Made by a program: the position numbers and the translations under genes. A stretch of 33,853 bases of DNA from a virus. The stretch lies in IMG/VR virus record IMGVR_UViG_3300030103_001499, positions 1 through 33,853 of that record; one strand, written 5' to 3'. Of this stretch, positions 1 to 33,853 are shown one piece after another (the first letter of the stretch is position 1; each line of letters begins with the position of its first letter). The notes beneath the pieces are model-generated. The model saw only the letters and a list, made by a program, of their open reading frames with translations. It was not told the DNA's origin and did no database searches.

Positions 1-420
1 GCACCCTCTACAGACAACGATGGAGATGCTCTTCAGACAGGAACTCTTTATTTTAATACTACCACAAACTCTATGCAGGTTTATGGTTCTGGTGGATTCC
101 AAGCAGCAGGTTCATCTGTAAACGGAACTTCATCAAGACAAACTTATACAGCCACAAGTGGACAGACTACATTTAACATAACCTATGACGCAGGTTTTGT
201 AGACGTTTATCTTAACGGTGTAAAACTATTAGCAGGTACAGACTTTACTGCTACGTCAGGTACAGCAATTGTACTGGCATCGGGTGCAACAACAGGAGAT
301 ATTGTAGACATTGTAGCTTACGGTACTTTCTCACTGTCAACCCATTATACAAAAACTGAAAGTGATGCTCGTTTTGCCCCAATAGACGATCCCATTGCTT
401 TTGCTATTGCGTTAGGATAA
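1..420 (+). CDS. Tail fibre / structural protein, C-terminal part (5' end outside window)
   Basis: The reading frame is open from base 1 and runs through the first ATG (73) without a stop, so the gene begins left of the window and 73 is not its start. The in-frame codons before 73 encode GDALQTGTLYFNTTTNSMQVY, and the segment continues into a G/S/T-rich beta-type sequence. LYFNTTTNxMxVY is a motif I know from marine phage fibre and receptor-binding proteins. A hydrophobic beta segment follows (FVDVYLNGVKLLAGTDFT), then the end HYTKTESDARFAP, which resembles phage fibre trimerisation tails. The next structural gene starts 10 bases after the stop. The role as a virion fibre component is inferred from these motifs and from the four further structural genes downstream. 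Confidence 0.8.
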   Translation, partial: APSTDNDGDALQTGTLYFNTTTNSMQVYGSGGFQAAGSSVNGTSSRQTYTATSGQTTFNITYDAGFVDVYLNGVKLLAGTDFTATSGTAIVLASGATTGDIVDIVAYGTFSLSTHYTKTESDARFAPIDDPIAFAIALG

Positions 421-430
421 GGATTCAAAA

Positions 431-763
431 ATGGCTAACACTTTTAAGAACGCAGTTAGTTCAGCAATAGGCACATCCCAGACAAGTGTTTATACTGTAC
501 CTTCTGCAACAACAACAACAGTTATAGGTATGACTGTTGCAAACATACACTCATCTGCTATTACAGTAGATGTAGTTGTAACAGATAGCTCTGCTTCTGC
601 TAGTGTATTTGTAGTAAAGGCAGCTACTATTCCAGTAGGAGGAGCATTAGTTCCGATAGGCGGTGATCAGAAGGTAGTACTAGAGACTACTGACATATTA
701 AAGGTTACAAGTAATACAGCTTCAAGTGCAGACGTTATAGTCTCTGTACTAGAGCAGACGTAA
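431..763 (+). CDS. Small virion structural protein (hypothetical)
   Basis: This 110-residue protein is rich in T, S, V and A and has no charged clusters, as expected of a small all-beta virion protein. The start is supported by AAGGATTCAAAA just before the ATG. It lies between two fibre genes in the same operon, with gaps of 10 and 12 bases. It resembles short beta-sandwich proteins found beside tail fibres in marine phages, which are usually annotated only as virion structural proteins. I recognise no catalytic residues, signal peptide or membrane segment. A head-tail decoration or fibre-adaptor role is a guess from position. Confidence 0.75.
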   Translation: MANTFKNAVSSAIGTSQTSVYTVPSATTTTVIGMTVANIHSSAITVDVVVTDSSASASVFVVKAATIPVGGALVPIGGDQKVVLETTDILKVTSNTASSADVIVSVLEQT

Positions 764-775
764 GGGAGAGAATAG

Positions 776-1978
776 ATGCCATATATAGGAAATCAACCTG
801 CACCAAGTAATGTTGGTAGTGACAGCATCACAGATGGTTCTATAGTTAATGCTGATATTAACGCAAGTGCAGCTATTGCTATAAGTAAACTTGACGGTGT
901 TACATCAACTAATACAGAGTTAAACTTACTTGACGGTGTAACAGCATCGACTGCTGAACTAAATTATGTTGATGGTGTAACATCTGCAATACAAACTCAG
1001 ATAGATGCTAAACAACCTTACGCAACAATTGCAGTTACTGTAGTTAACTCTGGTGGTAATAAGTATGCTCTTGACGGAACAATACAACAACTAGCTTTAC
1101 TAACACCCTCAGTAACATACAGATTTGATCAATCAGATAGCAGTAACTCAGGACACCCATTACGACTAAGTACAACTTCAAACGGTAGTCATGGTGGTGG
1201 TAGTGCATTTACTACAGGTGTAACAGCAGTAGGTACTCCAGGTTCTGCAGGAGCTTATACAGAAGTTAAACTAGAACAAGATGCTCCAGATACGTTATAT
1301 TACTATTGTACAAATCACAGTGGTATGGGTGGAGAGATTGACGTAAGAGCTACCGTTTCTAGTCTAAGTGATCTTAGTGTAACTGCCACAGCATCTGAAT
1401 TAAATATTATGGATGGTGTAACAGCTACTACTGCTGAACTTAATATACTTGATGGTGTTACATCTACTGCTGCTGAATTAAACATACTTGATGGTGTCAC
1501 CTCTACAGCCGCAGAGTTAAATATTCTTGACGGTGTAACAGCAACAACTTCTGAGTTAAATTATCTAGACATTACAACACTAGGATTAACAGCAGCATCT
1601 AAAGCTGTAACAGCAGATGCTAATGGTGTTGTAAGTTTTGATAACGGTACAATAGAAGAGTCTACAACTATAACATCAAGTTCAAATGCAGCTACAATTA
1701 ACCTAAGAGATGGTAATGTATTTGAGCATGATCTAACTGAAAATGTTACGTATACATTTAGCAATCCTGCAGCGTCAGGACGTGCCTCAGCATTTATATT
1801 AAAAGTTATTCAAGACTCGTCAGCTAGAACAATAACATGGCCTGGAAGTGTAGACTGGGCATCAGCAACTGCACCTACTCTAACATCAACAAACAATGGT
1901 GTAGACGTTTTTGGTTTTCTTACTATTGATGGTGGAACTACGTACTATGGGTTTACTTTAGGCCAAGCATTAGGATAA
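776..1978 (+). CDS. Tail fibre with ELNxLDGVT repeats and a cupredoxin-like domain
   Basis: This 400-residue fibre starts after the Shine-Dalgarno AGGGAGAGAATAG. Residues about 35-75 carry three copies of a short LDGVT/VDGVT repeat, and residues about 205-265 carry five more (ELNIMDGVT, ELNILDGVT and so on). These repeats are typical of trimeric phage fibre shafts. Between them, residues about 84-190 read like a cupredoxin fold. There are beta strands, SGHPLRL with His127, and then YYYCTNHSGMGG with Cys178, His181 and Met184 spaced like the ligand loop of type-1 copper proteins. The C-terminal 130 residues (NLRDGNVFEHDLTENVTYTF, then WPGSVDWASATAPTL) match a beta domain common in marine phage fibres. 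It probably acts in host recognition. Copper binding is inference only. Confidence 0.85.
   Translation: MPYIGNQPAPSNVGSDSITDGSIVNADINASAAIAISKLDGVTSTNTELNLLDGVTASTAELNYVDGVTSAIQTQIDAKQPYATIAVTVVNSGGNKYALDGTIQQLALLTPSVTYRFDQSDSSNSGHPLRLSTTSNGSHGGGSAFTTGVTAVGTPGSAGAYTEVKLEQDAPDTLYYYCTNHSGMGGEIDVRATVSSLSDLSVTATASELNIMDGVTATTAELNILDGVTSTAAELNILDGVTSTAAELNILDGVTATTSELNYLDITTLGLTAASKAVTADANGVVSFDNGTIEESTTITSSSNAATINLRDGNVFEHDLTENVTYTFSNPAASGRASAFILKVIQDSSARTITWPGSVDWASATAPTLTSTNNGVDVFGFLTIDGGTTYYGFTLGQALG
1381..1572 (+). repeat. In-frame ELNxLDGVT shaft repeats
   Basis: Four and a half consecutive copies of a roughly 13-codon unit (T-A-A-E-L-N-I-L-D-G-V-T-S) lie here. The protein units are nearly identical, but their codons differ: CTTAATATACTT, TTAAACATACTT and TTAAATATTCTT. 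This is therefore a protein-level repeat rather than a fresh DNA duplication. Confidence 0.85.
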
Positions 1979-1982
1979 TAAT

Positions 1983-4553
1983 ATGACAGCTTCTAAATTA
2001 GTTTTAAACGCATCCTCTGGCGTAGGCGGTGCAGGTCTTGATGTAAATGAAGTGTTTAATACTTATTTGTATACTGGGTATGGAACATCTGAAACTAGTG
2101 TTGTAGATAGTGGTATTGCATTAGGTAATCTTAATGATGGAGGATCTGTTTATTTTCCTCCTTCATCAGGAGATAGTATTGACGTTACTGCTAGTGGTGA
2201 TTTTTTATTTGATGGTGATTTTACTATTGAGTTCTTTTATCATGCAAATTTAAACGCTACATGGAATGATGTATTTGGTTTTGGAGCAAGTACATCTTAT
2301 TATTTAGAAGTAGGTAGCAATGGTAATATTTCTACAGGCGATTTTGGATCTAGTTTAGCTACTGGCAATGGTGTAGTAGATAATAATTCTTGGAATCACA
2401 TTGCTATTGTTAGAAGTGGTTCTGATACACATATTTATTGTAATGGTAATAAAGAAGATTCATCAACACAATCAGGTAATATTGGTAGTGATTCAAATTA
2501 CATAAGAATAGGTAACTCAGGTGAAAATTTTACTGGTTATCTAAGTAACTTTAGAATTGTAAAAGGTACGGCTGTTTATTCTGGTAGTACTTACACAGTT
2601 CCAACATCTCAACTTACAGCAATTACAAATACAAAATTATTATTATTTCAAGGTGATACACCTTTTGTAGATAATTCTGGAACAAATAAAACAATAACTA
2701 TAAACGGAACAGTAGATGTTCCAAACGCATCAGGCTTTGGCCCATTTACTAGTTCGGAATCAGGAGAAGGTGGTTTAGTTTGGATTAAACCAAGAAGTAG
2801 TGGTGGTCATTTTTTAGTAGACTCAATACAAGGGGGTTTACATATATTACAATCACACACACAGGGAGGGGTAGCTAATTACCTTGGAAACGCAAAATTT
2901 AATTCAAAAGGATTTTCTGCTACTACAAACATAAACGATGCAAAAGATTATTGTGTTTGGACATTTCGCCAAGCCCCTAAGTTTTTTGATATTGTAACGT
3001 ATACTGGAAATGGAGCAACACGAACAATAAACCATGACTTAGGTTCTGATGTAGGTATGCTTATGGTTAAGAGAACAGATGCAAACGCACCTTGGGCTAT
3101 TTGGCATAGACAGTTAAATGGGGGAACAAACTCAGGTCAATATTATCTGCAACTGAATACCTCAAATGCTCAAGCTTCATCTTCTCCTTATTGGAATAAT
3201 ACCGCCCCCACTTCTACAGGATTTACTGTATCCTCTGATGGTCATGTTAATGGAGATGGGCAAAGTTATGTGGCATATTTATTTGCACACAATAATAGTG
3301 ACGGTAATTTTGGACCTAATGGTAATGAAGATATTATTAAGTGTGGGGGTTTTACAACAGACTCAAACGGAAATGCTACTGTAAACCTTGGGTTCGAGCC
3401 TCAATTTTTAATTGAAAAACAGTATAGTGGTACAAGAGATTGGCGTATGTACGATATTATGCGTGGTTGGACTGCACAACTAGGCACTGATACCAATCCA
3501 ACAAACAAAGGTTATTGGTTGGAGCCAAACACAACTGATGCAGGATTAAACTGGACAGGTTCTTCACAGTTGTTGTCAAATGGTTTTAAAATAAGCGGTC
3601 AAACAGCTAATGCTGACTACATATACATGGCAATTAGACGTGGTTCACTTTCAGAGCCTACTAGTGCAACTGATGTTTTTGATCTTACATTAGGTTTAAA
3701 CTCAAGTAATAATACCAAAACATTTAATAGCAGTTTTCCAGTAGACATGCACATCTACAATAGCAGAGGTGGGTCACATTCTTATGTTTTTGATAGAGTG
3801 CGTGGTAATAGTCGAATGATTAAAACTGATGCTACTACTGGAGAAACGGAGCAATTGTATAATGATCAACTTGATCATATGGATGGTATGTATACTACAA
3901 CTGGTTATGATTATCGTACTTGGATGGGTTGGCATTGGAAAAGAGCACGTGGTTATTTTGATATAGTTGGTTACGAAGGTACAGGAAGCGCAAGAACTCA
4001 AACCCATAACCTTAATGCTATACCTGAAATGATGTGGGTAAAAGGCAGAAGCAATTCAGATAATTGGTCTGTTTATCATAAAGACCTTAGTGCAGGAAAA
4101 CACTTGCAGTTAAATGATGCTGCTGGTGCAGGTACAAACTCAAATATGTTTACAACTACTGCACCTACTTCATCAGTTTTTTCAATTGGTAGTGATGGTG
4201 CTGTTAATGGTTCAGGTCATCACTACGTAGCCTATCTTTTTGCTACATTAGCAGGTGTGTCTAAGGTAGGAAGCTATACTGGAAACGGAAGTTCTCAAAA
4301 CATAGAATGTGGTTTTTCATCAGGGGCTAGATTTATTTTAATAAAGCGATATGATTCAGCAGATGATTTTTATGTCTTTGATAGTGTAAGAGGTATTGTT
4401 GCAGGTGATGATGCTCGTATTTCTTTTAATGTTGCTCAGACTGAAGGGTCAGCAGATAGAGTTGATCCCTATAGTGGTGGTTTTGCTGTAACTTCATCAA
4501 ACGGTCAGACAAACGCTAGTGGTGGAACATATATTTTTTACGCTATTGCTTAA
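1983..4553 (+). CDS. Large tail-associated adhesin: LamG domain plus tandem phage repeat domains
   Basis: The protein has 856 residues. Residues about 50-230 form a LamG/concanavalin-like domain, with GGSVYFPPSSGDSIDV, FTIEFFYHANL, NNSWNHIAIVRSGSDTHIY and GYLSNFRIVKGTAVY as its usual strand landmarks. From about residue 255 to the end there are roughly six related beta modules. Each contains phrases such as FDIVTYTGNG, WAIWHR or FYVFDSVRG, then a GFTVSSDGxVNGxGxxYVAYLFA closing strand. Modules of this kind are found in marine phage tail proteins (DUF7483-like, from memory). The likely role is binding of host surface glycans. Its AGGA ribosome site overlaps the end of the preceding fibre gene, so the two are probably co-translated. 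No enzymatic motif was seen. Confidence 0.85.
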   Translation: MTASKLVLNASSGVGGAGLDVNEVFNTYLYTGYGTSETSVVDSGIALGNLNDGGSVYFPPSSGDSIDVTASGDFLFDGDFTIEFFYHANLNATWNDVFGFGASTSYYLEVGSNGNISTGDFGSSLATGNGVVDNNSWNHIAIVRSGSDTHIYCNGNKEDSSTQSGNIGSDSNYIRIGNSGENFTGYLSNFRIVKGTAVYSGSTYTVPTSQLTAITNTKLLLFQGDTPFVDNSGTNKTITINGTVDVPNASGFGPFTSSESGEGGLVWIKPRSSGGHFLVDSIQGGLHILQSHTQGGVANYLGNAKFNSKGFSATTNINDAKDYCVWTFRQAPKFFDIVTYTGNGATRTINHDLGSDVGMLMVKRTDANAPWAIWHRQLNGGTNSGQYYLQLNTSNAQASSSPYWNNTAPTSTGFTVSSDGHVNGDGQSYVAYLFAHNNSDGNFGPNGNEDIIKCGGFTTDSNGNATVNLGFEPQFLIEKQYSGTRDWRMYDIMRGWTAQLGTDTNPTNKGYWLEPNTTDAGLNWTGSSQLLSNGFKISGQTANADYIYMAIRRGSLSEPTSATDVFDLTLGLNSSNNTKTFNSSFPVDMHIYNSRGGSHSYVFDRVRGNSRMIKTDATTGETEQLYNDQLDHMDGMYTTTGYDYRTWMGWHWKRARGYFDIVGYEGTGSARTQTHNLNAIPEMMWVKGRSNSDNWSVYHKDLSAGKHLQLNDAAGAGTNSNMFTTTAPTSSVFSIGSDGAVNGSGHHYVAYLFATLAGVSKVGSYTGNGSSQNIECGFSSGARFILIKRYDSADDFYVFDSVRGIVAGDDARISFNVAQTEGSADRVDPYSGGFAVTSSNGQTNASGGTYIFYAIA

Positions 4554-4564
4554 TCAAACTCATA

Positions 4565-4573
4565 AGAAAGGAT
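4565..4573 (+). promoter_or_regulatory. Extended Shine-Dalgarno AGAAAGGAT
   Basis: AGAAAGGAT sits 7 bases before the ATG at 4581. The same 9-mer occurs before minus-strand genes at 26134, 29294, 30295 and 31864. It is complementary to UCCUUUCU, the 16S 3' end of many Alphaproteobacteria and Firmicutes but not of enterics. Confidence 0.75.
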
Positions 4574-4580
4574 CAATCAA

Positions 4581-5081
4581 ATGAGTGAATATAGAGAAAG
4601 AAAAACAGGTGAAGTTAAAACACAAGGCGAATGGAGAGCAGTCTTTAAAAATATGTCTCTTCCAAAAGTATGGAACAGTAATGTCTGTGACGCAATGAAC
4701 ATAGACCCAGTACTGGCATCTCCTGCTGCTACAACAACAGCATATCAAGTCAGTGTGCGTGATGGTGTAGAAAAAGACAGCAAAGGTAACTGGGTTGAAA
4801 AGTATGTAGCTAAAGATATGTTTGCTGATACGACTGACGAAGATGGCAAGAAAACTACCAAAGCAGAACACGAAGCTGCGTACCAAACTACACTAGATGC
4901 GGATACTGCAGCAAGTCATCGTAGTACACGTAACAACAAACTTGCAGAGACAGATTGGACAGCTATGTCGGATGTCACTATGGCAGATAATATGAAAACC
5001 TACAGACAGGCTTTACGTGATTTGCCAACGCATAAGAACTGGCCTAATTTAGAAGATGCTGACTGGCCTACAAAGCCGTAA
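4581..5081 (+). CDS. Tail assembly chaperone-like / fibre-associated protein
   Basis: This 166-residue protein has a typical C-terminal signature. It reads HRSTRNNKLAETDWTAMSD, then YRQALRDLP, PNLEDADWPTKP at the end. The pattern R..RN.LL..TDWT...D....YRQALRDLP...WP..P is that of the phage tail assembly chaperone / DUF4376-type C-terminal domain found next to tail fibre genes in many phages. The N-terminal half is polar and unassigned. The protein may help a neighbouring fibre to fold or attach. Its place between two fibre genes fits. The start is set by an AGAAAGGAT ribosome site. Confidence 0.8.
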   Translation: MSEYRERKTGEVKTQGEWRAVFKNMSLPKVWNSNVCDAMNIDPVLASPAATTTAYQVSVRDGVEKDSKGNWVEKYVAKDMFADTTDEDGKKTTKAEHEAAYQTTLDADTAASHRSTRNNKLAETDWTAMSDVTMADNMKTYRQALRDLPTHKNWPNLEDADWPTKP

Positions 5082-5100
5082 TAAATAGAGGATAGACAAC

Positions 5101-7497
5101 ATGGGTAAACCTAGAGATTTAGCAAACGTAGTTGCTACTGGAAATATACTTGCTGACGGTGCAGTAGCTCCTGCTGAATTGACAGGTGTTACATCCACAG
5201 CAGCAGAGATAAACATACTAGATGGAGTAACAGCAACTGCAGCAGAGTTGAACTTACTTGATGGTGTAACTGCTACCACTGCAGAACTTAACCATGTTGA
5301 CGGTGTTACATCTAATGTGCAGACACAGATGGACACCAAAGCTCCTGTAGCTGATCCAACGTTTACTGGTACTGCTACTGCTCCTACTGTCAATGCCTCT
5401 ACAGCTTTACAGATAGGTGGTGTTGCTGTAACCGCTACGGCTGCAGAACTAAACAAGATGGACGGTGTAACAGTTAGTGCATCTGATATAAATACAGTAA
5501 CAGCAAAAGCTCCTACTGCATCTCCTACATTTACTGGCGATGTAACAATACCAGATAAGATTGTACATGATGGTGATACCAATACAGCTATACGATTTGC
5601 AGACGCTGATACAGTTACTGTAGAAACAGGTGGCACAGAACGTATGCGTATTGATGACTCAGGAAGAGTTAATGTAGCAGCAACAACAGGTAATGAAAAA
5701 CTTAATGTGGCAGGAGCATTAGGAGTTTCTGGTGCATCTGCTAATTTTAGTGGTGGTAACGAAAGAGCATTAGTTGATTTTACTGGAACATTGGCTAGAT
5801 TTGGTCATGTTAATGGTGCATCTGGTAGTGCAAAAGATGTTTCTATTTTATCAGGTGGCGGTGAAAAATTTAGGTTTGGCTCATCAGGTCAGCTTGGCAT
5901 TGGCGGTGCAACCTACGGTACATCAGGACAGGTTCTAACATCTGGTGGTGCAAGTGCTGCACCTAGTTGGGTTGACGCTAGTGGTGGTGGTTCTATAGGG
6001 CTTACTGCTTCAGGCTCTATTACAGCAGGTGATCCTGTTGGTATAAATTCTAGTGGAACAGTACAAAAACTTATCCCTCCTGCAAACAAAGTAAATATAT
6101 CAAGTGGCATGGATACAGGTAATAACAGTATGCACATTACTACCATATACATAGGCAGTAATAAAGTTTTATTCTTTTGGAAAGAAGAGAGTCATCAGTA
6201 TAGAGCACAAATAGGTACACTTAGCGGTAGTTCTATGTCTCTTGGAACTCTTTATACCGTTAATGATGATACAAGTTCTTCTTCTCCTTCTTATGGAAGG
6301 GCTGTATACGCCAGTAATACTGGACAAGTAATATTTTTCTACACATATGGTGGTAATTCTGACAGAGGTTATGCAAGGGCGGCTACTGTAAGTGGTACTA
6401 GTCTAAGTTTTGGAAGTGAAATCAATATTGGAAACAATAATGCTCTCTACATGGGTGCTATGGGGTGGGATGCTAGTGCACAGAGAGCAATTCTTGTATA
6501 CAGATATAACAATAAATGTACTTACTCCCTTGTAAGTGTTAGCGGCAATACTTTAACAGTGCAACAAGACCTTCAAGATGTTGGTGATGGATCAAATGTA
6601 ACAAATGGAACTCGAGTAGTTTACGACAGCACAGCACAAAAAACTATAGTGTTTTATCCTGATCCCTCAAATAACAAACTTAAAATTGTGTGTATGGATG
6701 TTGGAAGTAGCAGTGTAACTCAAGGAACTCAAGTTGCTAGATCAAGTGATAGATACTTTGGTGATCAAAGGCTTGGAGCAGCATTTGTCCCTGGAATTAA
6801 TAAAGTAGGATATGCTTATATTGTAAATGGCAGTAGTAGCGATGTGCCACATACAATTAGAGCAGGAACTATTACCCTTAGTGGCACGACTATTACAGTA
6901 AATGAAAATCAAGTATTAGATCATGATAACATAAATGATTACACTTATCTTGAATATAGTGTGGATAATAACGGAAAAGTCTTAATTACTTACGATGATA
7001 ATGATGGCTCTCTGGATGATAAAATAAGAGCAATTATAGGTTCTTATTCAGGCAACACTTTTTCTTCAGTAAAAGCAGACTTTACCTTAATTGAAGGTCT
7101 AATTCTTGCAGGTCCAATGAGCCAATGTTTTACCGATAGTACAAACAATAAATTTGTTCATTTTGCACATCAATCAACAGGACAAGCAGCAACTGATCGG
7201 GGATATGTAGCCAATGTTATAGGTGGTTTTGATGATTTAATTTCGTTTGATAACTGGATAGGTTTAGCCTCCCAAAGCGTTTCTGATGGAGCTTCAGTAG
7301 ATGTTACTGTGCAAGGCGGTTTAAACGAAAATCAAAGTAGTTTAGATGTTGGTCAAAAATATTATATCCAAGATGATGGTACAATTGGAACTACCTTAAA
7401 GGAAAATAGAGAAATTGGGATAGCAACTGCTGCAACTAAAGTGTTTTTAACAAACGGTAGTATACTAATAGGTCCAACAGGATATAATGCTAACTAA
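5101..7497 (+). CDS. Tail fibre / receptor-binding protein with shaft repeats and propeller-like repeats
   Basis: The protein has 798 residues and its ATG is preceded by AGAGGATAGACAAC. Residues about 25-75 and 112-125 carry ELNxLDGVT shaft repeats. Residues about 75-200 contain paired APTVNAST / APTASPTFTGDV units and a TGGTERMRIDDSGRV motif, which is common in fibres with autoproteolytic or collar domains. Residues about 320-690 hold six or so recurring units of about 55 residues. Each has a T-L-S-G-x-x-x-x-x-G strand followed by a strand ending in hydrophobic-Y, such as GQVIFFYTY, RAILVYRY and KTIVFYPD. This looks like a beta-propeller. The C-terminal part (VGQKYYIQDDGTIGTT, then EIGIATAATKVFL) is another known fibre-end motif. 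Host binding is the likely role. Confidence 0.85.
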   Translation: MGKPRDLANVVATGNILADGAVAPAELTGVTSTAAEINILDGVTATAAELNLLDGVTATTAELNHVDGVTSNVQTQMDTKAPVADPTFTGTATAPTVNASTALQIGGVAVTATAAELNKMDGVTVSASDINTVTAKAPTASPTFTGDVTIPDKIVHDGDTNTAIRFADADTVTVETGGTERMRIDDSGRVNVAATTGNEKLNVAGALGVSGASANFSGGNERALVDFTGTLARFGHVNGASGSAKDVSILSGGGEKFRFGSSGQLGIGGATYGTSGQVLTSGGASAAPSWVDASGGGSIGLTASGSITAGDPVGINSSGTVQKLIPPANKVNISSGMDTGNNSMHITTIYIGSNKVLFFWKEESHQYRAQIGTLSGSSMSLGTLYTVNDDTSSSSPSYGRAVYASNTGQVIFFYTYGGNSDRGYARAATVSGTSLSFGSEINIGNNNALYMGAMGWDASAQRAILVYRYNNKCTYSLVSVSGNTLTVQQDLQDVGDGSNVTNGTRVVYDSTAQKTIVFYPDPSNNKLKIVCMDVGSSSVTQGTQVARSSDRYFGDQRLGAAFVPGINKVGYAYIVNGSSSDVPHTIRAGTITLSGTTITVNENQVLDHDNINDYTYLEYSVDNNGKVLITYDDNDGSLDDKIRAIIGSYSGNTFSSVKADFTLIEGLILAGPMSQCFTDSTNNKFVHFAHQSTGQAATDRGYVANVIGGFDDLISFDNWIGLASQSVSDGASVDVTVQGGLNENQSSLDVGQKYYIQDDGTIGTTLKENREIGIATAATKVFLTNGSILIGPTGYNAN
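5188..5310 (+). repeat. In-frame ELNxLDGVT shaft repeats, second fibre
   Basis: Three consecutive units (AEINILDGVT, AELNLLDGVT, AELNHVDGVT) share the motif of the repeats at 1381-1572 in another gene. Codon choice again differs between copies. Confidence 0.8.
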
Positions 7498-7751
7498 TGA
7501 ACAACATTACACTCACAATAGAACAGATAGAAGAGATGCTAGACAAAGCAGCTAGGCGTGGTGCTAAAGAGGCACTACGTTCTATTGGGTTACTTGATGA
7601 TGACGCACAAAAAGATATTATAGAAATGAGAAGTTTACTAGAGGCGTGGCGTGACACACGTAAGTCTGTCTGGTCAACTGTAGTTAAAGTAACCACTGTC
7701 GCATTGCTGACATTTATTGCAGGTGCAGTGTGGATGACAATGGGTAAGTAA
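7497..7751 (+). CDS. Small one-span membrane protein (DUF6127-like, possible holin/spanin-type)
   Basis: This 84-residue protein starts inside the stop of the preceding fibre gene (TAATG). Residues 1-55 are a charged amphipathic helix (EEMLDKAARRGAKEALRSIGLLDDDAQKDIIEMRSLLEAWRD). Residues 61-80 form one hydrophobic span ending WMTMGK. The layout of a helical cytoplasmic part with LDDDxxxDIxEMRxLLExWR and a C-terminal span matches a small phage family that I recall as DUF6127, often found near lysis or tail genes. A lysis role such as holin or pinholin is possible, but no endolysin lies beside it. Treat the function as unknown. Confidence 0.7.
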   Translation: MNNITLTIEQIEEMLDKAARRGAKEALRSIGLLDDDAQKDIIEMRSLLEAWRDTRKSVWSTVVKVTTVALLTFIAGAVWMTMGK

Positions 7752-7761
7752 GGAATAGAGT

Positions 7762-10700
7762 ATGTCTAATACAGAAAAAGAATACTTAAAAGCATCTGGT
7801 CTTTTGAAACAACAGGCTTCTGCAAAAGCTAAAGAGATAGCACAAAAAATGGCTGATAAACAGCCTAGTGATAGGCAGCTAGAAAAAGAAAGAGAAGCAG
7901 CAGCTGCGGCAGAAGCTAGAGATGAACAATTGATGTCTGGAGATTTTGATCAAGCTACTTCAAGCACTCCTATTCTTTATAACAACGGACAAGCAGGTAC
8001 ACAGTCAGATCTTCAAAGATTTGATGACGGTAAAGGATACGCTGTTTATGACAGTTTTACAGATGCTGATGGCAATCGATACGTAGCTGTGTCTGGTAAA
8101 AACTCTAGCTTTATAGAAAAAATAAACACTGATGGAACTGTTGAAAGAATTGAGAATGTTTCTAAAAGTTCTTTTAAAAAGAGAAAGTCAGGTGGAGAAA
8201 GGAATAAACATGTAAACAGAGTCGTTGGTGCGCTTGACAGATTAAAAGAAGGTTTGTCTACTACTGCTGACACTAGCACTGACACTGACACAGCTACTAC
8301 CACTACTACTCAAACAGCAGAAGAAATAGCAGTATCAAATTTAGCTGATGCAGTATATCTTTCTAGTGTTACAGGTGTTTCAACAGAGACTATGAACGAG
8401 CTAAAGATAGCTGCAGGTCTTACAGAAGATACACCTATTAGCTCTTCAGGAACAGGAGAAGTAGGAGAGCAAAGCGTTCAAGCTTTACTTGAAAAATACG
8501 GATACAATATAGGAAACCAAGGAACATTTTATGAGAACTCTACTTTAGGTGGTCCTAAAGATGCAGGGGCAAAAGCTTATCTTGGTGTTTATAAACAAGC
8601 TCTACTATATGGATATTTAGAAACTACACCAGATAATCTTACTAGTTTTGCAGGTAGAATTGATGGTGACACTGGTCGAGAACACAGGTTCATGGTTAAT
8701 GATAACCTTGCTAACCAAGTTCTTATTAGAGATCTTTTAAAAGAATCAGGTGAAGAAAGTATAGCAAATAAACCAGTGGGTGACTTTGATGGTATCTACG
8801 ATAAAAAGTATTTAGATCAAGAACAGTCTATAAATCAACAGTATCAAGGGATTAGAGGGGAAGGTCAAAAACCTTTTTCTGTATCCGGTGATTTATACAA
8901 CTCTTTACAATGGGCTAAAATATTAAAACTGATAATAGATACTGATGATGACGTTGAAACATCTCTTAATCAAACTGCTCAAATAGATATTGCTCAAGAT
9001 CCCACAGCACCTACAGGGCAGACTGGTAGCTTCTTTACTCCAAACGCTACTGGTTTCATCTCAACACCACTATCAGAAACAAGCAATTTAGGAACTTCAA
9101 CTCCTGCCATGTCAGGTGTAACTCAACAAGAAATACCTACATTTGAACAAGGTCTAGAAAACCAAGAAGATAGTTTTATTGCTAGATCAAATCTACAGCA
9201 ACAGTTCTACCAACCCCAAACTCCACAAGAGCAGTTTAATCAAGGACAAGCTCCTTCTTTTGAAATGAGGCTATACAGAAATAGTTTTGGTATGACTATG
9301 TATATCCAACATATTAACGGTAAACCAACTCAGCCTATTCCTGCAGGATACTACCTAGTTCCTAAGACTGCTACTACACAGACTGCACAGACTACACAGC
9401 AACAGCAAGGTCAGACCCAAGGACAAGTTCAAGGTCAGTACCAAGGTGGTATGATACAAAGCTATGCTCCAGGTGGTGTTGTTGTTCAGGATGGTACACA
9501 GTTTAAGATACAGTATCCTGATGGTACTTTCTCACAAATGTATGCAACACTAGCAGAAGCTAACGCAGCAAATGTAGATATAAGCCCAATTGTTGATCCT
9601 GCTCCTATGCCTCCCATAACAGCAGACATAAATCAGAGTGGTATAAATACTCAGCAAGAAGTAACAAAAGAAGATTTAGGTCAGTTTCAAAGAAACCTTA
9701 TTGCTCAGGCTTACGGAGCACCTCAAGGTGCAGTGGCTGCAGCACCAACATCTTACATAGATCCTAACACTTACGGATCTGTGATAGAAGCTACTGCAGG
9801 TCAGTCACTAGGCGTAGCTCCTATTGTACGCAGAGATGAAGTAGCGCAAATGGGTACTGGCGTAGTAGCTGATGCACCCACAGAAAAAAGAGCAGCAGAC
9901 ATTAACGCTGTTAAAACACAGACTGGTATAACTTCAGCTACTGCAACAATGAGTGCTGCCAATCTGGATCAACCTTCTGACACTATTACTGCTCAACAAC
10001 AAAATACTTCTGGTGTTTCTGGTTTAGCAGGGGTAACGAGTTCTGCTCTTAACGTTGAAAATGCTCCTACTCGTGAATTACGCACAGGTCCAAACGGAGA
10101 GCTTGTTGTTGGTACTGGTGTTGACCAAGGAAAAGTATCAGCAACATTTGGAACTGGTGAAATACAAGCCGCTACGGTGCAAGACGAACTAGCTTCTTTG
10201 ATGCAACAGTTTGAGGGTGGTAACACACCTGCTTGGGCTGCAGGATCTATGAGAAGAGCTACAGCAGTCCTAGCAGAACGTGGTCTTGGTGCTTCATCTC
10301 TTGCAGGACAAGCTATTGTACAGGCTGCTATGGAAGCCGCATTACCTATTGCTCAAATAGATGCAGGTAACAAACAGCAGGTGGCTCTGTTTAAAGCTGA
10401 ACAACGTGCTAAGTTCTTAGGCATTGAGTTTGATCAAGCTTTCCAAGCTAAAGTAAAAAATGCTACTACTGTATCTGAGATTGCTAACATGCAGTTTAGT
10501 GCGGATCAACAGATAGCCTTAGAAAATTCTAGGGCTGCAAACACTATGCAACTTCAGAACCTATCTAACAGGCAAGCCGTAGTTATGGCTGAGGCTGCTG
10601 CCATATCACAGCTTGACATATCTAACCTTAACAACAGACAGCAAGCACAAGTACAAAACGCTCAAAACTTTTTACAAGTTGACATGGCTAACTTGTCTAA

Positions 10701-11301
10701 CGATCAACAATCAGCTTTGTTTAAACAACAATCACTAATTAATTCAATACTATCTGATGCTGCTGCTGAGAACGCAGTCAACCAGTTTAATTCTACATCT
10801 GAGAACCAAGCAAACCAGTTCTTTTCTAACCTCAAAGCTTCAGTCAATCAGTTCAATGCTGCCCAACTCAACGCAATGCAACAGTTTAACGCTGACGAAG
10901 TAAACACGTTGCTAGAGTTTAATGCTGAGTTACAGGATGTAAGAGAAAGGTTTAACGCTCAGAACTATCTTGCTGTAGCGCAAGCAAATGCTCAGTGGAG
11001 ACAGAACATTGCAACCATAAATTCTGCTGCAGCAAACGAGGCTAACATGGCTTATGCTCAGAACGTAAATGGGTTGACTATGAGGGCGTTAGATGAGATA
11101 TGGATGAGAGAAAGAGATGTTCTTTCAATGGCCTTTCAGATCTCAGAGAACAACGCTCAAAGAGCTAATGCTGTTGTTCTTGAAAAGTTACAGATAGAAG
11201 GTGTCAAAGAAGCAGCAAAGTTAGAAGCTGACATACAAGCAGCAGCAAATTCAGGTGATTTCTTAAAAGAAGTATTTAAAAGTATAGTAGGGATAGGATA
11301 A
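7762..11301 (+). CDS. Large internal virion / structural protein, Q/N/A-rich
   Basis: The protein has 1179 residues. The N-terminal third is charged and polar. Residues about 500-540 carry RLYRNSFGMTMYIQHINGKP, a beta motif I know from marine podovirus virion proteins. Residues about 540-610 are Q/G-rich (TTQQQQGQTQGQVQGQYQGG) and lead into a short beta hairpin with YPDGTFSQMYATLAEANAA. Residues about 810-1170 are almost entirely long alpha helix, dominated by Q, N and A with recurrent QFN and NLSNxQQ patterns, and look like coiled coil. This layout fits an internal core or ejection protein, but a tail-needle or neck role cannot be excluded. The next gene starts inside its stop codon (TAATG). 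Confidence 0.75.
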   Translation: MSNTEKEYLKASGLLKQQASAKAKEIAQKMADKQPSDRQLEKEREAAAAAEARDEQLMSGDFDQATSSTPILYNNGQAGTQSDLQRFDDGKGYAVYDSFTDADGNRYVAVSGKNSSFIEKINTDGTVERIENVSKSSFKKRKSGGERNKHVNRVVGALDRLKEGLSTTADTSTDTDTATTTTTQTAEEIAVSNLADAVYLSSVTGVSTETMNELKIAAGLTEDTPISSSGTGEVGEQSVQALLEKYGYNIGNQGTFYENSTLGGPKDAGAKAYLGVYKQALLYGYLETTPDNLTSFAGRIDGDTGREHRFMVNDNLANQVLIRDLLKESGEESIANKPVGDFDGIYDKKYLDQEQSINQQYQGIRGEGQKPFSVSGDLYNSLQWAKILKLIIDTDDDVETSLNQTAQIDIAQDPTAPTGQTGSFFTPNATGFISTPLSETSNLGTSTPAMSGVTQQEIPTFEQGLENQEDSFIARSNLQQQFYQPQTPQEQFNQGQAPSFEMRLYRNSFGMTMYIQHINGKPTQPIPAGYYLVPKTATTQTAQTTQQQQGQTQGQVQGQYQGGMIQSYAPGGVVVQDGTQFKIQYPDGTFSQMYATLAEANAANVDISPIVDPAPMPPITADINQSGINTQQEVTKEDLGQFQRNLIAQAYGAPQGAVAAAPTSYIDPNTYGSVIEATAGQSLGVAPIVRRDEVAQMGTGVVADAPTEKRAADINAVKTQTGITSATATMSAANLDQPSDTITAQQQNTSGVSGLAGVTSSALNVENAPTRELRTGPNGELVVGTGVDQGKVSATFGTGEIQAATVQDELASLMQQFEGGNTPAWAAGSMRRATAVLAERGLGASSLAGQAIVQAAMEAALPIAQIDAGNKQQVALFKAEQRAKFLGIEFDQAFQAKVKNATTVSEIANMQFSADQQIALENSRAANTMQLQNLSNRQAVVMAEAAAISQLDISNLNNRQQAQVQNAQNFLQVDMANLSNDQQSALFKQQSLINSILSDAAAENAVNQFNSTSENQANQFFSNLKASVNQFNAAQLNAMQQFNADEVNTLLEFNAELQDVRERFNAQNYLAVAQANAQWRQNIATINSAAANEANMAYAQNVNGLTMRALDEIWMRERDVLSMAFQISENNAQRANAVVLEKLQIEGVKEAAKLEADIQAAANSGDFLKEVFKSIVGIG

Positions 11302-12119
11302 TGGTTTTACGTCCAGATCAAGAAAGGACAGCATCTTCAAGACATGCTGAGATTTTAGAGAATTGGAAAGGAGCAGCACAAGCTAACAAAGCTGAGACTA
11401 CCCAACGAAGTCTTATGGGAAGAAGCGAGACTAAAGCAAAAATGGAAGAAGCTAGAAGGGGTGTAAGAAACGCTTTAAAGACTAGTGCTTCTGTTGATGA
11501 TTCTAAAGCGGATAAAGCTTTGGCTGAGTTCTACGGAAATTGGGATGACGATCTTGAAAAAGATTTTGATTTTAGTGACATGGACAAAGACTACGGAGAA
11601 GAAAGTATTCCTAACCGTCCTAAAGGAGCAGAATATTTTTTTGATAAAGACTTAGAAGATTTTTCTGAAACTATAAAAGAGTTAAAAGAAGATGAGAAGT
11701 TCTCTGCTAAGTTAGCATCATTATCAGAAAAGTACGGTATATCTGAACGTGAAATACTTATGGTTGGTGCTAAAGAAAGTAGTCTTATGACAAACCCTGC
11801 AGCAAAGAACATGTTTCAAATATTGGCTACACCTGCTAAAGAAGCAGGTATTGATCTCAAGAAACTAAACAAGTCTAAGAACCCAGTAGATCAGTTAAAC
11901 GCTCTAGAAAAATATTTAGATCGATGGAATTACGCAGAGTATAACGGATCAGTTCCTTTAGGTCTGTTGATTGCTGCACCTTCAGCAAGAAACAAAGACA
12001 AAGATTTTGTAGTCTATAAAGAAGGAAGTAAAGAACTAGAAGCAAATCCTAAGTGGGCAGGTGAGGATGGAAATGCTACAGTAGAAAGTATTACTAAATT
12101 TTACAGAGGTGAAGCATAA
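11301..12119 (+). CDS. Internal virion protein with a lysozyme-like (SLT-type) domain
   Basis: This protein has 272 residues. Residues about 1-130 are charged and helical. Residues about 140-250 resemble a soluble lytic transglycosylase fold. EKYGISEREILMVGAKESSL contains a candidate catalytic Glu159 in the usual (G/A)-x-E-S-(G/S) setting. NPAAKNMFQI follows, where transglycosylases have GAxGLMQI, and then a helix (ALEKYLDRW) and GLLIAAPSA where families often have AYNAG. Such a domain would cut peptidoglycan during genome entry, as in the T7 ejection complex. The match is partial (N in place of G in the MQI segment), so activity is not certain. Both junctions are TAATG overlaps, which suggests coupled translation with its neighbours. 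Confidence 0.65.
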   Translation: MVLRPDQERTASSRHAEILENWKGAAQANKAETTQRSLMGRSETKAKMEEARRGVRNALKTSASVDDSKADKALAEFYGNWDDDLEKDFDFSDMDKDYGEESIPNRPKGAEYFFDKDLEDFSETIKELKEDEKFSAKLASLSEKYGISEREILMVGAKESSLMTNPAAKNMFQILATPAKEAGIDLKKLNKSKNPVDQLNALEKYLDRWNYAEYNGSVPLGLLIAAPSARNKDKDFVVYKEGSKELEANPKWAGEDGNATVESITKFYRGEA

Positions 12120-12667
12120 TGTCTGAAGTATTTAACAGGCCTATACCAGGGCAAGCCCTAACAGATGAACCAAAGAATTATCCTTGGGAAAGACCCCCAG
12201 AAATAACAGAACCTAATGAAGCAGTAAGATATCATCTTGATAGGATCTCTGATCCAGAAGTAATAGATAATATTTTCTTTGCTCTTGATATGGGTATACC
12301 AGTAAAGGTTCTCACTGATTCAATGATGACAGGTGCTGTAGGAAAAGGTGTACACGATATTGATAAGAGTTTGTTAATTGAACGTGTAGTCCGTAAAGCA
12401 GTAATGAAAATGGCTGACGCTGCAGGTGTAGAGTACAGAGAAACTTTTGATAAAGAAGAACTATCAGCAACAGAAAAAGCTGCTATGTTGGTAAGGGCTG
12501 TTGACAAAACTCCTGAAGAAGAACGTGATAAAGGTTTTGAACTTTTAAAAGAGATAAGTGAAACAGCAACATCAGAAGCAGAACCTAGCAAAGAACCTGG
12601 TGAAGAATCTGATATGATGGATGATGATGTTGTTGAAGATACACCTAAAGGTCTGATGGCGAGGTAA
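12119..12667 (+). CDS. Conserved marine-phage virion-block protein, function unknown
   Basis: This 182-residue protein begins with FNRPIPGQALTDEPKNYPWERPPEI. I recall this N-terminal signature from proteins between internal virion genes of marine podoviruses. Residues about 35-110 are helical (EAVRYHLDRISDPEVIDNIFFALDMGIPVKVL). The C-terminal 60 residues are acidic and probably disordered, ending with a DMMDDDV cluster. No catalytic motif was seen. It overlaps the preceding stop (TAATG) and is followed after 4 bases by the next structural gene. A scaffold or internal core role is a guess. Confidence 0.75.
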   Translation: MSEVFNRPIPGQALTDEPKNYPWERPPEITEPNEAVRYHLDRISDPEVIDNIFFALDMGIPVKVLTDSMMTGAVGKGVHDIDKSLLIERVVRKAVMKMADAAGVEYRETFDKEELSATEKAAMLVRAVDKTPEEERDKGFELLKEISETATSEAEPSKEPGEESDMMDDDVVEDTPKGLMAR

Positions 12668-12671
12668 TAAG

Positions 12672-13640
12672 ATGGGTTTTTTTGGTAGGGTTACTGCAGG
12701 TGCTTTCCTTGGCGGTCTAGCTGAGGACATGAAAGAAAACAGGCAGTACGCAAGAGAGAAAAAAGATAAAATAAAAGAATATCTTACTCAACGTGGTATT
12801 GAACGTAGACAAGAAGTAAATAAGTTTCGTGATTTACTTGAGAGATCTGTTGATTATTTACAGTCTAAAGACTTAGACAACAGAACTATTAATGCTTTGC
12901 TTACCGACAACCCAAGAGAACTTTTGAGACTTGCTAAAGCTGCACAAACAGCAGAGGAAGAGGGTAGACTTTCAAGTAACATTCTTAAACAAGCTGTTGA
13001 AGTTGCTTCAGATTTTGAAGGGGGAGATATAAATCCGTCAGAGTTAATTAAGAAAGCTACTCCTTACTTTGTTAAAGGAGATATGGGAGAAAGGCCAGAG
13101 CAGGTTGAGCAGAACTTACTACAAAAATTGTTTGGTGAAAAATCATCACAAGATATTATGTATGATGCCTATGGTGAAAGTATCTTTGGTGACGTAACTG
13201 GTGCTGACGTTTTTGCTAGTATGTCTGCCGCACCTATAAAAGGGAGAAAGGAAGATTCAAGAACTAAGGTTGATCTTGGAAAACTATCTGGAACTGGGGG
13301 ATTTGATCGTGATTTGTTAGAGGACGCAAGGGATAGATTATATACAGAGTATGCAGCCTGGGCAGATAATCAACTTGCAAGAATACCTAGCTTAAAAGAA
13401 GACGCAACTGATCCACAAATTAAGAAAGATCTTCAAGACCAGTTTGACGCAATTAAAAAAATAACTACAGCTTATGAAAGCACTAGAGAGGCTTTTCAGT
13501 TCTATTATGATTTAATGAAATTATATCCAGATATTGCTCAAAATTACTTTTCAAATAGACCAACATATAGAGCCGCACTTTCAGACCCTAATTATTTTTT
13601 AGATGGAACGGTTGAACTTTTTGAGGATACACAAGAATAA
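12672..13640 (+). CDS. Hypothetical virion-block protein
   Basis: This 322-residue protein starts after GAGGTAATAAG. It opens with a glycine-rich hydrophobic patch (MGFFGRVTAGAFLGGLAEDM) and then a long charged helix (KENRQYAREKKDKIKEY, RRQEVNKFRDLLERSVDYL). The rest is mainly helical with acidic patches, and no family motif is recognised. The patch resembles short membrane-active starts of ejection proteins, but it is too short to call a transmembrane span. Position between the lysozyme-like protein and the 1178-residue protein suggests it belongs to the same internal complex. Its stop overlaps the next start (TAATG). Confidence 0.7.
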   Translation: MGFFGRVTAGAFLGGLAEDMKENRQYAREKKDKIKEYLTQRGIERRQEVNKFRDLLERSVDYLQSKDLDNRTINALLTDNPRELLRLAKAAQTAEEEGRLSSNILKQAVEVASDFEGGDINPSELIKKATPYFVKGDMGERPEQVEQNLLQKLFGEKSSQDIMYDAYGESIFGDVTGADVFASMSAAPIKGRKEDSRTKVDLGKLSGTGGFDRDLLEDARDRLYTEYAAWADNQLARIPSLKEDATDPQIKKDLQDQFDAIKKITTAYESTREAFQFYYDLMKLYPDIAQNYFSNRPTYRAALSDPNYFLDGTVELFEDTQE

Positions 13641-16600
13641 TGAGTACTTTTCAAGAACGTCAAAAAAGAATAGATGAATACTTCCAGGGAGGTGGAGGTA
13701 TGGGAAGACCCCCTGAAATACAAAAGCAGGAGGGTCTTTCTCTTATTGAAACTTTATCTATTGATGACAACTACAGCATTATTAAAGATTATATGTCTGA
13801 TCGATTCGGTATGGAAGACACTGAGTACGACAAAAGAGAAATCATTGACTCTTACATAAATCAAATGAGGAAGTTTAACGCAGGTCAATCTGTTGTTGCT
13901 GTTACTGAGTTGACACATCTTAACTCAGGGGAAGGTGACAAGCTTGATGCTAGACGTGCAAAGGCTGCTAAAGCCTACGAATTGTTTGATAGTCTTGGAG
14001 GTGCTTTCAGTAAGGACAGGACAGTGGGGGAGAAGCTAGATGCTGTAGGTGACTATGCGAGAGCACTTATAGTTGACCCACTAAACTTAGTGTCTCTTGG
14101 CGCAGGTAAGTTGTTTGCTGCAGGTGCTGCTAGAGGAGCAGTGCAAGGATCAAAAAAATTAGCTTTAATAGGAGCAAAAGATTTAGCTTTTAGAGCAGGT
14201 AGACTAGCGGCTAACAACGCTGCTAAACAAGGATTAAAGAAGTCTGTTGTTGAAAGAGTTCAAAGAGAAGCAACACAAAAAGCTTTTCAAGAAGCTCTAA
14301 AAAAATCAAAAAGAAAAGTAATACTAGATAAAGCAGACAGAAAAGCGGTACTTGGTAGCCTTGGGTTTGATATACTTGCTGCAGGTGGTGTAGATTATAC
14401 TCAACAAAAATCTGAAGTTACTTCAGGGTTTAAAGATGAGTTAGACTTTTTTCAGACAGGGTTATCGGCTTTAACAACTGGTATTGTTGGTGGTGGTCTT
14501 GCACAAGCAGGTTTTGTATACAGTAAAAAACTAAATAAGAATATACCTCTTGCCTCAATTGAGTTAGACAGATCTTCTCAAATTCAAAAAAGTTTAGATG
14601 ATAGCTTAAACAAGTTAAGTAAGAAAGACAGAAAAAAAATACTTGCTAGTGCAGACGTAAATAAAGCTTTACTTCAACTTAAAGAAAACACTAGTAAGTG
14701 GGCGCAGAAAGTTGCAGATGGTAAAGAGTTAGCTAAAGTTTCTGACGATCCTAAAGCTTCTATTGATTATGATACTGAGTTTGCTGTTATGTTCTTTAAC
14801 GGTAAGAAGGACGTTCAACTAGAAAGAGCAGACGCTGCAGGGTTTGAAGGTCTTGTTCAAATACTAGCAAAAGCAGGTTATAAAAAACCACCTGATATGA
14901 GATTTACACATTTTTTAGGAGAGGCTTTTGAAGATCTGTCAAAAGAAAACAAGGATATTGTTCTTGATGCTTACGATATTTTAAAGCAGTCCTCTGATCA
15001 ATTAAAAGATTTTAACTTTGAAGAGTTTATAAAGTTAGATGCGGCTGCAACTTCTAAAGCAGGTCAGATACTTCAGATTAAATCTCAGGGTCAGCAACTA
15101 ATGAACAAGCTTGGTCTGGATGAGCCAACACCAGAACAAATAGCAAAAGCCGTAACAGATCCTGTTGATCAAAGCACTTTTAAAAAATTTGTAGGTAAGG
15201 CAGTAGACTTTCAAAGCCTTCTTATAAGATCAATTGTTACTCATCCAGGAACAACAGGGTTAAACGTTATAGGTTGGAAAGCTGCTACTGTAAATCAGAG
15301 CCTTTCGGATATGTTAAGGGCGGCTTTGTATAGCGGAAATGCTTTGGCTAAAATTGTTAGTGGTGATGCAGAGAACGCTGTTAAATATAAAAAATTAGCT
15401 GTGTCTATGATGGATCTTCAAAGACAGAAGGTCAGAAACATGGTTGATCCTTACGGAACAAAGGACACAATTCTAGATTTTTTAGCTGTAAGACCAGAGG
15501 CACAAAAAGAATTATTTAGGTATATTAATGGTGGTGTTGAAGTCAAAGGCATACTTGACGAATTTGAGTTAAACCCTGCCAACATTAAAACGAAGACTGG
15601 GTTTCAAAGATATAACGAGTTGTTTGAACTTTTGTACGCTGTTAAAGCTCAAGACTTTCTTACAAAGACTCAAGAGTTTGCATATGCAATAGACAAACAA
15701 GTAAGAATAAAATACGGAAAAACTTTTTCGGAGTTTTTGCAAGATGATGAACTGGTAAAGTATCTATCACAACCTGGGACAGACATGTTTAACGAGTTTG
15801 CAGAGCTAGAAGCTAGAGCAATTCAAGATGCTTTGCGTAATACCTTCTCAAAGAAGTATGGTGGTAATGATGGATACTTACAATTTGTAGCCAAAGGAAT
15901 AGAGGAAGTAAGACAAGTTCCAGGTATAGGTGCTCTTGCACCCTTTGGGCAGTTCTGGAATAACAGTGTAGCTTTTATGCTTGATCATTCTGGTATAAGT
16001 CTTGCTAACAAATACGTAGTAAGAGCAGGTGGAGAAGCAGCACAAAAGAGAGACACTTTAGATCTTATTACTAAATCAGCAATAGGATATGGTGCTCTTA
16101 CTTTAGGAACAATAAGCCAGATAAAGAACCTAGAAGAGGGTCTTGCTTGGTACGAAGACAGAGATGACTCTGGTGCTGTAAGAAGTTATCTTTATGATTA
16201 TCCAAGAAATGTTCCAATGCTTTTAGGTAGGATGTTTGCACATAAAATAAGAGATGATGAAATACCCCTAGACTTAAAAAAAGCTTTTATTGACAACTTT
16301 GGTATACGTGCTCTTACAAGAGATCTTGGTGACTCATACGGAGCTATCGCAAAAGGAATTGATTTAGCTTTTGAAAATCAAGATGAAGAATTTATTTCTA
16401 TAGTTGCAAGAGGTGTAGGTGAAGTTGCATCACAATACATATCTGGTTTTAGTAGAAGATTTGAGCCAGTTAATCAAACACTTGCTATGGCGAGGGGAGA
16501 AGACTACGAAGTAGTAGATAAAAAGCAAGGGGTCAGATGGATTAACGACTCTTTAAGATACACAGATGAAATTTTTGATTGGGTGCTTAGTCTTGCAGAT

Positions 16601-17176
16601 GCTGAGGAAGCAAGAGAAATAATAGGTAAAGGTGGTAAAGACAAAAAAGAAAAAGCTTTGTCAGACGAACCTATGCCTGTACCTATAGGAAAAATTGTAG
16701 GGTATCGAGAAGTTCAACCTTCCTCAACAATTGAAAAACTTTTTAACGATATTGGTAGACCTAACTGGAGTACAGGAATAAGAAACAAATCTCCTGAAGC
16801 TATCAATCATTACAATAAATATGTAAGACCTCAGATAGAAATGTTAGCTGATGTTGTTCTTTATAATAATGATTGGGATAGCATGTCTCTAAAAGAAAAA
16901 CAAAACGCTGTTAAAGCTATCTTGAGAGTAGCTAACTCAAACACTAAAAAATCACTTAAAAAATCTTTAGACCCAGATGAAAAGAAAACAAGTCTTATCT
17001 TTTCTATAAAAGGTGCAAGCTCAAAACAAAGTTTAAGAAAAGCTTTGGAATACTTTGACGTTTCTGAAAAAGATTTGTTTGATCTAGACGTAAACCAACT
17101 TTACATGCTTGAAGACATGGTAAAAAGATTTGAGAAAGATATTAGAGGAACAGGAAAAAGGTTGGGGATAGAATAA
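13640..17176 (+). CDS. Large internal virion (ejection) protein
   Basis: This 1178-residue protein is the last gene of the late block. Several Gly/Ala-rich hydrophobic stretches lie in a mostly helical, lysine-rich chain. They sit at residues about 135-165 (ALIVDPLNLVSLGAGKLFAAG), 235-250 (GSLGFDILAAGG), 270-295 (GLSALTTGIVGGGLAQAG) and 815-830 (IGYGALTLG). Long helices with potential membrane segments and a DPLNLVSLGAG motif are known from gp16-like DNA-ejection proteins of podoviruses, which form a channel across the envelope during infection. Sequence similarity to T7 gp16 is not visible by eye, so this is assignment by layout and position. A terminator hairpin follows directly. Confidence 0.7.
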   Translation: MSTFQERQKRIDEYFQGGGGMGRPPEIQKQEGLSLIETLSIDDNYSIIKDYMSDRFGMEDTEYDKREIIDSYINQMRKFNAGQSVVAVTELTHLNSGEGDKLDARRAKAAKAYELFDSLGGAFSKDRTVGEKLDAVGDYARALIVDPLNLVSLGAGKLFAAGAARGAVQGSKKLALIGAKDLAFRAGRLAANNAAKQGLKKSVVERVQREATQKAFQEALKKSKRKVILDKADRKAVLGSLGFDILAAGGVDYTQQKSEVTSGFKDELDFFQTGLSALTTGIVGGGLAQAGFVYSKKLNKNIPLASIELDRSSQIQKSLDDSLNKLSKKDRKKILASADVNKALLQLKENTSKWAQKVADGKELAKVSDDPKASIDYDTEFAVMFFNGKKDVQLERADAAGFEGLVQILAKAGYKKPPDMRFTHFLGEAFEDLSKENKDIVLDAYDILKQSSDQLKDFNFEEFIKLDAAATSKAGQILQIKSQGQQLMNKLGLDEPTPEQIAKAVTDPVDQSTFKKFVGKAVDFQSLLIRSIVTHPGTTGLNVIGWKAATVNQSLSDMLRAALYSGNALAKIVSGDAENAVKYKKLAVSMMDLQRQKVRNMVDPYGTKDTILDFLAVRPEAQKELFRYINGGVEVKGILDEFELNPANIKTKTGFQRYNELFELLYAVKAQDFLTKTQEFAYAIDKQVRIKYGKTFSEFLQDDELVKYLSQPGTDMFNEFAELEARAIQDALRNTFSKKYGGNDGYLQFVAKGIEEVRQVPGIGALAPFGQFWNNSVAFMLDHSGISLANKYVVRAGGEAAQKRDTLDLITKSAIGYGALTLGTISQIKNLEEGLAWYEDRDDSGAVRSYLYDYPRNVPMLLGRMFAHKIRDDEIPLDLKKAFIDNFGIRALTRDLGDSYGAIAKGIDLAFENQDEEFISIVARGVGEVASQYISGFSRRFEPVNQTLAMARGEDYEVVDKKQGVRWINDSLRYTDEIFDWVLSLADAEEAREIIGKGGKDKKEKALSDEPMPVPIGKIVGYREVQPSSTIEKLFNDIGRPNWSTGIRNKSPEAINHYNKYVRPQIEMLADVVLYNNDWDSMSLKEKQNAVKAILRVANSNTKKSLKKSLDPDEKKTSLIFSIKGASSKQSLRKALEYFDVSEKDLFDLDVNQLYMLEDMVKRFEKDIRGTGKRLGIE

Positions 17177-17205
17177 AAAAACCCCCAGACTTAACTGAGG
17201 GTTTT
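17177..17205. terminator. Hairpin terminator between convergent blocks
   Basis: The arms AAACCCCCAG (17179-17188) and CTGAGGGTTT (17195-17204) enclose a 6-base loop. Read as minus-strand RNA, all ten pairs form, with one G-U, and a run of seven U follows. On the plus strand one pair is C-A and the following tract is shorter (TTTTAGTTT). It should stop the minus-strand transcripts well, and the plus-strand ones probably less strongly. Confidence 0.8.
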
Positions 17206-17208
17206 AGT

Positions 17209-17433
17209 TTAAGAAGATTTATCTCTACTCTTTTTATAGTCAAGCATAAGCTTTGAATAATTATATGCTTGGCTTACAATCTCTTCTGATCGTAGATACT
17301 TTCCAGATCCTAGCAAACCCGACAGTGCAGCACCTGCAAAGTAATCCCTACTTGGTATATCACCAGTAGGAATATCTTCTTTCATAAACTCTTGAGCTTC
17401 TTGTTCAAGGGTTTTTTTATTTTTGTTACTCAT
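17209..17433 (-). CDS. Small conserved phage protein (DYFAGAALSGLL type)
   Basis: This 74-residue protein is the last gene of the early block. Its core is PSRDYFAGAALSGLLG, followed by EEIVSQAYNYSKLML. The pattern RDYFAGxALxGLL...A..AY..AD.ML is widespread in small phage and prophage proteins of unknown function. The first 25 residues are charged. Its ATG overlaps the end of the DUF3310 gene, so the two are probably translated together. No function is assigned. Confidence 0.75.
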   Translation of the reverse strand: MSNKNKKTLEQEAQEFMKEDIPTGDIPSRDYFAGAALSGLLGSGKYLRSEEIVSQAYNYSKLMLDYKKSRDKSS

Positions 17434-17641
17434 TTTCTTCTTCTGCTCTTTCTATTAAGAACTCTATGTTTTGAGCAGCTTTACGCAGGTCTTGTATACC
17501 CCCTTTACTTTTCCAACGAGACACGTACTTCACAACATTACCTTCACAAAAATCTAATTCGTTTGCTAGGATATAATCAATAGGTTCTATTGCAAGGTTT
17601 TGGTAATGTGTACCACCAACCTGTTTACGTTTGTCTATCAT
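17426..17641 (-). CDS. DUF3310 protein
   Basis: This 71-residue protein carries the DUF3310 signature. It starts with QVGGTHYQNLAIEPIDYI, followed by LDFCEGNVVKYVSRWKSKGGIQDLRKAAQNIEFLI. The domain occurs in many phages, alone or at one end of larger proteins. T7 gp1.7, a nucleotide kinase, is often listed with it. A role in nucleotide metabolism is suggested by that link and by the ribonucleotide reductase and MazG genes nearby, but the small stand-alone form has no proven activity. It overlaps both neighbours. Confidence 0.85.
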   Translation of the reverse strand: MIDKRKQVGGTHYQNLAIEPIDYILANELDFCEGNVVKYVSRWKSKGGIQDLRKAAQNIEFLIERAEEENE

Positions 17642-18134
17642 GGCTTTCCTTATCTATAATAATTAGTTCGGCTTCAGTGTAAGGTATATGATAGAATGTC
17701 TCTCGCCTGTCAACTCTTGCAAAGGAAGGTTTCTTAATAACATCATCAGTCATCTGACTTCCTTTTATTTTCCAAGCTTTAGTATACTCGCAGTTAAGAA
17801 CGTAGAAAAACAAGTTGTCTATCTCGTCCTGATACTTTTTAATTAATCTTTGTTTTCTTCCTGGTATTCTAACTTCTTCCCATTCAGAAGGCCACCGACT
17901 ATCTGGTAACAAAGTAAAACCTCGATTACCTAAGTAGTCTTCACCCCACTGTGCTTTACGTTCCACCTCATGATAGTAAGTAATACCATCTTTTATTGAA
18001 ACAACATCAGCATTATAATCTTCTTCTGTTGATAATATCTCATGCCCTTCTGATTCTAAATATTTTATAAGGGCTTGCTTTGAAGGTTCGTTGACCTCGT
18101 TATAAACATCTGCTCTAAATTTTCTTCTGTACAT
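17625..18134 (-). CDS. Possible PD-(D/E)XK-type nuclease
   Basis: This 169-residue protein has an N-terminal helix (SKQALIKYLESEGHEI) followed by ADVVSIKDGITYYHEVERKAQW. Asp in ADVV, then a beta strand with E-x-K (ERK), is the usual order of catalytic residues in PD-(D/E)XK nucleases. The C-terminal half (NLFFYVLNCEYTKAWKI, FYHIPYTEAELI) looks like further strands of the same fold. The start has a strong CGGAGG site 5 bases upstream, inside the end of the DUF1289 gene. The nuclease call rests on one motif and could be wrong. Similar proteins are usually annotated as hypothetical. Confidence 0.65.
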   Translation of the reverse strand: MYRRKFRADVYNEVNEPSKQALIKYLESEGHEILSTEEDYNADVVSIKDGITYYHEVERKAQWGEDYLGNRGFTLLPDSRWPSEWEEVRIPGRKQRLIKKYQDEIDNLFFYVLNCEYTKAWKIKGSQMTDDVIKKPSFARVDRRETFYHIPYTEAELIIIDKESHDRQT

Positions 18135-18330
18135 ACTGCCTCCGTTTTAGCTCGCATAGTAGAAGTTCCTGCTCATAGTCCGACATTATAGGCCAATTCC
18201 TTATTTCGTCAACAGTTCTTTTACAGGATAGGCACAAGCCATCATCACCTATCTCGCAAGCTTTTTCACAGGGGGATGGAGTGCTCCCATATCTAGGAGC
18301 AATCTCCCTGCGTACATGAGGTATACTCAT
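18115..18330 (-). CDS. DUF1289 four-cysteine protein
   Basis: This 71-residue protein has SPCEKACEIGDDGLCLSC with Cys21, Cys25, Cys33 and Cys36, followed by KRTVDEIRNWPIMSDYEQ. This is the DUF1289 pattern (SPC..vC.id....C.GC.RT.dEI..W..ms..e), common in Proteobacteria and carried by some of their phages. Four closely spaced cysteines suggest a zinc or iron-sulfur site. The function is not known. It starts 4 bases inside the end of the ribonucleotide reductase gene, so it may serve that pathway. It also suggests a proteobacterial host. Confidence 0.85.
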   Translation of the reverse strand: MSIPHVRREIAPRYGSTPSPCEKACEIGDDGLCLSCKRTVDEIRNWPIMSDYEQELLLCELKRRQYVQKKI

Positions 18331-20084
18331 TCACACTTACGCAGTCCTGTTGTAGGATCAAAGTAGCAAGCACCACCTTCATCTACAAAGTCCTGTGTCT
18401 CTTCAATTACTTCTTCTTCTACTATTTCTTCAGATGAAGAGGAGCTAAGTATTCCCATACGTTTACCTGATGATCTGAAAGTTGTACATCCAGAAGCACC
18501 ACCATCATAAGCATCCATATAAATCTTTTTAAAGTCTTCCCAGGTTACATCATCACCAACATTGCAAGTCTTACTGCAAGCAGAGTCAACAAACTTTGAA
18601 GCAATATTAAGAACTTTAACGTGGTCAAATACTGACAGTTCGTTAGCTGTTTTACCTGCTACTTTAAAGACACGATAGCCGTAGTCTTCTACTCTCTCAG
18701 TTCTTTCACCGTCAAACTCTTGAATCTTTCTGTCGTAAAAAAGATTGTAAGGTGGTTCAATACCAGATGAAACGTTGTCTGCTGACAAGCTTATTGTTCC
18801 TGTCGGTGCTACAGATAGTAAGTGACTGTTACGAATACCGTACTCACTTATAAGGTTTCTGATATGATCGGGCAGCGTCTTTGCAAAGTCAGAGTCAAGG
18901 TATGCTTGGGTGAATAAAGGAAAAGCACCCTTTTCAATAGCAAGCTCAACAGAAGTTGTGTAAGCTACATCTCTTATAGCTCCCATTATCTCTTCAAGAG
19001 TTACTAAGAAACGATCACTTCCGTACTCAAATCCTAGTGCTTCTATAGCGTTGGCTACACCGGTGATACCAAGACCCATACGCCTTTTACTTTTAGCTTC
19101 TAGCTCTTGTTCTTTTAAGGGATAGGTTGCCCTGTCTACAACGTTGTCCATTGCTCTGACAACATGAGGTATGTCATTGCGAAGTTGGTTCATGTTGAAC
19201 ACGTACTTGCCATCATGATCTACAACGTACTTAACCAAGTTAAACGAGCCAAGAAGACACGCACCATTAGGAGGTAAGGGCTGTTCACCACAAGGGTTTG
19301 TTGCTGCTATTGTTTCACAGTAGTGTAGATTATTTTTTTTGTTAATACGATCAATAAAAAGAATACCAGGTTCTGCCCAATCCCAAGTACTTCTCATAAT
19401 CTTATCCCAAAGAGCACGAGCATCGACTGTCTTACGTACCTCTCCGTTGAACACTAGATCAAAGTCAGTACCTTCTTTTACTGCTGTCATAAACTTGTCA
19501 GTAACACCAACACTAATATTAAAATCTGTGAGGGCAGTCATGTTGTTCTTAGCTGTAACAAATTCTTCAATGTCAGGATGGTCAACACGTAACACACCCA
19601 TCTGTGCTCCACGTCTGTGACCTGCAGAAGCTATTGTCTTACAGACTGCATCAAAGATACCCATGAAAGATAAAGGACCAGAGGACTTTGACTCCAAAGA
19701 TTTAATCATTGCACCACGAGGACGTAGGGTAGAGAAGTCGTATCCAATACCACCACCTAATCTCATTGTTTCTGCTGCACGTCTTGCAGCGTCCATGATA
19801 CCGTCCATACTATCTTCAATAGTTGTAGACACAAAACAGTTGTAAGGAGTTACACGTCTTGGTGCTCCCATAGCTGACTGTACACGCCCTGCAGGGAGGA
19901 AGCGTTGATTGTATAATATTGTTCTGAAGTTGTTGAAGTGACCTTCATTATCTTTGAGAGCCTCTGCCACACGAGTCATAGCATCTTTAAATGTTTCTCC
20001 TTGGCCTCTGTATTTCTCCTCGTGAACCCACTTTGAAACTTCTAGTGTTGGTCCGTAATCCTGTTCTACATTTGGTATATTCAT
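18327..20084 (-). CDS. nrdJ: Adenosylcobalamin-dependent (class II) ribonucleoside reductase
   Basis: This 585-residue enzyme would reduce ribonucleotides to deoxyribonucleotides for phage DNA synthesis, using vitamin B12 and needing no oxygen or partner subunit. The motif NPCGEQPLPPNGACLLGS gives Asn263, the thiyl cysteine Cys265, Glu267 and, 11 residues on, Cys276. Together with Cys83 in PYNCFVS, this matches the class II cysteine layout. LSVAPTGTIS and GCTTFR are further family motifs. No ATP-cone precedes the barrel. The likely redox-active tail cysteines are Cys573 and Cys584, 11 residues apart instead of the usual closer pair. The gene overlaps MazG upstream and DUF1289 downstream by 4 bases each. 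Many marine phages carry this class. Confidence 0.95.
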   Translation of the reverse strand: MNIPNVEQDYGPTLEVSKWVHEEKYRGQGETFKDAMTRVAEALKDNEGHFNNFRTILYNQRFLPAGRVQSAMGAPRRVTPYNCFVSTTIEDSMDGIMDAARRAAETMRLGGGIGYDFSTLRPRGAMIKSLESKSSGPLSFMGIFDAVCKTIASAGHRRGAQMGVLRVDHPDIEEFVTAKNNMTALTDFNISVGVTDKFMTAVKEGTDFDLVFNGEVRKTVDARALWDKIMRSTWDWAEPGILFIDRINKKNNLHYCETIAATNPCGEQPLPPNGACLLGSFNLVKYVVDHDGKYVFNMNQLRNDIPHVVRAMDNVVDRATYPLKEQELEAKSKRRMGLGITGVANAIEALGFEYGSDRFLVTLEEIMGAIRDVAYTTSVELAIEKGAFPLFTQAYLDSDFAKTLPDHIRNLISEYGIRNSHLLSVAPTGTISLSADNVSSGIEPPYNLFYDRKIQEFDGERTERVEDYGYRVFKVAGKTANELSVFDHVKVLNIASKFVDSACSKTCNVGDDVTWEDFKKIYMDAYDGGASGCTTFRSSGKRMGILSSSSSEEIVEEEVIEETQDFVDEGGACYFDPTTGLRKCE

Positions 20085-20458
20085 CTGTAATCTCCCGATC
20101 CTTTTATTGTTCCACGTTTCTCTCTGCTGTCTAGCTTCTTCATGTTTTCTTTTACAACATCATCAAGCTTTATATCTAAAAGATTTAGTATAGCTATAAA
20201 GTAAAAGAACATATCCCCTGCTTCCAGTGTGACACCCTTTTTGTCTAGGGGTGTGTCATCTCTCTTATGTTTCTTTAGCTTCTCAAAAAACTCTCCTGTC
20301 TCCCCTATCAAACCCATAGTGTTTTCTAAAAACCTTTTATCACCAGTAGTAATCATTTTGTTTTCTACCCACTCAGCATAATCATCTAAGTCAATGGGTG
20401 TGCTAGTTTCAAAGGCTTCAAAATACCCCATGTCTTCTAGGTCTTGTCGTGTTAACAT
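20081..20458 (-). CDS. MazG-like nucleoside triphosphate pyrophosphohydrolase
   Basis: This 125-residue protein carries the MazG metal-binding pattern. E53-T-G-E56 lies in GLIGETGEFFEKL and E79-A-G-D82 in TLEAGDMFFYFI, both within helices. Such enzymes remove the pyrophosphate from NTPs or dNTPs. In phages they are thought to trim unwanted nucleotides or affect host (p)ppGpp, though the latter is disputed. The N-terminal 45 residues (DLDDYAEWVENKMI) fit the dimeric helical fold. It overlaps a small upstream ORF by one base (TAATG) and the reductase by four, which places it in one nucleotide-supply operon. Confidence 0.85.
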   Translation of the reverse strand: MLTRQDLEDMGYFEAFETSTPIDLDDYAEWVENKMITTGDKRFLENTMGLIGETGEFFEKLKKHKRDDTPLDKKGVTLEAGDMFFYFIAILNLLDIKLDDVVKENMKKLDSREKRGTIKGSGDYR

Positions 20459-20613
20459 TACTTCTCCTTTGCATCTATCTCAATTATTTTAACATCATCT
20501 AAATCATATATGGTGTCCTGAATCCTTTCTTCAAGACTCTTTTTTACACTATCAGAAGCAATAAAATTTGCTTCAGGATCAACATCCAATAGCATTGTCA
20601 ATTCAAACAACAC
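20458..20613 (-). CDS. Small hypothetical protein with GTG start (51 residues)
   Basis: The frame begins GTG TTG TTT GAA, with a perfect GGAGG 5 bases upstream, and ends in a TAA that shares its last base with the MazG ATG (TAATG). The protein contains DVDPEANFIASDSVKKSLEE and then a short acidic helix/strand (DLDDVKIIEIDAKEK). It is too short for normal gene callers. The strong ribosome site and tight coupling argue that it is translated. An ATG inside the frame would give 45 residues. Function unknown. Confidence 0.65.
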   Translation of the reverse strand: MLFELTMLLDVDPEANFIASDSVKKSLEERIQDTIYDLDDVKIIEIDAKEK

Positions 20614-20654
20614 GAGAACCTCCAAGTTATATAGACTAAATTTTTTACGTCAAT

Positions 20655-21050
20655 CTATTCTTTTGTCCAATCGTCAGGAATAGATTTTTCTGCGTATTGA
20701 AAGCCGTACTTCTTGCACCAATCTCCGTAAGAAGACTTAGCGCCTTTATAAAGTTTGGCTCTGCTGTTCTGGAAAACAAAACGAATATCTAATTCAGGAA
20801 ATTGTTTTGCTATCTCTTTGTGCTTACGTCTATCATTAGCAACAAAACGTCCTTTTGTTTCAACGATAATACCGTTAGCTAAAACGAAGTCAGGTGTATA
20901 CGTTCTGACCTTTATGTCAACCCACTTGATCTTATTTTTTTCGTATTCAAAGTCTACGTCTTTTGAACGTAGCTCTCTGGCTACATCATCCTCAAACCCT
21001 GAGCGATACCCTGCTTTTATTGCTGATGCTCTGTACTTATTCTTGGTCAT
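20655..21050 (-). CDS. T7-type endonuclease I (Holliday junction resolvase)
   Basis: This 131-residue protein lines up along its whole length with T7 gp3: AGYRSGFEDDVAREL, TYTPDFVLANGIIVETKG, DRRKHKEIAKQFPELDIRFVF, KLYKGAKSSYGDWCKKYG and IPDDWTKE. The catalytic set is present as Glu20, Asp54, Glu64 and Lys66. The enzyme cuts branched DNA such as Holliday junctions and helps break down host DNA and mature replicating concatemers. I chose the ATG at 21050 because the 41 residues added by the longer frame match nothing in the family and would lie inside the exonuclease gene. It overlaps that gene by 14 bases. Confidence 0.95.
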   Translation of the reverse strand: MTKNKYRASAIKAGYRSGFEDDVARELRSKDVDFEYEKNKIKWVDIKVRTYTPDFVLANGIIVETKGRFVANDRRKHKEIAKQFPELDIRFVFQNSRAKLYKGAKSSYGDWCKKYGFQYAEKSIPDDWTKE

Positions 21051-21903
21051 GATAGGTAAAGTCTTCTGGAACATTAGGTGGTTTAACAACGTCAACCAAC
21101 AAGACATCACCTGTCTTATAAACAAACCTTCTTGTCTCAGGCCAACACTTCTTATTAAACTCACACCACCCACAAGAAGGATGAAGTTTTTTGTTTGGGC
21201 TTGTTGCTGATTGAGGAACTGGTTCGTACCCTCTGTCAGGAATTACACCTGATACCATTGTCTTTGCTTGTTCTATTTCTTTTTCTTTTTGTTCTATCTC
21301 TTCAGAGAAGTCATACACATCTAAGCATATGCCACCCCCTACTTTATCAACAACAAGAAAAGCTCCGTGTGTTTTGTTCTTTACCAGTGGATCAGCCTTA
21401 GCAGCATACACGTAAGAACTAAGCTGACTGATATAACCAAAAGGATCTTGATCCCTTAAGCTACCCTCAGCAAACTTCTTGAACGAGTAAGGGGAGGCAG
21501 ACTTAACATCCACTGTCATACCATCAATAACCGCATCCCTGTGACCTGCTAAGTCATTGATGATTAAACGATCCTGTTGTCCTTCAACACGGTGACCAGA
21601 CGCTTCAACGATAGAGAGTACTAATTCCTCAATCATATCGCCATAGAAGAACTTAAGTAAATCTGATGGAGAAGCAGGTTTACTAGCTGCAGGTTCGTTT
21701 ATCTTATACCAAAGTTTTCTTTTGCAAGGACTACCAATAGAAGAGAACGACAAATATCTTCTTGGTTTTTGTGGTGCTCTGAATCTTAAAGTAGCTGCCT
21801 TAGCTATTCTATCACCCATCTTAAGACTTATTATATGATCCCATCCGTTTAATCCTTGGATGGTTTCCTCCATGTCTTTTACGAGTGTGTCTATAGTTTT
21901 CAT
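21037..21903 (-). CDS. Cas4/RecB-like exonuclease with a four-cysteine Fe-S site
   Basis: This 288-residue protein has the ordered motifs of a PD-(D/E)XK nuclease of the RecB/Cas4 group. These are GHRDAVIDG (His121, Asp123), VDVKSAS (Asp132, Lys134) and QLSSY (Gln160, Tyr164). It also has the four cysteines of the iron-sulfur cluster typical of Cas4 and AddB: Cys60 early (SPCKRKLWY) and Cys244, Cys247 and Cys253 late (SCGWCEFNKKCW). It should degrade or resect DNA ends, and probably takes the place of T7 gp6 exonuclease in the SSB-exonuclease-endonuclease I cluster. No CRISPR genes are present, so an adaptation role is unlikely. It begins downstream of the SSB hairpins. Confidence 0.88.
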   Translation of the reverse strand: MKTIDTLVKDMEETIQGLNGWDHIISLKMGDRIAKAATLRFRAPQKPRRYLSFSSIGSPCKRKLWYKINEPAASKPASPSDLLKFFYGDMIEELVLSIVEASGHRVEGQQDRLIINDLAGHRDAVIDGMTVDVKSASPYSFKKFAEGSLRDQDPFGYISQLSSYVYAAKADPLVKNKTHGAFLVVDKVGGGICLDVYDFSEEIEQKEKEIEQAKTMVSGVIPDRGYEPVPQSATSPNKKLHPSCGWCEFNKKCWPETRRFVYKTGDVLLVDVVKPPNVPEDFTYHDQE

Positions 21904-21920
21904 GGTCTTACCTTTTTATT

Positions 21921-21967
21921 TTTAAAAGCCCCCACCCTAAGAAACTTTACAAACAAGGATGGAGGCT
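21921..21967 (-). terminator. Hairpin terminator after the SSB gene
   Basis: In minus-strand RNA a 12-base stem forms between 21956-21967 (AGCCUCCAUCCU) and 21927-21938 (AGGGUGGGGGCU), with two G-U pairs and a 17-base loop. It is followed by a short U run (UUUU) and A/U bases. On the other strand those two positions would be mismatches, so the hairpin is built for the minus transcript. The tail is short and readthrough to the exonuclease gene is likely. Confidence 0.6.
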
Positions 21968-21971
21968 AATT

Positions 21972-22006
21972 CTTCTAGGGAGAAAGGATATTGAAAAACC
22001 TAGAAG
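21972..22006 (-). repeat. Perfect 8-bp inverted repeat across the SSB stop codon
   Basis: The arms CTTCTAGG (21972-21979) and CCTAGAAG (21999-22006) are separated by 19 bases. The right-hand arm contains the TAG stop of the SSB gene. With the stronger hairpin just after it, the 3' end of the SSB message would carry two stems. Confidence 0.55.
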
Positions 22007-22521
22007 GGTATTGAGTCCTGTGGTTCTTGTTGGGAGGAAGACTTAGAACCTCCAGAACTCTTTGAATGATCCTGAAACATTTGACGTGGTTTGGAGTTAC
22101 CACTTTCTGATTCATAGACCACATGATCTAGGACTTGAAGTCCAACCAATCGTGTACCAGTTCCCATCTTTGTGGGGTACACTTCAACTTTAACTATTCC
22201 CTTACTACCATTACCAATAAGACCTTTTTCTTGAAGATCCCAAGACTTACCAGTAACATCGGCTACAATAGGTGATCCACCCATCCAATCCTGTGCTCCA
22301 GTGTGAGGACGTGACACAGTAATTTTATGACCACCTTCTACTTCTTCAATCTTTTTCTTACACCCTGCATCAACAAGAGCTTTAGCAGTTTTCTTGTCAG
22401 TGATTACAGTAACTTTGTATTCACCATTTGTTTCTGAGTTCCATTCGTTTTGGTCACGGTTGGACTCAAATACTTTTGCCCACTCGATTGTTCCCTTAAT
22501 ATCCATTTGTGTTGATGGCAT
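22000..22521 (-). CDS. Single-stranded DNA-binding protein, T7 gp2.5-like
   Basis: The protein has 173 residues. Residues about 5-130 contain alternating beta strands that fit an OB fold (EYKVTVITDKKTA, GHKITVSRP, GIVKVEVYPTKMGTGTRLVGLQVLDHVVYE). The last 35 residues are S/G/Q-rich and end DSIPF, like the C-terminal tip by which SSBs contact replication partners (E. coli SSB ends in DIPF, T7 gp2.5 in an acidic tail with a final Phe). The tail here is less acidic than in T7. It sits between DNA polymerase and exonuclease, has a strong GGAGGG site, a promoter-like element upstream and two hairpins downstream, and is therefore probably made at a high level. Confidence 0.85.
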   Translation of the reverse strand: MPSTQMDIKGTIEWAKVFESNRDQNEWNSETNGEYKVTVITDKKTAKALVDAGCKKKIEEVEGGHKITVSRPHTGAQDWMGGSPIVADVTGKSWDLQEKGLIGNGSKGIVKVEVYPTKMGTGTRLVGLQVLDHVVYESESGNSKPRQMFQDHSKSSGGSKSSSQQEPQDSIPF

Positions 22522-22552
22522 GTTGCCCTCCTTTTAAAGATTAATACTGTAA

Positions 22553-22581
22553 TACATAGTGTTGTGGTAGTAGGTTGTCAA
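22553..22581 (-). promoter_or_regulatory. Sigma-70-like promoter candidate for SSB
   Basis: On the minus strand TTGACA (22581-22576) is followed after 17 bases by TATGTA (22558-22553). The -35 box is a perfect match and the -10 box matches in its first three positions. It overlaps the polymerase stop codon and would start transcription about 25 bases before the SSB ATG. It is a prediction by consensus only. Confidence 0.5.
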
Positions 22582-24539
22582 TGGGTTTCAGCCCAATTTT
22601 TTCCTATGTCATATGATCCTGGCGTAGGTATCTTAAAACCTAAGTCTTCCCCAGTTTCTAACATGCAGTCAGCTTGTATCTGACCTAACCTTCTAGCTTC
22701 TTCCTCTGTTCCTGTTACCTCCACTTGATATTCGTCATGAATAAAACCAACCATTTTAAAGTTGATACCTTCTTGTCTGGCTTTGTCGTGCCACTTGAGT
22801 AGACTGTGCTTCATCAAACAAGCTTCACCGTTCTGTAGCATACCTGCCAAGGTTTTGTGTGCGTTGGGTACTGGAACTTTACGTCCATCATACCCAGTAA
22901 AATATCCTTGCTCTGCAACGTAGGGTACAAGTTGGTTCTTTAAATTATATAAACCATCAATACTCATTTCAAAACGAGTACGTGCTTGGGTTGCCGCCAT
23001 CATACTTACGTTAAGTATCTGTCCTGTCTTTGCTACCCCTGCTCCAAGTAACCAAGCATAAATAAAAGTCTTTGCCATATCCCTTGTACCATTAGGAACG
23101 TTTAAAGCTTTCTTGTTTACGTTATGGATATCTGTTTCGTTTTCTTTCTTTCCTGTCATGATAGCTTGAGCATATTGATCGGCATCAAAATGTCTCCAAA
23201 GATAATCTGCTAACACTCGCAGCTGAATACCGTCAGCATCCGTACCAACTAACCAAGAGCCTGATGGTACAGTCCAACAAGCACGTAAGTGCAGATCAAA
23301 TTGTTTCTTTACCTGTTCTACTGCAGTCTTTGCTTCACCATGAAACGGAGAGGATATGTTAGCAGTGTTAGGATCTTTGTGAGAACATCGTCCTGTCCAT
23401 GCTCCAATGTTGTTGATGCTACCGTGTATCCTTAAATCTTCACCACACTGTCCTAGCCACTCCACCAGTGAGGAACGCCTACCTTCAAGTGTCAACCACT
23501 GGGCTAGAGCTTTTGCTCCTGTAGGTGCTGTGTCAGGAAGTGTACTAAGATTTGCCTCTGAAACTGTGTATCCATAAACATCCAAGTGAGCTTTCTTTTT
23601 GTCATAAAATTCTTGATCCATAGAAGCAATTGACTTCTTCCAAGGGTCACCAACCTTAGTTCTTGAAAACTCTATAGCAGTTTTTGTTTTGTCTACTGGC
23701 TTCCACTTGGCTTCCCACAGTGCATCAATACGATCTTTAACTGATCCAGGGTTGAAGCTAATCCAGTCAGAACAAATTAGATCTTCCCCTTCAATGTGTG
23801 TCATACCATACTTTTCTTTTGCTTTTGTGACGGTAGACATTTCAGTTCCGTCTTTCTTTAGTCGGTACTTTATCCTGTTTACTTCCGTAAGTTTAGGTGG
23901 AAAGTCTACTTGAAATTGTTCCTCTAAAGTTTTCATCTTTGTTTGTATTGAGTTAAGAAGAAACTCTGCCTTTGGTTTGTCAAAACAAAAACCGTAGTAC
24001 TGAGTCCGTACCAGTTCTATCTGTACATCGTGTTCTGTTCTTAATGATTTAGTCCAATCAGAATCCCAAATAATATCATGGAAATGCTCATACAAAGAAC
24101 TTGTAACCTCGATGTCTTGATACCAGTAGTCAACCATCTCAACACTGTATCTAGAAAAATCATTAAAATCTCCTTTATGTTTATCTAATCTTATACCCCA
24201 AGCTTTAAGACTGTGAGGGTACTGAGCACCCTTTGGGATAGCTATGTTATAATCTACTAACCTACTTATAATAACAGTATCAACAATCTTTCTTGGATCT
24301 ATGATACCTGGTTTTAAAAGTTTGTTTAACATCGGTGCATCAAACTGTACAAAGTTGTGACCAACAATCAGGTCTGCTGATTCATACCACTTGATAGCTT
24401 CAGCCTTAGCAACTGGATCTTCATGGCAGTTATCAAACCTTTGTATTCTACCAGTGCTTAAATCTTTACCACCACAAATCCATAGCTTGTCGCTATCCTC
24501 AAGACCGTTAGTCTCTATATCACTGACAACTATTCTCAT
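22578..24539 (-). CDS. DNA polymerase I family (family A, T7 gp5-like) with 3'-5' exonuclease
   Basis: This 653-residue enzyme replicates the phage genome. The N-terminal exonuclease starts VVSDIETNG (Asp7, Glu9), as in T7 gp5. LIVGHNFVQFD and YWYQDIEVTSSLYEH are further exonuclease motifs. The polymerase palm and fingers hold motif A (TDADGIQLR, Asp434), motif B (RDMAKTFIYAWLLGAG, Arg486, Lys490, Tyr494) and motif C (VGFIHDEYQVEV, His601, Asp602, Glu603). Two positions conserved in T7 and E. coli differ: Gln439 stands where T7 has Glu480, and Leu498 where T7 has Tyr530. The protein is about 50 residues shorter than T7 gp5. Its ATGA start overlaps the primase-helicase stop. Confidence 0.95.
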   Translation of the reverse strand: MRIVVSDIETNGLEDSDKLWICGGKDLSTGRIQRFDNCHEDPVAKAEAIKWYESADLIVGHNFVQFDAPMLNKLLKPGIIDPRKIVDTVIISRLVDYNIAIPKGAQYPHSLKAWGIRLDKHKGDFNDFSRYSVEMVDYWYQDIEVTSSLYEHFHDIIWDSDWTKSLRTEHDVQIELVRTQYYGFCFDKPKAEFLLNSIQTKMKTLEEQFQVDFPPKLTEVNRIKYRLKKDGTEMSTVTKAKEKYGMTHIEGEDLICSDWISFNPGSVKDRIDALWEAKWKPVDKTKTAIEFSRTKVGDPWKKSIASMDQEFYDKKKAHLDVYGYTVSEANLSTLPDTAPTGAKALAQWLTLEGRRSSLVEWLGQCGEDLRIHGSINNIGAWTGRCSHKDPNTANISSPFHGEAKTAVEQVKKQFDLHLRACWTVPSGSWLVGTDADGIQLRVLADYLWRHFDADQYAQAIMTGKKENETDIHNVNKKALNVPNGTRDMAKTFIYAWLLGAGVAKTGQILNVSMMAATQARTRFEMSIDGLYNLKNQLVPYVAEQGYFTGYDGRKVPVPNAHKTLAGMLQNGEACLMKHSLLKWHDKARQEGINFKMVGFIHDEYQVEVTGTEEEARRLGQIQADCMLETGEDLGFKIPTPGSYDIGKNWAETH

Positions 24540-26134
24540 ACGTTGAATACTACCTCTTCAAGTATTGTAGTCTCTGGATCATAATACACTGAACCTGAGT
24601 TACCTAACTTTGCAAAGGGTCTGTTCTTGTCAATAATAAATTGGGTGGTATTGCGTTCAGTTTCGTCTTCTGACTCAACGTTACGACTAAGTTTGATACA
24701 AATAATAGCTTCCTCTTCAAGAGAAGATGCGTACTTTGTTCGCCCATCATCGTTAACCTGAGAGATAAATACGACACCAATGTTTAACTCTTTTGCAAGC
24801 TGCGCCATCCTTGCACCAATGGTAGTTAGTGTACTAGTGGCGGCATCCACCCCAGAGTTTGACAGATAAGCCAGACGTTGAACGTGATCTATGAAGATGT
24901 ACTCAGCACCGTAAACTGTGGCTGACGTTCTTACATAATCAAGAACCATCATAGGATCGTCATGCCCTTCCATGTAGAACACAACAGACTTGTCACCACC
25001 ACCTAACTTTTGGGCAGCATCTATTACTTGTTGTTCTGTGAACCCATTTGCTTCTGCGTCTTCTTTAGTTCGGACATTCTTACCTAGTTCGTAGGTTGCC
25101 ATGCCTCTGTAGGTTGTACCCTTCATCTCTTCCATGTGTAGCATTGCTACCTTAGTTCCTTGACGCAACAATCCTACCTCAAAGTATCTGACTAACTCAG
25201 TCTTACCCTGACCCCTGAGTGCTTTGATAAAGGTTAGTCCACCTTTAACAAGACCACGCATCTTATCATCTAAGCCAGTGTGTCCTGTTGGTACATACTC
25301 GTAGGGGTTCTCTGTTTCTATTGCTTGCTTGATTGCTAGATCACCAACAAAAAAGTTATCAGGTGAATATCTCTGAGGTTTAAATGCTGCCCACTTCAAA
25401 GCTTCAGCATCACCTTCCATCAAGAACTCGTTTGCATCCTTCCACTTGGACATAGGAACGTAGTAAAACTTTTCTGGCATCAGATTATAAAGTTTTTGTG
25501 CTGCAGCTTTACCTGTAGCATCGGACAATTCCCCTGCGTAGACCACTGTTTCAAATGAGTCTAAGTATTTATGGTTTTCTTTTATGAAAGTTTCGGACAT
25601 CGATCCGCTTGGCAAAGACTTAACTGGGTAAGCACCGTCCATAACCTCGTACAAACTAGCGGCATCAAACTCACCTTCAGTAAGGTAAATTCTTTTAGAA
25701 GATCCTGCGTTAAACTCAGGACCAAATAAAGAGTTCTGACCTTTGCCCTTCCAGAAGAAACGTTTCTCGTGATAGCCACGATACTTAACAGCACCATTAG
25801 GGTACTGAAAGGCGTATCTTACTGGGGTGTTATTCTCTCCGTATTGAAGTTGAATATTAAATAGTTTTGCAGTCTTTTCTTTTAGTCCACGTATGCCATC
25901 AAACCTACCACTAATTACTTTGGTCTTGTGTAAGTCCACCTTTGGTGGTGGAGGTGGGTAGGTTGCTTCAGCCCAATCAAATTTTTTATCTGATCCAGGG
26001 TAACCTCTACCGCATGAATGACAGTGACCAACCTTCTGGTTTATGTTGTAACTAAATGCGTCACTACTTGCACAATCCTCATACGGACACGGCTGATGTG
26101 ATATCTCTCCGTTATTCTTTACCACTGCTTTCAT
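24536..26134 (-). CDS. Primase-helicase, T7 gp4-like
   Basis: This 532-residue protein combines three modules. A zinc ribbon has Cys16, Cys21, Cys38 and Cys41 (CPYEDC, CHSC). A TOPRIM domain has LTEGEFDAAS (Glu153, Glu155, Asp157) and later WKDANEF. A RecA-like helicase has a Walker A-like ALRGQGKTE, then YIFIDHVQRL, VVFISQ and DKNRPFAKLGNSG near the end. It unwinds the fork and makes primers for the adjacent polymerase. The second TOPRIM acidic pair is reduced, since T7 has D-x-D-x-x-G and this protein reads L-S-D-A-T-G at 203-208. I chose the ATG at 26134, 5 bases after AGAAAGGAT, over a TTG six bases earlier. It overlaps the upstream gene by 23 bases. Confidence 0.92.
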   Translation of the reverse strand: MKAVVKNNGEISHQPCPYEDCASSDAFSYNINQKVGHCHSCGRGYPGSDKKFDWAEATYPPPPPKVDLHKTKVISGRFDGIRGLKEKTAKLFNIQLQYGENNTPVRYAFQYPNGAVKYRGYHEKRFFWKGKGQNSLFGPEFNAGSSKRIYLTEGEFDAASLYEVMDGAYPVKSLPSGSMSETFIKENHKYLDSFETVVYAGELSDATGKAAAQKLYNLMPEKFYYVPMSKWKDANEFLMEGDAEALKWAAFKPQRYSPDNFFVGDLAIKQAIETENPYEYVPTGHTGLDDKMRGLVKGGLTFIKALRGQGKTELVRYFEVGLLRQGTKVAMLHMEEMKGTTYRGMATYELGKNVRTKEDAEANGFTEQQVIDAAQKLGGGDKSVVFYMEGHDDPMMVLDYVRTSATVYGAEYIFIDHVQRLAYLSNSGVDAATSTLTTIGARMAQLAKELNIGVVFISQVNDDGRTKYASSLEEEAIICIKLSRNVESEDETERNTTQFIIDKNRPFAKLGNSGSVYYDPETTILEEVVFNV

Positions 26135-26369
26135 TATCAATCCTTTCTAAAAGCTTTCTTCTGGATTTCTTTGGGAAGTCTTCCATATTCCATCCGTTAT
26201 TAACTTGCTCCACTGCCCAACTATAACTTATGTTAAAACATCTAGCAGCTTCAGCTATACTGTCAAAGGTTTTTCCGTATAATCTACATGATCTCCCTGG
26301 TTTTTTTATTGTTGGTGCATGTTTGATACGGATATGACAAGGTACTCCCTTTGGTTGCATTGACTTCAC
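26112..26369 (-). CDS. Small helix-turn-helix protein
   Basis: This protein of about 85 residues is basic. Its core, YGKTFDSIAEAARCFNISYSWAVEQVNNGW, reads as a helix-turn-helix like those of NUMOD1 or MerR-type modules (SI.EAAR...IS.....). I placed the start at the GTG whose last bases overlap the preceding stop (GTGA). An ATG at 26360 would shorten it by 3 residues and a GTG at 26372 would add one. The C-terminus is a charged helix and overlaps the primase-helicase start by 23 bases. It may bind DNA or regulate the replication operon. No nuclease domain is attached. Confidence 0.65.
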   Translation of the reverse strand: MKSMQPKGVPCHIRIKHAPTIKKPGRSCRLYGKTFDSIAEAARCFNISYSWAVEQVNNGWNMEDFPKKSRRKLLERIDNESSGKE

Positions 26370-26515
26370 CACATCGGGTTCATCAAATCAAATCGTTGAT
26401 ACCAGTCAGCCCCTTCCAAGGCTAACCACATCAGCACAGGAACACCCAAGATTAAAAACGAACAGATAATAAATGCCCACCCCAATCCTTTTGTGGTGCA
26501 ATATTGCTCACTCAT
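26366..26515 (-). CDS. 49-residue single-span membrane protein
   Basis: The frame ATG AGT GAG CAA ... ATG TGG TGA encodes a short polar start (MSEQYCTTKG), then one hydrophobic span (about residues 11-32, GWAFIICSFLILGVPVLMWL) and a short tail ending NPMW. It starts 4 bases after the stop of another one-span protein, and its own stop overlaps the next start by 4 bases. Its length hides it from standard gene calling. Function unknown. Confidence 0.65.
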   Translation of the reverse strand: MSEQYCTTKGLGWAFIICSFLILGVPVLMWLALEGADWYQRFDLMNPMW

Positions 26516-26518
26516 TTT

Positions 26519-26722
26519 TTATTTATCTCCTATATTTCTGGGGGCGTATACTTCACCATTGTACTGGCTACCTGTCTCAGTATCAGTGCCAAAGTTACAC
26601 CACGCTAGGATAACTAAGATCGCCATAATCCAGTAGAAGGATGTCTTTATCCACCTGATGAAACCTTCAAAAGTTTTCTTGGCTTCTATCTCTGCCAATT
26701 CGTTTGGTGCTTTTCCCTTCAT
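26519..26722 (-). CDS. 67-residue single-span membrane protein
   Basis: Residues 1-24 are charged and helical (NELAEIEAKKTFEGFIRWIK), residues about 26-43 are hydrophobic (TSFYWIMAILVILAW), and the remaining 24 residues are polar. That gives an N-in, C-out single-pass layout. The start overlaps the stop of the upstream two-cysteine protein (ATGA). It belongs to a run of five short membrane or exported proteins between the replication core and the small early genes. No family is recognised. Superinfection exclusion or membrane takeover are possible roles, not shown. Confidence 0.7.
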   Translation of the reverse strand: MKGKAPNELAEIEAKKTFEGFIRWIKTSFYWIMAILVILAWCNFGTDTETGSQYNGEVYAPRNIGDK

Positions 26723-26892
26723 TGCTGTACCTCAACTTCAAGACAAGCTACTGTCTCTGACTTGTGTGTTATCATCTTTGCAGCTTTGCTCAATTCAATC
26801 TGGCACTCTTCCAGTGTGGCGTAGTTACCTAACTGGTAGTACTCAACTGACTGTGTGCTAAACAACTGCATCCATATTAATATGTACATCAT
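26719..26892 (-). CDS. 57-residue exported-type protein with two cysteines
   Basis: The frame opens ATG ATG TAC after AAGGAAACAATGTA and ends in a TGA that overlaps the next ATG. Residues 2-11 are hydrophobic (MYILIWMQLF), like a minimal signal sequence or anchor. Cys30 and Cys50 lie in GNYATLEECQ and VACLEV. The layout resembles the next gene upstream in the operon, which also has a hydrophobic start and two spaced cysteines. A disulfide-bonded periplasmic protein is plausible. It is below standard length limits. Confidence 0.6.
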   Translation of the reverse strand: MMYILIWMQLFSTQSVEYYQLGNYATLEECQIELSKAAKMITHKSETVACLEVEVQQ

Positions 26893-26904
26893 TACATTGT
26901 TTCC

Positions 26905-27159
26905 TTAATCTGTTTTTTCGTAAGGTCTTATCTTAGGTTTTATGTAGGACTGTACACCAGAAGTAAACGGTGTTCTCTTACAGTACATTATAATTTCTTT
27001 GCCGTAAGTGTCAGCAATAACATCATAGAGATCATCCATTACTCCATCACCCATAGCCTCATAACATCCTTGTTGGCTTGGAAAGATAACACTGGTTGAC
27101 ACATCTTGATCGTCAACAACATACTCAATAACGAGTAGAGTATAAAATAATTTAAGCAT
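26905..27159 (-). CDS. 84-residue exported-type protein with two cysteines
   Basis: The N-terminus MLKLFYTLLVIEYVV is hydrophobic with one Lys, like a short signal peptide. The rest is acidic, with Cys32 (SQQGCYEAM) and Cys60 (IIMYCKRT), and ends in a basic tail. The F-x-S-x-x-x-C-x-x-A pattern with a second cysteine later is one I associate with small secreted phage proteins of unknown role. The start is preceded by AGAAAGGAC. Its downstream neighbour is similar in layout, so the two could be diverged copies or partners. Confidence 0.7.
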   Translation of the reverse strand: MLKLFYTLLVIEYVVDDQDVSTSVIFPSQQGCYEAMGDGVMDDLYDVIADTYGKEIIMYCKRTPFTSGVQSYIKPKIRPYEKTD

Positions 27160-27173
27160 CGATTGTCCTTTCT

Positions 27174-27377
27174 TTACACATAACTATAATTATATTCGGC
27201 ATCCAAAGAGTGCCATGCTCTTTCGTATTCATAATCCCAGTTAGTACCACCGTCCTCCATTTCACCTTCTGCTATAATCTTTGCCCAGTGGTCTAAACTA
27301 GGCTCGTGATTAAGTGGTAATTCATCCTGGAAATATACTTCCATGTCATTAGTACCATCTAAAACATAGGATACCAT
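27174..27377 (-). CDS. Small acidic hypothetical protein (67 residues)
   Basis: The chosen ATG at 27377 follows a strong AGGGGGGAAG ribosome site. The open frame runs upstream to an ATG at 27458, but that longer start would overlap the neighbouring gene by 100 bases. The protein is acidic and aromatic (DHWAKIIAEGEMEDGG, NWDYEYERAWHSLDAEYNYSYV). No family, signal peptide or membrane segment is recognised. It overlaps the upstream gene by 19 bases. Confidence 0.65.
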   Translation of the reverse strand: MVSYVLDGTNDMEVYFQDELPLNHEPSLDHWAKIIAEGEMEDGGTNWDYEYERAWHSLDAEYNYSYV

Positions 27378-27544
27378 ACTTCCCCCCTGTCTCTTTGCTC
27401 CATAACATCTGACAATATTCTTTTGAGGTTGTTTGCTTTCTTGTTTTCTCCCTCCCATTCTAGGTCACTTATATCTTTTTGTAGGTCTATGATATATCGT
27501 TGTATAGCAACAACCTTTTCTTTCTCGTAGTTTAAATGTCTCAT
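27359..27544 (-). CDS. Small coiled-coil hypothetical protein (61 residues)
   Basis: It is almost entirely a charged helix (EKEKVVAIQRYIIDLQKDISDLEWEG, then ANNLKRILSDVMEQRDRG), consistent with a short helical hairpin or coiled coil. The ATG is preceded by GGAAGGATATAGA. Similar short helical proteins are frequent in early regions of phages and often inhibit or redirect host enzymes, but nothing in the sequence points to a target. Confidence 0.65.
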   Translation of the reverse strand: MRHLNYEKEKVVAIQRYIIDLQKDISDLEWEGENKKANNLKRILSDVMEQRDRGEVWYPMF

Positions 27545-27573
27545 TCTATATCCTTCCTATCCAATGAGATACG

Positions 27574-27801
27574 TCATCGTGAGGATCGTCTGTCCAAAAC
27601 TTCTCCGTATAATTCATCCGCAATATTCCTCCCTGTTACTCTACTAACAGTGTTGATTGCGGCTTCTGCCCCCTTCTCAAACCCTTCATCAAAAGCATCA
27701 GCCACATCCTCGTTGTCTCTGTATCTTTTGTACAGAAACCCTGCGAGGAAAGACAACACAATCAATAGTATTGTTGTTGGCTCAGGTATGTAGATAGTCA
27801 A
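27574..27801 (-). CDS. 75-residue membrane-anchored protein with a PEP-CTERM-like N-terminus, TTG start
   Basis: The start is TTG, overlapping the preceding TGA by three bases (TTGA). AGAGGA lies 7 bases upstream and no ATG is available nearby. Residues 6-28 read PEPTTILLIVLSFLAGFLYKRYR: a PEP motif, one hydrophobic span and a basic cluster. That order matches a PEP-CTERM sorting signal, which is normally at the C-terminus. Here it is followed by 47 acidic, helical residues (ADAFDEGFEKGAEAAINTV). It is probably a simple N-terminal anchor that presents a helix to the cytoplasm. Function unknown. Confidence 0.65.
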   Translation of the reverse strand: MTIYIPEPTTILLIVLSFLAGFLYKRYRDNEDVADAFDEGFEKGAEAAINTVSRVTGRNIADELYGEVLDRRSSR

Positions 27802-27998
27802 TGGTAGTTCCTCTCATACTTTTCTTTCTTCCATTTCTGGAAATCCTTTTGAGTTAAATCGTTTTCTTCTAAGAACTCGTGGAGTTCTAATAGTCTTTCA
27901 AACAATTCAACATTTGTTACTAACACCCTTTGAAGAGTTTCTTCTTCAGTCTCTTCATTCATGGTTGCTAATGCTACCTTAAATTCTTCTTCTGTCAC
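27798..27998 (-). CDS. Small acidic helical protein (66 residues), probable GTG start
   Basis: An ATG at 28010 has no ribosome site, whereas GGAGG lies exactly 5 bases before the in-frame GTG at 27998. I therefore prefer the GTG. The protein is very acidic and helical (TEEEFKVALATMNEETEEETLQ, LFERLLELHEFLEENDL) and ends with a basic KKEKYERN segment. The gene is the first one downstream of an AT-rich inverted-repeat region that may hold its promoter. No family is recognised. Confidence 0.65.
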   Translation of the reverse strand: MTEEEFKVALATMNEETEEETLQRVLVTNVELFERLLELHEFLEENDLTQKDFQKWKKEKYERNYH

Positions 27999-28012
27999 TA
28001 TGACCTCCATTG

Positions 28013-28098
28013 TTACTTAAGGTAATACTACAAGTTATATTAATAATAATATTAATAACAACATAATTATAATTAACTGTAAGTAATACCTTAAGTAA
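28013..28098. repeat. AT-rich intergenic element with a 17-bp inverted repeat
   Basis: The arms TTACTTAAGGTAATACT (28013-28029) and AGTAATACCTTAAGTAA (28082-28098) match at 16 of 17 positions. The 52 bases between them are nearly all A/T, with another near-palindrome around TATTAATAATAATATTAATA. This is the longest stretch without a clear gene in the early block (27999-28141). It may be a replication origin, an operator, or the promoter for the genes to its left. A minus-strand TTGTTA, 16 bases, TATAAC pair lies inside it. No experiment or comparison supports one over another. Confidence 0.6.
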
Positions 28099-28141
28099 TA
28101 GTTGTAAGTTGTAATTTACATTTCAAGTATGGCAGATTGCC

Positions 28142-28213
28142 TCACCCATACAGTTGGTAGTAAGCCCAGACAAAGAAAGCAATCCAGGCTAATAAGGCTA
28201 TAGCTTCACCCAC
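28142..28213 (-). CDS. Possible 23-residue membrane microprotein
   Basis: A GTG that overlaps the end of the preceding small gene opens a frame for GEAIALLAWIAFFVWAYYQL, one clean hydrophobic span with aromatic edges, and stops at TGA. A GGAGG lies 12 bases upstream, which is rather far. The coding call rests on hydrophobicity and overlap alone. Confidence 0.35.
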   Translation of the reverse strand: MGEAIALLAWIAFFVWAYYQLYG

Positions 28214-28358
28214 CTATTATCTTTACCTCCACTGATACTCCTTTCACTCTTAAAAATTTCTTGATTAATCTATCAACCTCGTTCTTGTTTTTAGTAGAGT
28301 AAAAAGCAAAGAGGTTGTCACTGCTATCATGGATGTTGATCTGATATATCTTTGACAT
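28206..28358 (-). CDS. 50-residue hypothetical protein
   Basis: The ATG shares a base with the stop of the upstream gene (TGATG). The protein begins MSKIYQINIHDSSDNLFAF, continues with a basic helix (KNEVDRLIKKFLRVKG) and ends in a strand (VSVEVKIIGG). A beta-alpha-beta fold is plausible. It is too short for standard calling, but its junction and balanced composition support translation. Function unknown. Confidence 0.65.
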   Translation of the reverse strand: MSKIYQINIHDSSDNLFAFYSTKNKNEVDRLIKKFLRVKGVSVEVKIIGG

Positions 28359-28717
28359 CAGTCTAACCTTGACCCCATCCAAGCATCCAAACCATAACTC
28401 TTTAAAACTTTGGCTGCAGCGAGAGCACCCTGTTCCTTACAGTCTATGTTCTGGAAGTAAGACTTGCTTGGGTTCCACCACTGAAATCTTTTCTCAGTCC
28501 AATCTTTTTGTAAATCCAGGGCAGCAAAGATTTTTCTTTCTTGTCTTCCTTCCTTGGTGTTGCCCTTATGCTTAGGGTCAACTGTGACCCAAGCAAACCC
28601 ACAAGTGTAGGCATCCTCACCTTTAAGCACCTCGTCAATATATTTTTGAGTTGCTACTACGGCTGCTGCAAATGCTTCTAGTCTTACTTGCTTTGCGTTT
28701 TCTAATGTTACTCTCAT
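28358..28717 (-). CDS. Conserved phage protein (CGFAWV...SRLD family), function unknown
   Basis: The protein has 119 residues. CGFAWVTVDPKHKGNTKEGRQER, WWNPSKSYFQNIDCKEQGA and the last residues GSRLD form a pattern I have seen in many phages (CGFAWV....GNTK.G..ER...WNPS....QNID.KE.GA......SRLD). The family has no assigned role that I know of. The conserved W, N, D and R residues suggest an enzyme or nucleic-acid-binding protein. The start has AAGGAGATGATAGA upstream and overlaps the end of the preceding gene (ATGA). Confidence 0.75.
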   Translation of the reverse strand: MRVTLENAKQVRLEAFAAAVVATQKYIDEVLKGEDAYTCGFAWVTVDPKHKGNTKEGRQERKIFAALDLQKDWTEKRFQWWNPSKSYFQNIDCKEQGALAAAKVLKSYGLDAWMGSRLD

Positions 28718-28959
28718 TCTATCATCTCCTTTTGAATGATGCAGTGTACACTCCCACTGTCTGCTGATATTGAATAGAAAGATTTACTGTAGTCCACAGT
28801 GTTAATCTTGTCCTCGTTCTTAATAATTGTGATGTGTTTGATTGCTGCCCTCCTAGCTTTGAGGCTAGACCCAAAGTACCTTGTGTATCTTTCCTTGTAC
28901 TCTTTTGTTTCTGGCAACCAGTCACTAATTCTTAACGTCCAAAAGTTTCTTGTTTTCAT
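28714..28959 (-). CDS. Small basic hypothetical protein (81 residues)
   Basis: I start at the ATG at 28959 (MKTRNFWTLRISDWL), which has AAGGAAAAACTAAAA before it. The frame extends upstream to 29016, but those 19 residues lie inside the next gene and look random. The protein is basic and mixed alpha/beta (SSLKARRAAIKHITIIKNED). No motif or membrane segment was seen. Its stop overlaps the next start by 4 bases. Confidence 0.6.
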   Translation of the reverse strand: MKTRNFWTLRISDWLPETKEYKERYTRYFGSSLKARRAAIKHITIIKNEDKINTVDYSKSFYSISADSGSVHCIIQKEMIE

Positions 28960-28976
28960 TTTTAGTTTTTCCTTTT

Positions 28977-29294
28977 TTACATAGTTACGTATTGGTCTGT
29001 GTTCATGGTGTAGCAAACACCTATCTCGTAGTCTACATGCCGTGAGTAAAGTTCTGCTAAAGCACCGGCCACAGCTTTAACTTTTTCATGAAGCAAATCT
29101 ATTTGTTCCTCCCTGTCATCACCATATATATCCCAGTTGATAGGCACTACTGTTTCAACTTCTTTCCAGTGTTTCCATTTGTGTTTGTCTTCACTATCCT
29201 TTGGGTTAATGATCTTGTTTCTGTGGGAGTAAACATAGATTACTGCATCGTTGTAATCTCCCACCTGGATTTTGTAGGTTTTGTCTTCTATCAT
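28977..29294 (-). CDS. Hypothetical protein (105 residues)
   Basis: It begins with beta-strand-like sequence (TYKIQVGDYNDAVIYVYSHRN) and continues to VPINWDIYGDDREEQIDLLHEKVKAVAGALAEL, which is acidic and then helical. The AGAAAGGAT element lies 10 bases before the ATG. No family is recognised. It lies in a run of small early genes that are all on the minus strand and separated by a few bases. Confidence 0.65.
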   Translation of the reverse strand: MIEDKTYKIQVGDYNDAVIYVYSHRNKIINPKDSEDKHKWKHWKEVETVVPINWDIYGDDREEQIDLLHEKVKAVAGALAELYSRHVDYEIGVCYTMNTDQYVTM

Positions 29295-29304
29295 TTCTCA
29301 ATCA

Positions 29305-29313
29305 ATCCTTTCT
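29305..29313 (-). promoter_or_regulatory. Extended Shine-Dalgarno AGAAAGGAT
   Basis: This copy of the 9-mer lies 10 bases before the ATG at 29294, immediately after the upstream stop. Confidence 0.7.
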
Positions 29314-29685
29314 TTATTGTGAATGAAAAATAGTTTGTAGTTCTAATTCTTTTTTGTGTGCTTCTTTTTCTTGCCACCTCTCGAAGTAGGGTGAGGTGTT
29401 GTCCATCTCCTTTCCTTTTAAGTACTGGTCAACATGTACCATCTCATGAATTAAAGTTATTTCAAGCTGCGGTATAGTCAATCTCTTGTTTAGCCTGATA
29501 GTAAACTCTTTGTCTTCTTCATACATACAGTCTCCACAGTAATCGTTAAACTTGGGAAGCATCCCTTCAAAGTTCAAGTGTACATCCTTAACATCTGGAA
29601 ACAATTGATCCTGACAAAAGCTTACCACCTGACATATTAATGCTTCTTTTTTCTTTGAAAATTTACCAGAAAAATAAACTATCAT
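29314..29685 (-). CDS. HExxH metallopeptidase-like (zincin) protein
   Basis: This 123-residue protein contains ITLIHEMVHVDQYLKG with His80, Glu81 and His84, the zinc-binding helix of zincin metallopeptidases. About 25 residues later WQEKEAHKKEL offers Glu108 as a third ligand, as in gluzincins and SprT-like proteins. The N-terminal half (KEALICQVVSFCQDQLFP, then EFTIRLNKRLT just before the helix) fits the small minimal-gluzincin fold. It could process a host or phage protein early in infection. It is too small for large substrate-binding domains. Cys50 and Cys53 (YCGDC) may be a second metal site. Confidence 0.75.
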   Translation of the reverse strand: MIVYFSGKFSKKKEALICQVVSFCQDQLFPDVKDVHLNFEGMLPKFNDYCGDCMYEEDKEFTIRLNKRLTIPQLEITLIHEMVHVDQYLKGKEMDNTSPYFERWQEKEAHKKELELQTIFHSQ

Positions 29686-29885
29686 TTGTTTAGCTCTTCA
29701 TCCAATATATCTTTGAGGCTTACCATTTCTTTTGTCATGGCAATGAAAGCATCTATTGTTTCGTAGTCTACCTTGTCATACTTTTCCAGTAAGTCATTGT
29801 AGACGTACTCCCTCAAAGTCTTTTCATCTAAGCTGTCAGAGTAAACATCAACAGCCTTTACTAATTCAGTCTCTCTGTACCCCAT
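29682..29885 (-). CDS. Small acidic helical protein (67 residues)
   Basis: It is acidic throughout and helical (RETELVKAVDVYSDSLDE, LREYVYNDLLEKYDKVDY, DAFIAMTKEMVSLKDILDEE). It overlaps the HExxH gene by 4 bases (ATGA-type), so it is probably translated with it and could be its partner or substrate. No motif is recognised. Confidence 0.65.
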   Translation of the reverse strand: MGYRETELVKAVDVYSDSLDEKTLREYVYNDLLEKYDKVDYETIDAFIAMTKEMVSLKDILDEELNK

Positions 29886-29886
29886 T

Positions 29887-30102
29887 TTATAAATCCTCTA
29901 TGAAAGCAAAGCCACCACCGTTACCCTCTGGGTCTTGGGAGAGTACAAACTTAAACAGGTCAGAACCTTTCTTCATTATAAACGTAGGCCAGTATTGATC
30001 TGGGTCATACTTACATTGCACCATACTGAATGATAATATCTGTGCTCCTCTCAGTTGTTGATATTGTTTGTTGTAAACTCCTATTTCATCTACTGTAATC
30101 AT
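29887..30102 (-). CDS. Small conserved phage protein (SQDPEGNGGGF type)
   Basis: This 71-residue protein is mainly beta (LRGAQILSFSMVQCKYDPDQYWPTFIM), then LFKFVLSQDPEGNGGGFAFIEDL. The end pattern SQDxEGNGGGFxFIED occurs in short phage proteins of unknown function that I recall from early regions. Its start lies inside the end of the upstream gene (17-base overlap). No function is assigned. Confidence 0.7.
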   Translation of the reverse strand: MITVDEIGVYNKQYQQLRGAQILSFSMVQCKYDPDQYWPTFIMKKGSDLFKFVLSQDPEGNGGGFAFIEDL

Positions 30103-30295
30103 TTGCCTCTCCTCTCAATACTTTCCATATTTTACTCCAATCTCCCTTGTATGCTTTACGGTGTAACAATGCTTCTACTGTATCATCATTTAGCCTAGAA
30201 TGATCCAAATCAGTAGGTAGAACCGTAATCTTTCCTTCGTGTAAGTACACTTGTATTGCCGTTGCACCTTGTTCTATTTCATCTTTCCTAATCAT
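30086..30295 (-). CDS. Small hypothetical protein (69 residues)
   Basis: The ATG has AGAAAGGAT 5 bases upstream. The protein shows KDEIEQGATAIQVYLHEGKITVL, then a polar helix (DTVEALLHRKAYKGDWSKIWKVL) and a short charged tail. No motif is recognised. It overlaps both neighbours, 4 bases upstream and 17 downstream. Confidence 0.65.
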   Translation of the reverse strand: MIRKDEIEQGATAIQVYLHEGKITVLPTDLDHSRLNDDTVEALLHRKAYKGDWSKIWKVLRGEANDYSR

Positions 30296-30489
30296 TTTAT
30301 ATCCTTTCTAAATGCTATCCCACACTTGGGTATCTTTATATATTCCCTAGTCTCAATATGTTTGAACCCCATATACTCTAGGTTATCTCTTCCTATCTCA
30401 GTACCCATGTACATGTAGTCATAGAGTAAGGCTCTCTTTGCTCCGTCAAAAGCTTCCCTTGCTTCTCTTTCTAAGTCTTCATCTTTCAT
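30292..30489 (-). CDS. Small hypothetical protein (65 residues)
   Basis: The first half is a charged helix (EDLEREAREAFDGAKRALLYDY), and the second half is mixed and ends in a basic strand (IKIPKCGIAFRKDIK). Its stop overlaps the next start by 4 bases, and the AGAAAGGAT site of that next gene lies inside its last codons. No family is recognised. Confidence 0.65.
   Translation of the reverse strand: MKDEDLEREAREAFDGAKRALLYDYMYMGTEIGRDNLEYMGFKHIETREYIKIPKCGIAFRKDIK
30301..30309 (-). promoter_or_regulatory. Extended Shine-Dalgarno AGAAAGGAT
   Basis: This copy lies 5 bases before the ATG at 30295 and inside the end of the preceding gene, where it also encodes the residues FRKDI. Confidence 0.7.
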
Positions 30490-30503
30490 TATTTTAATCC
30501 CCT

Positions 30504-30644
30504 TTAATCTGTTTGATCTACAAAAACCAGTTCGTAAACATCCATCATTTCACGAATTTGTTCTGGACTGTAAGCCATCATATAAAAATGGTGAGTGTCT
30601 TTTTCCCATTCAAAAAGACGGTATTCTACATAGTATCTTTTCAT
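30504..30644 (-). CDS. Small hypothetical protein (46 residues)
   Basis: I start at the ATG at 30644, whose bases overlap the methyltransferase stop (ATGA). A longer frame from 30689 would add 15 residues that lie within the methyltransferase gene. The protein is MKRYYVEYRLFEWEKDTHHF, then a helix (SPEQIREMMDVYELVF) and an acidic end. The rich aromatic content and compact alpha/beta pattern suggest a folded small protein. Function unknown. Confidence 0.6.
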   Translation of the reverse strand: MKRYYVEYRLFEWEKDTHHFYMMAYSPEQIREMMDVYELVFVDQTD

Positions 30645-31864
30645 TGAACCAACCCTTTGAATAGGTGCTTGACTACATCCACAGTCCAACCATTGCCTAG
30701 CATCTTATACCTTTGGGTGTTGCTAACGTGGTCAGTGTATCCGTCAGGCACTGTCTGAAGTCTTTCACACTCCACTGGGGTAAGCTTTCGCCATGTTGTA
30801 CCCTCGTCAAGTGTCAGGTGATTGTTGTGCTCCCATGCACTAGTGCTGATGGTGGGTGTCTTACCGTCCAAAGCTTTCAGACCACCTTTGTTAAAACCTC
30901 TGGCTCTTTGTAAGATCTTAGGGAAAGCAAGCACACTGTCTTTTTGTACAGTAGTCAGGCAACCACCCTTATCATCCTTGCGTAGTTCTAACCTAGCTAC
31001 TGGTTCAATAGTTCTGTCGTAGTCTTTACGCTTACCATCTTTGTCTAGCCTACGGTTCACTATCCTAGCACCCTTCACTGCTACCTTGGGCTGAGTGTTA
31101 CCACCAGTAGTGGCTAATAATGTTGGTGCTTTACCATCAACACCGTAAACCCTGCGTATGCTTTCCCTACCTTTGATATCAGTAGCAGTACCTATTACAT
31201 TCATTCCAGAACCAAACACGATTTGTCTTCTACTCTTTTCAAAGTACAGCCTGACATTACTAGCACCACCACCTTTGTAGTAGCTTGCATCCAAGCAATA
31301 AGATTTGTCTCTGTCGGTGTATCCGTCCTCTAATATATCAGCTAAGACTATCCCTTTATCTTCTGGCAATCCGTCCACTGGTATGTTTGTCCAGTAAAGT
31401 CTACGCCTGTTCTGAGCAGACACTAGGTTACTGTTTATCTCAATAGGTTCTACACCCAAATAATCAGTTATTATCTGTTGAGATTGTTTGCTCATTTTAA
31501 CATTCTCTAACATAAAGTATTTAGGCTTTAAGGCTTTCAACAATCGTATGTACTCAAAGAATAGTTGTGACCTAGGATCGTCAAAGTTTAATTGCTTTCC
31601 TGCAAAGCTGAACCCTTGGCAAGGTGAACCACCAATAAGCAAATCTATTTTGTGTCCGAAATCAAATTCATCTAACAAATGTTGACCGCTAGTCTTAACA
31701 TTCTGGACATCACCTAGGTGCACCATGTCAGGAAAGTTTGCTTTGGCTACTTTGATTGCGAACTTATCAATCTCAGAAGCAAAATAGTTTTTAATTGGTA
31801 CACCCAATTTTTTTAAGGCTATCTGTCCACACGACATGCCATCAAATAAACTTAGTACATTCAT
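30641..31864 (-). CDS. DNA (cytosine-5-)-methyltransferase
   Basis: The protein has 407 residues with the full set of C5-methyltransferase motifs. Motif I is VLSLFDGMSCGQIAL (SAM binding). Motif IV is GGSPCQGFS with catalytic Cys82. Motif VI is MLENV with Glu120. Motif VIII is QNRRRLYW with Gln151 and Arg153. LTPVECERLQTVPDGYT (IX) and YKMLGNGWTVDVV (X) close the fold. Residues about 165-330, containing DRDKSYCLDASYYKGGGAS and RRQIVFG, are the target recognition part, and the site cannot be read from sequence. No restriction enzyme lies beside it, so it is probably an orphan enzyme that protects phage DNA from host cleavage. It has its own AGAAAGGAT site and a terminator-like hairpin upstream. 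Confidence 0.95.
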   Translation of the reverse strand: MNVLSLFDGMSCGQIALKKLGVPIKNYFASEIDKFAIKVAKANFPDMVHLGDVQNVKTSGQHLLDEFDFGHKIDLLIGGSPCQGFSFAGKQLNFDDPRSQLFFEYIRLLKALKPKYFMLENVKMSKQSQQIITDYLGVEPIEINSNLVSAQNRRRLYWTNIPVDGLPEDKGIVLADILEDGYTDRDKSYCLDASYYKGGGASNVRLYFEKSRRQIVFGSGMNVIGTATDIKGRESIRRVYGVDGKAPTLLATTGGNTQPKVAVKGARIVNRRLDKDGKRKDYDRTIEPVARLELRKDDKGGCLTTVQKDSVLAFPKILQRARGFNKGGLKALDGKTPTISTSAWEHNNHLTLDEGTTWRKLTPVECERLQTVPDGYTDHVSNTQRYKMLGNGWTVDVVKHLFKGLVQ

Positions 31865-31870
31865 AGTATA

Positions 31871-31879
31871 ATCCTTTCT
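31871..31879 (-). promoter_or_regulatory. Extended Shine-Dalgarno AGAAAGGAT
   Basis: This copy lies 6 bases before the methyltransferase ATG (31864). Confidence 0.75.
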
Positions 31880-31884
31880 AAAAG

Positions 31885-31912
31885 TGGTGGAGCCTAGAAA
31901 TATGCCCCACCA
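31885..31912 (-). terminator. Terminator-like hairpin upstream of the methyltransferase
   Basis: In minus-strand RNA UGGUGGGGC (31912-31904) pairs with GCUCCACCA (31893-31885) over 9 bases with one G-U, around a 10-base loop. The tract after it is only CUUUU. It could weaken transcription from the upstream small genes into the methyltransferase gene, or serve as an RNA processing site. Confidence 0.5.
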
Positions 31913-31926
31913 TCAACAATAATTAT

Positions 31927-32319
31927 TTAGGTGCTAAACACGTTAGCCTTAGCACTAAAGTGTCGCTTAACTGTGTTGGTATCCACAGTGTATAGCTGTC
32001 CTGTTTTAAGCTTGGTGATTAACCAAGGGCGTTTAGATGCTTTGGGTCTAAACTCCGTTATGCTGTAGTCATCCCCACCTAGGTTAGCAATTTTAGATAA
32101 GTCTAATTCTTCTAGCCTAGCCATCTGTTCAGTAAGCTCTTGAACCCTAGTTTTAGCTCCGTTCTTTGTAACCTTAAGCTTGAAGGTTGCTTCCCCATCA
32201 GAATAGTTACAACTGCCTAGCTCAATTTTAATATCGTGTTTGCTAGTGTTAAATGTTGCTAACAATTCATCTAAGTCAGAACGTAAAGCTCTTAGAGTTG
32301 GTCTATCAAATTTTGTCAT
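31927..32319 (-). CDS. Conserved phage protein, function unknown (130 residues)
   Basis: It begins TKFDRPTLRALRSDLDELLA and continues HDIKIELGSCNYSDGEATFKLKV, a start I recall from a widespread family of small phage proteins. A coiled helix (AKTRVQELTEQMARLEELDL) and a beta-rich end follow (YSITEFRPKASKRPWLITKL, QLYTVDTNTVKRHF). The end may bind nucleic acid, given its basic and aromatic residues, but no family role is known to me. GGAGG lies within the preceding gene's last codons, 7 bases before the ATG. Confidence 0.7.
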   Translation of the reverse strand: MTKFDRPTLRALRSDLDELLATFNTSKHDIKIELGSCNYSDGEATFKLKVTKNGAKTRVQELTEQMARLEELDLSKIANLGGDDYSITEFRPKASKRPWLITKLKTGQLYTVDTNTVKRHFSAKANVFST

Positions 32320-32321
32320 AG

Positions 32322-32552
32322 TTATACCTCCATATTTGACAAAGTGTATAGAATAGCCTGATAGGTAAACCTTGCACCATCAGGAGTTAAAGTACCTTGT
32401 AGGTTATTATTTAATTCTTTGGATGCCCTATGCAATCCAAGCTTAGATAATAGCCTATAGGTAAATTCGTATAAATTTCTATCGTTATTAATCCAAATGC
32501 TAACGTTCTGGACTTCCCAAGTGGGGTAACAATCCCTTGAAGTAAGTCTCAT
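32322..32552 (-). CDS. Conserved small phage protein (76 residues)
   Basis: The sequence reads PTWEVQNVSIWINNDRNLYEF, LHRASKELNNNLQGTLTPDGARFTYQAILYTL, and ends NMEV. The phrases xVSLWINND and TPDGxxxT occur in small phage proteins of unknown function in my memory. The last codons (ATG GAG GTA) hold the GGAGG site of the next gene. It overlaps the upstream gene by 4 bases. Confidence 0.7.
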   Translation of the reverse strand: MRLTSRDCYPTWEVQNVSIWINNDRNLYEFTYRLLSKLGLHRASKELNNNLQGTLTPDGARFTYQAILYTLSNMEV

Positions 32553-32767
32553 TTATGCCTCCCATACCAATACCATTTATTTAAGTCAGAACATATTTCC
32601 TCTAACCTGTTATTGATATCGCATAATAGTGATAGTGCTGTATCTCTTTGGTGCTCAGTAGAAAAGCTTGAACCTGCTTCCCTTTGAACCTGTTCAATTC
32701 GGTTGGCAAAATTAATTAGTTTTTGCTTATCTAAAACCAAATCATTTACGTTAAATTCAACACTCAT
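32549..32767 (-). CDS. Small hypothetical protein (72 residues)
   Basis: It is a mainly helical protein (DKQKLINFANRIEQVQREAG, ALSLLCDINNRLEEICSDLNKWYW) with a basic end. It has no signal peptide or known motif. It overlaps both neighbours by 4 bases (ATGA type), which places it firmly in the operon. Confidence 0.65.
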   Translation of the reverse strand: MSVEFNVNDLVLDKQKLINFANRIEQVQREAGSSFSTEHQRDTALSLLCDINNRLEEICSDLNKWYWYGRHK

Positions 32768-33006
32768 TTTTTAATCCCTTCTAAGATTTCTAATCCCTTT
32801 TCATATGCGTCTATGCTAGAACGCATGCAACATATTTCTGTTGATACAAAGCTAGGACGTACCCCATCACCATGCTGTTTAATAAGCTTTTCAATATCGT
32901 TTTTCTTATCGGTTATCATTAGTTGAAAAGTTTCTTTTAAACCATCATACGTATATAAACCTTGCTCTAACCAGTTCTTAATCATGCTCTCCGTTAACTG
33001 TATCAT
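32764..33006 (-). CDS. Small hypothetical protein (80 residues)
   Basis: It is a helical protein (MIKNWLEQGLYTYDGLKETF, DKKNDIEKLIKQHGDG) with two adjacent cysteines near residue 58 (STEICCMRS) and a final helix (SIDAYEKGLEILEGIKK). Its ribosome site GGAGG lies in the last codons of the upstream 30-residue membrane protein. The helical hairpin layout is frequent in early phage proteins. No function is assigned. Confidence 0.65.
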   Translation of the reverse strand: MIQLTESMIKNWLEQGLYTYDGLKETFQLMITDKKNDIEKLIKQHGDGVRPSFVSTEICCMRSSIDAYEKGLEILEGIKK

Positions 33007-33010
33007 TCTT

Positions 33011-33103
33011 TTACACCTCCATAATTAAATAAGTTATCATCCAAGCTAGTAGGCATAAAGCACTAGTTATGCCTACTGTAAGTATTAACCAAGTAACCAA
33101 CAT
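33011..33103 (-). CDS. 30-residue membrane microprotein
   Basis: The frame starts at an ATG that shares a base with the TAA of the upstream gene (TAATG) and ends GAG GTG TAA. The protein is one hydrophobic span (LVTWLILTVGITSALCLLAW, then MITYLIMEV). The gene also contains a perfect 11-bp inverted repeat and supplies the GGAGG of the next gene, so it may serve partly as a translational coupler. It lies well below standard gene-calling length. Confidence 0.6.
   Translation of the reverse strand: MLVTWLILTVGITSALCLLAWMITYLIMEV
33048..33077 (-). repeat. Perfect 11-bp inverted repeat inside the 30-residue gene
   Basis: The arms AGTAGGCATAA (33048-33058) and TTATGCCTACT (33067-33077) are fully complementary around an 8-base loop. 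They would form a stable RNA hairpin within the coding sequence, ahead of the next gene's ribosome site. No U run follows, so it is not a standard terminator. Confidence 0.65.
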
Positions 33104-33714
33104 TATATGCTCACCAAATCAACACATTCAACGTGATACCTAGATACTACATCACCATTATCTAAGGATCTATTAGCTTGGTTGCCTGCTACATAATCGC
33201 ACCAACTATTCCACCAATACTCCGAACCTTGTTCTTGTGTCATAGCTACATAAGCTTCTATTTTTTTGCGTCTGGTTTCTGGTTTAACATTACCAAGCTT
33301 AACCTTGCTTTCTGCCATGCCTAATCTTTTCAAGTTATGGCTATCTATACAAGCTACGTTAAACCCTAAGCATTGGGCAACAAAAGCACTCTTGACCATT
33401 CCTAGATTTGGAACTGGTAGAAATAACTCAATTGCTTTTGTGCAAGCTTCCACACTTTCAGTACCTAAGCTTTCCTTAATATGTTGGATTTTACCAAATA
33501 AGAAAGCATCATGTTTTTTGACGTACTCTAAACCTTCAGCTTTTTTACCCCAAAGAAACCTAGAGTTTGAACCTTCAAGGTTACAATCTTTTATTTGGTT
33601 TTTGCAGGTGCTTAAACCTGCTTGGATTGTTGTAAGCACAAACAATGCTACTGGTAAAACCGATTGTCGTTGCTCGCATATTTCAATAATTGCTTTTGTG
33701 TCTCTTTTATACAT
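33103..33714 (-). CDS. Helix-hairpin-helix protein resembling DNA glycosylases
   Basis: This 203-residue protein contains FLPVPNLGMVKSAFVAQ followed by ACIDSHNLKRLG. Proteins of the HhH-GPD base-excision family have LPGVGxxxA and, after a short gap, an Asp in VDTHVxR. Here Asp in CIDSHN sits in the same place. The catalytic lysine of bifunctional enzymes does not align exactly, so activity could be lost or different. The N-terminal 90 residues are helical, and the C-terminal 60 residues (RRKKIEAYVAMTQEQGSEYWWNSWCDYVA) are unlike glycosylases. It may bind or repair DNA, or detect modified bases. The ATG follows AAGGGAATAAAACAAA. Confidence 0.65.
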   Translation of the reverse strand: MYKRDTKAIIEICEQRQSVLPVALFVLTTIQAGLSTCKNQIKDCNLEGSNSRFLWGKKAEGLEYVKKHDAFLFGKIQHIKESLGTESVEACTKAIELFLPVPNLGMVKSAFVAQCLGFNVACIDSHNLKRLGMAESKVKLGNVKPETRRKKIEAYVAMTQEQGSEYWWNSWCDYVAGNQANRSLDNGDVVSRYHVECVDLVSI

Positions 33715-33738
33715 TTTGTTTTATTCCCTTCTTTTAAA

Positions 33739-33853
33739 TTAATGTAAGTTTAGTTTAGCTAAAAAATTCTGTTGTTCATTTGTTATCATTATAATTGAAA
33801 ACGGATGCTTTTTTAAATGTGCTTTTATTTGATCCAAGTTTGTTTGTGTTGGA
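33739..33853 (-). CDS. C-terminal end of an unidentified gene (start outside window)
   Basis: A minus-strand frame enters from the right edge and runs 37 codons to TAA. It encodes LDQIKAHLKKHPFSIIMITN and then EQQNFLAKLNLH. The composition is protein-like and the stop lies 24 bases before the next ATG, as with other genes here. The first bases of the window edge are incomplete. Another frame is open over the same bases but stops earlier. No identification is possible. Confidence 0.45.
   Translation of the reverse strand, partial: PTQTNLDQIKAHLKKHPFSIIMITNEQQNFLAKLNLH

Follow-up and report, generated by a model that had tools for sequence, protein, structure and literature searches.

What is the function of the largest gap between open reading frames (ORFs) in the early block of this viral genome fragment? 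The window, by which we mean the whole stretch of DNA analysed (33.9 kb), has in this block the gap that the preliminary description had pointed out, which measures 195 nt (28011–28205); the remaining early-block gaps longer than 30 nt measure 96, 96, 62 and 56 nt. Since ∼72 nt of the gap (28142–28213) can encode a peptide, closer to 130 nt of it are truly non-coding. The gap contains an inverted repeat, for which a replication origin or a cooperative operator had been proposed. Its arms (28013–28029 and 28082–28098) are indeed complementary at 16 of 17 positions across a 52-nt spacer, and when extended they match at 84% over 25 nt. This is the sole repeat of its kind in the window (17-bp arms, at least 16 matches, spacer up to 100), none comparable arose in eight first-order Markov shuffles of the window, and when the local AT-rich stretch was shuffled 2000 times, 16 matches were reached twice. 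The spacer is A/T-rich (46/52, 88%), so that ‘almost pure A/T’ was slightly generous, and CTTAAG is present in both arms but slightly off-centre. The actual units are dyads of 11 bp, the arms being the outer two of these (dyads 1 and 4) plus their inner flanks.

Judged by protein identity, the window comes from a marine roseophage of the CRP-9 type and covers a fragment of its genome. CRP-9 is the nearest match (primase/helicase, 74%; DNA polymerase, 76%), followed by CRP-13 (65% and 71%). Phages of the CRP-9 type are chimeras, according to the accessible part of one report, combining a replication half of Cobavirus type with a structural half of HMO-2011 type (PMC8528129). In the accessible part of the CRP-9 paper, the terms promoter, intergenic and skew do not occur, and a literature search at the level of listings found no paper describing the element. 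Downstream of the element lie T7-like replisome genes, recognized by PHROG matches, for primase/helicase, family A polymerase and a Gp2.5-like SSB. The first gene past the element has homologues in 16 of 19 records compared, with no match in PHROG and none above the cut-off in Pfam; its conserved start is probably the GTG at 27998, which is preceded by GGAGG. No tRNA was found, and the annotations of CRP-9 and CRP-13 include neither an RNA polymerase gene nor a temporal regulator gene. The window stops short of the late-operon head, which is covered by contig L064 (polymerase 99% identical to that of the window).

Comparison with relatives resolved the element into four 11-bp dyads of consensus TACTNNNAGTA, a tandem pair flanking the AT core on each side. 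The members of each pair are 12 bp apart, and the array as a whole follows closely on a promoter-like ACTTGAA. Read along the minus strand, ACTTGAA comes after an upstream dyad that most lineages possess and is followed by a −10-like position, dyads at +36 and +48, the AT core, and dyads at +97 and +109 (Table 1); in the aligned relatives, dyad 4 is followed by a ribosome-binding site and then the first gene. The −35-like motif takes the forms ACTTGAAA, ACTTGACA and ACTTGTAA in the aligned relatives and ACTTGAAG in a second copy of the module, at the head of the late operon (see below). Where the window has AACTAT, TATAAT or AATAAT is found in the late-head copies and in L154, L120, L155, L189 and L057. 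The upstream dyad is kept in most aligned relatives and absent from the CRP-13/L053/L058/L067 type, and a similar GTGACA-N3-TGTCAC sits farther upstream of the late-head copy; the upstream dyad is possibly the site of a second regulator. We infer that the dyads bind protein, that ACTTGAA is a −35 element, and that binding affects transcription, possibly in the direction proposed below. The −35/−10-like motifs stand in a shared register at both copies. A simple sigma-70 scan of the window did not call the proposed promoter, which counts against an operator; it called two other weak promoters, fewer than expected by chance.

Table 1. Positions of the element's parts and of neighbouring genes in the window
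Feature	Position	Strand	Remarks
DNA polymerase	22578–24539	-	PHROG match; operon headed by element
Primase/helicase	24536–26140	-	PHROG match; operon headed by element
First gene past element	27798–28010	-	ORF list; small acidic protein of 70 aa
Dyad 4, TACCTTAAGTA	28014–28024	-	Centre +109
Dyad 3, AACTTGTAGTA	28026–28036	-	Centre +97
AT core	28037–28074	.	38 nt separating inner dyads
Dyad 2, TACTTACAGTT	28075–28085	-	Centre +48
Dyad 1, TACTTAAGGTA	28087–28097	-	Centre +36 from A of ACTTGAA
Weak −10-like hexamer, AACTAT	28098–28103	-	17 nt from TTGAAA; putative −10
−35-like motif, ACTTGAAA (TTGAAA)	28121–28128	-	Putative −35
Upstream dyad, GGCAATCTGCC	28131–28141	-	Consensus in relatives GACANNNTGTC; abuts −35-like motif
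Candidate hydrophobic peptide ORF, 23 codons	28142–28213	-	Translation; similar C-terminus in relatives; putatively coding; stops shortly ahead of element

To assess conservation, we took 70 polymerase loci, 31 of which had at least 3 kb of upstream DNA (the other 39 were too short), and added the window, CRP-9 and CRP-13 to give a test set of 34 records. A module score of 12.5 or more, based on the promoter motif and two dyads, was obtained for 31 of the 34, compared to 1 of 80 control stretches, which were mostly coding. A 32nd carrier, L057, was initially scored as a miss, its module lying 7.9 kb upstream of the polymerase. The remaining misses, L033 and L069, have just 3.0 and 3.6 kb of upstream DNA, and all 32 records with enough of it carry the module. 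Loss of the arms from relatives, which the preliminary description had named as evidence against its proposal, was thus not seen: dyads are present in every testable relative. In the aligned lineages, the dyads form two groups around the core, with a spacing of 12–13 bp. The core is not constant in sequence or length from one lineage to another, while the dyads are retained. Among relatives, the inner dyads are separated by anything from 40 to 51 bp, and hence the fixed helical phasing expected for looping is not seen, a point against an operator. One record, L025, was not part of the element alignment because a search for the ACTTG motif in the chosen form found none there; it does have the dyads, and the module test applied afterwards gave a positive result for it. 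In L155 and L189, whose polymerases are quite different (∼20% identity), TTGACA...TATAAT runs into the array.

In the complete genomes, a second occurrence of this module heads the late operon, with its register preserved. Dyad clusters in CRP-9 and CRP-13 are found at the element and before the first late gene. The late-head copy aligns with the element in six genomes of the CTTGAAGCGTG form (L064, L009, L013, L026, L063 and CRP-9), all with the order ACTTGAA (CCTTGAA in L009), TATAAT or TATACT, and dyads at about +36 and +48. Its −35-like TTGAAG is separated by 18 bp from a TATAAT that runs into dyad 1. In CRP-9, dyads at +36 and +48 accompany one of the 31 CTTGA[AC][AG] motifs on the plus strand and one of the 23 on the minus strand. 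These two, at 5157 and 55106, lie where the replication operon and the late operon begin; their register scores are 15 and 16 of 16, the next best is 10, and there is no third such module among the 54 motifs. The late head of CRP-13, where dyads follow a TTGACA-N16-TATAAT that lacks the CTTGAA context, fails the register test based on CTTGA[AC][AG] (best score 9/16, on the minus strand). CRP-13 also has a cluster of five dyads at 34752; it lies within the tail-fibre gene (33430–35436), and we took it as a coding repeat.

A promoter-like TTGNNN-N16/17-TANAAC stands directly before the first late gene of L075 (4594–4851) and its homologues, in 28 of 29 upstream regions (examined for 29 of the 31 distinct homologues, with the regular expression taking the first fit). 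The CRP-9 annotation begins this gene ∼17 codons earlier, within the motif. Only in the CRP-9 group does the spacer of the promoter-like motif before this gene (CRP-9 gp73) contain a clear dyad.

Repetition of the module at the late-operon head makes a shared gene-control site likelier than a special replication origin. We therefore favor, with a probability of roughly 0.7, the reading that the element is a cooperative operator array controlling the promoter of the replication operon, with the same array at the late promoter. The suggestion of a cooperative operator has held up well, in that tandem 11-bp dyads at 12–13 bp spacing adjoin a promoter-like motif and recur in register at the late head. 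Several regularly spaced copies of one dyad, as found here, are also a feature of multi-site operator arrays.

Replication origin, the other function first proposed, fares less well as a primary reading, because the genome has more than one such array and GC skew shows no break. Skew was unchanged across the element in CRP-9, CRP-13, the window and L064 (P = 0.97, 0.43, 0.54 and 0.75, respectively). The cumulative minimum lies elsewhere, where the early block has its opposite end (CRP-9, 55765; CRP-13, 54968), a result that the preliminary description had listed among those speaking against its proposal. One caveat here is that gene direction dominates skew in these genomes, making this a weak test. 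Near the skew minimum, other dyads, of the form GTTTAAN(1–4)TTAAAC, occur in CRP-9 (L073/L075; 55448, 55481 and 55535) and CRP-13 (L074/L076; 54702 and 54734). A pattern search showed them to be confined, in these two genomes, to the long stretch of non-coding DNA that precedes the first early gene, and they are also found in L009 and L013 near their starts. Given their location, this is a good place to seek an origin or early operators.

Duplex stability was calculated with nearest-neighbour values. In the window, the 100-bp stretch of lowest stability begins at 28023, within the element. In CRP-9 and CRP-13, however, the element ranks second to the late-head copy: the two copies of the module are the two least stable 100-bp stretches in CRP-9 (−93.5 and −98.8, next −110.0 kcal/mol) and again in CRP-13 (−103.3 and −105.2, next −112.5 kcal/mol). 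We also discarded the idea that AT content in these genomes peaks at the element; this is true of the first 50 kb only, and the late-head copy exceeds it.

These data bear on a primary origin of the T7 style, in which a transcript begun by host RNA polymerase at the upstream promoter would open the AT core and prime the T7-like replisome, with the dyads in a regulatory role. Low stability, the promoter-like motif immediately upstream, the T7-like replisome genes downstream and the position of the element (∼5 kb into the record for CRP-9, 3.4 kb for CRP-13) all fit such an origin. Yet an equally placed and even less stable copy exists at the late head, skew has its minimum elsewhere with no break at the element, and it is the dyads that persist as the core varies in sequence and length. 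On balance, we consider this origin unlikely as the primary function. The two readings are compatible, and a double role as operator and transcription-primed origin is possible. An iteron-type origin, in which a phage replication initiator would bind the dyads and melt the core, is much less probable still. Repeated short sites do adjoin an AT-rich core here; but an iteron origin calls for repeats unique to it and a cognate initiator gene, and what we found was the same sites at the late-operon head, unpredicted by an initiator-only role, and no recognizable initiator gene among the proteins scanned.

Could the symmetry instead serve an RNA structure, such as a long hairpin in the leader through which the first gene's translation or stability is controlled? 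Folded in silico, the whole element can indeed form one long hairpin (mean z −3.6 for 23 distinct sequences), which an operator does not need. On the other hand, the window contains no Rfam family. The near-palindrome noted within the core is visible in the window but not consistent among relatives (mean z −1.4 for 17 distinct cores). Nor do the central triplets of mirrored dyads show excess complementarity, being complementary in 33 and 38 of 69 cases versus 35 and 36 in controls; binding sites for a protein thus explain the arms without an arm-to-arm hairpin. We regard an RNA element as very improbable.

We then searched 2.9 million viral contigs with the pattern TACTNNNAGTANTACTNNNAGTA alone, and at least 120 loci were found. 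Among the matches listed, at least 53 loci encode CRP-9/CRP-13 homologues of at least 150 aa, and at least 38 have the first late gene, which in all 38 starts no more than 275 bp downstream of the array. The other listed loci include coding repeats and a few unrelated phages. Some, such as L088, L094, L114 and L200, are clearly low-complexity repeats and were rejected as arrays. In an unrelated marine phage, L169, which has no detectable protein in common with CRP-9/13, a two-by-two array of TACTTATAGTA-like dyads surrounds a core (8890–9080), near genes that by eye resemble terminase and portal genes.

Like CRP-9, the cobavirus CRP-4 has two places in its genome where a dyad array follows a promoter-like motif. 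TTGACA-N17-TACCCT-ATCTT precedes its own dyads at ∼1.65–1.75 kb, in the early block, and at 39.78–39.96 kb, in the non-coding end region adjoining the late operon. It differs in the core dyad, ACTTAAAGG, all five copies of which fall in these two arrays, and in the orientation of the end-region copy, which points away from the late genes. Three dyads lie close to the genome end of CRP-5. In CRP-2, there is one four-site cluster outside coding repeats (53625), with no clean tandem dyads on reading. No comparable array was found in HMO-2011, CRP-207 or ICBM2; the layout is therefore not general among relatives, which argues against an operator. At the late side of HMO-2011 (L206, ∼53200–53450), TTGACA-N17-TATAAT is followed by repeated ACTATAACTAAG and CACTTAAGTG, possibly an analogue with other sites.

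The recorded host of CRP-9, CRP-13, CRP-2 and CRP-4 is the same Rhodobacteraceae strain, FZCC0023, which suggests that the putative binding protein is encoded by the phage and not by the host. Sites for a host nucleoid or AT-silencing protein might be expected in DNA that is non-coding and very AT-rich, as the element is. Such a protein would not predict lineage-specific sites at 12–13 bp spacing, nor that phages of one host should differ as they do, with a variant dyad in CRP-4 and no clean tandem dyads in CRP-2, and we consider this explanation extremely unlikely.

Candidates for the phage protein were sought in CRP-9 and CRP-13. No known repressor family is among the matches listed (Pfam and PHROG; 72 small CRP-9/CRP-13 proteins; 25 of 37 and 80 families), a further point against an operator, and no relative of phi29 p4 is among the matches listed from these general family scans. 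The gp73 family (28 sequences) looks ribbon-helix-helix-like by eye, but such a regulator was supported neither by sequence libraries nor by an AlphaFold model or Foldseek. There was no Pfam or PDB sequence match of note. The monomer model is all-helical (mean pLDDT 86.4), although a monomer cannot show a paired strand that forms only in the dimer, and it matched no solved structure (best E 4.9). Moreover, CRP-2 and CRP-207 encode a gp73 homologue yet lack the array, which argues against gp73 as the regulator. The conserved last early gene (L053, 15593–15889; L067, 18744–18995) has an N-terminal PRGRPPKKK in the CRP-13 type only, a stretch that resembles an AT-hook.

How might an operator array work here? 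A dimeric DNA-binding protein, probably phage-encoded, would occupy the four TACTNNNAGTA dyads as two tandem pairs, most likely cooperatively. Once bound, it would block or gate RNA polymerase at a promoter with its start site at dyad 1. The AT-rich core would begin at the transcription start site and open easily when the protein leaves, so that occupancy of the array would set the timing of replication-operon transcription. At the late head, this protein would act as well; with the same promoter-plus-array there, one protein can time both operons together. A further, more doubtful idea is that the shared array is the wiring of the chimera, a cobavirus-like operator heading both halves under one phage regulator, with operator identity as a compatibility code for module exchange. 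The two copies of one module offer a testable handle on the timing of replication and late genes, and bear on how a chimeric phage holds both halves under one control. As a DNA signature, the array also finds relatives among viral contigs without a protein search.

Several known systems invite comparison. Arc/Mnt-type operators of phage P22 are short, close dyads bound cooperatively by small ribbon-helix-helix dimers. The element is like them in its short dyads close together and differs in that no ribbon-helix-helix protein was recognized here and TACTNNNAGTA is unlike their dyads. The primary origin of T7 consists of promoters plus an AT-rich segment. Here too, a putative promoter motif and then an AT-rich stretch lie upstream of T7-like replication genes, whereas CRP-9 and CRP-13 have no annotated phage RNA polymerase, dyad arrays are present, and a second copy heads the late operon. 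In phi29, as described in the accessible part of one paper, the phage proteins p4 and p6 act at a promoter region where inverted repeats are bound, A-tracts matter and two gene sets are timed (PMC3100819). The element shares with that region the inverted repeats at a (here putative) promoter and, if the dyads are bound as we propose, the timing of two gene sets. The difference is that one region in phi29 spans both early and late promoters, whereas here two separate, similar arrays head two operons.
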